Shown piece after piece: positions 1 to 54,695 of a DNA stretch of 54,695 nt. Position 1 is the first letter of the stretch; each line of letters starts with the position of its first letter. The stretch covers positions 1-54,695 of the forward strand of contig DATDEH010000124.1 in the NCBI GenBank assembly GCA_036523395.1, in the 5' to 3' direction. Source of the stretch: Candidatus Limnocylindria bacterium. GTDB lineage: Bacteria > Chloroflexota > Limnocylindria > P2-11E. The translations under genes and the position numbers were made by a program. The notes below the pieces were generated by a model. That model was not told the origin of the DNA. It worked only from the letters and a program-made list of their open reading frames with translations, and ran no database searches.

Positions 1-2169
1 ATGACGGCGTCGAAGACCGAGTTCCGCCGCAAGCTCGATCGCGCCCTCGACTCTGACAAGCTGCGGGTCGCGCTCCACCGCGCCCTCCCGGCTCTCGGTC
101 TGCGCCGTGAAGACCGGATGCGCGAGATCGACTGGCCGAAGCTGCGCGAGGACCTCACGAAGCGGAAGAAGCGCGCGATCGATGACCTGCCCGCGCTCGT
201 CGACCAGTTCACGCGCGAGGCCGAGGCGGTCGGCGCGAAGGTATACCGCGCCGTCGACGCCGAGGAGGCGCGTCGGGTCGTGACCGCGATCTGCCGCGCC
301 AAGAAGGCGAAGCTCGTCGTCAAGTCGAAGTCGATGGCGACCGAGGAGATCCTGCTCAACGAGCACCTCGCCGCGAACGGCATCACCGCGGTCGAGACAG
401 ACCTGGGCGAGTGGATCATCCAGCTCGCCGGCGAGCGTCCCTCGCATCTCATCGCGCCGGCGATCCACAAGACGCGCGAGGAGATCGCGGCGCTCTTCTC
501 GAAGGTCGTCGGGCATCCGGTGAGCGACGACACGGCGTCTCTTGTGGCGGTCGCGCGCGAGGAGCTCCGCGCTTCGTTCCTGAAGGCGGACATCGGCATC
601 ACCGGCGGCAACATCCTCATCGCAGACACGGGCACCCTCGTGCTCGTCACGAACGAGGGCAACGCGGACCTGGCGACGAGCCTGCCAGCCGTTCACATCG
701 CGATCGTGGGCGTGGAGAAGGTCGTCGCGTCGTTCGACGACGCCGCCGCCGTGCTGAAGCTGCTCGCGCGCAGCGCGACGGGTCAGAAGATCAGCACGTA
801 CACGCAGTTCATCACCGGACCATCGCGATCCGCGGACATCGAGCTCAAGACACAGATCGGAGTCCACGGTCCGAAGGAGCTGCACTTCGTCCTCATCGAC
901 AACGGCCGCACCGCGATGCGCGAGGATCCGGCCTTCCGCGAAGCGCTGCGCTGCATCAAGTGCGGCGCGTGCAGCAACGTGTGCCCCACGTATCAGGTGG
1001 TCGGGGGGCATGTCTTTGGCCACATCTACACCGGGCCCATTGGGCTGGTCGTTTCGCCGTTCCATCACGGGCTCGACAGCGTCGCGTACGAGCAGCAGAT
1101 GTGCGTCGGCTGCAACGCCTGCGACACGGTCTGCCCGGTGGGCATCCCGATCGCATCACTCATCACCGACGTGCGCGCGCTCGCGGTCCAGCGCACTGGC
1201 ATCTCGTGGTCCAAGCGGATCGCGCTTTCGCAGTGGACCTCACCGCAGCGCATCGACCGCATGACTGGCTGGCTCTCCGCCCTACAGGGCCCCCTCCGTC
1301 ACGGCAGCCTCGTGCGCCTGCCGTTCGGTGACCTCGGGAAGGAGAAGAGCCTCCCCGCCGTCGCCGAGCAGCCGCTCCATTACCGGGCCCGCGAGATCAC
1401 GCAGACGAACCCGACCGATCCAGTCGTCCATGTGGGCCTCTTCCCGTCATGCATCGTCGATCACTTCCTGCCCGGAGCCGGGTACGCGGCCGCACGAACA
1501 CTGCAGGCGCTCGGCGCCGACGTGCACGTGGTCGAGGGCCGCAGATGCTGCGGCCTACCGCACATGAACAGCGGCGACCGGCAGAACGCTCGGATGATGG
1601 CGAAGGAGATGATCGCTGCGCTCGAGCGCGTCCAGGCCGACCGGCTCGTGGCGCCGTCGTCCTCGTGCGCGATCACGATGGCGCAGGACTACGAGCGGAT
1701 CCTCGCCGACGAGCCCGAGTGGGCTGAGCGCGCGCGCCGGCTCGGCGAGCGCATCGTGTCCTTCACTGGATTCGCGTACGACCTCGCGATCGAACGCGGC
1801 GCGACCGGCCGCCACCTTGCGATCCGCGCGACGTACCACGACGCCTGCCAGTCGGCGAACGTGCTCAATCTGCACGACGAGCCGCGCGAGCTGCTGCGTC
1901 GGGTCGCGGGTGTCGAGCTCATCGAGATGGCGGATTCGGCGGTGTGCTGCGGATTCGGTGGGACGTTCTCGTTCGAGCATCCGGACGTCGCGAACTTCGT
2001 GCTCGAGACCAAGCTCGCGAACATCGCCGCGACCGGCGCCGACATCGTGATCACCGACAACCCCGGATGCCTCACGCACCTGCGCGGCGGCCTCGACGCG
2101 CGAAATCAGCGCGTCAAGGTACGGCACATCGCGGACGTTCTCTGGGAGTCGCTGGCCGCGCCGGACTAG
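1..2169 (+). CDS. Fused LutB-LutA iron-sulfur oxidoreductase subunit
   Basis: This 722-aa protein combines two subunits of the LutABC (L-lactate utilisation) type of iron-sulfur oxidoreductase. Residues about 60-300 form a LUD domain as in LutB. Two 4Fe-4S motifs follow, with cysteines 318/321/324/328 and 368/371/374/378. The C-terminal third (about 425-715) looks like LutA, with two CCG motifs (CCGLPH at 516-517 and CCGFGG at 649-650). LutB and LutA are separate genes in Bacillus. No LutC and no lactate permease are visible, although the upstream neighbour lies outside the window. An ATG at base 1 opens the frame and fits the family N-terminus, but an upstream start cannot be excluded. Family assignment is firm. 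The substrate (lactate, glycolate or another 2-hydroxy acid) is inference. Confidence 0.88.
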   Translation: MTASKTEFRRKLDRALDSDKLRVALHRALPALGLRREDRMREIDWPKLREDLTKRKKRAIDDLPALVDQFTREAEAVGAKVYRAVDAEEARRVVTAICRAKKAKLVVKSKSMATEEILLNEHLAANGITAVETDLGEWIIQLAGERPSHLIAPAIHKTREEIAALFSKVVGHPVSDDTASLVAVAREELRASFLKADIGITGGNILIADTGTLVLVTNEGNADLATSLPAVHIAIVGVEKVVASFDDAAAVLKLLARSATGQKISTYTQFITGPSRSADIELKTQIGVHGPKELHFVLIDNGRTAMREDPAFREALRCIKCGACSNVCPTYQVVGGHVFGHIYTGPIGLVVSPFHHGLDSVAYEQQMCVGCNACDTVCPVGIPIASLITDVRALAVQRTGISWSKRIALSQWTSPQRIDRMTGWLSALQGPLRHGSLVRLPFGDLGKEKSLPAVAEQPLHYRAREITQTNPTDPVVHVGLFPSCIVDHFLPGAGYAAARTLQALGADVHVVEGRRCCGLPHMNSGDRQNARMMAKEMIAALERVQADRLVAPSSSCAITMAQDYERILADEPEWAERARRLGERIVSFTGFAYDLAIERGATGRHLAIRATYHDACQSANVLNLHDEPRELLRRVAGVELIEMADSAVCCGFGGTFSFEHPDVANFVLETKLANIAATGADIVITDNPGCLTHLRGGLDARNQRVKVRHIADVLWESLAAPD

Positions 2170-2172
2170 GTG

Positions 2173-2487
2173 CTAGCCACGGCCTCCGCATGCGCAGCCG
2201 CCGCCGAGCGTCGGGTTCTTCACGAGGAAGCCCGTGCCCTCCGGCCCATCGACGAAGTCGATGATCGCGCCATCTGCGAAGGGCTGGCTGACCGGATCGA
2301 CCGCCAGCGGAATACCCGCGACATCGCTCACGGTGTCCTGATCATCCGCGTTGGCGTCGAACGCGAGTCCGAACTGCGTCGAGCAGCAGCTCTTGCCGGC
2401 GACATACATCCGAAGGAAGGCGCGCGAAGGGTCCGTGCCGCGGATCTCGCGGAGCTTCTCGGCGGCTACGGGCGTCATCTCGATCAT
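2173..2487 (-). CDS. HesB/IscA-family iron-sulfur cluster protein
   Basis: A 104-aa A-type iron-sulfur carrier or insertion protein. The family fold is recognisable from the N-terminal MTPVAAEKLREI segment, the central Cys site (C34-C35 followed by STQFGLAFD) and the C-terminal CxC pair (C98, C100) in GGGCACGG. A-type carriers use one central and two C-terminal cysteines to hold the cluster. The central site here reads KSCCST rather than the usual GGCSG, so the exact ligand set is slightly unusual. It is convergent with the iron-sulfur oxidoreductase gene, with stops 3 bp apart, so proximity may be functional but the two are not one operon. ErpA, IscA and SufA cannot be told apart by sequence alone. 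Confidence 0.82.
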   Translation of the reverse strand: MIEMTPVAAEKLREIRGTDPSRAFLRMYVAGKSCCSTQFGLAFDANADDQDTVSDVAGIPLAVDPVSQPFADGAIIDFVDGPEGTGFLVKNPTLGGGCACGGRG

Positions 2488-2537
2488 TGCTTCACCTCTG
2501 CCGGATATCGGTCGCCGGCACCATGGTACCCGAGGAC

Positions 2538-3173
2538 TCAGCCCGCGGCGATCCGCCTGGGCTCGGCCACGTTCTCGAACCGGTCGCTCTGCTCGTTCCA
2601 GCGGTGCAGCAAGGTCGCCTTCGGCTTGCCGCCACGCACCGCTTCGATCTCGTGGACCGTCGCGATGACCCGTCGGTCCGGGTACTCCACGCTGGCGCCG
2701 AGCGAGCGGATGTACACGACAAGCTCGAGCTTCTGCGCGTCGTCGTCGGGTACGCGGTTGTCGCCGGTGATCTGCCCCATGGCCTCTTCCATGCTCGGCG
2801 CGTGGAGAGCGGTCGCCAGGGAGACGCCGCCGCCGACGCCCGCGAACACCTTGCGCACGGGAGCTCCCCAGATGTACCCGTGCTGCATCATCCGCGCGAT
2901 CTCGGGCACGACGATGTAACCGCCGTTGCTCACGGCAAGGAGTCGAGGGACATCGGTGCCGTCGTCCTCCACGGTCTGGATCGGAGTGCCCTTCGGCGCG
3001 TGGGCGAGCATCGCCCGCAGCACGGTCGTCTTGCCTGCGAAGCGCGGGATCGCGACGACGAGGTACGAGTGACGGCCCTTAGCCGTTAAGCGCAGCGTCG
3101 CGGCGATGTCCTCTGACATCGTCCGGTTCGCGACGAGGTCGTCGAGGGTCGGGGCCTTCTCGGGCTCGGTCAT
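2538..3173 (-). CDS. Reduced secretion-ATPase-like P-loop protein (T2SS/T4P/T4SS family)
   Basis: This 211-aa protein resembles the C-terminal ATPase lobe of PilT/GspE/VirB11 ATPases. Features are a P-loop ending in FAGKTT (about residues 45-50), an acidic VEDDG segment (about 68-72), and HAPSMEEAMGQI (about 124-135), which corresponds to the HA-x-S-AEEA segment of the family. Members are normally 330-550 aa. Here the N-terminal domain is missing, and the first glycine of the Walker A motif is replaced (IPRFAGKT). Nucleotide hydrolysis is therefore uncertain. The start ATG overlaps the TGA of the upstream CvpA-CAP gene (ATGA at 3170-3173), so the two are translationally coupled. The function is unknown. 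Confidence 0.6.
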   Translation of the reverse strand: MTEPEKAPTLDDLVANRTMSEDIAATLRLTAKGRHSYLVVAIPRFAGKTTVLRAMLAHAPKGTPIQTVEDDGTDVPRLLAVSNGGYIVVPEIARMMQHGYIWGAPVRKVFAGVGGGVSLATALHAPSMEEAMGQITGDNRVPDDDAQKLELVVYIRSLGASVEYPDRRVIATVHEIEAVRGGKPKATLLHRWNEQSDRFENVAEPRRIAAG

Positions 3174-4147
3174 GGCGTCACGAACATCTGCGTGAACATG
3201 CGCCCGTACGGGCCGGCCGAGATCACGCCGATCGCCATGTGCGTGAACTCGGGACGCAGGATGTTCTCGCGGTGGCCCTGGCTCTGCATGAGACCGCGGT
3301 GCGCGACGGACACCGACTGCGCGTAGGCCAGGTTCTCACCGGCCCGCGAATATGCGATGCCCGCCGCCTTCAGGCGATCGAAAGGCGACCCGTTCACGGG
3401 CGACTGATGCGCGAAGTACTTCAGCTTGAACATCTCCTCCGAGTGCTGACGCGCCACGGGCAGGAGGCGGTCGTCCCATTGCAGCTTCGCCAGGCCGACG
3501 GCGGCCCGCTCGTCGTTCACCAGGTCGAACATCTGGCGTTCCGCCACCGCATCGGCCGCAAGCTGGAGGTTGCTCGGGAGATCGAGCGACTCGCTCTGGT
3601 CCTCACCGAGCTTGGTGACGAAGAGCGGAACGGTCTCGCCCAGCTGGCCGGAGAGCTTCGCGAGCGTCGGCTGGAACTCGCTGATCTGATCGATGAGGGC
3701 GCGCGCGATGCGCGAGCTCTCGACCGAGGCCTTGAGATCGCTGCTGACCGGCGATACGACGAATGCGGCCAGCACGATCGCGATGACGAACAGCGCCCGA
3801 GCCGCCGCGGGAAAGATGCCGCCGACGCGGTCGGCCTTTTCGAGCGCGGGCGCGCGGTGCACCGCTCGCACGATGGGCGTGAGCGCGAAGTGGCCCGCGA
3901 TCGAAAAGAGTCCTTCGACGATGACCAGTACGACGATGAAGCCGATCGGCTGCGCCGTGACGGGAGAGACGCCGAAGTTCTCGATGAGGCGAGCGGCCTG
4001 GGATTGGAACAACACCGCAGCCGCGAATGAGACGATCCATGTCGCAAGTCCGTACGCCGTGGCGATGAATCCGGAGCGATAACCGGCCCAGATCGCGGCG
4101 GCGATGAGCAAGATGATCGCTGCGTCGATCAAAGAGAACGGATTCAC
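3170..4147 (-). CDS. CvpA-like membrane protein fused to a CAP/SCP domain
   Basis: A 325-aa membrane-anchored protein. Residues 1-150 contain about four hydrophobic helices (8-28, 32-50, 66-90, 112-132) typical of CvpA family proteins. Residues about 205-325 form a CAP/SCP (PR-1-like) domain, recognisable from FDLVNDERAAVGL, ARQHSEEMF, YFAHQSP, GENLAYA and GHRENILRPEFTHMAIGV. CAP domains are extracytoplasmic, so the fusion probably displays its C-terminal domain outside the membrane. CvpA in E. coli is needed for colicin V production, but its molecular role is poorly defined. ATGA overlap couples it to the ATPase-like gene downstream. The 208-bp gap upstream contains a dispersed repeat. Confidence 0.75.
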   Translation of the reverse strand: MNPFSLIDAAIILLIAAAIWAGYRSGFIATAYGLATWIVSFAAAVLFQSQAARLIENFGVSPVTAQPIGFIVVLVIVEGLFSIAGHFALTPIVRAVHRAPALEKADRVGGIFPAAARALFVIAIVLAAFVVSPVSSDLKASVESSRIARALIDQISEFQPTLAKLSGQLGETVPLFVTKLGEDQSESLDLPSNLQLAADAVAERQMFDLVNDERAAVGLAKLQWDDRLLPVARQHSEEMFKLKYFAHQSPVNGSPFDRLKAAGIAYSRAGENLAYAQSVSVAHRGLMQSQGHRENILRPEFTHMAIGVISAGPYGRMFTQMFVTP

Positions 4148-4200
4148 CTGCGTCTGATGCTAGCGATAGAGACGAGCGCGACACTTCGAGACACGTGAGT

Positions 4201-4346
4201 CGGCGCCGCGGGTGACGCGGCGAGACACATGCTCGCGAGCGAGAGTGGAGGGGCCCCCGCCGGCAGCGGAACGTCGAGCACACGGTGAGGCGGGGAGGCC
4301 AACTCGCGAGCGAGCGGTGCGAGCCGCGGCAGGACCCGCGGCGCCG
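4201..4346. repeat. Dispersed ~150-bp element, intergenic copy A, with 13-bp terminal inverted repeats
   Basis: The element is bounded by a perfect inverted repeat: CGGCGCCGCGGGT at 4201-4213 and its complement at 4334-4346. Its interior matches, on the opposite strand, 12751-12900 inside the ABC-F gene, including four exact blocks of 16-19 bp (cgggtgacgcggcgag, gagagtggaggggcccc, ggcggggaggccaactc, gagccgcggcaggacccgc). It begins 10 bp beyond the uvrA stop and fills most of the uvrA to cvpA gap. It has no transposase and looks like a miniature palindromic element. It may also act as a structured transcript end for uvrA. Confidence 0.85.
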
Positions 4347-4355
4347 TCCACAGGC

Positions 4356-7274
4356 CTAAGCGATCCCGCGCACCTCGCCGGTCGCGAGCAGCTCGCGTAG
4401 ATAGCGTCCCGTGAAGGACCGCCGTGATCGCGCGACGGCTTCCGGAGTCCCCTCGGCGATGACTTCGCCACCGGCCTTGCCGCCTTCCGGACCGAGATCG
4501 ATGATCCAGTCGGCGGTCTTCACGACGTCGAGGTTGTGTTCGATCACGACGACGGTGTTCCCGGCATCCACGAGTCGATGCAGAACGTCGAGCAGGCGCT
4601 CGACGTCGGCGAAGTGCAGACCCGTCGTCGGCTCGTCGAGGATGTACAACGTCCGTCCGGTCGCGCGCCGCGAAAGCTCGGTCGCGAGCTTGATGCGCTG
4701 CGCCTCACCCCCGGAGAGGGTCGTCGCGGGCTGACCGAGATGGATGTAGCCAAGGCCGACGTCGTTGAGCGTCCGCAGCTTCGACTCGCAGGCCGGGATG
4801 TTGGTGAAGAAGGCGAGAGCCTCTTCCACCGTCATCTCGAGCACGTCGGAGATCGACTTTCCCTTGTATCGGATCTCGAGCGCCTCGCGGTTGTAGCGCT
4901 TCCCGCCGCAGACCTCGCACGGCACGTACACGTCGGGTAGGAACTGCATCTCGATCTTGATGATCCCGTCGCCGGCGCAGGCCTCGCACCGTCCGCCCTT
5001 CACATTGAAGGAGAAGCGGCCCGCGGTGTAGCCACGAAGGCGCGCCTCCGGGATCGCGGCGAAGAGATCGCGGATCGGCGTGAAGAGACCGGTGTACGTC
5101 GCGGGGTTCGAGCGCGGCGTGCGGCCGATCGGCGACTGGTCGATGTCGATGACCTTGTCGATGTTGTGGATCCCCTCGATCTTTTCGTGCGCACCGGGGC
5201 GCTCCTTCGCCTTCGAGAGCACCTGGGCCAAGCGCCGGTAGAGGACTTCGTTCACGAGCGTGCTCTTTCCGGATCCAGAAACGCCGGTGACGGAGACGAA
5301 GACGCCGAGCGGGATGCGTACGTCGATGTTCTTCAGGTTATGTTCGCGCGCGCCGCGAACGATGATCGCGTCGCCCTTCGCCGAGCGGCGATGCGTTGGC
5401 ATCGGAATGCGGCGCCGACCGGAGAGATACGCACCGGTCAGCGAGCGCGGCTCGCGCAGGATCACCTCGAGCGGACCCTCCGCGACGACCTCGCCGCCGT
5501 GCTCGCCTGCGCCCGGGCCGATGTCGATGATCCAGTCGGCCGTGCGGATGGTCTCCTCGTCGTGCTCGACCACGATGATCGTGTTCCCGAGGTCGCGCAT
5601 GCCGAGAAGGGTGCGGATCAGCTGCGCGTTGTCGCGCTGGTGCAGGCCGATCGACGGCTCGTCCAGGATGTACAGCACGCCCATCAGCCCTGAACCGATC
5701 TGGGTGGCGAGCCGGATGCGCTGCGCCTCGCCGCCCGAAAGCGTCGTGGCCGAGCGATCCACCGTGAGGTAGTCGAGGCCGACGTCGACGAGGAAGCCCA
5801 ATCGCGTGCGGATCTCCTTGAGCACCTGCTTCGCGATCTGGCGGTCGCGAGACTTGAGCCCGCCCTTCTCGCGCTCGAGCGCTGACACCCAGTCGAGTGC
5901 CTCGCTCACGGTGAGCGCGGTGACATCGACGATGCTCTTGGCGAGGATCGTGACCGCGAGCGCCTCGGGCTTGAGCTTGCGGCCCTGGCATACGGGGCAT
6001 GGCCGCTCGCTCATGTACTTCTCGATGTCCGCGCGGATGAACTCGGAGGTCGTATCGCGGTGCTGGCGCTCGAGCCAGGGGATGATCCCCTCCCACTCGT
6101 ACTCGTACGAGCGGCGCTGACCGCTGCGGTTCTCGTACGACAGCTTGAGTGGCTCTTCCGTCCCGCGCAGCAGCGCATCGATCGCCTTCTTCGAAAGGTC
6201 CTTGACCGGCGTGTCGAGAGAGAACTTGAACCGGCGCGCGAGCCCTTCGATGATCGCCATCCGGTACTGCGCCGTGCCGCCTGACTTTTGCCACGGCAGC
6301 ACGGCGCCCTGCTTCAGCGAGAGGTCGGGGTTCGCCAGCACGAGCTCCGGATCGGGTTCGAGCTTCGTGCCGAGGCCGGTGCACGCCGGACACGCGCCGT
6401 GCGGGGAGTTGAAGGAGAACATTCGGGGCTCGATCTCGCCGATCGAGAAGTCGCCCTCGGGGCACGCCAGGCGCTGGCTGAACAGACGCTCCTTTGACTG
6501 GGGCTCGGACCGGGCCGGCGAAGCCGGGCCGGTCCGCGCGTCAGCTTCGGCGACCATGACCAATCCCTCTCCGAGCCGTAGCGCCGTCTCGACCGAGTCC
6601 GTGAGCCGCGAGCGGTCGGCGTCGCCATCGTCACCGCGCTTCAGCACGATGCGGTCGACGACGACCTCGAGCGAGTGCTTCTTCATCTTGTCGAGCGTGA
6701 TGTCCTCGCTGAGGTCGCGGACGGTCCCGTCCACCCGCACCCGCGCGAAGCCGCCGCGCCGAGCCGTCACGAGCAGCTGCTGGTGCTCGCCCTTCCGATC
6801 GCGAACGAGGGGTCCGAGGATGAGGAGCCGCGAGCCCTCTTTGTATTCGCGGATCTGGTCGACGATCTCCTGGACGGTCTGCGCGACGATCGGGACACCA
6901 TGGTTCGGACAGTGCGGCACTCCGACACGCGCGAACAGCAGGCGGAGGTGGTCGTAGATCTCGGTGACCGTACCGACCGTCGATCGCGGGTTGCGCGTGG
7001 TGCCCTTCTGGTCGATCGACACGGCCGGCGAGAGGCCCTCGATGAAATCGACGTCGGGCTTCTCCATCTGTCCCAGGAACTGCCGCGCGTACGCCGACAG
7101 CGACTCGACGTAGCGGCGCTGTCCCTCGGCGTAGATCGTGTCGAACGCGAGCGACGACTTCCCCGACCCCGACAGACCCGTGATCACGACCATCTTGTCG
7201 CGCGGGATCTGGATGTCGATGTTCTTGAGGTTGTGCTCGCGCGCGCCTTTGACGTGGATGTGCGTGACGGGCAT
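4356..7274 (-). CDS. uvrA: UvrABC excinuclease subunit A
   Basis: This 972-aa UvrA is the damage-recognition ATPase of nucleotide excision repair. It carries two ABC ATPase modules: the first Walker A GLSGSGKS near residue 30, two LSGGEAQR signatures, and the second Walker A GVSGSGKS near 650. The C-terminal zinc finger is complete (CEAC...CEVC). The first zinc site is incomplete: the leading pair reads CPEG (C271 with Gly at 274), while the second pair CPAC is intact. The start was set at [15 protein letters not shown]. The frame stays open upstream but there it only runs across the preceding gene. The ATG shares one base with the TGA of the upstream membrane protein gene (TGATG), so translation is coupled in a uvrB-orf-uvrA operon. 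Confidence 0.97.
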
Positions 7275-8131
7275 CACTCGCGCTCTCGCGGCGTCTCGCC
7301 GATGCGAACGATGCGCGCGTAGCGCCGGAACTCCTGGGGCGGTTGAGCCTCCGCGCCGGTGGACCCCTCCCCGGGACGTGGCCCGATCCGCGCGCCGACC
7401 GGTGCCGGTTCCGCGGGAGGCCCGCTCGGTCCGCTGCGATAGAAGCGCGTCTCGCCGCCCCGTGTGTCGCTCAGTACCGCGCGAAGGTAGAGCAGCCATA
7501 GCACCGTGCTGACAACGCCGCCGGTGAGCGTGTCGGCCACTCCCTGACGGAACGAGTCCTGGGGCAGTGGCAGCAGCGAATTCGCGAGAAGCTGATAGAG
7601 ACCAGCCGGCAGCAGCGCGATCGCGCCAACGCCGAAGACGACAGTCCCGAGCAGGTGATACGCGCGCCGTAGCCCGCCGTGATCCGTGACGCTCGCGCCA
7701 CGCGGGAACATCGCGTTGCGGCCGGCACGATGGGCGCCATAGAAGAGAGCGCCGAAGACCGTGAATGTCGCGCCGCGCAACAGGTCTTCCTGACGTCGGC
7801 GGTCGTTCTCCAGCTGCTGGCGCTGGATCACATCTGCCGGGATCGGCTCTGGTGGGCACGGGACTCCGGCCGGACACGGACGCGCGATGGGCGGGACGGG
7901 ACTGCCGCCGTAGACGATCTGGTTCCCCACTGCATACGCGAGGGCGCCGTTGAGAAGCGCCGACAGGCCGAACGCGAGCGCGATCACGCCGGCGAACGAG
8001 CCAAGATAGAGATACGCCCGCAGCACGGTATTGCCCGACAGATCGAAGCCGTCGCGCCCGCGCTGGAACGCGATGACCCCGATGATCACGAACACCGCGA
8101 GCACCGCAACGGGGATGAGGATCGTGAGCAT
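7274..8131 (-). CDS. Multi-pass membrane protein of unknown function between uvrB and uvrA
   Basis: A 285-aa protein with about five predicted membrane helices: 2-22, 41-68, a weak one near 120-135, 160-186 and 200-218. A Pro/Cys-containing loop lies at about 75-105, and a hydrophilic Pro/Gly-rich tail occupies the last 60 residues. The spacing resembles DUF5671-type membrane proteins, but I cannot assign it firmly. Both junctions are TGATG overlaps, with the uvrB stop shared with its start and its stop shared with the uvrA start. It is therefore co-translated with the excision-repair genes. No catalytic motif was seen. Confidence 0.75.
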
Positions 8132-10260
8132 CAGCCTCCCCTCCGGCGTCTGCTCATGACGCGCTTTGTCGTGCGGGGGCTGGTGGACATTCCCGAATCA
8201 TCGATGCCTTCTGGTCCGCTCTGCAGGACCTGCAGCCCGCGGAGATCGACGATCTCGTCTCGCAAGGCGGCCGCCTTCTCGAAAGCGAGCTCCTTCGCGG
8301 CGGCCTTCATCTGCAGCTCGAGATCCTTGATGAGCCGCGCCAGCTCGTCCTTTGGCAGCTCCCCGGCGGCGATCGGGCGGCCGCCCTTCTCGTAGACGCT
8401 CTCGACGTCGGCGACGTGGCGCAGCCGCATGCCGACATCGCGGATCGCCTTCACCACGGTCTGGGGGTCGATGCCGTGCTCTGTGTTGTACGCGAGCTGG
8501 ACCTCACGCCGGCGCTCCGTCTCATCGATCGCCGCCCGCATCGAGGCCGTCATGCGGTCCGCGTACATGATCACCCGGCCCTCGACGTGCCGCGCAGCGC
8601 GTCCGATGACCTGGATCAACGAACCCTCCGAACGCAGATATCCCTCCTTGTCGGCGTCCAGGATCGCGACGAGAGTGACCTCCGGAAGATCGATCCCCTC
8701 GCGAAGAAGGTTCACGCCGACGACCACGTCGAATACGCCGAGTCGGAGGTCGCGAAGGATCTCGACCCGCTCGATCGTCTCGATCTCGGAGTGGAGGTAC
8801 TGGACCTTGATGCCCATCTCACGCAGGTAGTCGGCGAGGTCCTCGGCCATCTTCTTCGTGAGCGTCGTGACGAGGGCGCGCTGCCCTCGATCGACGCGCA
8901 GCCGCAGCTCGGCGAGCAGGTCGTCGATCTGGCCGTCCGTCTTGCGGACCTCTATCTCGGGATCGATCAGGCCGGTCGGCCGGATGATCTGGTCCACGAC
9001 CTGGCCGGAACGCTGGACTTCGTACGCGCTTGGGGTGGCCGAGACGAAGATCGTCTGATCGAGGCGCGCCTCGAACTCCTCAAAGGTCAGGGGACGGTTG
9101 TCGAGCGCGCTCGGGAGACGGAACCCGTATTCGACGAGGATCTGTTTGCGCGACCGGTCGCCTCCCCACATGCCGTGCACCTGCGGGATGCTGATGTGCG
9201 ACTCATCGACGAACATCAGGAAGTCCGGCGGGAAGTAGTCGAGCAGCGTCCACGGGCGACTTCCCGCGGGCCGGCGAGACAGGTGTCGCGAGTAATTCTC
9301 GATCCCCGCACAGCTGCCCGTCTCGCGCATCATCTCGATGTCGAAGTTCGTCCGCTGACGCAGCCGCTGCGCCTCGAGCAGCCGTCCGCCGTCCTCCAGC
9401 TCCTTCACCCGGTCGACCAGCTCCGCCTCGATGTCGCGGATCGCCTCCATGAGCTTCTCGCGCGGCGTCACGAAATGGCGGGCTGGATAGATGTCGATGC
9501 GGTCCCGTTCCGCGAGCACCTCGCCGGTCAGCGGGTCGAGCTCCGTGATGCGATCGACGTCGTCGCCGAAGAACTCGACGCGCACGGCCAGCTCCTCGTA
9601 CGAGGGCTGTATCTCCAAGGTGTCGCCCATGACCCGGAACTTGCCGCGAACCAGGTCCGTGTTCGTCCGCTCGTACTGGATGTCGACGAGGTGGCGGAGG
9701 ACCGTGTCCCGTCGCACGCGCTCGCCCTTGTTGAGGCGCACCGTGACGGCGCCGTAGTCGACCGGCGCGCCGAGGCCGTAGATGCACGAGACCGAAGCGA
9801 CGATGAGCACGTCCCGCCGCTCGAAGAGCGCTCGTGTCGCGGCGTGGCGCATCCGGTCGATCTCCTCGTTTCGCGAGGAGTCCTTCTCGATGTACGTGTC
9901 GCTGCGCGCGATGTACGCCTCGGGCTGGTAGTAGTCGTAGTACGAGACGAAGTACTCGACGGCGTTCTTCGGGAAGAACTCTTTGAACTCCCCGTAGAGC
10001 TGGGCCGCGAGGGTCTTGTTGTGCGCGAGCACCAGCGACGGGCGGCCGGCCTCGGCAATGACCTTCGCCATCGTCACCGTTTTTCCCGAACCGGTCACGC
10101 CGCGGAGCGTCTGCGACTTCATGCCCTCGCTCAGGCCACGGCTCAGCGCTGCTGATGCCTTGGGCTGGTCGCCGGCCAGATCCCAGGGCAGCACGAGGTC
10201 GAACGGCGCACGGCCGCTGGGCCTGTCTATCGGTACCTGAAGGATCTCGCTCTTGGGCAC
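8131..10260 (-). CDS. uvrB: UvrABC excinuclease subunit B
   Basis: A 709-aa UvrB, the helicase-like subunit that receives damaged DNA from UvrA and recruits UvrC. Visible elements are Walker A GVTGSGKT (residues 54-61), the beta-hairpin segment [11 protein letters not shown], the DESH Walker B motif, helicase motifs [10 protein letters not shown] and QVIGRAARH, and a C-terminal UVR domain ([12 protein letters not shown]) that contacts UvrC. A ~30-residue basic tail follows the UVR domain. The start is GTG at 10260, matching the family N-terminus. A LexA-type palindrome lies 16 bp upstream, so SOS induction is likely. It is the first gene of the uvrB-orf-uvrA operon. Confidence 0.97.
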
Positions 10261-10275
10261 GGGCGCCTCATTCTA

Positions 10276-10287
10276 GAACGCATGTTC
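10276..10287 (-). promoter_or_regulatory. Predicted LexA/SOS box upstream of uvrB
   Basis: GAAC-GCAT-GTTC forms a perfect inverted repeat with 4-bp arms and a 4-bp centre. On the minus strand it reads CGAACATGCGTTCT, matching the Gram-positive-type LexA consensus CGAACRNRYGTTYC except at the last base. It lies 16 bp before the uvrB GTG, where a repressor would block the promoter or early transcription. The position before a classical SOS gene makes the call stronger than the motif alone. No lexA gene is in the window. Confidence 0.7.
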
Positions 10288-10371
10288 GGTGACGGCCACA
10301 GCTCCCCCGACTCTCCCGATTGTCGCGCACCAGCCAACCATCTGCCGCGTTTTTCCCACCAAAGCGCTATT

Positions 10372-10388
10372 GCGGTACCCCATACCGC
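10372..10388. promoter_or_regulatory. Short inverted repeat in the tadE leader
   Basis: GCGGTA (10372-10377) and TACCGC (10383-10388) form a perfect 6-bp inverted repeat around CCCCA. It lies upstream of the more plausible tadE starts. It could be an operator or a small leader hairpin, and there is no evidence to choose between them. Its presence argues that the earliest TTG start at 10320 is not used. Confidence 0.35.
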
Positions 10389-10403
10389 TCCCTAGCGTCA
10401 CCA

Positions 10404-11030
10404 GTGCTCTCTAGGAAGGGACGGCCACCACTGGAAAAGCTCCGTACTCTTGTACACAGCGAGGAAGGGCAGAACCTCGTTGAGTTCGCCCTACTGCTGC
10501 CTGTGCTGTTGTACATCCTCATGGGGATCATCCAGTTCGGCTTGATCTTCGCCGTGTACGTGACGATCAACAACTCTGTCCGCGAAGCCGCCGGGTGGGG
10601 CTCGATCTACGTGTACGACAACACCATCGGCAACACGAACAACGACACGGCCCGAAACAACGGCATGGTCGACCGGATGTACCAGTCCCGCGGCATCCTG
10701 AGCATGGCGCCGCGCGGTGGCTCGACCGGCAACTTCAGCACGGCGAGCACCGGAACGCTCGCAGCCGCGTCGTGCCCGGTCCAGACGCCCGCCCCCGTGT
10801 TCGGCTGGTACTACGGCGCGACCAGCACGAACCCGGATGTAACGATCTGCTACTCCGTCCCGGCCGGCGTGACCGTGAACGACCCGCGACGCGGGTACTA
10901 CCTCGACGTCGAGACTTGGTACCACTTGCAAGTTTTCATCCCGCTGCTCCAGCAGTTCCTTCCAGACGACCCGGTGAAGGGTTCGCCGTGGATCCGACTG
11001 CCTGGGCGCATCACGGTCGTTGTCAATTAG
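10404..11030 (+). CDS. TadE-like pseudopilin
   Basis: A protein of about 208 aa of the TadE/TadG type from Tad/Flp pilus systems. It has a short basic leader, then GQNLVEFALLLPVLL, which matches a prepilin-peptidase site (cleavage after Gly, with Glu at +5), and then a single hydrophobic helix of about 25 residues. The rest is a polar extracytoplasmic domain. The start is uncertain: TTG 10320, GTG 10404 and CTG 10431 are in frame. The purine-rich AGGAAGGG at 10413-10420 best fits the CTG, while GTG 10404 is the conservative choice. A cpaB-like gene follows 92 bp later, but tadA, tadB, tadC and flp are absent here. Confidence 0.75.
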   Translation: MLSRKGRPPLEKLRTLVHSEEGQNLVEFALLLPVLLYILMGIIQFGLIFAVYVTINNSVREAAGWGSIYVYDNTIGNTNNDTARNNGMVDRMYQSRGILSMAPRGGSTGNFSTASTGTLAAASCPVQTPAPVFGWYYGATSTNPDVTICYSVPAGVTVNDPRRGYYLDVETWYHLQVFIPLLQQFLPDDPVKGSPWIRLPGRITVVVN

Positions 11031-11122
11031 GAAGCAGCATTCAGGCAAGACCGTCGTTAATCCATTGAGGAATCGCTAGAGTCCGTTAGGGACAGCAGCA
11101 CAACAGAGGAGAGGGACAACAA

Positions 11123-11908
11123 GTGCAGGACGGTTCACGCCGCCGCGCGCGGCTCATTCTCATCGTTGGTGTCGCGCTCGCGCTCGTCGCGGGCGTGGGC
11201 ACGTTCGTGTACGCATCGGGGGCCAAGAGCGACCAGCCGGTCGCCGTGCCTACGGTCGCTGTGCTCGTCGCGGCGCGCGAGATCCCTGCCAAGACGACGC
11301 TCACCTCCGCGGACGTGAAGCTGCAGGAGTTCAACGTCGACGCCAAGCCGGCCGCCGCGATGACCTCCGCCGAGCAAGCACTTGGCAAGATCACGATCCA
11401 GAGCATCAGCGTCGGCGAGCCGATCCTGCCGACGAAATTCGCCGACCCGAAGAACCCGTCGTTCGTCGTGATGCCCGCGAGCTTCATCGGGCCCGACGGC
11501 GCCCCGGTGGCGAACTCGCCGAACTTCCGCGCGATGTCGATCACCGTTCCCGACGCGAACGCGGTCGGCGGCTCCGTTCTGGTCGGTGACCTCGTCGACC
11601 TCGTGTTCACCATGCAGTTCGACCCACAGCAAAAGCTTCAGCGGCCGACGCCGCAGCAGACACTCGACTTCAGCTCGAAGATCATCCTGGAGCGCTTACC
11701 GATCCTCGCCCGCCTCGCGAGCGTCTACACGATCCGTGTCGACGCCCTGACGGCCGAGCGCATCGCGTACCTACAGTCCGCGGGTGGTCAGATCGCGTTC
11801 CTGCTGCGCGCACCGAAGGACGAGCGGGCCAGTGGCTCGACGGGTGCGACGTTCGGGGACATCTACACGAACTTCCGCGTCAAGATCCCGGAGAAGATCA
11901 ACCCATAG
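11123..11908 (+). CDS. cpaB: Flp pilus assembly protein CpaB (SAF domain)
   Basis: This 261-aa protein has an N-terminal membrane helix (residues about 10-30), then a SAF domain starting at VPTVAVLVAAREIPAKTTLTSADV. That repeat is characteristic of CpaB/RcpC proteins that assist Tad pilus assembly at the cell envelope. The GTG start at 11123 is preceded by GGAGAGGG with suitable spacing. It follows the TadE-like gene in the same direction and converges with coaE, with stops 4 bp apart. With no other Tad components in the window, the rest of the pilus machine must be encoded elsewhere. Confidence 0.82.
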   Translation: MQDGSRRRARLILIVGVALALVAGVGTFVYASGAKSDQPVAVPTVAVLVAAREIPAKTTLTSADVKLQEFNVDAKPAAAMTSAEQALGKITIQSISVGEPILPTKFADPKNPSFVVMPASFIGPDGAPVANSPNFRAMSITVPDANAVGGSVLVGDLVDLVFTMQFDPQQKLQRPTPQQTLDFSSKIILERLPILARLASVYTIRVDALTAERIAYLQSAGGQIAFLLRAPKDERASGSTGATFGDIYTNFRVKIPEKINP

Positions 11909-11912
11909 CGGT

Positions 11913-12515
11913 CTAGCCGCGGGGCGCGGACCGGAGACGCTCCCAGGCTTCGCGCACACGTGTACGTGTCGCGTCGCGGTCGCCGTCGTTCACGATCACG
12001 ACGTCGGCCGCGGCGCGGAACTCCTCTTCACTCGCCTGCCGCGCCAGACGCAGCTCGGCCTCTGGCTGCGGTAGGCCGCGCGCGCGAAGCCGCTCGATCA
12101 GCAGGCCGCGCGGCGCGACCACGATCCAGATCTCATCGCAGACGCTCCGCAGATCCGACTCCAGGAGCTTGATGGCCTCGACGACCATCACGTCGCCGTC
12201 TCGCAGCATCTTGCGCGCCTCCAGGATCCGCGCGACGACCCTGGGGTGCATGATCCGCTCGAGTCGCGCAAGTTTCTTCGGATCGCTGAAGACCTCTGCC
12301 GCGAGCTTCGCGCGGTCGATCTCCTTGTCCTCGCCGAGCACGCCGGTCCCGAACGTCTGCACGATCGCGCTGTAGCCGACGGTGCCGCGCGACTGCTCGT
12401 CGTGAACGATCGCGTCAGCATCGATCACCTTCGCGCCGAGCTCGCGCAGCATCGCTGCGACGAGCGACTTGCCGGATCCGATCTGGCCGCTTAGGCCGAC
12501 GACGCGCGAGCTCAC
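11913..12515 (-). CDS. coaE: Dephospho-CoA kinase
   Basis: A 200-aa P-loop kinase for the last step of coenzyme A synthesis (3'-phosphorylation of dephospho-CoA). It shows the P-loop GQIGSGKS at about residues 8-15, then LGAKVIDADAIVHD, the substrate-binding segment of CoaE, and HPRVVARI. Length is normal. The GTG at 12515 was chosen because it overlaps the ABC-F stop as GTGA and places the P-loop at the usual distance. An in-frame start 30 bp upstream would lie inside the ABC-F gene. It is the last gene of the polA-mutM-orf-ABC-F-coaE run. Confidence 0.93.
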   Translation of the reverse strand: MSSRVVGLSGQIGSGKSLVAAMLRELGAKVIDADAIVHDEQSRGTVGYSAIVQTFGTGVLGEDKEIDRAKLAAEVFSDPKKLARLERIMHPRVVARILEARKMLRDGDVMVVEAIKLLESDLRSVCDEIWIVVAPRGLLIERLRARGLPQPEAELRLARQASEEEFRAAADVVIVNDGDRDATRTRVREAWERLRSAPRG

Positions 12516-14512
12516 TCCTTCTCGGCCTCGCTGACGCGGGTCCACTCCGCATACAACTCCTTGAGCGAGCGCTCGAGGGCGGCGTGCTCTTCGCCGACGC
12601 GGCGGGTCTCGAGGTAGTTGCCGCTCAGAGCGATCTGGGCGACCTTCTCCGTGAGCTGCTTGAGTTGGAGTTCCATCGCGGAAATCCTTGCTTCGAGCGC
12701 GCGCGTGCCACTGACGCGCCGGAGCGGCGATGCCGTCGCGCGGTTTCGCGCGGTCGGGCGGGTCCTGCCGCGGCTCGGGGTCCCCGCTCGGGAGTTGGCC
12801 TCCCCGCCTGCATCGCGAGCTCGCCGTTCCTCTGCGGGCGGGGCCCCTCCACTCTCCCTCGCGGGAATCCCGCTCGCCGCGTCACCCGCCCGCCCGACCG
12901 CCGCGCTCACGTATTCGACGACCGGGGCGTCGCGTCCGGCTGCGCGCTCACGCTGATAGGCCGTCCAGCCCCCCTCAAAGCGACGGAGAAGGCCGCCATT
13001 GATCAGCCAGAGCTCTGAGGCAAGTTTGTCGATGAAGTAGCGGTCATGACTCACGAATACCAGCGTCCCCTCGTAATCGGTCAGCACTGCCTCGAGCTGT
13101 TCGCGCGCTGCGAGGTCGAGATGATTCGTGGGCTCGTCGAGCACGAGGAGATTCGCGTGTCGCAGCGACAGGCGGGCCAGCGCGAGCCGGCTTCGTTCGC
13201 CGCCTGAGAGGACTGCGACCGACTTCGCCACGTCGTCGCCACGAAAAAGGAAGCGCGCGAGCAGGTTGCGTGCTTCCTGGTCGTCCATGGCGCCGGCGGC
13301 GCGCATCGCTTCGAGAACGGTCTGATCGCCGGTCAGCTCTGCCTGGGCCTGCTCGAGGTACGCCACGCGCGCGCCAGGCGCGGCGCTCACGTAGCCGTCG
13401 AGCGGCGTCAGATCCCCGACCAGGGTCCGCACCAAGGTCGTCTTTCCCGCGCCGTTCGGTCCCACGAGCGCCACGCGCGCGTCCCGGGCGACCCGCAGCG
13501 GACCGGCGCGCATGACCGGATCGCCGTAGCCGACCGCGAGCGCGGTCGTCTCAAGGACCGTCTCGCTGCCGAGGTCCGCGGCCTCGAGGCCCCAGCTGTG
13601 GCGCGTTGACTGTGTGGGCGCCTCGATACGCTCGACGCGCGCGAGCTTCTTCCCGCGGCCGCGCGCCTCCTTCGAGCGCTGCCCGGCGCCGTATCGGCGG
13701 ATGAACTCTTCGGTCTTCGCGATCTCTTCGGCCTGGCGCGCATGCGCGCGCATCTGCGCCGTCTCGCGTTCGAGCCGCTGGCGCGCGTAGTGCGAGTAGC
13801 CGCCGCGGTACTCGACGACCGTCAGGTCCTCGATCGACAACGTGCGCGACGTCACGCGATCGAGGAACCAGCGGTCATGCGATGAGATGAGGCATGTCGC
13901 ATCTTGCTCGACCAGAAAGTTCTCGAGCCACTCGAGAGCGGCCACGTCGAGATGGTTCGTCGGTTCATCGAGGAGGAGGACGTCCGGATCGTCGAGGAGC
14001 AGGCGGGCCAGGCCGAGCCGTGTCCGCTCGCCACCGGAGAGGGTCGCCACGTCGCGATCGACGAGACCGCCGAGGCCAAGCCCACCGAGGATGCGCGCGA
14101 GCGTGCCTTCGAAGTCATAGCCGCCAGCGTGCTCGAAGTGGTGCTGCGCATCGGCGTAGCGCTCGAGCCGCTCGGGATCCCCGGTCGCGATCTGCCCTTC
14201 GAGATCGCGCAGCTCGCGCTCCAGTTCGCGCAGATGGGCTGCCGCGCCTCGCGCGTGCTCGATCACCGTTCCCGTCGCTTCGTCCAGCAGCTCCTGGCGC
14301 AGGAAGCCGACGCGGGTGCCACGCGCGTAGGCGACCGCGCCACGATCCGGTGCGTCGAGACCCGCCGCGATCCGCAGGAGCGACGTCTTTCCCGTCCCGT
14401 TCGGACCGACGAGGCCGACCCGGTCACCCTGCGCGACACGGAACGACACGTCCTTCAGGACCTCGCGCTCGCCGTACCACCGCGCGACGGCCTGGACCGA
14501 GAGCACGCTCAC
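12512..14512 (-). CDS. ABC-F family ATPase with a repeat-derived linker insertion
   Basis: A 666-aa soluble protein with two ABC modules and no membrane segment. Walker A motifs are GPNGTGKT (about residue 37) and GPNGAGKT (about 350). Signature LSGGERTRLGLARLL and LSGGERSRLALARLS motifs are each followed by DEPTNHLD. ABC-F proteins act on the ribosome in translation or antibiotic protection. The C-terminus has a charged coiled-coil (about 605-665) like Uup. Residues about 538-588 are not part of the family fold. They are encoded by a 150-bp copy of the dispersed repeat at 12751-12900, in frame and without stops. GTG start and GTGA overlaps at both ends couple it to the small ORF and to coaE. 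Confidence 0.9.
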   Translation of the reverse strand: MSVLSVQAVARWYGEREVLKDVSFRVAQGDRVGLVGPNGTGKTSLLRIAAGLDAPDRGAVAYARGTRVGFLRQELLDEATGTVIEHARGAAAHLRELERELRDLEGQIATGDPERLERYADAQHHFEHAGGYDFEGTLARILGGLGLGGLVDRDVATLSGGERTRLGLARLLLDDPDVLLLDEPTNHLDVAALEWLENFLVEQDATCLISSHDRWFLDRVTSRTLSIEDLTVVEYRGGYSHYARQRLERETAQMRAHARQAEEIAKTEEFIRRYGAGQRSKEARGRGKKLARVERIEAPTQSTRHSWGLEAADLGSETVLETTALAVGYGDPVMRAGPLRVARDARVALVGPNGAGKTTLVRTLVGDLTPLDGYVSAAPGARVAYLEQAQAELTGDQTVLEAMRAAGAMDDQEARNLLARFLFRGDDVAKSVAVLSGGERSRLALARLSLRHANLLVLDEPTNHLDLAAREQLEAVLTDYEGTLVFVSHDRYFIDKLASELWLINGGLLRRFEGGWTAYQRERAAGRDAPVVEYVSAAVGRAGDAASGIPARESGGAPPAEERRARDAGGEANSRAGTPSRGRTRPTARNRATASPLRRVSGTRALEARISAMELQLKQLTEKVAQIALSGNYLETRRVGEEHAALERSLKELYAEWTRVSEAEKE
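12751..12900 (-). repeat. Dispersed ~150-bp element, coding copy B inside the ABC-F gene
   Basis: The inverse of copy A at 4201-4346. The ends are CGGTCGGGCGGG (12751-12762) and its complement at 12889-12900, a 12-bp inverted repeat whose sequence differs from the copy A ends but is again perfectly paired. The interior retains four exact blocks of 16-19 bp. Its length is exactly 150 bp, so it adds about 50 codons without shifting the ABC-F frame. The encoded peptide is Gly/Ala/Arg-rich and sits in the linker before the C-terminal coiled-coil, a tolerant place. Confidence 0.85.
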
Positions 14513-14676
14513 GGCCGGATCCGGGGCGGGTCGACGCCCGGACCCAGGACATGCCAGCGCATGTGTGGGGTCACGCCGGGTGCGGCAGCGTTGGCTCGGA
14601 CGAAGAAGCCAGCCTTGTCGAGGCCGCGCTTCTTGCCTTCGGCGTCCAAGTAGCTCGACCTGTCGAATTCCGGCAT
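14509..14676 (-). CDS. Small hypothetical protein (55 aa) between mutM and the ABC-F gene
   Basis: The frame begins MPEFDRSSYLDAEGKKRG and ends in PRIRP. It is mostly polar, with no membrane segment or cysteine motif. I do not recognise a family. Support for its reality is positional: the ATG lies 4 bp after the mutM stop, and its TGA overlaps the GTG start of the ABC-F gene (GTGA), the same junction style used along this operon. It could be a small conserved accessory protein or a leader-type ORF for translational coupling. Confidence 0.55.
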   Translation of the reverse strand: MPEFDRSSYLDAEGKKRGLDKAGFFVRANAAAPGVTPHMRWHVLGPGVDPPRIRP

Positions 14677-14680
14677 CCGT

Positions 14681-15553
14681 TCATTGTCGTCGCGGCGCCC
14701 GCTGGCACCGCGGGCAGTGGAAGGTCCCGCGCCCGCCGACGACGGTGCGCACGACCGCGCGGCCACAGCGTGGACACGGATGGCCCGCGCGGTCGTACAC
14801 CTGGAACTCGCGCTGCATCCGGCCCTGGCCGCCGCGCGCGTCGAGATAGTCGCGGCGCGACGCGCCGCCGAGGCGGATGCCCTTGCGGAGCACGAAGCGC
14901 AGCGCCTCGCGCAGCTTGGCGACTTCGTCGGGTCGGAGCGAGCCGGCGGTCCGCAGTGGATGGATACGCGCGCGCCACAGCGCCTCGATGTCGTAGATGT
15001 TGCCCACTCCGGCGATGCCGCGCTGGTCGAGGAGCAGCGGCTTGATCGCGGACCGGCCGCGCAGCTGCAGGAACTCGCGCAGCCAGCGGGTCGTGAAGCG
15101 CGGGGTCAGCGGCTCGATGCCAAGCACGCGGTGGAGTGGAACGCCCGGCCGAGAGCGCGGGCGCTCGCCGTCCTCCGCGAGGTCCGCCCGGTCCACGATC
15201 GCCATCCGACCGAACTTCCGCGTGTCCGAGAAGCGCAGAACGGTGCCGTCGTCGAATCCGATCGAGGCGCGGACGAACGTGTCGTCGGGCGCGCCGGGCC
15301 CGCGGAACAGGAGTTTGCCGGTCATGCGCAGCGACACGATGAGCGCCTCACCTCCGTCCAGCTCGAGGACGACGAACTTGCCCCGCCTGCCGACGCCCGT
15401 GATCGCGCGTCCCTTCAGCCGCGACGCGAAATGCGCGGCGGGCACCGGCTCGGTCACGCGATGCCAGAACGACTCGAACGACGCGATGCGCCGCCCGATG
15501 ACCATCTCGCGCAGCTGCCGCGCGATCGTCTCGACCTCGGGCAGCTCAGGCAT
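14681..15553 (-). CDS. mutM: Formamidopyrimidine-DNA glycosylase
   Basis: A 290-aa bifunctional base-excision glycosylase/AP lyase acting on 8-oxoguanine and related lesions. The N-terminus MPELPEVETIARQL supplies the catalytic Pro and Glu after Met removal. The helix-two-turn-helix and the GVGNIYDIEALW segment follow, and the C-terminal zinc finger is complete (CPRCGRA...CPRCQ). Length is typical. It overlaps the 3' end of polA by 8 bp, so repair glycosylase and repair polymerase are co-transcribed. MutM rather than Nei is favoured by the order of motifs, although specificity within the Fpg/Nei family is not certain. Confidence 0.94.
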   Translation of the reverse strand: MPELPEVETIARQLREMVIGRRIASFESFWHRVTEPVPAAHFASRLKGRAITGVGRRGKFVVLELDGGEALIVSLRMTGKLLFRGPGAPDDTFVRASIGFDDGTVLRFSDTRKFGRMAIVDRADLAEDGERPRSRPGVPLHRVLGIEPLTPRFTTRWLREFLQLRGRSAIKPLLLDQRGIAGVGNIYDIEALWRARIHPLRTAGSLRPDEVAKLREALRFVLRKGIRLGGASRRDYLDARGGQGRMQREFQVYDRAGHPCPRCGRAVVRTVVGGRGTFHCPRCQRAPRRQ

Positions 15554-18269
15554 GTGCGGCGGCTGGCTGCGGGATCCGCGTCATCTCGTCCCAGTTCGTG
15601 CCGACGCGCACGTCGACGATGACGGGAACATCGAGCGCATAGGCGGCGGACATCTCGTCGCGAAGGATCTGCGCGGTCGCGTCCACGGCATCTTTCGGAA
15701 GCTCCACGACGAGCTCATCGTGCACCTGCAGCATGACGCGCGCCTCGGACTCCATTTCGGCGAGACGGTCGTACACGCGGCGCATCGCGATCTTCATGAT
15801 GTCGGCGGCCGTCCCCTGGATCGGCATGTTGATGGCCATGCGTTCGGCCGCATTGCGGACCGCCGAGTTGCGACTGGTCATGTCCGCGATGTAGCGGCGG
15901 CGGCCGAGAAGCGTCTCGACGTAGCCCTGCTCGGCGCAGAATGCCTTGGTCTCGATGATGTAGCGCTGGACCTGCGCGTACCGCTTGAAGTACTCATTGA
16001 TGAAGCGCTGCGCCTCCTCGCGCGGCATCCCCATGCGCCAGGCAAGGCCGAAGTCGCTCATGCCATAGATGATCCCGAAGTTGAGCATCTTCGCGACGTC
16101 GCGCTGCTCCCGGGTGACCTGGTCTTCGCTCACGTTGAAGCCGGCCGCTGCGGTCCGGCGGTGCACGTCGGCGCCTTCGCGGAAGGCGGCGGTCAGCGCG
16201 GGGTCACCGGACATGTGCGCAAGGACACGCAGCTCGATCTGTGAGTAGTCCGCGGCAAGCAGCACGAGATCCGCTCCGCCGGCGACGAACGCGCGGCGGA
16301 TGCGCCGCCCGAGCGGTGTGCGGATCGGGATGTTCTGGAGATTGGGGTTCTTGCTCGACAGGCGCCCCGTGGCGGCGACAGCCTGGTCGAACGTCGTGTG
16401 CAACCGCCGCGTGTCCGGGTCGACGAGCGGGCCAAGGCCCTCGGCGTACGTCGAACGAAGCTTCTCGATCTCGCGGTACTCCAGGATCTTGTCGACCACC
16501 GGATGTGCGGTGCGCAGCTCCTCCAGCACCGCGGCGTCCGTCGAGTAGCCCGTCGCGGTCCGCCGGCCGCGCGGCAGCTTCAGCTCCTCGAACAAGAGCG
16601 AGCCGAGCTGTTTCGGCGAGTTGATCGGGAACTCGTGACCGACCGCGTCGTACGCCTCGCGTTCGATGCGCGCCACCTCACGTGCGAACTCCTGCCCCAA
16701 CGACTGCAGGTAGGGCAGGTCGACAGCGATGCCGGCTTCTTCCATCTCAACCAGGACGTCCACGAGCGGGAGCTCGATCTCCGCGAAGAGCTTGCGCATG
16801 CCGAGACGATCGAGGTCTTCATCGAAGAGCGCGCCGAGCCGTGCCGCGGCGACCGCACCGGCGCCCGCGCGTGCGAGTCGCTCTTCCGGCGTCGGGACGC
16901 GGTGCGGATCCTTGCGGTCGGCCACCGGCAGGACCGGCACCTCGAGCTTGAGGCGCTCCGCCGAGAGGTCCTCGAGCGCGTGATAGCGGCGGCTCGCGTT
17001 CACCAGATATGACGCGAGCATCGTGTCCATCGTCACGCCGCGCAGCTCGGCACCGGCACGCCGGAGCGCGCGGCGCGCGGTCTTCGCATCGTGCGCGGTC
17101 TTGGCGACGCTCGCGTCGGCAAGGACGGACGCGATGGGCGCTGGAACGCCGGAGATCGTCGGCACGTACCAGGCGTCCTCTCCCACGGCGAGGCCAAGAC
17201 CGAGCAGGACCGGGTGGCGACCGACGTCGACGTCAGCGTGCACCGCGACGCTCGACGCAGCGCGAAGCCGCGCCGCGACGTCGGCTGCATCCTCCGGACC
17301 GACGAGCGTGGTCGCGACGGGCGGCGCGGCGAGAGGCGCGGTGTCGAGGCCCAGCGCGAGCTGACCCGGCCGCGCGACCGGCGCCGGAGCGGGCGCGAGG
17401 TTGCCGTCGGCAGGCGGGAGTCGCGGGATGAGGCTGCGGAATTCGAGATCGCGGAAGAGCTCGAGCACGCCGGCGCGGTCGTAGCTGCGGAAGCGCGTTG
17501 CCGCGACGTCAAGCGTGACCGGCAGGTCAGTGATGATCCTGGACATCTCGCGGCTGCGGAAGACTTGGTCTTTGTTGGCGGCGAGACTCTCGCGCAGCTT
17601 CGGCGTGAATCGCGAGAGTTCCTCGTACACGCCTTCGATCGAGCCGTTCTCCGCAATGAGCTTCGCGGCAGTCTTCTCGCCGACGCCGGGGACGCCGGGG
17701 ATGTTGTCCGTCGTGTCGCCCTTGAGGGCTTTGAAGTCGATCATCTGGTCGGGCCGCAGGCCGTAGCGCTGCGCGATCTGCGCCTCGTCGTACACGACGG
17801 TGTTCTGGAAGCCCATTCGCGTCGTGAACAGCTTCGTGTTCGGTGTGACGAGCTGCAGCGTGTCGAGATCGCCCGACACGATGATGCTCTCGAGACCAGC
17901 CGCCTCCGCCTGCTTGGCCAGGGCGCCGATCACGTCGTCGGCCTCGAAGCCCGGGAGGGCGTAGATGGGCACGCCCAGCTTCCCGAGCAGCTCCTTGCAG
18001 CGCTCGAACTGCGGGCGGAGCTCGTCGGGCATCGGCTTACGCGTTGCCTTGTACGTCGCGTCGCGTTCGTGTCTGAAGGTCTTTTGGGGTAAGTCAAAGG
18101 CGGCGGCGATGTGCTGCGGCTTGATCTCCTCGATCGCCTTGAGCAGGATCGACGCGAAGCCGAAGGTCGCGTTCGAGAGCTCGCCCTTAGTGGTCGTCAG
18201 CGGCGGGATCGCGAAATAGCCGCGGTAGATGAGCGAGTTCGAGTCGACCAGGATGATGCGTTCGGGCAT
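15546..18269 (-). CDS. polA: DNA polymerase I
   Basis: A 907-aa Pol I for gap filling and primer removal. The N-terminal 5' nuclease (1-290) shows LVDSNSLIYRGYFA, FEADDVIG and KGDTTDNIPGVPGVGEKTA. The central domain (about 310-490) has the fold of the 3'-5' exonuclease, but its first motif reads VHADVDVG without the D-x-E metal ligands. Proofreading is probably lost, as in Taq-type enzymes. The polymerase domain shows motif A DYSQIELRVLAHMSGD, motif B RDVAKMLNFGIIYG and motif C QVHDELVVE. The gene follows an ECF sigma/anti-sigma pair by 36 bp and overlaps mutM. Confidence 0.97.
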   Translation of the reverse strand: MPERIILVDSNSLIYRGYFAIPPLTTTKGELSNATFGFASILLKAIEEIKPQHIAAAFDLPQKTFRHERDATYKATRKPMPDELRPQFERCKELLGKLGVPIYALPGFEADDVIGALAKQAEAAGLESIIVSGDLDTLQLVTPNTKLFTTRMGFQNTVVYDEAQIAQRYGLRPDQMIDFKALKGDTTDNIPGVPGVGEKTAAKLIAENGSIEGVYEELSRFTPKLRESLAANKDQVFRSREMSRIITDLPVTLDVAATRFRSYDRAGVLELFRDLEFRSLIPRLPPADGNLAPAPAPVARPGQLALGLDTAPLAAPPVATTLVGPEDAADVAARLRAASSVAVHADVDVGRHPVLLGLGLAVGEDAWYVPTISGVPAPIASVLADASVAKTAHDAKTARRALRRAGAELRGVTMDTMLASYLVNASRRYHALEDLSAERLKLEVPVLPVADRKDPHRVPTPEERLARAGAGAVAAARLGALFDEDLDRLGMRKLFAEIELPLVDVLVEMEEAGIAVDLPYLQSLGQEFAREVARIEREAYDAVGHEFPINSPKQLGSLLFEELKLPRGRRTATGYSTDAAVLEELRTAHPVVDKILEYREIEKLRSTYAEGLGPLVDPDTRRLHTTFDQAVAATGRLSSKNPNLQNIPIRTPLGRRIRRAFVAGGADLVLLAADYSQIELRVLAHMSGDPALTAAFREGADVHRRTAAAGFNVSEDQVTREQRDVAKMLNFGIIYGMSDFGLAWRMGMPREEAQRFINEYFKRYAQVQRYIIETKAFCAEQGYVETLLGRRRYIADMTSRNSAVRNAAERMAINMPIQGTAADIMKIAMRRVYDRLAEMESEARVMLQVHDELVVELPKDAVDATAQILRDEMSAAYALDVPVIVDVRVGTNWDEMTRIPQPAAAHA

Positions 18270-18305
18270 GTATCAAGTATGAGGACCGCGCGCCGCGGCC
18301 GTCGG

Positions 18306-19013
18306 TCAGACGGACGTGCGGAGGCGGCGATGCAGAACGATCGCGATCGCGCCGCTGATCAACGCGACCACGAGCCATAGCAGGGGATTCACGAGCGGAG
18401 AGCGCTGCGGCTCAGCGTTCGTGTGTCGGCCGGTGTCTTGTGGATTGAACGCCACCGCGCCTGGTGCGCCAGATGGTCCGGCGGTCGCCTGATCCGCGCG
18501 CGCGGTCGCATTGTCTGTTGCCGCGCCGCTGGGGGCTCGCGGGGCCGGCGACACGGTAGGGCTGACCGCGAATGCGGCGAACGGCGAGGCGGTGGGCGCG
18601 GGCACGCCCGTTGTCGTGGGCGCCCCGGCTGCCGCCGGTACCTGCTGTTTCGCGACGGCGTCGCGGCTGGCCTCGCTTGCGGTCGTGGCGGCGCCGCTGC
18701 TCGCCAGGAAGTTGATGTTCGAGACGAGCGAGCTCGCGATGAAGAGGAACGCGGCCGCACCGCTCGCGAGCGTCATGAGCGTGCGCAGCGGCGCAAGCCA
18801 CGCGGGGACCGAGGAGAGACGCGGCACGAGCCGGCGCGACGGCATGGGGTCGGGGAGGGCCTGCAGGACGGCAACGGTGGCGCGCAACTGCGCGACGTGC
18901 GCGCGGCAAAGCGCGCACGTGTCGAGATGCCCGCGTACCGCGGCCTGGGCCGCAGGGGCGAGCGCGCCGTCGATGTAGGCCGAAAGCTCGGCGTGCGGAT
19001 GCTCTTGCGTCAC
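18306..19013 (-). CDS. Membrane anti-sigma factor with zinc-finger (ZAS) domain
   Basis: A 235-aa protein. Residues 1-50 form a zinc-binding anti-sigma domain with the H-x3-C-x2-C motif (HLDTCALC) and a preceding His. A hydrophobic helix lies at about 75-97, followed by a long Ala/Pro/Thr/Ser-rich segment (about 105-205). A second hydrophobic helix and basic tail are at the C-terminus. It follows the ECF sigma gene by 43 bp in the same direction, the normal arrangement for a sigma/anti-sigma pair. The presence of two helices, the second at the very end, is less common. The signal it responds to is unknown. Confidence 0.82.
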   Translation of the reverse strand: MTQEHPHAELSAYIDGALAPAAQAAVRGHLDTCALCRAHVAQLRATVAVLQALPDPMPSRRLVPRLSSVPAWLAPLRTLMTLASGAAAFLFIASSLVSNINFLASSGAATTASEASRDAVAKQQVPAAAGAPTTTGVPAPTASPFAAFAVSPTVSPAPRAPSGAATDNATARADQATAGPSGAPGAVAFNPQDTGRHTNAEPQRSPLVNPLLWLVVALISGAIAIVLHRRLRTSV

Positions 19014-19056
19014 AGACCTCCTTTCCTACAGACGACGGAGGCGGCGTACGGTTCCA

Positions 19057-19647
19057 TCATCCTTCGGGGCCCCGCCAACCACGGGCTATCAGGGTGTTCC
19101 GGACCGCCAACCGGCCGCGGTGGATACGTGACTTCACGGTCCCGATCTCGACCGACGTGATCACCGCGATCTCCTCGTACGCGAAACCCTCGACGTCGCG
19201 CAGCAACAGCGCGGTCCGCTGCTCGGCTGGCAGGGCCTCGAGCGCGGTCTCCACTGCGGCAAGCGCTTCGCGGTCGCCCGCGAGCTGCGTGAGGTCTGGT
19301 CCAGGGGCCACAGGCTCAGCCCACGTGACCTCGTCATCGTCCGGAGGATCCAGCGGAAGCTCGGGCCTCCGCTTGCGAGACCGCAGCTGATCGAGCGCAC
19401 GGTTCGTACAGATGCGGAAGAGCCATGCGCGGAACGAGATGCCCTGGAACGAAGCGATCGAACGCCATGCTGAGAAAAGAGCGTCTTGCACGATGTCCTC
19501 CGCATCCGAGGTCGTGCCGACGATGCGCAATGCGTGCCGATAGAGCGCTCGCTCCTCTCGTCGCGCCAGATCCTCGAACGCTCGTGTGTCGCCCACGCGC
19601 GCGCGTTCGATGAGCAGTTGGATTTCACCATCCGAGGTCCCGCTCAA
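19057..19647 (-). CDS. ECF-family RNA polymerase sigma factor
   Basis: A 196-aa extracytoplasmic-function sigma factor. Region 2 includes YRHALRIVGTTSDAEDIVQDALFSAWRS and FRAWLFRICTNRALDQLRSRKRR (about residues 35-95). An acidic linker (DPPDDDEV) follows. Region 4 includes LPAEQRTALLLRDVEGFAYEEIA and IGTVKSRIHRGRLAVRN (about 135-190). It pairs with the downstream anti-sigma factor. Its transcript may continue into polA-mutM-ABC-F-coaE, which would tie repair genes to an envelope or stress signal. It is divergent from the response regulator gene, with starts 39 bp apart. Confidence 0.92.
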   Translation of the reverse strand: MSGTSDGEIQLLIERARVGDTRAFEDLARREERALYRHALRIVGTTSDAEDIVQDALFSAWRSIASFQGISFRAWLFRICTNRALDQLRSRKRRPELPLDPPDDDEVTWAEPVAPGPDLTQLAGDREALAAVETALEALPAEQRTALLLRDVEGFAYEEIAVITSVEIGTVKSRIHRGRLAVRNTLIARGWRGPEG

Positions 19648-19686
19648 CGCGCGCTCGGGATCGCGAATCCGCTAAAGTCCGTCCGC

Positions 19687-20067
19687 GTGGCAGACAGAAA
19701 GAAAAAGGTCGTCGTCATCGGCGAGGACGACGAGCCGATCGCGGTGTTACTGCGCGACGCCATCAGCGATGAGCCTGGATACCAAGCGGTGGTCGTGTCG
19801 GACGGCGCGCTGGTGCTCGAGACCGTACGCCAGGTCCACGCCGACCTCCTCATCCTCGACATCATGATGCCCGGTCTGAGCGGTCTCGAGGTCTACGACC
19901 GCGTCCGCGAGGATTCGAGTATCCGCGACATGCCGGTGCTGTTCGTCAGCGCGAACCTCCCGCTGTACGACCCCGAATTCAAACGGCGGAACATCACGAC
20001 CGTCCTCACGAAGCCGTTCGATCTCAACGATCTCCTCCAGCGCGTGCGATCGCTCTGCCCGGCATGA
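19687..20067 (+). CDS. Single-domain response regulator
   Basis: A 126-aa CheY-like receiver with no output domain. The acidic pocket is GEDDEP (D14, D15), the phosphoacceptor is D58 in LILDIMMPG, and the switch residues are in VSAN and LTKPF. The GTG at 19687 gives the normal receiver N-terminus. Upstream codons in the same frame run into the divergent sigma gene and were rejected. The motif TAAAGT at 19673-19678 could be a -10 element, implying a nearly leaderless transcript. Its stop overlaps the next start as ATGA. No histidine kinase is adjacent, although one lies at 21770-22975. Confidence 0.88.
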   Translation: MADRKKKVVVIGEDDEPIAVLLRDAISDEPGYQAVVVSDGALVLETVRQVHADLLILDIMMPGLSGLEVYDRVREDSSIRDMPVLFVSANLPLYDPEFKRRNITTVLTKPFDLNDLLQRVRSLCPA

Positions 20068-20873
20068 CGGGCAGCCGCGCACACAGCGCGGCGGATGCGG
20101 CACGATACGCGACCCTCGCCGGTGTCGCCACGCAGACCGCGGTCGCGGTCGGTGATGCGATCGTGCAGACCGAGGTGCAGATCGTGACCCGGAAGAAGGG
20201 CCGCGCCAACTTCGCGACCGCGGCCGACCACGCGGCGGAGAAAGCGATCATCGCGCGTCTTGCCGCGCACGATCCCGCCATACCTGTGCTCGCGGAGGAG
20301 AGCGCGAAGGCTAGGGTCCGCAGGGCCGAACGCCTGTGGGTCGTCGATCCGATCGACGGGACGCTGAACTTCAGCCGCGCGATCCCGTTCTACTGCGTCG
20401 TCATCGCGTACGTCGAAGGCGGACGGACGCGCGCGGCCGCCGTGCACGCGCCGCGCACCGGTGAGACGTTCACCGCCGCGGAGGGACGTGGCGCGACACG
20501 CAACGGCGTCGCGATCAGCGTTGGGTCCGTCACGAAGCTGTCGGAGGCGTTCGCTGTCGCGAGCCTCGCGTTCGGCGTGACGAAGAAGAAGGACTCGCGC
20601 TTCGTCGTGCTGAACTCCACGTGCGCGCGACTGCGGGTACTGGGGACCGCAGCGCTCGAGATGTGCTACGTCGCGATGGGGACGTTCGACCTCTTCGTGC
20701 ACGAAGCGCTCTCGCCGTGGGACGTCGCCGCGTCGGCGTTCATCGCGCGCGAGGCGGGCGCGAGCGTGCTGTCGCTCAAGACCGGCGAGGATGCGGTGTG
20801 GGACGAGCGTCAGATCGTGATCGCAAATCCAAAGCTCGCGCGTGTGGCGATGAAGCTACTGAAGCGCCCATAG
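20064..20873 (+). CDS. Inositol monophosphatase-family phosphatase
   Basis: This 269-aa Mg-dependent phosphatase fold shows the family metal motifs: EES in AEESAK, WVVDPIDGTLNF (first signature) and SPWDVAASAFIAREAG (second signature). The family includes inositol monophosphatase, CysQ (3'-phosphoadenosine 5'-phosphatase) and histidinol phosphatase, and sequence alone does not fix the substrate. It is translationally coupled to the response regulator by ATGA. The tRNA-Leu gene begins 13 bp after its stop. Confidence 0.88.
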   Translation: MTGSRAHSAADAARYATLAGVATQTAVAVGDAIVQTEVQIVTRKKGRANFATAADHAAEKAIIARLAAHDPAIPVLAEESAKARVRRAERLWVVDPIDGTLNFSRAIPFYCVVIAYVEGGRTRAAAVHAPRTGETFTAAEGRGATRNGVAISVGSVTKLSEAFAVASLAFGVTKKKDSRFVVLNSTCARLRVLGTAALEMCYVAMGTFDLFVHEALSPWDVAASAFIAREAGASVLSLKTGEDAVWDERQIVIANPKLARVAMKLLKRP

Positions 20874-20886
20874 AATTGACCCTTGC

Positions 20887-20970
20887 GCCGGAGTGGCGAA
20901 ATGGCAGCACGCGAAGGATTCAAAATCCTTTGGGCGCAAGCCCGTGAGGGTTCGACTCCCTCCTCCGGCA
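20887..20970 (+). tRNA. tRNA-Leu (anticodon CAA)
   Basis: An 84-nt class II tRNA. The acceptor arms GCCGGAG and CTCCGGC pair perfectly, with discriminator A at 20970. The anticodon arm is AAGGA-TTCAAAA-TCCTT with anticodon CAA at 20921-20923, reading UUG. The long variable arm GGGC-GCAA-GCCC is typical of tRNA-Leu, and the T arm is GAGGG-TTCGACT-CCCTC. CCA is not encoded (CAC follows the discriminator). Confidence 0.97.
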
Positions 20971-21678
20971 CACGCTCGTCCGAAGAGATCTAAGGCTCGT
21001 ACGTCGAGGCAGAATCGTCGATTCGTCTGCAACGTACCGACGCCAAACGTCGTGCTTCCGTCTCAGGTGAGGCGCCGAGGTATCTGCGTAAAGCTGAGTA
21101 AGTAGCTCGCGCGACGCTATCTTCGCGAACTCGAGCTTGTAGAGCGGGTGCTTGCGGGTCGCCCGATCGTCAACGCTGATTGCGCCACGGACTGAGAACG
21201 CACCATCCAGGCGTCTGGCTAGCCACTCCAAATGGGGTCTGCTCGCCGAGTAGAAACGCGTGACGAGTCGCGATGCCTTGTGGTTGGGATACCGCCGACG
21301 ATTCGGTGCATGCCAGTAGCAGAGGATCGAACCGTCACCGTCGAGAAGACCCCGCGCCAGAGGCGCCAGGTGCTCGTCAGGTACATCGATCGCGGACAGT
21401 TTGAGGTCTTACGCGGCATCAGCCCGAAGCTTAGAAACCACGAGTGCAGCGGCCGGGTCGTGGATAGCGACCTGGTTCGTCCAAACACCGAAGCCACCGG
21501 GCTTGCGGTAGATCCGCGGTTGACGTCGCACGGCCGTTTTGAACTGATCGATGAGATCAAGCTCCTCCGATGTGAAGGAAACAATCGGTCTTCGGCCGTC
21601 CAGACACCCGTCCGTAGCGATGAGGCCGACTGCATATGCCGTCGCGGCCGACCAACTCCAACCAGTTTCGTGGTCCAC
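20920..21678 (-). pseudogene. LAGLIDADG homing endonuclease, interrupted by an in-frame TAA
   Basis: The frame starts with a GTG at 21678 (reading MDHETGWSW). It shows a first LAGLIDADG helix, YAVGLIATDGCL, followed by IVSFTSEELDLIDQFK. An in-frame TAA (complement of 21409-21411) interrupts it after 89 codons. The same frame then continues with a second LAGLIDADG helix, ARGLLDGDGSI, and YKLEFAKIASRELLTQLY, giving about 250 residues in total. That is the size of a single-chain two-motif enzyme. No frameshift is needed, only the one stop codon. The 3' end reads into the antisense strand of the tRNA-Leu gene and stops inside it, so the original C-terminus is probably lost. Likely a decayed free-standing homing endonuclease. 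Confidence 0.72.
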
Positions 21679-21769
21679 GAGAGCTATGAGAGCGCATTAG
21701 GAACGATTTGTTAGCGCTTGACCACGGCTGTTTCATGCGACAAGCAGTCCCACGTTTGTGCGACACGCC

Positions 21770-22975
21770 TTACAGCGGTAGGCGCACTGTCACCGTCGTT
21801 CCCTTGTCCTCGCCGGGGCTCTCGAGCTGAAGCGAACCGCCGTGCGCTTCGGCGACGAGCTTCGCGACATGCAGGCCGATCCCCATCCCGGCGAACGTGG
21901 ATGCCTTCCCCGCCCCCCGGGTGAACGCCCCACCAAGCCGCGACAGGTCGCCCTCGGGGATCCCGATGCCCTGGTCCGCGATGGCGATCTCCGCCGCTCC
22001 GTTCTTGCGCGCGAGCCGCACCGCAACCTGCCCACCGCGAGGCGAATATTTCACCGCATTCCCCACGAGATTCATGAGCAGCTGGTCGATCCGCGCCTGG
22101 TCACCGTCGTACGTGAGCGTCTCGGGCGCGTCGATCGCAAAGGAGTGCCGACCCTCTTCGCGCGTCGCGGCGACGTAGCGCCCAACGACATCGCGCAGCT
22201 CTCCCGCGAGGTCGAACGGCGCGTTCTCCAATTCGAGCTTCCCACGGCCGGCGCGCGACACGGAGAGAAGGTCGTTGACGAGGCCATTCATCCGATCGAC
22301 CTGGCGCTCGATGGACTCCAGATTGCGCTCCAGCGCCTCGAGATCCATCGGAGTGCGGCGGTCCCGCGAACGCCGCAGCCGACCGAGCTGCAGCTGCGCG
22401 AGCGCCTTCAGCGGCGTGAGCGGGGTGCGCAGCTCGTGGGAGACGATCGACAGGAACTGCTCGCGCTCCCGATCCATCTCGTTGAGCTGTGTGAACAGCC
22501 TGGCGTTGGTGATCGCGATGGAGGCCTGGGCGGCGAGGATGTGCGCGAGATCGCGATCGATCTCGTCGAAATCGCGGTCCGGGCTCCGCGTGTAGATGTG
22601 GAGCGCCCCAAGCAGCTCACCTTCGCGAGCGATCGAGAGGGCGAGGACTTTCGCCAGGCCCTCGGCGCGGATCAATTCCGGGTTCCCGAGCGGCGCCGTG
22701 CGCAGGTCGCGCACCGCCACCGAACCGGGACGCTGGTAGTGGCGCAGCGCACGTTCGAGCGGGATGCGTTGGGACGCGGCGTAGTGGTCGGACAGGCCGC
22801 TGTAGCCACGGATGACAAGAGCGTTCTCTTCGTGGTCGACGACCATGAGCGACGCCGCGTCCGCGCTGTCCAGAGACCGCGCGGCATGCGCCACGGTCAT
22901 GTAGAGCCTGTCCAGATCGAGGATGCCGAGCATCTCGACGGTGACCTCGTGCAGACGCCCGAGACGGTCGCGCAT
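21770..22975 (-). CDS. GAF-domain sensor histidine kinase (soluble)
   Basis: A 401-aa kinase. Residues about 20-165 form a GAF domain. The HisKA domain follows with the phospho-acceptor H180 in FLSIVSHELRTPL. The HATPase domain has the N box NLVGNAVKYSP, G1 DQGIGIP and G2 GMGIGLHVAK. No transmembrane segment is present, so it senses a cytoplasmic ligand or redox state. The ATG at 22975 was chosen. Codons further upstream overlap the end of dnaE and have no domain content. It follows dnaE by 55 bp. The orphan receiver at 19687-20067 is a candidate partner by distance only. Confidence 0.88.
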   Translation of the reverse strand: MRDRLGRLHEVTVEMLGILDLDRLYMTVAHAARSLDSADAASLMVVDHEENALVIRGYSGLSDHYAASQRIPLERALRHYQRPGSVAVRDLRTAPLGNPELIRAEGLAKVLALSIAREGELLGALHIYTRSPDRDFDEIDRDLAHILAAQASIAITNARLFTQLNEMDREREQFLSIVSHELRTPLTPLKALAQLQLGRLRRSRDRRTPMDLEALERNLESIERQVDRMNGLVNDLLSVSRAGRGKLELENAPFDLAGELRDVVGRYVAATREEGRHSFAIDAPETLTYDGDQARIDQLLMNLVGNAVKYSPRGGQVAVRLARKNGAAEIAIADQGIGIPEGDLSRLGGAFTRGAGKASTFAGMGIGLHVAKLVAEAHGGSLQLESPGEDKGTTVTVRLPL

Positions 22976-23030
22976 CGTCACGCCGGAAGTATCAGTCCGA
23001 TTGGGTCGGTCGCGCGCGTGTAACGCACCG

Positions 23031-26000
23031 CTAAAGCGGTAGGACGACCTCGACCACATCGCCGCCGACCTCGTTGGCGACGGCCTCGGCGAGCTTGCGT
23101 GAAGGCAGCGCGCGGAACGACGTCGGCACCCGCCGCACGCCCCCCGCAGCACGCGGCAATTCGAGGATCACCACCGCAGGCCCGGCGTGCGATCTGAGGA
23201 CCTGCTGGATGCGCTGAAAGATCGCGATGGACCGTTCGTAATCCAGAGCCTCGCGAAAGCGGATGACAAGCTCCGAAGGCGGATCCGACGAGCTCGCGGG
23301 CGAAGTCGAGGACGGCGACGGGGCAGCTGAGGCTGGCGGCGAGGAGGCTGACAGCGGGGAGGCGGGTGACACGGCGGGTGTCGTCTCCGAGGCCGACCGT
23401 TGAGCCGGCGACGACAGGGAGGGGTTGCCCCGTGAGGTGGGAGCCGGCGAGTAGGTCGGCCGAGAAGACGATCCCGCCGGGGCAGGACCCGCCGACCCGC
23501 CAGCGGTCGAGCCGTGGCCGTTCCCATTCGCCGGCCTCATGAACTTCGCCCGCTTCGCGAGGCTCTGACGGCGCTCGTCGGCGACGCGGCGGATCTCAGC
23601 GATCCCGGCGTCGTCAAATCGCACGGCGTGCTCGCACAACAGCTTCGGCGCCTCGTCGCGCTGCTCGACGCGGGCGAGGACGAGCAGGATCTCGTCGGTG
23701 TTCCAGAGCGATGCCGTCGCCTCATAGGTGCGCGGGAAGACCGTGACCTCGGTCGTGCCGGTGAGGTCCTCGACCTGCGCGAACATCATCAGCTTCTTCT
23801 CTTTGGTGATGTGCTTTCGCGCGCTCGTGACGACACACGCGACCGTGACGAGCTCCTCCCCCGCCTCCTTCAGCTCCGCGAGATACGCCGTGACGACGTC
23901 GCCCATGCGCTCGGCCATCCGCTGCAGCGGGTGCTCCGAGAGGTAGATCCCGAGCAGCTCCTTCTCCCAGCCAAGGAGCTCGCGCTTCGGAGCTTCCGGG
24001 CCGTTCGGGAGCGGCTGCGCCACGATCTCGTCCGCCATCCCGAGGCTGGCGAAGAGACCGACCTGGCCGCTCTCCCGATCACGCTGCTCGCGCTGCGCGG
24101 TCGCGAGGGCAAGATCGAGATGACCGATCTGCACCGCGCGCGGTCCGAACGCATCGAGCGCGCCGCATTTGATCAGCGACTCGAGGACACGCTTGTTGCA
24201 GCGCTGAAGATCGATCCGCCCGCAGAAATCGTCGAGCGAGCGGAACGGGCCGTCAGCGCGACGCGCTTCGATGATGCTCTCCACCGCGCCGGCACCGACG
24301 TTCTTCACCGCGCCCAGTCCGAAGCGGATCCCCTTCGGAGTGATCGCGAATCCGAACTCCGACTCGTTCACGTCCGGCGGAAGGACGGCGATGCCCATGC
24401 GCCGGCACTCCGCGACGGCGATCGCGATCCGCTCCGAGTTGCCCATGTCGGACGAGAGCACCGCGGTCATGTACTCGAGCGTGTAGTTGGCCTTCAGGTA
24501 CGCGGTGTGGTACGCGATGACTCCGTAGATCGCGGCGTGCGCGCGGTTGAAGCCGTAGCGCGCGAACGGCTCGAAGTCCCTCCAGACCTGCTCGATCACG
24601 TCCGCGTGCACGCCGTTGCGTAAGCAGCCCTCGACGAACTTCATCTTCTGCGCGTCGAGCTTCTCGCGGATCTTCTTGCGGATCGCGAAGCACAGGACGT
24701 CGGCCTGCGAGAGCGTGAAGCCGGCGAGCGCCTGCGTCACCGCCATCACGTCCTCCTGATAGACCATCACGCCGTACGTCTTGCGCAGGACCGGCTCGAG
24801 GAGCGGATGCGCGTACGTCACCGCCTCCTGGCCGTGCTTGCGGCGGATGTACGCCGGGATGTAGTCCATCGGGCCCGGGCGGAAGAGCGCGACCATCGCC
24901 ATGACGTCCTCGACGCGGTCCGGCTTCAGGTCGCGGATGTGCCGGCGCATGCCCGCGGACTCCAGCTGGAACATGCCCGTTGTCTCCCCGGAGCCCAGCA
25001 GATCGAACGTCTTCTGGTCGTCGAGCGGAATGCGCGCGCGGTCGATCTCGATCCCGCGCGAGGTCTTGATGAGCTTCAGCGCCTCGTCGAGGATCGTGAG
25101 GTTCGAGAGCCCGAGGAAGTCGAACTTGAGCAGGCCGAGCTTCTCGAGCGACTTGTCTTCGTACTGCGTCTGGATCGCGGACGTTCCCTTCGAGCGTTCG
25201 AGCGGGACCAGATTGATCAGCGGCTCGGCGGTGATGACCACCCCGGCGGCATGCGTGCCGGTCGATCGAACGAGCCCCTCGACCTTCTCCGCGAGGTCGA
25301 GGAGGCGCCCCACGTGCGGCTCCTGCTCCAGTTGCTGCAGCTCGCCCACCATCCGGCGTGAGTCCTCGAGCGTGACGCCGAACGGGATCGTCTTCGCGAC
25401 GCGGTCGGCCTCGCCATATGGCATCCCGAGCACGCGCGCGACATCACGGACGGCCGCGCGCGCGAGCATCGTGTTGAACGTGCCGATCTGCGCGACACGA
25501 TCGGCACCGTACTTCTCCGTGACGTAAGCGATGACCTCGTCGCGGCGATCGTCCATGAAGTCGACGTCGATGTCCGGGAGGGTGTACCGCTCGAGGTTCA
25601 GGAAGCGGTCGAAGATGAGGCCATATCGGATGGGGTCGATGTCGGTCAGGTCGATGACGTAGTTCACGAGTGATCCGCCTGCAGAGCCGCGGACGGCGGT
25701 CAGGATGCCGTGCTCGCGCGCGTAGCGGATGAAGTCCTGGACGATGAGGATGTAGCCCGAGTAGCCGAGCTTGCCGATGACCGACAGCTCCTTGTCGAGC
25801 CGCTCGCGCAGCTCGGGCGTGATCGCTCCGTACTTCGCGACCACGCCCGTCTCGGCCATCGCGCGCAGGTGCTCCTCGGGCGTTGTGCCTGCGGGCACTT
25901 CGAAGGCCGGAAGTTGCAGCTCACCCAGTGGAAGCTTCAGGTCGATCATCTCCGCGATGCGCACGGTGTTCGCGATCGCCTCCGGGTCATTTGGGAAGAG

Positions 26001-26783
26001 AACAGCCATCTGCTCGGCGCTCTTCAGATAGAGCTCGGGGTGATCGATCATCTTGAGGCGGTCCTGCGTGTCGATCGTCTTCCCGCTCTGGATGCAGACC
26101 ATCACGTCCTGCGCCTCGGCGTCCTCCGCGTGCACGTAATGGATGTCGTTCGTGGCGACGAGCGGGATCCCGGTCCGCCGAGCCACCTCGCGTACGCCCT
26201 CGAGCACGGCCTCCTGCTCGGTAACGCCGTGCTGCATCAGCTCGAGGAAGTAATTGCCGGCGCCGAAGATCTCCTGATGCTCGACGGCGACCTTGCATGC
26301 CGCTTCGACGCCCTCGTCCTGGATCGCCCGCGCGAGCTCCCCCTGCAGGCAGGCCGACAGGGCGATGAGCCCTTCGGAGTGCTGTCTCAGGATCTCCTTA
26401 TCCATGCGCGGCCGGTAGTAGTAGCCGTCGAGATGGGCCGTGGTGACGAGCGATACGAGGTTGCGGTAGCCGGTGAAGTTCTTAGCCAGGAGCACGAGGT
26501 GAAACGGTTTCCCGTGACCCTCGAGGCGGGGATCGCGCTCGAAGCGATTCGTGCGCGCGACGTACGTCTCGACGCCGAGGATCGGCTTGATGCCGGCCTG
26601 GTTGGCCGCCACGAAGAAGTCCACCGCCCCGTAGAGGGCGCCGTGATCGGTGAGCGCGATCGCCGGCATCCCAAGCTCCTTCGCGCGCGCGACGAGGTCG
26701 GAGACGCGCGAAAGCCCATCGAGGAGGCTGTATTCGCTGTGGGTGTGGAGGTGGACGAACGATCCCGTGATGACGATCCCCAT
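23031..26783 (-). CDS. dnaE: DNA polymerase III alpha subunit with low-complexity linker
   Basis: A 1250-aa replicative polymerase of the DnaE1 type. The N-terminal PHP domain keeps its metal motifs (HLHTHSEYSLLDG, ALTDHG), so the proofreading-like PHP site may be active. Polymerase catalytic aspartates lie in PDIDVDFMDDRRDE. A helix-hairpin-helix segment and an OB fold follow (about 985-1060, VACVVTSARKHITKEKKLMMF). Residues about 1083-1170 are a Ser/Pro/Ala/Gly-rich linker, and an ~80-residue C-terminal domain (ELVIRFREALDYERS to the end) closes the protein. The linker is much longer than in typical DnaE proteins. Confidence 0.96.
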   Translation of the reverse strand: MGIVITGSFVHLHTHSEYSLLDGLSRVSDLVARAKELGMPAIALTDHGALYGAVDFFVAANQAGIKPILGVETYVARTNRFERDPRLEGHGKPFHLVLLAKNFTGYRNLVSLVTTAHLDGYYYRPRMDKEILRQHSEGLIALSACLQGELARAIQDEGVEAACKVAVEHQEIFGAGNYFLELMQHGVTEQEAVLEGVREVARRTGIPLVATNDIHYVHAEDAEAQDVMVCIQSGKTIDTQDRLKMIDHPELYLKSAEQMAVLFPNDPEAIANTVRIAEMIDLKLPLGELQLPAFEVPAGTTPEEHLRAMAETGVVAKYGAITPELRERLDKELSVIGKLGYSGYILIVQDFIRYAREHGILTAVRGSAGGSLVNYVIDLTDIDPIRYGLIFDRFLNLERYTLPDIDVDFMDDRRDEVIAYVTEKYGADRVAQIGTFNTMLARAAVRDVARVLGMPYGEADRVAKTIPFGVTLEDSRRMVGELQQLEQEPHVGRLLDLAEKVEGLVRSTGTHAAGVVITAEPLINLVPLERSKGTSAIQTQYEDKSLEKLGLLKFDFLGLSNLTILDEALKLIKTSRGIEIDRARIPLDDQKTFDLLGSGETTGMFQLESAGMRRHIRDLKPDRVEDVMAMVALFRPGPMDYIPAYIRRKHGQEAVTYAHPLLEPVLRKTYGVMVYQEDVMAVTQALAGFTLSQADVLCFAIRKKIREKLDAQKMKFVEGCLRNGVHADVIEQVWRDFEPFARYGFNRAHAAIYGVIAYHTAYLKANYTLEYMTAVLSSDMGNSERIAIAVAECRRMGIAVLPPDVNESEFGFAITPKGIRFGLGAVKNVGAGAVESIIEARRADGPFRSLDDFCGRIDLQRCNKRVLESLIKCGALDAFGPRAVQIGHLDLALATAQREQRDRESGQVGLFASLGMADEIVAQPLPNGPEAPKRELLGWEKELLGIYLSEHPLQRMAERMGDVVTAYLAELKEAGEELVTVACVVTSARKHITKEKKLMMFAQVEDLTGTTEVTVFPRTYEATASLWNTDEILLVLARVEQRDEAPKLLCEHAVRFDDAGIAEIRRVADERRQSLAKRAKFMRPANGNGHGSTAGGSAGPAPAGSSSRPTYSPAPTSRGNPSLSSPAQRSASETTPAVSPASPLSASSPPASAAPSPSSTSPASSSDPPSELVIRFREALDYERSIAIFQRIQQVLRSHAGPAVVILELPRAAGGVRRVPTSFRALPSRKLAEAVANEVGGDVVEVVLPL

Positions 26784-26824
26784 CCGCTGGTAGGAAGCCC
26801 CGCGGCAATGACGAGTCTAAGCGC

Positions 26825-28189
26825 TCAGCGCGGGACGTAGATCCAGAGCGTTCCCTCGTGGCGATCGAGCCGGTAGCGATCGAGCACGGCGGCGGCGAGG
26901 TCCGCCGGCCAGCGCTGCTGCTCGAAATGCGCGGCATCGGCGAGCCTATCGAGCGGAACATCGGCGACGACCGCGGCGAATCCGCCGCTCCGCACACGCG
27001 GGGTCACGTCATCGACGCGTACGCCCAGAGCGACGAGCCGAGCCCATACATAGGAGTCGTCGATGATCGGCTCGATGCCGGCGGCGATCAGCGGCCCGCT
27101 GTCCTCTGCGTAGATCGGGCCGGCCGGAAGCGACGACGCGGCGTGGGTCCGTGAGGCGAGGATGTCCTGCGCGGGTGGCGCGAATGGTCCGATCGTCGAA
27201 AGGATCAGCGTTCCGATGAGCTGCGCGGCAAAGAGCGCGGGCGCGCGGCCACTCCGGGTCGCGACCGTCGGCGCGAGCGCGAGGCAGGATGCCGCGGCGA
27301 GGTCGAGGAGGTAGTTGATCGTCGCCCCCTCATGCCCGCCAAGAGCCACGACCGCGAGAGCACCGATGAGATACGCGCGCATCCGGCCATCCGCCGCGAG
27401 ACCGGCGAAGACGACGAACGACCCGATCAGCACCAGGCCGAGGACCACGAGCAGGACCGGATTGCGGATGTCGTATGGGAACGAGTTGTAGAGCACGAGA
27501 TGCTTCCAGAGCCCAGCCGCGTCAAAACGAATGAGCACGAGCACCAGCACGGCGAGCGACGCGGCGACAAGCGTCGCGCCGAATCGCAGCGCGACGTGCC
27601 GCTCCCGCCACAGGAGATACACCAGCACGAACGCGAGCGGAACCGCGGCAGTCGGCTTCGCGGCGATCGCCAGAGCGGCGAACAGGCCTGCGAGCGCCGC
27701 CCTGCGCGGATCGGGCGACGCGGTCACGATGGCGAAGGCCGTGAACGCGACCGCGATCGGATCGACGCGCGCACCGCTCCCCCACGAAGCGACTGGAAAC
27801 AGCGCGAGGAACGACAGACCGAGCGCAGCGGCGATCGGCGGCGTGGACCGCGCGCGCCATGCCACGAGCGCCGCGACGCCGCACAGCGCGACGATGTTCG
27901 CGATGCGGAGCGCGGTGAACGGACCGAGCGATGCTCCCAGCGCTTCGATGACGTACGCGAGTGGCGGGTAGTTCGCGCTGACGAACGTTCCCGCCGCCTC
28001 TGACGCATAGGGATCCCCGCCACGCGCCACCATCTGCCCGGCGTGCGCGACCGCGCCCTCGCCGTATCCGGTCGACACACCCGACGCGACGACGGTCACC
28101 CAGTCGATCAGCGTGAGGCCGGCCGTGATGAGCGCGACGACACCGAGGAAGAGCCACGGAGCGTTCGCAGCCGTGACGAGCCGCGTCAC
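26825..28189 (-). CDS. Multi-pass membrane protein, GT-C glycosyltransferase-like
   Basis: A 454-aa integral membrane protein with about ten hydrophobic helices. A short acidic and Tyr-containing first loop (GGDPYASEAAGTFVSANYPPLAY, residues about 57-79) resembles the GD-PY...YPP motif of membrane mannosyl/arabinosyl-transferase-like families (DUF2029 or GT-C type). The C-terminal ~110 residues are soluble. Such enzymes use polyprenyl-phosphate sugars, but substrate and activity are inferred. The start is GTG, 4 bp after the stop of the upstream membrane phosphoesterase-like gene, so the pair is co-expressed. Confidence 0.7.
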   Translation of the reverse strand: MTRLVTAANAPWLFLGVVALITAGLTLIDWVTVVASGVSTGYGEGAVAHAGQMVARGGDPYASEAAGTFVSANYPPLAYVIEALGASLGPFTALRIANIVALCGVAALVAWRARSTPPIAAALGLSFLALFPVASWGSGARVDPIAVAFTAFAIVTASPDPRRAALAGLFAALAIAAKPTAAVPLAFVLVYLLWRERHVALRFGATLVAASLAVLVLVLIRFDAAGLWKHLVLYNSFPYDIRNPVLLVVLGLVLIGSFVVFAGLAADGRMRAYLIGALAVVALGGHEGATINYLLDLAAASCLALAPTVATRSGRAPALFAAQLIGTLILSTIGPFAPPAQDILASRTHAASSLPAGPIYAEDSGPLIAAGIEPIIDDSYVWARLVALGVRVDDVTPRVRSGGFAAVVADVPLDRLADAAHFEQQRWPADLAAAVLDRYRLDRHEGTLWIYVPR

Positions 28190-28193
28190 CCTC

Positions 28194-30029
28194 TCAGGGC
28201 GCGGTGCGTGTGATGTTCACGACGAGCGCTCGATGATCCGACGACAGATTCGTGTCGGCGGTGGTGTGCGCCTGCGCGCCGACGACACCGAGCCCCCAGA
28301 CGTAGTCGATCCGCTTCGGAGGGTCATCGCCTGTCGTCGTGGGCCCGGCTGACTGCCCGAGGTCCTGGAAGCCCGCCTGATCGAACAGCCGGATCTCGAT
28401 GTCGCCCGGCTCGGCGTTGAGATCTCCGGCCACGACGACCGCCTTCGCGTCGCCGAGCTCCCGTAGGATCGTGCGCACCTGGTCCTGTCGCACGAATGTG
28501 CCGTCGCTCGTGTGATCCAGATGCGTCCCGACGACGAGCAGGTCGCCGATCTTGACGAACAGCGCGCCGCGCGGCTGGTTCCGCATCGTCGGCCCGGGCG
28601 CATACGAGACTCGCTTGATGACCTCCATCGGATATCGCGACAGCACCGCATTGCCGTACAGATCGCCGATCGTCGGCAGGAACGTGTAGTACATCTCGAG
28701 CTTCTGTGCGAGCACCGACAGGACATCGTGCTGCTCGTCGATCATCCAGCCACGCACGACCTCCTCCAGCACGAGCACGTCAGGCGACTCGGTGGCGACG
28801 GTCGCGACGATCCTGTCGAGCGACGGGATCTGGCCGGCGTCGAAGCCCTGATGGACGTTGTACGTCATGAGGCGGAACGTGACCTTCGGCGGCTGCGGGT
28901 CGGCCGTCATGGGCGCGCTCAGGAACGCAAGCAGTGGCACCGCCGCGCCGACGGTGGCGGCAGCGACCGCGAGCGGCGTTCCGAGGCGGACGACCGGCGT
29001 CGGCGCGACGAGCGTCGCGAGCACGACGACCGCGGTCGCAGCCCACACCGCCGGCTGTAGCGCGAAGAACGCGTAGAACCCGAACGCGGTCCCGACGAAT
29101 ACGAGCCAGCCGAGCGACAGCGCGAGCACGGGACCGGCCGGCGATCCCGCGGGGACCTGCGGTGCGCCCAGGATCGTCGCCGCGGAGATCACGATCCCCG
29201 CCGCGAGGAACAGACCGCCGGCGAGAGAGAGGACAGGGAGGTGAGACCACAGCAGGGCACCGCCGATCGCGAGCGACGCGGCTCCGATGAAACGGTTCGG
29301 TCCGAAGCGCACCAGGGCGAGCGCGCCAGCGGAGAGTCCGAAGCCCACGATGATCTGGCCGATCTGCGTCGCGCGAGCCGGCTCCGGCCCGAGGCCGAGC
29401 CCGCCCGCGAGAGCGACCTGAGCCCCGTTCGTGCCACCGGTCTCCGCGACGAGGACGAGCGCGGGCGCGGCGATCAGCGCGAGGGTTCCCACGAGATTCG
29501 GTCTGGTCCACTGCCGCTCGGCGGAGAGCGAGGCGAGGCCGGCGGCGCCGAACACCAGCACGGCGACGAGGACGATCCCCACCGCGACCGGGAAGGCGAG
29601 GTCGACCACCGGCTGCGTACGGAGCGCAGCGCGAAGCGCCAGGTCGGCGACGAACGCGATCGGCAGCGCGCGAGCGAGCGCCGGCGGCGCGTCCGCGACC
29701 CGAGAGCTGTGGAACAGCGCGAGCCACCAGAAGCCGGCCGCGAGCGCTACGACCGACAGCGCAAGGTCGAGCCAGTTGCTCCGTGAGGCCGTGAGCGCCA
29801 GCGTGGCGATGCCGAAGATCACCCCGCTCAGACCGACGGCGCGCCGCGGCCCCAGGCGCGCGCCGACGAGCAGCGCGAGTAAGGAGGTCGCGAAGACCGC
29901 CGTCGCGGCCACGCCGAGGTTGGTGTTCGGGGCGCCGAAGAACGTCAGCTGGAACGTCGAGCTGAACGTGCGGAGGTCTGCGAACAGAAAGAGGAGCCCG
30001 ATGACCCCGAAGGTCACCCCGCCGATCAC
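28194..30029 (-). CDS. Membrane protein with C-terminal endonuclease/exonuclease/phosphatase domain
   Basis: A 611-aa protein. Residues 1-360 contain about ten membrane helices. Residues about 372-608 form an EEP-fold domain with RLMTYNVHQGFD (Asn), VLVLEEV (catalytic Glu), GTHLDH (His), VVAGDLNA (Asp/Asn), RIDYVWG and SSDHRALV (Asp-His). All canonical residues are present, so the domain should be active as a phosphodiesterase, on DNA, phospholipid or sphingomyelin-like substrates. Membrane anchoring favours a lipid or cell-wall substrate. GTG start. Tightly linked to the GT-C-like gene downstream. Confidence 0.78.
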   Translation of the reverse strand: MIGGVTFGVIGLLFLFADLRTFSSTFQLTFFGAPNTNLGVAATAVFATSLLALLVGARLGPRRAVGLSGVIFGIATLALTASRSNWLDLALSVVALAAGFWWLALFHSSRVADAPPALARALPIAFVADLALRAALRTQPVVDLAFPVAVGIVLVAVLVFGAAGLASLSAERQWTRPNLVGTLALIAAPALVLVAETGGTNGAQVALAGGLGLGPEPARATQIGQIIVGFGLSAGALALVRFGPNRFIGAASLAIGGALLWSHLPVLSLAGGLFLAAGIVISAATILGAPQVPAGSPAGPVLALSLGWLVFVGTAFGFYAFFALQPAVWAATAVVVLATLVAPTPVVRLGTPLAVAAATVGAAVPLLAFLSAPMTADPQPPKVTFRLMTYNVHQGFDAGQIPSLDRIVATVATESPDVLVLEEVVRGWMIDEQHDVLSVLAQKLEMYYTFLPTIGDLYGNAVLSRYPMEVIKRVSYAPGPTMRNQPRGALFVKIGDLLVVGTHLDHTSDGTFVRQDQVRTILRELGDAKAVVVAGDLNAEPGDIEIRLFDQAGFQDLGQSAGPTTTGDDPPKRIDYVWGLGVVGAQAHTTADTNLSSDHRALVVNITRTAP

Positions 30030-30083
30030 GCGCGGGAGTCTATTGCCTGGCCCCAGCGCTGAGGGTTGACTACCGGTGGCGAT

Positions 30084-31793
30084 CTAGCGCGCTTCGGCTC
30101 GCCACAGCTGCGCGAGCTCCCGCGTCGCGTCCTCGACGTAACCGCGGACCATTTCGATGGCGCTGAACGTCGGATCGTCGGCCATCGGCCCGAGCACCAG
30201 GGCCCCCGCCGGGTCGCTCTCGACGACGATCGGCAGCGTGATCGTGCGGCCGCCGCGGGCGAGACGCTCGAGCGCGAGCGAGGCCTGCCAGTCGAGAGCG
30301 GGCTGCGCGATCTCGTGGATCGTCGGGGCGGGGACGATACGGGCCTCGCGCATCGCACGCGCGATCGCGTTGTAGCGCTCGTCGATCGGGATCGTGAACT
30401 TTCCACTGGTGATGCCGAGCGCGTAGTCGAGCTCGCGCGCGACATCGGAGTCACTGACGAGCTCGCCGCGCAGGACACCGGCGCCCGGATCGAAGCCCAT
30501 AAGGAACGCGGTCGCGAATCCCGCGCCGGCGGAGCGCCTCAGGAGATCGGCGAGGACCGTCTCCGCGCTGCGCTGCTGGGGCCGATCGGGCGCGGCTGGC
30601 ACGAGCGCGGTCGGACCAGCTTCGCTCGATGAGGGGACGTTCGAAGGCGGTGGCTGGAAGCGCCCGGAGAGCCGCACCTGACCGAAGCGCGGCGACGCGA
30701 CCTCGGCGACCGCGGCGATGAGCCGGAGCTCGTGATCGGAGAACCCCTCCGGCCGAAAGGTCTGCACCGTCATGACGCCGAAGACTTCCCCCGCGCCGAC
30801 GAGCGGGACCTGCAGCACGGCGACGTCGCGACGCCTGACGCTAGCGCCGTCGCGGATCGCGAGATCTCGTTTGAAGACGTGCCAGCGACGATCGTGTCGC
30901 GCCGCGTAGCAGCCGGGCCCGTCGTCGACGGCCTGACGACCGAGCTCCGATGCATCCGCCTCCGGGCCGAGCACCTTGTAGCGGTACGCGACCTCGGTGA
31001 GAGCGATGTGGAACAACGAGACCGAGAACGCCGAGGCATCGGTGATCACGTTCATCACGTCGCGCAGGATCCGCCCGACGCTCCGGGCGTCGTGCGCGTC
31101 CTCGAGCGACTTGCGGACCTCTTCCACGACGAGATCGACGCTGTCGCTCCGGCTCATCGGTTCGGCGTTGGGCGCCTCGGGTTCCGGCGCGCTCAACTCC
31201 GTCGCGGTCTCCGAGATGAGCGTCAGCCGCGGGTCGCGATGCGGTTCGGGCTCGACCGGCGGCGCGGGCGGCGGCGTGAATACCGAAGACTGCTCGACCT
31301 CGACCGGGTAGTGCGGGACACTCGGTGCGAACAGTTCGCCTGCCATCGCCGACGCGATCAGCTCGCACGCGAGGTCGAGCGCCTCGCGCGTGTGCTGCGC
31401 CAGCTGCTCGCGCGTGATGAACGTGCCGAGAAGGACGCCGACAGTGTGTCCCTGAGCGACGAGACGCGCGATGAGCAGACGCGGCGGGGCGCCGACCCAC
31501 TCGGCCTGATAGGGGACGGGCCAGTCGAGAGCGAGCGCGCGATTCGCGGGAAGCGCGTCGTCGGGGAGGTTCAGCGTCGTGAGCCGGCGATCGTGGAGCC
31601 ACGGCATGCGTCCGACCTGGACGATCGCGCTGTCGTTGGCGGGAGGCTGACGGACCACCGCAACGCCCATGAGGAACGGCACGCTGTTGAGGAGGATTCG
31701 AAGTGTGGCCTCGACCGGGGGCGTGACTGGTGCGGCGTTCAGCGGCGTCGGCTCCGTACTCGTCGGGGCCGAGCCATGTTCGGCTCCGGTCAT
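30084..31793 (-). CDS. GAF-repeat signalling protein without recognised output domain
   Basis: A protein of about 569 aa that appears to be built of GAF-like units: about residues 25-170, 220-385 (ending GVMTVQTFRPEGFSDHELRLIAAVAEVAS) and 405-565 (ending AGALVLGPMADDPTFSAIEMVRGYVEDA). A Pro-rich linker lies near 190. No kinase, cyclase, GGDEF or DNA-binding region was seen, so it may be an adaptor or ligand sensor working with a separate partner. ATG 31793 is preferred over the in-frame TTG 31814 and GTG 31805, although all are close. It lies between the SDR gene and the membrane phosphoesterase gene, all co-directional. Confidence 0.65.
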   Translation of the reverse strand: MTGAEHGSAPTSTEPTPLNAAPVTPPVEATLRILLNSVPFLMGVAVVRQPPANDSAIVQVGRMPWLHDRRLTTLNLPDDALPANRALALDWPVPYQAEWVGAPPRLLIARLVAQGHTVGVLLGTFITREQLAQHTREALDLACELIASAMAGELFAPSVPHYPVEVEQSSVFTPPPAPPVEPEPHRDPRLTLISETATELSAPEPEAPNAEPMSRSDSVDLVVEEVRKSLEDAHDARSVGRILRDVMNVITDASAFSVSLFHIALTEVAYRYKVLGPEADASELGRQAVDDGPGCYAARHDRRWHVFKRDLAIRDGASVRRRDVAVLQVPLVGAGEVFGVMTVQTFRPEGFSDHELRLIAAVAEVASPRFGQVRLSGRFQPPPSNVPSSSEAGPTALVPAAPDRPQQRSAETVLADLLRRSAGAGFATAFLMGFDPGAGVLRGELVSDSDVARELDYALGITSGKFTIPIDERYNAIARAMREARIVPAPTIHEIAQPALDWQASLALERLARGGRTITLPIVVESDPAGALVLGPMADDPTFSAIEMVRGYVEDATRELAQLWRAEAR

Positions 31794-31902
31794 ACGCTCG
31801 GCCACTGCACCCAAACCGAAGTGTCCTTCCCGCCACGCCCGCCCGTCATCCTTGTTGTAGTCCGGCCGGTACCGGTGGGGTCCTCACCGTTCGGGGGATA
31901 TC

Positions 31903-32670
31903 TCAATGCGCCGAGGTCCCCCCATCCACGAGCAGGGTCTGTCCGGTGATGAAGCTCGCCGCGGGCGACGCGAAGAAGACCACCGCGCCCGCGACGTCCT
32001 CGGGCGTCCCGAGGCGTCCCAGGGGCGTGCGCGCGACCTCTTCCTCGCGGAAAGCAGGGTTCCGACCCATCCGCTCGCGCGTCAGGTCGGTCTCCACCAG
32101 GCTTGGGCCGACGGCGTTCACGGTGATGCCGTGTGGCGCGAGCTCGAGCGCGAGCGAGCGCGTCACATTGACCACGGCGCCCTTCGCCGCGCTGTAGGCG
32201 ACCCGCTCGCGCCTGCCGACGACACCGTAGATCGACGCGATGCTCACGATCCGGCCGCCGCGCCGCGCCGCGATCATGCGCGCCGCGGCCGCCTGGGTCA
32301 CGAAGACGAGGCCTTTCAGATCGATGTCGAGGACCGCGTCCCACGAGTCCGCGTCGAGCGTGACGAGATCCTGCGGGATGTTCGTGCCGGCGTTGTTCAC
32401 GAGGATGTCAACGCTTCCCCACTCGCGGTCGATGCGCTCGAAGCAGACCCGGATCGACGCTTCGTTCCGGACCTCGAGCAGCAGCGCGAGCGACCGCCGT
32501 CCTTTTGCGCGGAGCGCAACGGCGACCGGCTCGGCGTCGTCGCCGTTCCGCGATGTGACAGCGACATCCGCGCCGGCGTCGGCGAGGGCAAGCGCGACCG
32601 CCCGACCGATCCCGCGGGACCCTCCGGTGACGAGCGCGCGCTTTCCTGCAAGTCCAAGCGGTGCGGACAT
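31903..32670 (-). CDS. Short-chain dehydrogenase/reductase
   Basis: A 255-aa classical SDR. The NAD(P)-binding motif is TGGSRGIG near residue 17, followed by NNAGTN (NNAG motif) and the catalytic Ser (IASIYG) and Tyr-x3-Lys (YSAAK). The C-terminal GGTSAH closes the Rossmann fold. It is FabG-like in style, but no acyl-carrier gene is near, so the substrate is unknown. ATG 32670 begins [18 protein letters not shown] second ATG 18 bp upstream is possible. The divergent malate synthase ATG is only 25 bp away, so the two promoters must overlap the opposite genes or each other. Confidence 0.85.
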
Positions 32671-32695
32671 CTGTGCGTGTGCGAGCATACGGGCG

Positions 32696-34303
32696 ATGGC
32701 GACCGCGTCCGTCGAAGTTCGCATCCCGGACGACGCACGCGACACCGCTGGACTCGCCTCGGAGCTGCTCACCAAAGAGGCACAGGATTTCCTGATCCGC
32801 CTGCATCGCGAGGTCGAGCCCACGCGTATCGGTCTCCTCGAGACGCGGCAGGAACGATGGCGCGAGCTGCGCGAAGGCGGAACGCTCGACTTCCTTCCTG
32901 ACTCCCGACCCCTACGCGAATCGGAGTGGACGGTCTCGCGCGTTCCGGCCGACTTGCGCACGCGGAAGGTCGAGATCACCGGCCCGACCGATCGCAAGAT
33001 GGTGATCAACGCGCTGAACTCCGGCGCTTCGGTGTACATGGCTGACTTCGAGGACGCGAACACACCCACGTGGCGCAATCTCATCGAGGGCCAGCGCAAT
33101 CTGACGGACGCGATCGACCGCACGATCGAGTTCCGCAACCCCGACGGCCGCGTGTACAGGCTCAACGAGAAGACCGCGACGCTCGTCGTCAGACCGCGCG
33201 GGTGGCATCTCGACGAGAAGCACTTCCTCGTTGAGGGGCGGCCGATCGCCGGCGCGCTCTTCGACTTCGGCTTGTACTTCTTCCACAACGCGAAGCGGCT
33301 CCGCGCGAAGGGGACGGGCCCGTACTTCTACCTCCCGAAGCTCGAGAGCCACCGCGAGGCGCGACTATGGAACGAGATCTTCAAGTGGTCGCAGGACGAG
33401 CTGCACATCCCGCGCGGCTCGATCAAGGCGACCGTCCTCGTCGAGGTACTCACGCTCGCGTTCGAGATGGACGAGGTCCTGTACGAGCTACGCGAGCATT
33501 CGGGCGGACTGAACGCCGGACGCTGGGACTACATGTTCAGCATCATCAAGAAGTTCGCGGGACGGCCGGAGTTCATCCTGCCGGACCGCGCGCAGGTCTC
33601 GATGACCGTCCCCTTCATGCGCGCGTACACCGAGCTGCTCGTGAAGACCTGCCATCGCCGCGGCGCGTTCGCTCTCGGCGGCATGGCCGCGTTCATCCCG
33701 AACCGGCGCGACCCCGCGGTGACCGAGGCGGCGCTCGCGAAGGTGCGCGACGACAAGGTGCGCGAGGCGAACGACGGCTTCGACGGGACGTGGGTCGCGC
33801 ATCCGGATCTCGTCGAGACCGCCATGACCGAGTTCGACCGCGTCCTCGGCGACAAGCCGAACCAGCTCGACCGCCGCCGACCTGAGGTCGTCGGCCAGGC
33901 GAGGCAGCTGCTCGACATGAAGATCCCGGGCGCGACGATCACCGAGGCCGGACTGCGCACGAACGTGAGCGTCGGCATCCAGTACATCGCGTCATGGCTG
34001 CGCGGGACCGGGGCCGCGGCGATCAACAACCTCATGGAAGACGCGGCGACCGCGGAGATCTCGCGCTCGCAGGTGTGGCAGTGGGTGCACCACGGCGTGC
34101 CGCTCGCGGAGGGCGCGACGGTCACGCGCGAGCTCGTCAAGAAGATCGAGCAGGAAGAGGTCGCGAAGATCCGCAGCACCGTCGGCAACGAGGCGTTCGG
34201 CAACGGACGCTACGGCGAAGCGGCCTCGCTCTTCGACGACGTCGCGCTCTCGCCGGACTTTGCGGAGTTCCTCACCCTCCCTGGATACGAGCGCGTCGAC
34301 TAG
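32696..34303 (+). CDS. aceB: Malate synthase A
   Basis: A 535-aa malate synthase of the A type (glyoxylate + acetyl-CoA to malate). Typical segments are [97 protein letters not shown] and GTWVAHPDL. Length and order match the family. It serves the glyoxylate bypass or glycolate/glyoxylate use. No isocitrate lyase is in the window, so either aceA is elsewhere or glyoxylate comes from another source. The fused LutB-LutA gene at the left edge is too distant to link. Confidence 0.95.
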
Positions 34304-34434
34304 CGATCGGCACCACACGAGACGCCGATCTCCGATGATCCCGATTTGCTCGCGATTCCAGCGACGCGCTCACCCAACACCTCCCCCGAACGGGGTATGG
34401 AGCGAGCCGCCACCGTGTAACCACACTATCCTCG

Positions 34435-35265
34435 ATGGCCGTGACTCAACGCGTCCTTATCGTGGCACTCGCGCTCGTCCTCGCCGCATGCGGCGGGACG
34501 GCGAAGCCGCCGACGCCGACCGCGGACCCGCTTGCCGGTCGTTACACCGCGAGCGGCGGCGGTGGCGCGCTCGCGGCCGTCACCGCCCTTACCGCTAGAT
34601 TCTCTGAGCTACACCCCGGGGTGAAGTGGCAGGTCGAAGAGGTCGGCTCGGACGCGGGCGTGAACCTCGCGACGACCGGCGCCGTCGACCTGGGATTCAC
34701 GAGCCGAGCCCTGACCGCCGATGAGGCCACGAAGCTGAAGTCGGTCGGCATCGGCCTCGCCGGCACATCGGTGATCGTGAACGCCGCGAATCCCGTGAAG
34801 GATCTGACTCGCGATCAGGTGAAACGGCTCTTCGCCGGAGAGATCACCAACTGGAAGCAGGTCGGTGGTGAGGACCTTGACGTCAAGGTCTTCGTCCGCG
34901 AAGCGAACGCGGCGACGCGCAGCTCGTTCGAGCAGTACTTCTTCGGCGGCAAGGCGACGTACGCAAAGGACGCGACCGAGGTGTACGAGCTCGAACAGAC
35001 GCTGAAGTCCGTTGGGTCGTTCCGTGCGTCGATCGGCATGGCCACCGCCAACCAACGGACAGCGACCGAGCCGACCGTCAAGCTGCTCTCCATCGATGGC
35101 GTCGCTCCGACGCCCGAGAACCTCGTGAACGGTTCATACAAGATCGGCCGTCCGCTCCTGCTCGTGTTCCCCACAGACCAATCGAAGCTGCGCGCGGGGA
35201 TCAAGGCCTTCCTCGACTTCGTGCGCAGCCCCGAAGGACAGCAGATCGCCGCAAGCGCGAACTGA
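34435..35265 (+). CDS. PstS-like substrate-binding lipoprotein
   Basis: A 276-aa lipoprotein with signal peptide and lipobox (VLAAC, lipidated C19). The body has the phosphate/molybdate-type periplasmic-binding fold: GGGGALAAVTALTARFSELHPGVKWQVEEVGSDAGVNLATTGAVDLGFTSR resembles the PstS phosphate-loop region, and KRLFAGEITNWKQVGGEDL is a typical PstS segment. A canonical pst operon (pstCAB) is absent. Instead the next gene, one base later, is a histidine kinase with an extracytoplasmic domain. The protein may therefore present an anion to that kinase rather than feed a transporter. This is inference from gene order. Confidence 0.85.
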   Translation: MAVTQRVLIVALALVLAACGGTAKPPTPTADPLAGRYTASGGGGALAAVTALTARFSELHPGVKWQVEEVGSDAGVNLATTGAVDLGFTSRALTADEATKLKSVGIGLAGTSVIVNAANPVKDLTRDQVKRLFAGEITNWKQVGGEDLDVKVFVREANAATRSSFEQYFFGGKATYAKDATEVYELEQTLKSVGSFRASIGMATANQRTATEPTVKLLSIDGVAPTPENLVNGSYKIGRPLLLVFPTDQSKLRAGIKAFLDFVRSPEGQQIAASAN

Positions 35266-35266
35266 T

Positions 35267-37123
35267 ATGGACCGCTTCGTCAGCAACGTGACCTCGTTGC
35301 TGCGGCCGAGCCTCCGGCGCACGCTGCTCGCACGCAGCTTCGTCATCGGGATCCTCCCGATCGTCATCATCGGCGGCCTCGCGATCGGGGTGTCGCAGCG
35401 GCTTCTGCTCGACCGCTTCAACGACGAAGCCCAGGTCGTCGCAAGTGCGACCTCCAACGGCATCGCGGAGCGCATCACGCTCGCCTCGCGTGGGAGCGCC
35501 GTCCTTTCCGCGGTTCCAGGCATCCGCGAGCTCACCGCCGCCATGGACGCGGACGGACTGCGGGAGCTCCTCATCCCACTCAAATCGCGTCTCGGTCTTG
35601 ACCTGGCGTTCGTCTCTGATACGGACGGCGTCATCATCGCCGGCGCGCAGGACTTCGCGCCGGGTGACAAGCTCCCGGCGGAGCTGATCGTGCGCGCGCA
35701 GGCGCGCGCGGAGCAGTCGTATGTGATCTACACCGAGGCGCGCGGGCTCATGATCAGGGCGATCACGCCGGTCTCGTCGGGAACCCCGGCGAGCGCTCCG
35801 GGTTTCGTGGAGACAGGCTCCTTGCTGGACAACAGCTTCCTCAAGACGCTGCGGGCATCATCGGACTCGGAGACTGCCATCCTCGTCGACGGTCAGGTCG
35901 TCGTGTCCTCGATGTCCGGCCTCGACGCCGCGGCACTGCCCAAACCAACAGAGACCGATCTGCTCGTGGGACCGTACCGCTCCGAGGTCGTTCTTGATGG
36001 TCGTCGCTACGCCGCGATCTTCACACTGGTCCAGTCTCACTCGAGCCATCCCCAGCAGCTCGCGGTCTTCCTCCCGCTGGCTCCGCTTGAGGAGGCGCAG
36101 CGTCAGATCGCGGCCGCGGTCGTCCTCGGCGGCATCATCCTGGGCGCTCTTTCGCTCCTGTTCTCATACCGCACCGCACGTGCGATGACGATGCCGCTCG
36201 CGCGACTCGCGGCCGCGGCACGACGCATCGAGGAAGGCGACCTCGCGACACCGGTCGCCGGTGGATCGCAGCACGAGATCGGCCAGCTCGAGCACTCGTT
36301 CGGATCGATGGCCGGTGCGCTCTGGACGCGCGATAACCGCAACGATGCGCTCGTCGCCGAGCTTCGCGCGGCGAATGTGAAGCTCGAAGAGGCGAACCGC
36401 TTGAAGAGCGAGTTCATCGCGAACGTCAGTCACGAGCTCCGCACGCCGATGAACGCCATCATCGGCTACACCGACTTCCTTCTCGAGGGCCTGAACGGGC
36501 CGCTCACGGAGTCTCAGTCCGCGGACCTGAGCCGTGTGCGGACGGCCGCGCACAACCTTCTCAGCATCATCAACGGCCTGCTCGACCTCGCGAAGATCGA
36601 GGCCGGGCAGATGGAGGTCCAGCCGGAGTACGTCGATATCGCGACGCTCGTGGCAAGTGTGATCGATCTATTGGAGGAATCGGCGCGAGCGAAGCAGCTC
36701 ACACTGCGCTCTGACGTGGACTCCTCGCTCCCGCAGGCGTGGGCGGATCCGCAGCAGATCCGGCAGGTCCTGGTGAACCTTGCGGGCAACGCGATCAAGT
36801 TCACCGCGAAAGGCGAGATCGTCATCAGCGCCGCCGTCGTGAGCGGTGCGCTCGAGGTGGTCGTTGCCGACACCGGCGAAGGCATCCCGACCGAAGCGCA
36901 GGCGTTCATCTTCGACGAGTTCCGGCAAGCCGATGGTTCCTCTCGCCGGCGTCATGGCGGCACGGGTCTCGGCCTCGCCATCGCACGCCGGTTCGTGTGG
37001 ATGAACGGCGGAAAGATCTGGGTCGAGAGCATCACCGGCCGCGGCTCCCAGTTCCACTTCACCGTGCCGATACAGGCCCGCGGTCATAGAGCTCCGGAGG
37101 CCGCGCTCAGCCTGGAGAGGTGA
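35267..37123 (+). CDS. Membrane sensor histidine kinase with extracytoplasmic domain and HAMP
   Basis: A 618-aa kinase. Membrane helix at residues 25-44, extracytoplasmic domain about 45-278 of the Cache type, second helix about 279-302, and a HAMP-like region (about 303-355) with SYRTARAMTMPLARLAAAARRIEEGDL. The HisKA domain carries H389 in ANVSHELRTPMNAIIGY. The HATPase shows NLAGNAIKFT, DTGEGIP, GGTGLGLAIA. Its start is 1 bp after the stop of the PstS-like lipoprotein gene, so the two are co-expressed. No response regulator lies beside it. It overlaps gatB by 17 bp at the 3' ends (convergent). Confidence 0.9.
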   Translation: MDRFVSNVTSLLRPSLRRTLLARSFVIGILPIVIIGGLAIGVSQRLLLDRFNDEAQVVASATSNGIAERITLASRGSAVLSAVPGIRELTAAMDADGLRELLIPLKSRLGLDLAFVSDTDGVIIAGAQDFAPGDKLPAELIVRAQARAEQSYVIYTEARGLMIRAITPVSSGTPASAPGFVETGSLLDNSFLKTLRASSDSETAILVDGQVVVSSMSGLDAAALPKPTETDLLVGPYRSEVVLDGRRYAAIFTLVQSHSSHPQQLAVFLPLAPLEEAQRQIAAAVVLGGIILGALSLLFSYRTARAMTMPLARLAAAARRIEEGDLATPVAGGSQHEIGQLEHSFGSMAGALWTRDNRNDALVAELRAANVKLEEANRLKSEFIANVSHELRTPMNAIIGYTDFLLEGLNGPLTESQSADLSRVRTAAHNLLSIINGLLDLAKIEAGQMEVQPEYVDIATLVASVIDLLEESARAKQLTLRSDVDSSLPQAWADPQQIRQVLVNLAGNAIKFTAKGEIVISAAVVSGALEVVVADTGEGIPTEAQAFIFDEFRQADGSSRRRHGGTGLGLAIARRFVWMNGGKIWVESITGRGSQFHFTVPIQARGHRAPEAALSLER

Positions 37124-38573
37124 TCCGCTCTCGCAGCAGGCGGTTCACGATGTCGGGATTCGCTTTTCGGCCCATACGCTTCATGACCGGTCCGACGAGC
37201 GCGCCAAGCGCGCGGGCGTTCCCGGCCTTGTAGTCGGCGATCGCCTTCGGATTCTCTTCGAGCACCGCGTCCACCGCGGCGGCGATCGCGGTCTCGTCAG
37301 AGACCTGCGCGAGACCTTTCGACTTCACGATCGCGTCGGGCGCTGCGCCGGTCTGCCACATCTCCGCGAACACGTCCTTCGCGACCGACCCGGAGACCTC
37401 GCCCTTCTTCACCAGCGCGACGAGCGCGCCCAGCTGTGCGGGCGTGATCTTCGCTCCGGCGACGGAGCCGCCGTCATTCTTGAGAAAGCGCAGGAACTCT
37501 CCGGTGACCCAGTTCGCGACCGTCTTGGGCTCCCCGCCCGCCGCGCGGACCGTCGCCTCGAAGAAGTCCGCAAGCGCGCGGTCGTCGACCAGGATGCGCG
37601 CGTCGTAGTCGGACAGGCCGTACTCGCTCGTGAAGCGCGCGCGGCGCGCGGTCGGCAGCTCCGGGATGGCGGCGCGAAGGCTCTCGACATCGGCACGGGT
37701 CGGCGCGAAAGCGACGAGGTCGGGCTCCGGAAAGTACCGGTAATCCTGGACGTCCTCCTTCGATCGCTGCAGGAAGGTCTGCTTTCGCTCGGGACTCCAG
37801 CCGACCGTGATCTTGCCCTTGCGCGTACGGATCTCGCCGCCCGCCTGCCACTCCTGCCACAGCCGGTCGGCCTCGTAGGGCACGGCCTCCTCGAGGGCGG
37901 CGTAGCTGTTCATGTTCTTGATCTCGCTCTGCGGCGGCCAGCGCACCATGCCAGCCGCCTCCGTGAAGCGGATCGAGACGTTCACATCGAACCGACCCGC
38001 GCCCTGTTCGAAGCGCACCTCCGACACGCCCGCGAACACGAGCACTTCACGCAGCGCGCGAACGTAGGCGAGCGCCTCCTCGACCGATGTCATGTCGGGC
38101 TCGCTCACGATCTCGAGCAGGGGCACGCCCGAGCGGTTGAAGTCGATGAGCGAATAACCATCGCCGTGCTTCGAGTTGGCGGTGTCCTCCTCGAGGTGCG
38201 CGCGGGTGATCCCGATGCGCTTCGCGCCCGCTGACGTCGTGATCTCGAGCCACCCTTTGACGTTCAGCGGCAGGTCGTACTGCGAGATCTGGTACCCCTT
38301 CGGCAGGTCGGGGTACATGTAGTTCTTGCGGTCGAACTTCGTGTGCCCGGGGACCTCGCAGTTGAGGGCGAGGCCGGCGATCATCGCCAGTTCGATCGCG
38401 CGCTTGTTCGGAACGGGCAGCGCGCCCGGCAGGCCGAGGCAGACGGGGCAGACGAGCGAGTTCGGCGGCGCGCCGAACCACTTCGCGGCGCACCCGCAGA
38501 ACATCTTCGACTCAGTGGCGAGCTCAACGTGCGTCTCGATGCCGATGACGAGCTCGTACGGGCGTTCGCTCAC
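37107..38573 (-). CDS. gatB: Aspartyl/glutamyl-tRNA amidotransferase subunit B
   Basis: A 488-aa GatB, the kinase/tRNA-binding subunit of GatCAB that converts Glu-tRNA-Gln (and Asp-tRNA-Asn) to the amide form. N-terminal VIGIETHVELATESKMFCGC and LVCPVCLGLPGALPVPNKRA are the family signature with the zinc cysteines. NYMYPDLPKGYQISQYD follows, and the C-terminal YqeY-like domain is complete. The GTG start overlaps the preceding TGA (GTGA). gatB is the last gene of an operon that starts with gatC and gatA but has two other genes inserted between gatA and gatB. Confidence 0.95.
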   Translation of the reverse strand: MSERPYELVIGIETHVELATESKMFCGCAAKWFGAPPNSLVCPVCLGLPGALPVPNKRAIELAMIAGLALNCEVPGHTKFDRKNYMYPDLPKGYQISQYDLPLNVKGWLEITTSAGAKRIGITRAHLEEDTANSKHGDGYSLIDFNRSGVPLLEIVSEPDMTSVEEALAYVRALREVLVFAGVSEVRFEQGAGRFDVNVSIRFTEAAGMVRWPPQSEIKNMNSYAALEEAVPYEADRLWQEWQAGGEIRTRKGKITVGWSPERKQTFLQRSKEDVQDYRYFPEPDLVAFAPTRADVESLRAAIPELPTARRARFTSEYGLSDYDARILVDDRALADFFEATVRAAGGEPKTVANWVTGEFLRFLKNDGGSVAGAKITPAQLGALVALVKKGEVSGSVAKDVFAEMWQTGAAPDAIVKSKGLAQVSDETAIAAAVDAVLEENPKAIADYKAGNARALGALVGPVMKRMGRKANPDIVNRLLRERITSPG

Positions 38574-39178
38574 GGCTGTTGTGGCTGCGGGATGCCTGTC
38601 GGCACCGGCCCGGTCGTCCGATCGGAAGCGCGGACGAGCCGGCTGAGATTCACGATCAGGCGGTCGTCGCTCATGGAAACAAGATACTGGTCGAGGTCAC
38701 GCCCGCCACCCTCCACCGTGCGTCCTGCTCCGGTGAACGTCGGTGCGTGACCATCCCGGCAATGCGCGATGAACGTTCGCTGCTCGACAGACGCGAGACC
38801 CATCATGTCGATCGTGCACGGAGCACCGTTGTCGACCTGCAGCGACCACGCGCGCCGGAACGCGTAGACCTCACCTTTCGCCGGCTGCACGAGCCAGAAC
38901 TCGCGGTCGGCACCGAGAAGCGGCGCGGCTACAAGTTTCGGCGGCGCGCCGGCAGCCGGAAGGTCGCCGATCGCGAGCACGAGTCGATCGCCGGGCACCA
39001 GCGCCGGCGGCGTCACGATCTGCGGCGCGATCGCGAGCAATGACACCACCAGCACGGCGATGAGCCCGCCGAACAGCAGTCCGGCGATCAGCACGTACTG
39101 CTTCCACACCGGCGTGGGGTCGAGCGACTCCGCTCCCGCCCAGTGCTCGGCGGGCTGATCCTCGTGACGCGTGCCCAT
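38570..39178 (-). CDS. Membrane-anchored protein with degenerate Rieske-like domain
   Basis: A 202-aa protein with a membrane helix at residues about 28-51. The extracytoplasmic part resembles a Rieske [2Fe-2S] domain in strand order: GDLPAAGAPPKL, FWLVQPAKGEVYAF, C121, FIAHCRDGH (C140, H144), then GRTVEGGGRDLDQYLVSMSDDRLIVNLS. In true Rieske proteins the ligands are C-x-H and C-x2-H. Here the first motif is absent and the second has three residues between Cys and His, so a cluster is unlikely. The ATG was chosen as 39178 (MGTRHEDQP), 2 bp after the aminotransferase stop. Its TGA overlaps the gatB GTG. The Rieske assignment is my inference. Confidence 0.5.
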   Translation of the reverse strand: MGTRHEDQPAEHWAGAESLDPTPVWKQYVLIAGLLFGGLIAVLVVSLLAIAPQIVTPPALVPGDRLVLAIGDLPAAGAPPKLVAAPLLGADREFWLVQPAKGEVYAFRRAWSLQVDNGAPCTIDMMGLASVEQRTFIAHCRDGHAPTFTGAGRTVEGGGRDLDQYLVSMSDDRLIVNLSRLVRASDRTTGPVPTGIPQPQQP

Positions 39179-39180
39179 CC

Positions 39181-40353
39181 CTAGCTCCGCTGCTTGACGA
39201 AGCGCTCGATGCGGTCGCAAGCATCCACGATCTGCTCCATCGACGACGCGTAGCAGGCGCGGATGTGTCCGCGGCCGCGCTCGCCGAACGCGTTGCCGGG
39301 CACGACGACGACGCGCTCTTGCTTCAGCAGCTGCTCGCAGAACTCATCGTCGGATAGACCCGTCGAGGTGATGTTCGGGAAGCAGTAGAAGGCGCCGCGC
39401 GGCTCGAAGCAGTGCAGGCCCATCGCATTGAAGCGGCGCCACATGTATTGACGGCGCCTGTCGTACTCGCCGACCATGCGTTGGACCTCGGGCTCGCCGG
39501 TCTTCAGGGCCTCGAGCGCGGCGTACTGCGCGGCCGTGGGCACGCACATGACCGTGTACTGATGGATCTTCATCATCTGCTCGATGATCTCGGCCGGAGC
39601 GCACGCATAGCCGACGCGCCAGCCGGTCATGGCGTACGACTTCGAGAACCCGGCCAGGTAGATCGTGCGCTCCTTCATGTCGGGCTGCGACAGGATCGAC
39701 TGATGCTCGGTGCCGTACACGAGGCGGTCGTAGATCTCGTCCGCATACACGAGGAGGTCGTGCGCCGCGGCGAGCCGCGCGATGCCCTCGACGTCTTCTT
39801 TCTCGAGGACCGCACCCGTCGGGTTGTTGGGGAAACCGAGGAGGATCGCGCGCGTGCGAGGCGTGATCGCCGCCTCGACGTCGGCTGGCGTGAGACGGAA
39901 ATCGTCCTCCTGCCGCGTTGGCACCGCGACGGGCACGCCGCCCGCGAGGACGATGCCCGGGACGTACGCGACGTATGAGGGGTCGGCGAGGATGACCTCG
40001 TCGCCCTCGTTCAACGTGGCGCGCATCGCGAGGTCGACAGCCTCCGACACTCCCACGGTCACGATGATCTCGCGCGCCGCGTCGTAGCGAACGCCGCGCA
40101 GGCTCTCGGTGTGCTCGGCGATCGCCTCGCGGAGCGGACGGATGCCGTAGTTCGACGTGTACTTGGTCTTGCCCTCTTTGATGGAGCGGATCGCCGCCTC
40201 GCGGAACCGCTCTGGTGTGACGAAGTCCGGCTCGCCCACACCGAGCGAGATCGCGCCTTCGACGCCGGCGATCAGATCGAAGAAGCGCCGGATGCCGCTC
40301 GCGGGGATGCGCGCGACCTTCGCGTTCGTGAGCGGACGGCGTGCGACCTTCAT
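39181..40353 (-). CDS. Class I/II pyridoxal-phosphate aminotransferase
   Basis: A 390-aa fold-type I aminotransferase. Visible motifs are SLGVGEPDFVTPE, KYTSNYGIRPLREAIAEH, FPNNPTGAVLE (PLP-ribose/Asn), VYADEIYDRLVY (Asp to the pyridine N) and GFSKSYAMTGWRVGYA with the Schiff-base Lys. It looks like an aspartate/aromatic aminotransferase (AspC/PatA-type). The true start is ATG 40353, which overlaps the gatA TGA as ATGA. The frame stays open upstream inside gatA. Placement between gatA and gatB suggests common expression with amidation of Glu-tRNA, possibly through Asp/Glu supply. Confidence 0.9.
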   Translation of the reverse strand: MKVARRPLTNAKVARIPASGIRRFFDLIAGVEGAISLGVGEPDFVTPERFREAAIRSIKEGKTKYTSNYGIRPLREAIAEHTESLRGVRYDAAREIIVTVGVSEAVDLAMRATLNEGDEVILADPSYVAYVPGIVLAGGVPVAVPTRQEDDFRLTPADVEAAITPRTRAILLGFPNNPTGAVLEKEDVEGIARLAAAHDLLVYADEIYDRLVYGTEHQSILSQPDMKERTIYLAGFSKSYAMTGWRVGYACAPAEIIEQMMKIHQYTVMCVPTAAQYAALEALKTGEPEVQRMVGEYDRRRQYMWRRFNAMGLHCFEPRGAFYCFPNITSTGLSDDEFCEQLLKQERVVVVPGNAFGERGRGHIRACYASSMEQIVDACDRIERFVKQRS

Positions 40354-41801
40354 GCAGCCACCTCCGGACGCATCTCGTGATGCTTGGTCGCCCTCTCGTA
40401 GGCGGCAGCCACGCGGAACATCGTGGCTTCCTGGTACGAGTTCGCGATGACCTGCAGCCCGATCGGCAGACCCTCGGAGAGGCCGCACGGCAGCGAGACG
40501 CCGGGCAGGCCGCTGATGTTCACCGGCAGGGTGAAGATGTCGTTGAGGTACATCGATAGCGGATCGTTCACTTTCTGGCCGATCTTGAACGCGACGGTCG
40601 GCGAAGTCGGCGTGACGATCGCGTCGACCTTCTCGAAGACGCGATCGAACTCCTGCTTGATGAGCGTGCGCACCTTTTGCGCCTTCACGTAGTACGCATC
40701 GTAGTAACCCGCCGACAATGCATACGTGCCGAGGATCATGCGGCGCTTGACCTCGGGGCCGAAGCCCTTTCCGCGCGTGCGGCGGTACGTCTCGAGGAGA
40801 TCGGGTCCGTCGACGCGGAGCCCGTAGCGCACGCCGTCGTAACGCGCCAGGTTCGCCGACGCTTCCGCCGGCTGGATGAGGTAGTAGACCGCGAGGCCGT
40901 GATCGGTCAGCGAGAGCGACACGTCGACGAGCTCTGCGCCCTGGCGCTCGAGCTCCCGCAGCGCGTCGCGCACTGCGCGCTCGACGTTCTTCTCCATGCC
41001 CTCGATGAAGAACTCCTTCGGCACGCCGATACGCATGCTCTTCACACCGCGGTCGAGCTCACGCCGCAGGTCCTCTTTCGGAAGCGGCATCGTCGTCGCG
41101 TCGCTCGGATCTTTGCCGAAGAGCGCTTCGCAGACGATGGCGCAGTCCTCAACGCTGTTGGTGAACGGCCCGACCTGGTCGAGCGACGACGCGAACGCGA
41201 CGACGCCATAGCGTGAGACGCGTCCGTAGGTGGGCTTCATGCCGACCACGCCGGTGAGCGCGGCTGGCTGGCGGATCGAGCCACCGGTGTCGGTGCCGAG
41301 CGCGAAGAGCGCCTCACCGGCCGCGACGGCGACCGCGCTTCCTCCCGAGGATCCGCCCGGCACTCGGTCCACGCGCCACGGGTTCTTCACCGGACCGAAC
41401 GCGGAGTTCTCGTTCGAGCTGCCCATCGCGAACTCGTCGAGATTCGTCTTGCCCATCATGACCGCGCCGTGTTCATCGAGGCGCTCGACGACGGTGGCGG
41501 AATACGGCGGAACGTAGCCCTCGAGGATCTTCGAGCCGGCGGTCGTCGCGACGCCCTTGGTACCGATGATGTCCTTGCACGCCCATGGGATGCCACAGAG
41601 GAGCGGCGCGTCTCCGGCGCGCAGGCGCTCGTCCGCCGCGCGGGCCTGCGCCCTGGCTCGCTCGTCTGATAGGAGGAGCCAAGTGTTGAAGCGGTCGGCG
41701 TGCGCGGCGCGCAGCGCGATCTCGGCGAGCTCGAGCGCGGTCGTTTCGCGGCGACGCAGCAGCGCGGCTGCCTCGGTAATGGTGCGCGGCAGGTCTTTCA
41801 T
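40350..41801 (-). CDS. gatA: Aspartyl/glutamyl-tRNA amidotransferase subunit A
   Basis: A 483-aa amidase-signature protein that hydrolyses glutamine to supply ammonia to GatB. The Lys of IPWACKDIIGTKG, the Gly/Ser-rich VPGGSSGGSAVAVAAG and the GTDTGGSIRQPA segment hold the Ser-cisSer-Lys triad. Length is typical. It overlaps gatC upstream by ATGA (41798-41801) and the aminotransferase downstream by ATGA. With gatC and gatB in the same operon this encodes a full GatCAB enzyme, implying indirect charging of tRNA-Gln and/or tRNA-Asn. Confidence 0.96.
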   Translation of the reverse strand: MKDLPRTITEAAALLRRRETTALELAEIALRAAHADRFNTWLLLSDERARAQARAADERLRAGDAPLLCGIPWACKDIIGTKGVATTAGSKILEGYVPPYSATVVERLDEHGAVMMGKTNLDEFAMGSSNENSAFGPVKNPWRVDRVPGGSSGGSAVAVAAGEALFALGTDTGGSIRQPAALTGVVGMKPTYGRVSRYGVVAFASSLDQVGPFTNSVEDCAIVCEALFGKDPSDATTMPLPKEDLRRELDRGVKSMRIGVPKEFFIEGMEKNVERAVRDALRELERQGAELVDVSLSLTDHGLAVYYLIQPAEASANLARYDGVRYGLRVDGPDLLETYRRTRGKGFGPEVKRRMILGTYALSAGYYDAYYVKAQKVRTLIKQEFDRVFEKVDAIVTPTSPTVAFKIGQKVNDPLSMYLNDIFTLPVNISGLPGVSLPCGLSEGLPIGLQVIANSYQEATMFRVAAAYERATKHHEMRPEVAA

Positions 41802-42097
41802 CGCTCTTCGAGGATCTCCTGGACGAGAAAGAACTCGCCGTCCCGGCCGCCCTTTGGCGCGTTGGCGAGCGCCTCGTCTGTCGTGAGGCCGGGACGGATC
41901 ACGTCATCGCGCTGCACCCCCACGAGCGGAAGGGTCGATGCCGTCGGCGAGACCTGGCTGGTGTCCACGGTCTTCAAGCGCTCGACCGCGTCCAGCACGA
42001 CGGAGAGCTGCCCGGTGAAACGCTCGATCTCCTCTTCGGTCAGCGCGATACGCGCCAGATCGGCGACATGAACGATCGTGGCGCGATCGATGGGCAC
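41798..42097 (-). CDS. gatC: Aspartyl/glutamyl-tRNA amidotransferase subunit C
   Basis: A 99-aa GatC, the small stabilising subunit of GatCAB. The motif VHVADLARIALTEEEIERFTGQLSVVLDAVERLK is typical, as is the acidic/basic C-terminus DGEFFLVQEILEER. GTG start at 42097. It begins the gatC-gatA-aminotransferase-Rieske-like-gatB operon. The 52-bp gap to the divergent phosphoesterase lipoprotein gene must hold both promoters. Confidence 0.93.
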   Translation of the reverse strand: MPIDRATIVHVADLARIALTEEEIERFTGQLSVVLDAVERLKTVDTSQVSPTASTLPLVGVQRDDVIRPGLTTDEALANAPKGGRDGEFFLVQEILEER

Positions 42098-42149
42098 GAG
42101 ACCAGTTTAGGAGCCGTTCTGGGCGCGAGCCGCCGGCGTTACGGTTGAT

Positions 42150-43085
42150 GTGATGGGTCTCGAGAGGCATCTCGTGACTTTGCCGGTCTGCGCAATCTTC
42201 GTCGCGGCGGTCTGCGCCTGCGGCGGCGGCAACCAGACTCCGGCGTCGACGCCGTACGGCGAGGCGAGCCCGACGTCATCAGCGCCGTCGGCGCAGCTCG
42301 TCCTGCCGACCGACCCGCAGCAGCATCCCGCGCAGAGCCGCACACCACACGTATTCGTCATCGTCATGGAGAACACCGGCCTCGACAGAGCCCTCCGGTC
42401 GCAGCCGATCGCCCGGCTTGCCTCGGCGAACGCGCTCGCGGCCAACTACCGCGCGGTGGCGCGACCCAGCCTGCCCAACTACCTGGCTCTCACATCAGGC
42501 AGCACCTGGGGCATCGTGGACAACGACTATCACTCGCTGCCGGCGGCGGACCTCGGGACGCAGCTCACGACCGCGGGAGTCACTTGGCGCGCGTACATGG
42601 AAGGGATGACCGCTGAAGCCGGCTGCATGCGCAGTCTGTATCCGTACGCCCTCAAGCACAACCCGTTCGCGTACTACGGCGGCGCGTGCCCGTCGAACGT
42701 GGTCCCCTTCGAAGCGCTCGATGCCGACCTCGCGGGCGTTACGCCCAACTTCGTCTGGATCACGCCGGGTCTGTGTCATGACGGCCACGACTGCGCCATC
42801 GACGTCGCAGGAACGTGGCTCGACGGGCAGGTGTCACGGATCGTGTCGTCCGATGCATGGCGTTCGGGCGGGTTGCTCTTCATCGTCTGGGACGAAGGCG
42901 ACGGCGGCGACAGCAACCTCGTGCCGCTCATCATGCTCGCCAAGGACGCGACCGCGGCGCGCATCGAAACGCAGTACGACCACTACTCGCTCCTCGCGAC
43001 CATCGAGGACATCTTCGACCTTCCGCGACTCGGCGCGGCCGGGGCGGCGCGACCGCTCTCGCGGATCGCTGCCGGAACTCGCTGA
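42150..43085 (+). CDS. Secreted lipoprotein phosphoesterase (acid-phosphatase/phospholipase C superfamily)
   Basis: This 311-aa protein has a signal peptide with lipobox-like VCACGGG, a Ser/Pro/Thr-rich spacer (about 30-65), then a phosphoesterase domain. Motifs are HVFVIVMENT (metal-binding Glu), ARPSLPNYLALTSG (nucleophile region), DNDYHSLPA, FVWITPGLCHDGHDC and LLFIVWDEGDGGD. The family includes non-specific phospholipase C, AcpA and phosphatidylinositol-3-phosphatases. Substrate is not resolved. GTG 42150 or ATG 42153 are equally placed. Cys residues in GCMRSLYPY and GGACPSN may form disulfides. Confidence 0.82.
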   Translation: MMGLERHLVTLPVCAIFVAAVCACGGGNQTPASTPYGEASPTSSAPSAQLVLPTDPQQHPAQSRTPHVFVIVMENTGLDRALRSQPIARLASANALAANYRAVARPSLPNYLALTSGSTWGIVDNDYHSLPAADLGTQLTTAGVTWRAYMEGMTAEAGCMRSLYPYALKHNPFAYYGGACPSNVVPFEALDADLAGVTPNFVWITPGLCHDGHDCAIDVAGTWLDGQVSRIVSSDAWRSGGLLFIVWDEGDGGDSNLVPLIMLAKDATAARIETQYDHYSLLATIEDIFDLPRLGAAGAARPLSRIAAGTR

Positions 43086-43086
43086 T

Positions 43087-43419
43087 CTAGGAGCGCGTCT
43101 CCAGCTTCACCAGCCGGCCATCTGGATCGCGCACCGCCATCTCACGTGTGCCCCAGTGCGTTGCGGCGAACGGCGCGACGACCTCGGCCGGTCGCGCGGG
43201 TGCGCTCTCGTCAGTCGCGGAGAGGTAGAGCTCGACCGCAGGCTCGCGGTCGGCGGGCACCTCCGCGAGATAGATGTACGGCCCGCCGCCGGTCGCGCGG
43301 AGCATCCCGGACGTGCCACGGTCGTCGTCGAGCTGGAAGCCGAGGGCGCGCCAGAACGCGACGCTCTTCCCCCAGTTGTGCGTCTCGATGTAGATGTGGT
43401 GGACCCGGTCCGCCGCCAT
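43087..43419 (-). CDS. Glyoxalase/VOC-family protein
   Basis: A 110-aa single-domain VOC (vicinal oxygen chelate) protein. The betaalphabetabetabeta module is recognisable from HHIYIETHNWGKSVAFWRALGF and the C-terminal WGTREMAVRDPDGRLVKLE, which carries the usual metal Glu. VOC proteins include glyoxalases, dioxygenases and antibiotic-resistance binders, so the function is not set. The start lies 2 bp after the stop of the ribbon-helix-helix gene. It converges with the phosphoesterase lipoprotein gene. Confidence 0.8.
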   Translation of the reverse strand: MAADRVHHIYIETHNWGKSVAFWRALGFQLDDDRGTSGMLRATGGGPYIYLAEVPADREPAVELYLSATDESAPARPAEVVAPFAATHWGTREMAVRDPDGRLVKLETRS

Positions 43420-43421
43420 CG

Positions 43422-43583
43422 CTATCTCCCCTTCTTGCGCTTCTCGCGGTCGAGGTAGTCGCGGAGCGCCGCGGCGACGAGCGCGGACAGGCTCATCTCC
43501 CGGTCGATCGCGACGTGCTTCACGTCACGGATGAGCTCGACCGGCAGGTATACGTTGAACTGCCGTATCTCGTCTTCGGCCAT
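43422..43583 (-). CDS. Ribbon-helix-helix DNA-binding protein (53 aa)
   Basis: Translation of this short frame begins [17 protein letters not shown] and continues [28 protein letters not shown], a typical MetJ/Arc ribbon-helix-helix: one beta strand (FNVYLP) then two helices, and a basic tail [11 protein letters not shown] dimers bind DNA through the beta ribbon, and many are antitoxins or autoregulators. No toxin is next to it. Neighbours are dgkA, whose TAG touches this ATG, and the VOC gene 2 bp downstream, so the three form one operon. It probably regulates this operon, but that is inference. Confidence 0.82.
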
Positions 43584-43964
43584 CTAATGTACTAGTATCC
43601 TAGCAACGCGCTGGCCGAGCACGATGACGCCAACGACGACGGCACCGATCGCCGCGATCAGCACCATCGCCGCGCCGACGTCCTTCGCGGCTTTCGCCAG
43701 CGGATGACGCTCGGGCGACGCCAGCGTCACAATGAGCTCGATCGCGGTATTGAGCGCCTCGAGCGCGAGGACGAGCGCAGTGGCCAGGACGAGTACCGCC
43801 CATTCGAGGGCGCTGGCGCCGAGCCACGCGGCGACCGCGATCACGATCGCACCGATCACGATCTCGATCTGCGCGCTTCGCTGAGTTCGTATCAGGTATG
43901 AGATGCCCTCGAGCGCGAAACCGAAGGAACGCAGCAGGCTCACACTCCGGAGTGTGGCTGACAT
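43584..43964 (-). CDS. dgkA: Diacylglycerol/undecaprenol kinase family protein
   Basis: A 126-aa integral membrane kinase with three helices and the family motif EALNTAIELIVTL. The N-terminal amphipathic segment SLLRSFGFALEGISYLIRTQRSAQIE matches Gram-positive DgkA, which phosphorylates undecaprenol for cell-wall lipid recycling. The C-terminus ends VARILVH. GGAAGG lies 6 bp before the ATG at 43964, supporting that start. A further ATG at 43970 and a GTG at 43943 are alternatives. The start region overlaps the divergent MpaB-family start, which is unusual. Confidence 0.85.
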   Translation of the reverse strand: MSATLRSVSLLRSFGFALEGISYLIRTQRSAQIEIVIGAIVIAVAAWLGASALEWAVLVLATALVLALEALNTAIELIVTLASPERHPLAKAAKDVGAAMVLIAAIGAVVVGVIVLGQRVARILVH

Positions 43965-44742
43965 TGGCATCCTTCCGCGCGACGCCGTCGCTCGCAGGCT
44001 GAACCGCGAGCTGTTCGTGGCGCTCGGCAGCACCGCCGCGGTACTGCTGCAGATGGCGCATCCGCTCGTCGCCGCGGGCGTGGATCAACACTCGGACTTC
44101 CGACGCGATCCCTTCGGCCGCTTCCACCGCACCGCCAACACCTCGCTCGATGCGGTCTTCGCCGACACGAAGCGCGCCAAACGCGCGCTCCGACGTATCG
44201 ACGCGCGCCACGTTGCGGTACGCGGCACCGCCGTCGACGGACGCCCTTACCGCGCGCAGGATCCGCACCTCCTCCTATGGGTGCAGGCGACGCTGGTGCT
44301 GACGTCGCTGCGGTGGTACGAGCTCGTCGCCGGACGGCTCCCGCCGGCGGACCGTCAGCGCTACTGGGACGAAGGCAAGGTCTTCGCCCGCGAGCTCGGC
44401 GTGCCCGACGAGCTCTTCCCGCCGACCATCGGCGATCTCGAGCGGTACGAGCGCGACACGCTCGAGACGGCGGCAGTGCCCGACATCACGAGCCGCCTCG
44501 TCGCCCGGACCGTGCTGCATCCGTTCGCCGTGCTGCCCGACGCGGCCTACTGGCCGACCGACGTCATCGCTGCCGGACTTCTGCCACCTTCGCTGCGCGA
44601 GGCGTTCGAGCTGCGGTGGGGCACCACGGAGCGGTTCTTCTTTCGCTTCGTTATCCACGCGATGCGCATCTGGCGTGCGGTCGCACCGCGGTGGCTGGCG
44701 ATCGTTCCGCACGCCCGCCTCTACGACCGGCGCGTCCGCTAG
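43954..44742 (+). CDS. Oxygenase MpaB-family protein (DUF2236)
   Basis: A protein of about 262 aa of the MpaB/latex-clearing-protein-related family. The conserved N-terminal block is GSTAAVLLQMAHPLVAAGVDQHSDFRRDPFGRFHRT. It is followed by WVQATLVLTSLRWYELV and YWDEGKVFARELGVPDELFP, which fit the heme-binding helical fold known from the family. The function is not established for most members; heme and oxygenase activity are family-based inference. GTG 43954 is preferred, though ATG 43903 in the same frame would add 17 residues and lie fully inside dgkA. The two divergent starts overlap. Confidence 0.78.
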   Translation: MADIGILPRDAVARRLNRELFVALGSTAAVLLQMAHPLVAAGVDQHSDFRRDPFGRFHRTANTSLDAVFADTKRAKRALRRIDARHVAVRGTAVDGRPYRAQDPHLLLWVQATLVLTSLRWYELVAGRLPPADRQRYWDEGKVFARELGVPDELFPPTIGDLERYERDTLETAAVPDITSRLVARTVLHPFAVLPDAAYWPTDVIAAGLLPPSLREAFELRWGTTERFFFRFVIHAMRIWRAVAPRWLAIVPHARLYDRRVR

Positions 44743-44768
44743 GAGGCGTCCTGAGCCGGGCGTTGGGT

Positions 44769-44796
44769 GAGCGGGGCGGCATCGGCCGCCCCGCTC
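44769..44796. terminator. Strong GC hairpin between convergent genes
   Basis: GAGCGGGGCGGC (44769-44780) pairs perfectly with GCCGCCCCGCTC (44785-44796) across the tetraloop ATCG. It lies 26 bp after the MpaB-family stop and at the far end of the convergent decayed Tat-exported gene. There is no T-tract, so it may be a bidirectional intrinsic stop or an mRNA-stabilising hairpin. Confidence 0.55.
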
Positions 44797-44799
44797 GCC

Positions 44800-45634
44800 G
44801 CTTCTCGCCTCCCTGCGGAAAGAACGAGCCGTTGCGCTCGTGACCGAGCAGCGCTGTTATCACGGTCTGACCAGCCGGATTCGACTGGAAACTGAATCCA
44901 GTCTTGGTCACGGACCAGTCGATGTGGGCGCCCGTGGTCAAGAACTCGCCCGCGAAGCCCGCGCTCGTGTCACGGATCGTTCGCTGCGACGTCACGCCAC
45001 TGAACCCGAGATCACATGTGACGACCGAAGGCGTGCTGGGGCCTGGGAGCCCAGGACCTCCGCCGCCGAACAGTGCGTTGACGAGCGTCCGTGGTCCCGC
45101 ATCGCGACGTTCGTCATTGCGTAGCGCGCCGTGCCGGCATCCAGGTCCACCTCGACGACACTTGCCGGGGCGCGGAAGGTCCAAAGGAGGCCCCCTGCGC
45201 CGAAGCCCGGATTGTTGTCAACGATCTGATGCGTCCCCGCAGTGAAGGGGTCGACGACCCCTCGATAGACGTCGAGTCAGACGAACGCGAAGGTCCCCTG
45301 GTGCACACGGCCGTCGGTCCCGGGTGCCGACGCCGGTGCCATCGACGACCGCGGCACCGACAGCTCCGTTGAAATCTGTGATCGCGGATGGTTCGATGCC
45401 GATGCCAACACCGTTGATGTGAAGTCCCCCGAAGGCGGGATCTCCGGCGACAGGTGTGGGTGTCCCAGGTCCCGGGGCGCCCGCCGCCGCCTGAAGCGGC
45501 GCGAAGGCCGCCGATGCGGTCATGAGCGCCGTGGTCGCAGCGCCCGCCTTCAACAATTCGCGCCGCGATAGGGCATGCCGTCTCGCGTGGGGCGTGATCA
45601 GCTGCGCGAGTCGCGTAGCTGCCAGATTCCTCAT
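44800..45634 (-). pseudogene. Decayed gene for a Tat-exported secreted protein
   Basis: The 5' part (from ATG 45634) encodes a Tat signal SRRELLKAGAATTALMTASAAFA followed by a Pro/Thr spacer and GLHINGVGIGIEPSAITDFNG. Near 45325 the frame is lost. Coding-like sequence continues in another frame (FTAGTHQIVDNNPGFGAGGLLW), which contains an in-frame TGA (complement of 45277-45279). Near 45095 it returns to the first frame (TLVNALFGGGGPGLPGPSTPSVV ... FLTTGAHIDWSVTKTGFSFQ). Two compensating indels and a stop thus interrupt one reading of about 275 codons. The 3' limit is uncertain, as the frame runs on past the hairpin at 44769-44796. No other gene here shows indels, so decay is more likely than poor sequence. 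Confidence 0.68.
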
Positions 45635-45749
45635 ACGCTGCCTCCCTCCCCTTTGTAGCGGCCGAGCAGTACACCCGAGTAGCTAGCCGGGACTCCTTTT
45701 GGGGCTGCTGCGGATCAGCGTCTGAAGGGTCGCGAGCTCTTCGGCTGTC

Positions 45750-46865
45750 TCACGCACGCGCCGGATTGTCGCGCGTCGCTTTGAGCATTGCGGCGGAGTG
45801 AGGCGCCAACGTGACGTCGTAGCCTTGCCGTCGCCGGCCGACATCCTGACGCTCCCAGAGATCTCGGACGAGCGCCGTGTCGGAGATCGAGCCGCCAACG
45901 AGGTCCCACGTCACCTCGGCGCGCGCAGCTGTCTCCCCGCGGTTCAACAGGACGACGGCCCGCGCGCCACCGGCGAGCTCGCGGACCCAGACCTCGACAT
46001 CGCGCGCGCGATCCACGCGTCGGCCCTGCCTTCCGAGCGGATCCTGGTCCACCGCGATGACCTCGGGTGCGGTGAGGATCGCGCGGGTCGCGTCGCTCAT
46101 CTTGCGCAGGTCGTTGCCCGCCATCAGCGGAGCGGCAAGGATCGCCCACAGCGAGAAGTGCGCGCGGTACTCGGCGTCGGTCATCCCGCCGTTGCCGACC
46201 TCGAGCATGTCGGGGTCGTTCCAGCGGTCGTGCCCGGCGAACTGAGCGAGCGCGTCCTGCCGGTCGAGGATGTCGATGACGCTGTCCCACCGGTCGGCGA
46301 TGTCGTGTGAGGTCCGCCAGAGATGCCCGACGCTGCCACCCCACTCCCATGGCCGGTTGCGACCCCACTCGCAGATCGAAAGGACCATCGGCCGGCGGGC
46401 TGAGCGGATCGCCTCCGACCACGTCGTGAACGTCGCGCGCGCGTCGAGCCCCTCCGTGTGGCACCAGTCGACCTTCATGAAATCCACGTTCCATGACGCG
46501 AAGCGGCGCGCGTCGACGAACTCGCGCCCGCGGCTGCCGGGGTAGCCCTGGCAGGTGCGATCGCCGGCGCAGGTGTACAGGCCGAAGCGCAGGCTGCGTT
46601 CGTGGAGATAGCCAGCGAGGGCGCGCATGTCGGGGAAGCGCCAGAGATTCGGCTCGAGATTGCCGTCGTCGCCGCGGAGGCTGCCTTCCCAAGCGTCGTC
46701 GACGACGACGTAGCGGTAGCCCGCGTCGCGCATGCCGCTCTCGACGAGCGCGTCGGCTGTCTCACGCACGAGCTGATCGGACACGAAGGGGCCGAAGCGA
46801 TTCCAGGAATTCCAGCCCATCGGCGGCGTCGGCGCGAGGCCGTCGCTGAGCGCGCCCAGTCCCAT
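45750..46865 (-). CDS. Alpha-galactosidase, glycoside hydrolase family 27
   Basis: A 371-aa cytoplasmic enzyme (no signal peptide seen). The (beta/alpha)8 family 27 features are PPMGWNSWNRFG, VVVDDAW, CAGDRTCQGYPGSRG, the nucleophile Asp in FMKVDWC (D133), the acid/base Asp in WRTSHDIADRW (D188), RWNDPDMLEVG, and AGNDLRKM with the C-terminal VIAVDQDPLGRQG. It hydrolyses terminal alpha-galactosides. ATG 46865 was used. The first residues MGLGALSDG are not typical, so a later start is possible. No transporter is near. Confidence 0.92.
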   Translation of the reverse strand: MGLGALSDGLAPTPPMGWNSWNRFGPFVSDQLVRETADALVESGMRDAGYRYVVVDDAWEGSLRGDDGNLEPNLWRFPDMRALAGYLHERSLRFGLYTCAGDRTCQGYPGSRGREFVDARRFASWNVDFMKVDWCHTEGLDARATFTTWSEAIRSARRPMVLSICEWGRNRPWEWGGSVGHLWRTSHDIADRWDSVIDILDRQDALAQFAGHDRWNDPDMLEVGNGGMTDAEYRAHFSLWAILAAPLMAGNDLRKMSDATRAILTAPEVIAVDQDPLGRQGRRVDRARDVEVWVRELAGGARAVVLLNRGETAARAEVTWDLVGGSISDTALVRDLWERQDVGRRRQGYDVTLAPHSAAMLKATRDNPARA

Positions 46866-46892
46866 CTACTTAGAGCGGGGTCCGGCGGCTGG

Positions 46893-48248
46893 TCAGTCCT
46901 TCGGGTTGCCGCTGGGATCGAGCGAGACGAAGTACGACTCGCAGGCCATCTCGACGAGCTGGGACGTGAGCGCCGGCGGTTGGCCGAGGAAGCGCGCGGT
47001 GTCGATCAGCTGCTCGATGATGTCGCGCGGGTGGCACGAGCGAAGCCCGATGTTCTTCGTCCGGTAGATCGCGAGGATCTGGGACATCGACTCGGCGCGG
47101 TACTCGATGTTCTTCCGCGCGCACATACGCTTGAAGATCTCCTCGTACTGCGCGACCGTCGGCGCTTCGATGCCGATCTTGTAGCGGATGCGCCGCAGGA
47201 ACGCTTCGTCGACGAGGTCGGCCGGGTCGAGGTTCGTCGAGAAGATGATGAGCATGTCGAAGGGGATCTCGATCTTCTTGCCGGTGTGCAGCGTCAGGTA
47301 GTCGACGCGCTTCTCGAGGGGGACGATCCAGCGGTTCAGGAGGTCCTTGGGTGACACGCGCTGCCGGCCGAAGTCGTCGACCATGAAGATGCCGCCGTTC
47401 GCCTTCATCTGGAACGGCGCCTCGTAGAACTTCGAGGTCTCGTCGTAGATGAGGTCGAGCGTCTCGAGCGTGAGCTCGCCGCCGGTCATCACGATGGGAC
47501 GCTTGCTGATGATCCAGCGGTGGTCGAAGCGCAGCCGGTCGGACGCAGCCTGCTCCATGACCGGACGGTGGTAGACCTGATCGAAGACCTTGATGACCTG
47601 TTGATCGATCTCGACCGCGTACGGCAGCACGACCTCACCGCGCATGAGTGATACGAGCACTTCGCCGATCGTGGTCTTGCCGTTGCCGGGAGGGCCGAAC
47701 AGAAAGATCGACTTGCCGGAGTTCACGGCCGGCCCGAGCTGCGCGAGCGTCTCGCGCGGGATGACCATGTGCGCGAACGCGCGCGCGAGGTCCTCTGGTG
47801 TGACGTGGATGTTCGAGATGGACTGGCGCTGCACCGCGGCGATGTAGGTCGCGAGCGGCACCGGCGCCTTGCCAACGTATTGGCTGCGCTGGAGCGCTTC
47901 CTGCGCCTTCTCCGATCCACGGTCGACGATGACGAACTGGTACGACGCGGACGAGATGCCCGCGCCGCCACGGATCTCCACCAGACGCTCGGTCTTGAGG
48001 AAATCCATGATCTTGTCGGTCACGCCCTGGATCGAGAGACCGAGCGCGCTCGCGAGTTCGGCCATGGACATCTGGCCGCGCAGATAGAGCGTCTTCAGCG
48101 CGAGGTCCGCGAGGAAGCCCAGCGTCAGTCCGGTCTGCTCGACTGTCTGCGGCTCGGGTGGCAGCGGGATCGCCGGCATCTCCGGATGCATCGCGGACGC
48201 GGCGCCCGCGGGGGCCGCGGGTCGTGTCTGCGTTTGCGGTTGGTACAA
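46893..48248 (-). CDS. AAA ATPase with N-terminal winged-helix domain
   Basis: A 451-aa ATPase. The first ~35 residues are Pro/Gln-rich. Residues about 40-120 look like a winged helix (LALKTLYLRGQMSMAELASALGLSIQGVTDKIMDFLKTERLVEI). The AAA core has Walker A GPPGNGKTT (about 186-194), a Walker B-like IFMVDDFG and sensor/arginine segments RRIRYK. The C-terminus is an AAA lid. It resembles MoxR-like ATPases in layout. Combining DNA-binding-like and ATPase domains in one chain is uncommon, and the target is unknown. TTG at 48248 is the best start with a purine-rich segment just upstream. It lies between the alpha-galactosidase and ligA genes, in the same direction. Confidence 0.72.
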   Translation of the reverse strand: MYQPQTQTRPAAPAGAASAMHPEMPAIPLPPEPQTVEQTGLTLGFLADLALKTLYLRGQMSMAELASALGLSIQGVTDKIMDFLKTERLVEIRGGAGISSASYQFVIVDRGSEKAQEALQRSQYVGKAPVPLATYIAAVQRQSISNIHVTPEDLARAFAHMVIPRETLAQLGPAVNSGKSIFLFGPPGNGKTTIGEVLVSLMRGEVVLPYAVEIDQQVIKVFDQVYHRPVMEQAASDRLRFDHRWIISKRPIVMTGGELTLETLDLIYDETSKFYEAPFQMKANGGIFMVDDFGRQRVSPKDLLNRWIVPLEKRVDYLTLHTGKKIEIPFDMLIIFSTNLDPADLVDEAFLRRIRYKIGIEAPTVAQYEEIFKRMCARKNIEYRAESMSQILAIYRTKNIGLRSCHPRDIIEQLIDTARFLGQPPALTSQLVEMACESYFVSLDPSGNPKD

Positions 48249-48274
48249 GTTCCTCTGAACCCCTTCCTGAATGC

Positions 48275-50308
48275 CTAACGGAGCATAGCGTCGAAGGTCG
48301 CCTCGTCTACCACTTTGACACCCAGCTGATGTGCTTTCTCTAGCTTCGTGCCCGCGCCAGGTCCCGCGACGAGCAGATCTGTTTTCGCGCTGACGGAACT
48401 CGTCGTCTTTCCTCCGAGCGAGCGCACGATCGCCTCGGCTTCCTCACGCGAACGTCGCTCGAGCGTTCCGGTGAACACGACCGTCTTGCCTGCGAACGGT
48501 CCGCTTGCCGCGACCGCGCGCGGTGTTGGGAGGATCGGACGCAGGTCTGCTTCGCTGAGCCGATCGAGGAACCGCTGCTCCTCGGGCTGCTGGAAATGCT
48601 CGCTGATGCTTTTCGCGACGACCTCGCCGATGCCGCTGATCTGCTGGAGCTCTTCCGCACTGGTACCGCGGAGGACGCGCAGCACGTCACCGAAGGACGG
48701 GTCCTCGGGGAGTCGACCGACGAGCCAGTGCGCGAGATCGTCCGCGGTCGTCCAGCCGAGGTGCGGCACGCCGAGCGCGTTCAGCATTCGCCCGAGCGGC
48801 CTGCGCCGGGCGTTCTGGATGCGCTCGTAGATGTTCGACGCGCTCTTCTCGGCGAAGCGATCGAGATCCATCAACTGTTCTTTGGTGAGGAAGAACACGT
48901 CCGCCGGATTGCTCACGAGTCCGCGCTCCTGAAGCTGCGTGATCAGCGCCCAGCCCATGCCCTCGATGTCGAAGCCGCCACGTCCAACGAAATGGCCGAT
49001 CCGTTGTCCGGTCTTCGCGGGACATTCCGGATTCCCGCACCGGTACGCGACCTCGCCCTCGACGTGTTCGACGCTGCCGCCGCACTCGGGGCAGCGCTCG
49101 GGCATCGCGAACTCGGGATACGCCTTGCCCTTCTCGCGCGCGTCATGCTCCGCACGCACGACCTCAGGGATCACGTCGCCGGCGCGCTGGATGATCACGC
49201 GGTCCCCCACGCGCACGTCGAGCCGGCGCACCTCGTCGAGGTTGTGTAGCGTCGCGCGCTTCACCGTCGTGCCACCGACCACCACCGGCGCGAGCCACGC
49301 GACCGGCGTGAGAACACCGGTCCGCCCGACGTACACCTTGATGTCCTCGACGGTGGTCGTCACCTGCACGGCCGGGAACTTGAAGGCGGTCGCCCACTTC
49401 GGGTTGTTCGAAACGAATCCGAGCCTCTCCTGATCCTCGATGCGATCGACCTTCACGACCACTCCATCGGTCCCGTAGTCGAGGTCGTGCCGCTTCTCCT
49501 TCCATTCCGCGATGAACGAGAGCGCTTCGTCGATGTCCCTGGCGCGCTTCCAGTGCGGATTCGTCCGCACACCAAGCTCGCGAAGCCGCTCGAGGAGCTC
49601 GTGCTGTGACGCGACGTCGAGGCCTGCTGCGGAATACGACCACATGGCGAGATTCCGCTTCGCTGTCGCGCTCGGGTCGAGCTGCCGCACCGCACCGGCG
49701 GCCGCGTTTCGCGGGTTCGCGAAGGGCGGCTCGCCGCGCTCGGCGCGCTCCTTGTTCGTCGCCTCGAACGACGCGGTCGGAAGGTAGACCTCGCCACGGA
49801 CATCCACGCGACCAGGGACCGCCTCGCGGAACGTCAGTGGGATCGACTTGATCGTTCGGAGATTGGTGGTGACGTCCTCGCCGACCGAGCCGTCACCCCG
49901 CGTCGCGCCCTGGACGAACTTGCCGTCCTGGTAGGTGAGGTTGATCGCGAGACCGTCGATCTTCAGCTCACAGACGTAGCCGACGTCGTCGCGACCGAGA
50001 CCCTTGCGGACCCGCTGGTCGAACGCGCGGAGCTCCGTTTCGTCGAAGGCGTTGGAGAGCGACAGCATCGGCCGCGCGTGCTCGACCGGGGCGAACCGGT
50101 TCGACGCCGGCGCGCCGACCCGCTGCGTCGGCGAGTCGGGCGTGACGAGCTCGGGATGTTTCGCTTCGAGCTGGCGGAGCTCGCGCATGAGCGCGTCGTA
50201 CGCCTCATCCGCGATCGTCGGCTGGTCGAGGACGTGGTACTCGTAGTTCGCCTTCTCGATCCGGCCGCGCAGCTCCGCAATGCGTTTCTCTGTCGACGAC
50301 GTGGCCAT
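48275..50308 (-). CDS. ligA: NAD-dependent DNA ligase
   Basis: A 677-aa LigA. The adenylation domain has the active-site Lys in CELKIDGLAINL (about residue 112), followed by GDGSVGEDVTTNLRT. An OB fold, the zinc site (CPECGG...RCGNPECPAKTGQ), HhH repeats and a C-terminal BRCT domain (FAGKTVVFTGTLERRSREEAEAIV) are all in order. Length and domain order are standard. It seals nicks in replication and repair. ATG 50308 gives the usual N-terminus. Confidence 0.97.
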   Translation of the reverse strand: MATSSTEKRIAELRGRIEKANYEYHVLDQPTIADEAYDALMRELRQLEAKHPELVTPDSPTQRVGAPASNRFAPVEHARPMLSLSNAFDETELRAFDQRVRKGLGRDDVGYVCELKIDGLAINLTYQDGKFVQGATRGDGSVGEDVTTNLRTIKSIPLTFREAVPGRVDVRGEVYLPTASFEATNKERAERGEPPFANPRNAAAGAVRQLDPSATAKRNLAMWSYSAAGLDVASQHELLERLRELGVRTNPHWKRARDIDEALSFIAEWKEKRHDLDYGTDGVVVKVDRIEDQERLGFVSNNPKWATAFKFPAVQVTTTVEDIKVYVGRTGVLTPVAWLAPVVVGGTTVKRATLHNLDEVRRLDVRVGDRVIIQRAGDVIPEVVRAEHDAREKGKAYPEFAMPERCPECGGSVEHVEGEVAYRCGNPECPAKTGQRIGHFVGRGGFDIEGMGWALITQLQERGLVSNPADVFFLTKEQLMDLDRFAEKSASNIYERIQNARRRPLGRMLNALGVPHLGWTTADDLAHWLVGRLPEDPSFGDVLRVLRGTSAEELQQISGIGEVVAKSISEHFQQPEEQRFLDRLSEADLRPILPTPRAVAASGPFAGKTVVFTGTLERRSREEAEAIVRSLGGKTTSSVSAKTDLLVAGPGAGTKLEKAHQLGVKVVDEATFDAMLR

Positions 50309-50350
50309 GCTGCGATTCTCGCTCAGCCGGTCGTGCTAGCGTCGGCGACG

Positions 50351-50797
50351 ATGGCCTCCGCCCCTCCCGTCACCGAGATCGACCTCACCGAGTTCTCCGA
50401 GATCGTCGACAACGCCCGCACCGACGGCGAGCGCGGCCAGAACACCGGTGCGGTCGCGACGGCGAACGACGGACGCCCCGACGTCGCACTGAAGGGCAGC
50501 CTCATGGTCTGGGATGCCGACCACCTCGCCTGGTGGGAGCGCGGCCGCGCGGAGACCGAGGCCGCGGTGCGCGCCAACCCGCAGGTGGCGGTGATGGTGC
50601 GGAACATCGTGCGCGACCGGCGGACGCTGCGCTTCTATGGCGAGGCGCGCATCGTCGATGACGCCGAGCTGCGCGAGCGCGTCTGGCAGCGCGTGAGCCA
50701 GGTCGAGAAGGACACCGATCCGGAGCAGCAGGGGGTCGCTGTTCTGGTGCGCATCGACCGCGTGCGCGCCGGCAAGTTCGACATCCAGCGGCGCTAA
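50351..50797 (+). CDS. Pyridoxamine 5'-phosphate oxidase-family protein
   Basis: A 148-aa split-barrel flavin-binding-type protein. The fold is suggested by GQNTGAVATANDGRPDVALKGSLMVWDADHLAWWERGRAETEAAVRANPQVAVMVRN and RRTLRFYGEARIV, which resemble F420/FMN-dependent PPOX-like oxidoreductases. ATG 50351 was chosen because upstream codons in this frame overlap the divergent ligA start region. The divergent gap to ligA is 42 bp. Cofactor (FMN, F420 or heme) is not determined. Confidence 0.75.
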   Translation: MASAPPVTEIDLTEFSEIVDNARTDGERGQNTGAVATANDGRPDVALKGSLMVWDADHLAWWERGRAETEAAVRANPQVAVMVRNIVRDRRTLRFYGEARIVDDAELRERVWQRVSQVEKDTDPEQQGVAVLVRIDRVRAGKFDIQRR

Positions 50798-51051
50798 GTC
50801 TTCGCGCGCGCGGCTTTCTTCTGCCGGGGACTCATCGTCTCCTGTGGCGGCTGCCACTTCGAGTTCTCCCGCCCCGGACGGCCACCGTACCGCGGATCAG
50901 GGACGGTCTCGCGGCCTTGAATCGACTTACGTGCCCGGCTCGTGACGCCGGTCTCCGGATCCTGGCGACCGATCTTCTGCGCACCCCTCGCCGCCCGCTT
51001 CGATGGTGTTTCCCCGCGACCTCTCGCTCTCTCTGCACGCGACTTCGGCAT
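50794..51051 (-). CDS. Small basic hypothetical protein
   Basis: An 85-aa Arg/Lys/Gly-rich protein beginning MPKSRAERARGRGETPSK and ending SPRQKKAARAKT. It has no hydrophobic segment and looks disordered or nucleic-acid binding, but no family is recognised. It is convergent with the PPOX-like gene, sharing bases in the two stop codons (50794-50797), and divergent from the membrane protein gene by 45 bp. The frame continues upstream inside the divergent gene, where it is antisense and was rejected. Confidence 0.6.
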   Translation of the reverse strand: MPKSRAERARGRGETPSKRAARGAQKIGRQDPETGVTSRARKSIQGRETVPDPRYGGRPGRENSKWQPPQETMSPRQKKAARAKT

Positions 51052-51096
51052 GACGCCCTCCTGGATCCCGTTCGACGCGAGCGTACGCTCCACCGC

Positions 51097-51777
51097 GTGG
51101 ACGAGTCGTCGGTCGAGCGGACGCTCGCGGAATGCGAGCAACAGCTTCGCGCGGGTGGAACGCCTGACCTCCGTGCGCTCGGCTTCTGGCGCGCTGTCGC
51201 CGCGGTGAAGCGACACCCCGATCTGGTGGGCCCATACGCGACGCGGATCGCGACGATCGATCGGGCGGTGTTCCGCCGCCGTGTCCGGCTCGCGTTCCCG
51301 GTGGTCCTCGGCGTGATCGTTCTCGACCTGGGGCTGTTCGGCGGACTCGTCCTTCTGGGTGTCGCGACGCTCGTCGATCATCACTGGCGCGAGATCCTGG
51401 TGCTCGTCGCCGCCGGCGCGCTCGACGTGACGACCCACGGCCTCGCCCACCTCGCCGTCGGCACGTTCGTGGGGATCGACTTCACCGATTGGTTCGTCGA
51501 CCTTCCGAAGCGACCGCAGCCCGGCTTCAAGATCGACTACGCGTCATACCTGCGCGCGTCACCGCGGCAACGGGCCTGGATGCACGCGGCCGGCGCGATC
51601 GCGACCAAGCTCACGCCGTTCCTGGTCATCCCGTACGCGATTGCGATCGGTGCGGAGACGTGGGCGCTGCTCGTCCTGCTCGCGGTCGGCGTCGCCCAGA
51701 TCCTCTTCGACGTGCTGTTCTCGGTGAAAGCGTCCGACTGGAAGAAGTTCCGCCGCGAGATGCGACTCGCTCGTTAG
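51097..51777 (+). CDS. Membrane protein with site-2-protease-like layout
   Basis: A 226-aa protein with about four membrane helices (residues about 68-98, 105-130, 167-187, 190-213). One helix holds DVTTHGLAHLAVGTFVGID (H114, H118), positioned like the HExxH of M50 site-2 proteases but with Gly in place of Glu. Following this are FKIDYASYLRASPRQRAWMHAAGAI and FDVLFSVKASDWKKFRREM. Without the catalytic Glu a protease activity is unlikely; a metal-binding or structural role remains possible. GTG 51097 is the likely start, and upstream codons would overlap the divergent small gene. The stop shares bases with the pcrA stop (convergent). Confidence 0.6.
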   Translation: MDESSVERTLAECEQQLRAGGTPDLRALGFWRAVAAVKRHPDLVGPYATRIATIDRAVFRRRVRLAFPVVLGVIVLDLGLFGGLVLLGVATLVDHHWREILVLVAAGALDVTTHGLAHLAVGTFVGIDFTDWFVDLPKRPQPGFKIDYASYLRASPRQRAWMHAAGAIATKLTPFLVIPYAIAIGAETWALLVLLAVGVAQILFDVLFSVKASDWKKFRREMRLAR

Positions 51778-54035
51778 GCCTTCGCGAGCTTCGCGAAGGA
51801 TGCCATCAGCTTCTTCACGCCTTTGTCCGGGAACGCGACGACGACCTCTTCGTCGTCGCTACGCACCTGGCTCGACACGACCACGCCGCTCCCGAGCGAC
51901 GGGTGCCGCACGTGGTCGCCGGGGCGGAACTTCGTGTCCGACGGCGCGACGCGCCTCCGTGGCGTTTCGACACGGCCGGTCCACGCGCCGGGCAGGCCGG
52001 CGAGTGCGGCCTCGCGGCGCGCGGCCTTCCGCTCCTCGTAGCGCTCACGGTCGCGCTCCCAGTCGAGATCAGCCCACACGTCGCGCTCCTCCGTCTCGAC
52101 GCGGCCGCGGTGCTCGATGCCCTCCGTCGGGAGCTCGAGCAGGAAGCGGGACGGCGGATTCTCGTTGGTCCGCCCGAACAGCATCCTCCGACGCGCGAAG
52201 GTGAGGAACGCGCGGTCCTTCGCGCGCGTGATGCCCACGTAGGCGAGTCGGCGCTCTTCCTCGATCCGGTCCTCGTCGTCGAGCGAGCGCGCGTGTGGGA
52301 ACACCCCGTCCTCCATGCCGGTCAGGAAGACGATCGGGAACTCGAGGCCCTTCACCGCATGAAGCGTGATGAGCGTCGCGACCGGTTTCGCCTCCGCGAA
52401 CTCATCCTGATCCGAGACGAGCGCGACCTGCTCGAGGAACGCGGGCAGCTGCTCCTCCTGCGGGAGCGTGAGGAACTCCTCGGCGAGGCTGCGCAGCTCG
52501 AGCACATTCGCGTGCCGCTCCTCCCCCTCCTCGGTGCCGTCCTTGAGATACGTGCCGTAGCCCGTCGCCGCGATGACAAGGTCGATGAGCTCCGGCATCT
52601 CGAGGCGAGTCGCCTCATCGTGCAGCTTCACGACGAGCCGGCCGAACGCGGTGAGCGCGGTCTGCTGCCGCTTCGGGATCTCCGCGATCTCCTCGGCGCG
52701 GAGGAGCGCCTCCGTGGGCGTCAGCTCGTTCGCGCGCGCGAAAGCCATCAGTCTCGCGCGCGTCTTGTCGCCGATGCCGCGGGGCGGCGTGTTGATCACG
52801 CGAGCGAGGGCGACGCTATCGAGCGGGTTCCTCACGATCCGCAGGTAGCCGAGCGTGTCCTTCACCTCTCTCCGCTGATAGAAGGACACGCCGCCGACGA
52901 CCTGATACGCCAGGCCGAAGGAGCGGAACACGTCCTCGATCGCGCGCGACTGCGCGTTCGTCCGGTACAGCACGGCGACGTCGCGGTTGTTCGTCACCTC
53001 GCCCTGCCGCTGCAGGCGCTCGATCTCGCGCGCGATCGCCTCGGCCTCGTGGTGCTCGTCGAACGCCTCCATCACCACGACCGCAGGACCGCCCTCACGC
53101 TTGGTCCAGAGCTTCTTCTCTTTCCGCGCCGCGTTGTTGCGGACGACGGACCACGCGGCGTCGAGGATCTTCTGTGTGCTGCGGTAGTTCTGCTCGAGCT
53201 TCACGACCTTCGCGTTCGGGTAGTCCCGCTCGAAATCGAGGATGTTGCGCACGTCCGCGCCGCGCCAGCTGAACACGCTCTGGTCGTCGTCGCCGACGAC
53301 AGCGAGGTTCTGACGGAATCCCGCGAGGTAACGCAGCAGCACGTACTGCGCGCGGTTCGTGTCCTGGTATTCATCGACGAGGATGTGCTGGTAGCGCTCC
53401 TGCCATCTCTCGAGCGCGAGGTCGCTCGTCTCGAACAGCCGGCAGACGAGAAGGAGCAGGTCGTCGAAGTCGACGGCGTTGTTCTCGCGGAGCAGCGAGT
53501 CGTAGCGCTGCCAGACGAGCGAAGCGATCCGGTCCAGCTGATTACGCGGCGCGTTCGCCAGGTCGGCGGCACCCTTGAGCTCGTTCTTCGCGCCGGAGAT
53601 CACGTTGCCGATGGCGCCCGGCGTGAAGAGGCGCTCGCTCACGCCCTGCTCCGACATGGCCTGGCGGAGCAGGGCCCGCTGGTCGCCCTCGTCGTAGATC
53701 GCGAAGGCGCGGTCGATGCCGACGAGCGGGCCGTCGCGCCGAAGCAGGCGAGCGCAGAAGGCATGAAACGTCCCGACCGTCAGGTCCTTGAGCTGCCCCT
53801 CGCCGAGTAGCCGCTCAAGGCGCTCCTTCATCTCCCGCGCGGCCTTGTTCGTGAACGTGACGGCCAGGATCGAGTGCGGCGAAATGCCGAGGTCACGGAT
53901 CAGATAGGCGATGCGGTGTGTGAGCACGCGCGTCTTGCCCGATCCGGCGCCGGCCAGGATGAGCAAGGGCCCGTCGCCGTGCGTGACGGCGGCGCGCTGC
54001 TCGGGATTGAGAGGGTCGAGGATGGGATCGGGCAC
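51774..54035 (-). CDS. pcrA: UvrD/PcrA-type superfamily 1 DNA helicase
   Basis: A 753-aa 3'-5' helicase used in repair and replication restart. Motifs in order are LNPEQRAAV (Q motif), AGAGSGKTRVLTHRIAYL (Walker A), TFHAFCARLLR, DEYQDTN (Walker B), VVGDDDQSVFSWRGAD, LEQNYRST, RTNAQSRAIE and VTLITLHAVKGLEF-type sequence, with a C-terminal Tudor-like domain (FRPGDHVRHPSLGSGVVVS) that binds RNA polymerase in PcrA. GTG 54035 (VPDPILDPLNPEQ) is the best start. An in-frame ATG at 54263 would add 76 residues, but that stretch is basic and unlike the family, and it overlaps the repeat-rich upstream region. Confidence 0.94.
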   Translation of the reverse strand: MPDPILDPLNPEQRAAVTHGDGPLLILAGAGSGKTRVLTHRIAYLIRDLGISPHSILAVTFTNKAAREMKERLERLLGEGQLKDLTVGTFHAFCARLLRRDGPLVGIDRAFAIYDEGDQRALLRQAMSEQGVSERLFTPGAIGNVISGAKNELKGAADLANAPRNQLDRIASLVWQRYDSLLRENNAVDFDDLLLLVCRLFETSDLALERWQERYQHILVDEYQDTNRAQYVLLRYLAGFRQNLAVVGDDDQSVFSWRGADVRNILDFERDYPNAKVVKLEQNYRSTQKILDAAWSVVRNNAARKEKKLWTKREGGPAVVVMEAFDEHHEAEAIAREIERLQRQGEVTNNRDVAVLYRTNAQSRAIEDVFRSFGLAYQVVGGVSFYQRREVKDTLGYLRIVRNPLDSVALARVINTPPRGIGDKTRARLMAFARANELTPTEALLRAEEIAEIPKRQQTALTAFGRLVVKLHDEATRLEMPELIDLVIAATGYGTYLKDGTEEGEERHANVLELRSLAEEFLTLPQEEQLPAFLEQVALVSDQDEFAEAKPVATLITLHAVKGLEFPIVFLTGMEDGVFPHARSLDDEDRIEEERRLAYVGITRAKDRAFLTFARRRMLFGRTNENPPSRFLLELPTEGIEHRGRVETEERDVWADLDWERDRERYEERKAARREAALAGLPGAWTGRVETPRRRVAPSDTKFRPGDHVRHPSLGSGVVVSSQVRSDDEEVVVAFPDKGVKKLMASFAKLAKA

Positions 54036-54062
54036 CGTTTCGATGGTATGTGCGACAGGCAC

Positions 54063-54338
54063 TTGTGGATGGAACGTGGAAATTCCCGCGAGTCCGTGGA
54101 GAACGCGCGCCCGTCTTTGTGGAGAAGGGGCTTTCCTGCGAGGGTGAGCGGCGTCAGATTGCTCGCCATTCCCGGGGAGCTTGCGTCTGGGGGAGACATC
54201 TCCCGGCGCCGGAACCTCGGGATTTTTCTTGCCGATCGATCCGCGCGAGCGGCGCGCCTTCATTACGGATGCGCTGTCGATGACGTGTTGAAAAACCTGA
54301 TCCGTTTGTGGACGACTTCGCCGGCGGTCCGTGGATAA
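54063..54338 (+). repeat. Cluster of DnaA-box-like motifs
   Basis: Six same-strand GTGGA motifs resemble the reverse-complement DnaA box TGTGGATAA: TTGTGGATG (54063-54071), ACGTGGAAA (54074-54082), CCGTGGAGA (54094-54102), TTGTGGAGA (54117-54125), TTGTGGACG (54306-54314) and CCGTGGATAA (54329-54338). The last and first are closest to consensus. All point the same way. The call is tentative because GTGGA is not rare in GC-rich DNA and no dnaA or dnaN is adjacent. Confidence 0.4.
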
Positions 54339-54394
54339 GAGGGTTGTCGCTGTCTAGCTCGCCAAGTATGTTTCCTCTCGTCCCGAGGGGACTG

Positions 54395-54477
54395 TCAAAG
54401 GGAACGGGTCCGAGATTCCATCAAGGGCACCGGTCCCCGGGAGCGCAACCGGAGATAGCATCAAAGGCGGTCCGAGA
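54395..54477. repeat. Three imperfect TCAA-containing direct repeats
   Basis: TCAAAGGGAACGGGTCCGAG (from 54395), TCAAGGGCACCGGTCCCC (54421-54438) and TCAAAGGCGGTCCGAGA (54461-54477) share TCAA(A/G)GG...GGTCC. Spacing between starts is 26 and 40 bp. Serial sites of this type occur as protein-binding repeats, for example transposase sites at IS21-like ends or a regulator array. No transposase is in the window. Confidence 0.5.
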
Positions 54478-54609
54478 GGATATCGAGGATCGGCTCCACG
54501 GCCAGGCTGCTGAGCATCGATGCAGTGGCAGGGCACGGAGGCAGTTCGCTCGGGACGCTTTTTGTTTCCCCTCATCCGGCGCTGGACGCCGTCCGTACAG
54601 TCGTCGCAG

Positions 54610-54695
54610 ATGCCGAACACTTCCGACCAGCCTGACGACGTCCTGATCGTTGCGCTCGCCGAGCGCGACCTGGGCGCTCTGGCGTCGCTCTACGA
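54610..54695 (+). CDS. ECF-family sigma factor, N-terminal fragment (window edge)
   Basis: The frame from ATG 54610 reads MPNTSDQPDDVLIVALAERDLGALASLY and is cut by the window end. The AL-x3-D-x-GALASLYD-type segment is typical of region 2.1 of ECF sigma factors. Only 28 residues are visible, so the call is tentative. It is divergent from pcrA across the repeat-rich region. Confidence 0.55.
   Translation, partial: MPNTSDQPDDVLIVALAERDLGALASLY

Follow-up and report, generated by a model that had tools for sequence, protein, structure and literature searches.

The open reading frame that abuts tRNA-Leu(CAA) in a 54,695-nucleotide stretch of a Candidatus Limnocylindria contig (hereafter the window) is probably a decayed member of a free-standing, two-domain (monomeric) family of LAGLIDADG homing endonucleases that is dedicated to tRNA-Leu genes and spreads by intronless homing. 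According to the mechanism that we propose, the enzyme would recognize the tRNA-Leu gene sequence and cut the allele that lacks the element, and repair templated by the occupied chromosome would transfer the endonuclease gene, along with the tRNA-Leu allele next to it, to the broken allele, a case of intronless homing with co-conversion. The occupied allele, for its part, would escape cutting through sequence changes in or beside its own tRNA. In the genome of the window, the sites may have become occupied and the endonuclease genes may then have decayed, a course that matches the life cycle of homing endonucleases. Cutting within tRNA-Leu is suggested by the association of these genes with tRNA-Leu loci.

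The interrupted gene beside tRNA-Leu(CAA)

An initial annotation of the window described two LAGLIDADG helices, GLIATDGCL and GLLDGDGSI, in one minus-strand frame with a single TAA between them, and a frame that runs into the antisense strand of the tRNA and stops there. All of this is seen in the sequence (Table 1), the frame ending at the stop at 20922-20920 (minus strand) inside the tRNA-Leu(CAA) antisense. The enzyme was also taken to be free-standing beside an intron-less tRNA, and this holds, as ARAGORN and Rfam both find the tRNA intact and the frame lies beside it. The gene does not belong with the group I introns, since the window contains no Rfam intron match and the adjacent tRNA-Leu genes contain no intron. 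The LAGLIDADG assignment was confirmed by a Pfam search, in which the window protein matches PF14528 (LAGLIDADG_3) with a score of 24.4 bits (cut-off 22.5), and comparison with relatives gives 35-44% identity with E values down to 3e-49. On these sequence matches, the LAGLIDADG homology of the window protein is far beyond chance. The -10-like box that precedes the tRNA has similar counterparts before tRNA-Leu in relatives and may serve as its promoter element.

Table 1. Features of the window in and around the endonuclease gene remains.
Feature	Position	Strand	Basis
-10-like box of the tRNA (TAGAAT), which overlaps the stop codon that ends the upstream inositol-monophosphatase-like open reading frame	20871-20876	+	Sequence
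tRNA-Leu(CAA), intact, without intron; locus to which the endonuclease family attaches	20887-20971	+	ARAGORN and Rfam
Run-on of the reading frame into the tRNA antisense, non-homologous	20920-21019	-	Sequence and alignment
Residual LAGLIDADG homing endonuclease gene, the section that aligns with relatives; lacks the N-terminal domain	21020-21657	-	Alignment with relatives and search
Second LAGLIDADG motif, GLLDGDGSI	21325-21351	-	Sequence
Segment in which the homologous frame is shifted (LHSWFLSFGLMPRK); its CGT-AAG, read in the other frame, contains the TAA at 21409-21411	21408-21449	-	Alignment
First LAGLIDADG motif, GLIATDGCL	21601-21627	-	Sequence
Possible remnant of the upstream region (GTCGCAC... 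repeats, as before other members); weak	21715-21775	-	Alignment

The TAA had been regarded as a nonsense interruption that left three options: a recent pseudogene, stop codon read-through, or two halves acting as separate chains. In an alignment with 30 relatives, homology spans positions ~21657 to ~21020, and from ~21449 to ~21408 the residues shared with relatives are encoded in the next frame, where the segment matches the family block YRWLxSxGLTPRKSLTLG and provides its invariant W, G and K. The TAA (21411-21409) overlaps the AAG (lysine) codon of the conserved PRK motif; it is thus outside the true frame, a by-product of two compensating frameshifts on either side of it, and no nonsense mutation is involved. 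The copy also lacks the N-terminal ~50 residues of relatives (MGKGWAKGLTxxTDxRVARxAxxHRG). Read-through does not account for a TAA that is out of frame, nor for the missing N-terminal domain. The same loss tells against separate chains, as does the lack of a start for the second half upstream of its own motif: the TTG proposed for this role lies at 21231, downstream of the second motif, so that a product starting there would have no LAGLIDADG helix. With neither a continuous frame nor complete domains, the window copy is, as far as its sequence can be read, dead by any ordinary reading, and of the three options it is the pseudogene that survives.

We consider it highly unlikely that the gene is intact in the living strain and that sequencing or assembly error produced the interruption. 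A pair of compensating one-base shifts at short distance is a typical mark of base-calling errors, and the draft genome comprises 128 contigs, but such errors do not explain the missing N-terminal domain. Two further copies in the same genome, beside tRNA-Leu(GAG) and tRNA-Leu(CAG) on contig C74, are also frameshifted, the GAG copy carrying a 61-bp deletion and a 1-bp insertion relative to an intact orthologue from the same genus (91% DNA identity). Thus each of the three copies found in this genome is broken, whereas most copies in relatives are intact. Long genes nearby are open, including a dnaE-like open reading frame of 1250 codons, which argues against a general sequencing error.

A LAGLIDADG family adjoining tRNA-Leu genes

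Intact homologues beside tRNA-Leu, proposed as a check on the initial annotation, are abundant in relatives. Matches were found in 24 of 101 searched genomes, all belonging to the family of the window or to a sister family of the same order, and ARAGORN places a tRNA-Leu next to nearly all of them. Public genomes were searched (genome_contigs) with a profile of 21 intact members, an alignment query being required as a single-sequence search gave no matches, and the best 80 loci were retrieved. In 74 of these best 80, a list biased toward relatives of the query and sharing many contigs with the 24-genome search so that the two counts are non-independent, an intact, intron-less tRNA-Leu with anticodon CAA, CAG, GAG, UAA or UAG lies within 250 bp. 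The remaining six comprise four that run off a contig end (L127, L146, L163 and L166), a truncated member whose nearest tRNA-Leu is 1.7 kb away (L167) and one that adjoins broken tRNA-Leu halves (L114, 2180-2480); the contig of this last member is binned as Eisenbacteria, resembles the Chloroflexota copies and is probably mis-binned. None of the best 80 has only a non-Leu tRNA nearby, and no LAGLIDADG open reading frame was found beside ~90 other tRNA loci in three genomes. Across 400 genomes of the phylum, a query made of the first half of the window protein preceded by three added letters matched only the known group and one sequence from another family (G110), with no tRNA in the examined neighbourhood.

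The hosts include Chloroflexota, Rokubacteria, several Patescibacteria, Omnitrophota, a Deltaproteobacterium and others. Nearly all of these sequences are metagenome-assembled contigs, in which strain mixing and mis-binning can mimic rearrangements, but one Omnitrophota member (L170) is on a chromosome record and one from Patescibacteria (L136) is on an 831 kb contig, so the association with tRNA-Leu is more than a product of mis-binned fragments. A second, distinct LAGLIDADG family of the YLLGxYLGDG ... LLHSDG type was observed near tRNA-Leu(UAA) or tRNA-Leu(CAA) at L344 (G003), L345 (G018), L346 (G028), L347 (G055) and L348 (G045), and some of its members share the GWAKGLT N-terminal motif.

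The AlphaFold model of an intact relative (L099, pLDDT 89) is a two-domain LAGLIDADG protein whose best PDB match is I-Tsp061I (2dch, E 4e-11), with WhiA also among the structural matches. The defining characters of the LAGLIDADG class are thus found in two places, the pair of helices with an acidic residue in the window motifs and the characteristic fold in the model of the relative. LAGLIDADG was the sole domain detected, with no GIY-YIG nuclease domain; phrog_4645 is matched by all 21 scanned members and PF14528 by 20 of the 21. The acidic residues of both motifs are invariant in 60 sequences. Seven intact gene pairs give dN/dS values of 0.05-0.26 by simple counting, some pairs being near synonymous saturation, and these ratios indicate that the intact copies tested are under purifying selection.

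Arrangements and anticodons, taken from ARAGORN output, follow a limited set of patterns. Within the family of the window, the C-terminal end of the gene nearly always points toward the tRNA. The gene is either upstream on the same strand, with the stop typically 9-17 nt before the tRNA at GAG loci and the gene end overlapping the -10-like box of the tRNA at several loci, or downstream in convergent orientation, in which case it often extends into the antisense strand of the tRNA. In other phyla, the tRNA is followed by the gene head to tail; these members (Patescibacteria, Omnitrophota and a Deltaproteobacterium, all at tRNA-Leu(CAA)) form one clade with a support of 98. The earlier suggestion that recombination near the tRNA 3' end brought in the element is broadly correct but too narrow, as members lie on either side of tRNA-Leu and the family as a whole is dedicated to such loci. 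Their presence on both sides, in three main arrangements, counts against homing by a dedicated family. We also considered the acceptor stem, an inverted repeat present at both tRNA ends, as a candidate recognition sequence. Such a target would account for the usual orientation of the gene, with its C-terminal end toward the tRNA on whichever side it lies, as well as for the tRNA flips described below, but the head-to-tail members of other phyla do not fit.

Clades of the protein tree track the tRNA-Leu isoacceptor and the insertion side across phyla. Isoacceptor changes number 11 on the tree, whereas 1000 shuffles gave 35.5 on average and never fewer than 29, and the pattern is seen both within Chloroflexota (7 versus 13.4 shuffled) and outside it (4 versus 20.1). 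So few changes imply that the enzymes stay with one isoacceptor over long periods, move between phyla and switch on occasion.

Strong hairpins or inverted repeats, possibly regulatory, were observed upstream of several endonuclease starts (L120:2896-2966, L107:2910-2970, L106:2896-2980 and L108:2890-2970; z -3.3 to -6.5). They are weak or absent in other members and in the window, where no significant fold precedes the gene remains, and the exact repeat TTGTCRCAC...GTGYGACAA occurs in only 2 of the 22 copies tested.

Occupied, empty and rearranged tRNA-Leu loci

A census of tRNA-Leu genes was made in 14 genomes of relatives with a tRNA-Leu model, and loci from other genomes were added. Near-complete genomes of the family of the window have five tRNA-Leu genes each, and occupied and empty sites are mixed within genera. 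The GAG site is occupied in G000, G002 and G004 and empty in G001 and G003; the CAG site is occupied in G000 and G003 and empty in G001, G002 and G004. Occupied and empty sites have the same flanking genes. The genes lie outside any intron or intein and beside their presumed target, with occupied and empty alleles among relatives, as in free-standing homing endonucleases. Intact genes under selection, empty sites, pseudogenes and clades that are faithful to their site are together what the homing cycle predicts.

Domestication, in which the protein would have acquired a host function recently lost in this genome, such as DNA-binding regulation (as in WhiA) or the expression of the adjacent tRNA-Leu, appears improbable. 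Strict adjacency to one tRNA identity across phyla, a gene end that in one bacterial family overlaps the tRNA or its -10-like box, purifying selection and the structural match to WhiA could all be accommodated by such a role. However, domestication predicts neither the empty tRNA-Leu loci of close relatives nor the many wrecks, and it sits poorly with several copies at different isoacceptors in a genome and with invariant acids in both catalytic motifs, which a regulator would not need.

The inserted segments measure ~0.7-0.9 kb and contain one open reading frame and no integrase, and this disfavours the view that the endonuclease is the passenger of an integrative element with an attachment site in a tRNA gene, to which we attach almost no weight. 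Transfer RNA genes are usual integration sites, and the CAA locus of G008 (L091) provides an example: the 1.5 kb after tRNA-Leu(CAA) hold an insert with Doc-like and AbrB-like open reading frames, bounded by the complete tRNA and a 20-nt remnant of a tRNA 3' end. This insert represents another element that occupies a similar site. Duplicated tRNA ends are rare, and insertion on both tRNA sides and at tRNA-Leu only is not expected of an integrative element. Insertion into the tRNA with duplication was also tried as a general rule and rejected, as a search for displaced tRNA copies beside all loci gave few matches.

Within the group, some tRNA-Leu genes are in the minority orientation (CAG in G000, G001, G010, G012, G026 and G028; CAA in G002 and G028; UAG in G006 and G016), and the endonuclease is present in all of these genomes except G001. 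Between G000 and G002, tRNA-Leu identity is 77% for CAA and 76% for CAG, and both genes are inverted relative to their flanks; 26 comparable non-Leu tRNAs have a median identity of 99% and one inversion, Pro(UGG) (Mann-Whitney p = 0.0024 for lower identity of Leu, on few, non-independent points). Remnants of older tRNA-Leu genes are present at a few loci. Divergence extends beyond Leu, as Val(UAC) varies across the family; that Pro(UGG) and Val(UAC) have also diverged, so that the effect is not confined to Leu, counts against homing dedicated to tRNA-Leu. The tRNA-Pro(UGG) genes of G000 (L270) and G002 (L296) are 83% identical and inverted relative to their flanks, with no LAGLIDADG open reading frame nearby.

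In most genomes of the family of the window, tRNA-Leu(UAA), like a few CAA, CAG and GAG genes, measures 74-76 nt and has a short variable arm (for example the UAA loci L076, L051 and L047), which is unusual for bacterial tRNA-Leu. At L076, in the genome of the window itself, an older long-arm tRNA-Leu(UAA) persists as its 3' half, in antisense just upstream of the short-arm tRNA-Leu(UAA). At L349 (G020, 1246-2156), half of an endonuclease gene of the YLLGxYLGDG ... LLHSDG type lies between two tRNA-Leu(UAA) genes, one with a short arm and the other long-armed and inverted, and a nearby stretch of ~200 bp is duplicated; this is either a half-completed replacement or an assembly artefact of strain mixing.

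The inversion and replacement of tRNA-Leu at occupied loci with unchanged flanks, the remnants of older genes and the unusual alleles, short-arm forms included, would also suit a mobile unit made up of the endonuclease and its own tRNA-Leu, which destroys the resident tRNA-Leu and replaces it in either orientation. This alternative is possible but doubtful. At the GAG site, the tRNAs of occupied G002 and empty G003 are very similar, near-identical CAA alleles of G002 and G013/G018 adjoin dissimilar endonucleases on opposite sides, and most short-arm UAA genes are now without an endonuclease. We regard it as equally doubtful that the system amounts to a natural cleave-and-rescue drive on an essential tRNA, in which the endonuclease would destroy resident tRNA-Leu genes and a linked, altered tRNA-Leu would take over in either orientation, a process that would have repeatedly reshaped the tRNA-Leu set, short-arm genes included, of one bacterial family.

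Relation to known systems and significance

Free-standing homing endonucleases are known mainly from phages. The nearest mechanism is that of SegB of phages T4/T6, a free-standing endonuclease of the GIY-YIG class in the tRNA region (PMC2988022). It cuts within tRNA genes at the motif RAWTSGAAC and occurs near many tRNA isotypes without preference (PMC13096335), and it promotes inheritance of the tRNA region (PMC2988022, PMC13096335). SegB shares with the present family its position beside tRNA genes, and its motif, in our reading, resembles the tRNA T-loop antisense; it differs in being GIY-YIG, phage-borne and without isotype preference, whereas the present family is LAGLIDADG, resides on cellular chromosomes and adjoins tRNA-Leu only. 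I-Tsp061I, the best structural and profile match, has the same two-motif LAGLIDADG fold, but it is archaeal and intron-encoded with ~22% identity, and the match begins after the N-terminal GKGWAKGLT region of the present family.

LAGLIDADG enzymes of CPR bacteria such as I-ShaI are described within rRNA insertions, tRNA being unmentioned (PMC11270868). These also occur in Patescibacteria and form clades that follow the insertion site across hosts, but they are encoded inside the rRNA insertions and are mostly single-domain dimers (PMC11270868). The general families phrog_4645 and PF14528 hold nothing on tRNA-Leu. Homologues on viral contigs are distant, at 36% identity or less, and in none of 75 such loci does a tRNA-Leu lie 250 bp or less from the nominal position of the match. 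In the open-access literature, subscription papers being outside the scope of the search, we found no description of an endonuclease family dedicated to tRNA-Leu, and a LAGLIDADG family of this kind seems to be undescribed.

A chromosomal, intron-independent family that is confined to one tRNA identity in several phyla would demonstrate that no more than an essential tRNA gene is needed to host a parasite of this type. For this group of bacteria, the family offers a testable reason for the divergence and the orientation flips of tRNA-Leu genes between close relatives. If active, the enzymes would constitute a ready-made series with different tRNA-Leu isoacceptor targets.
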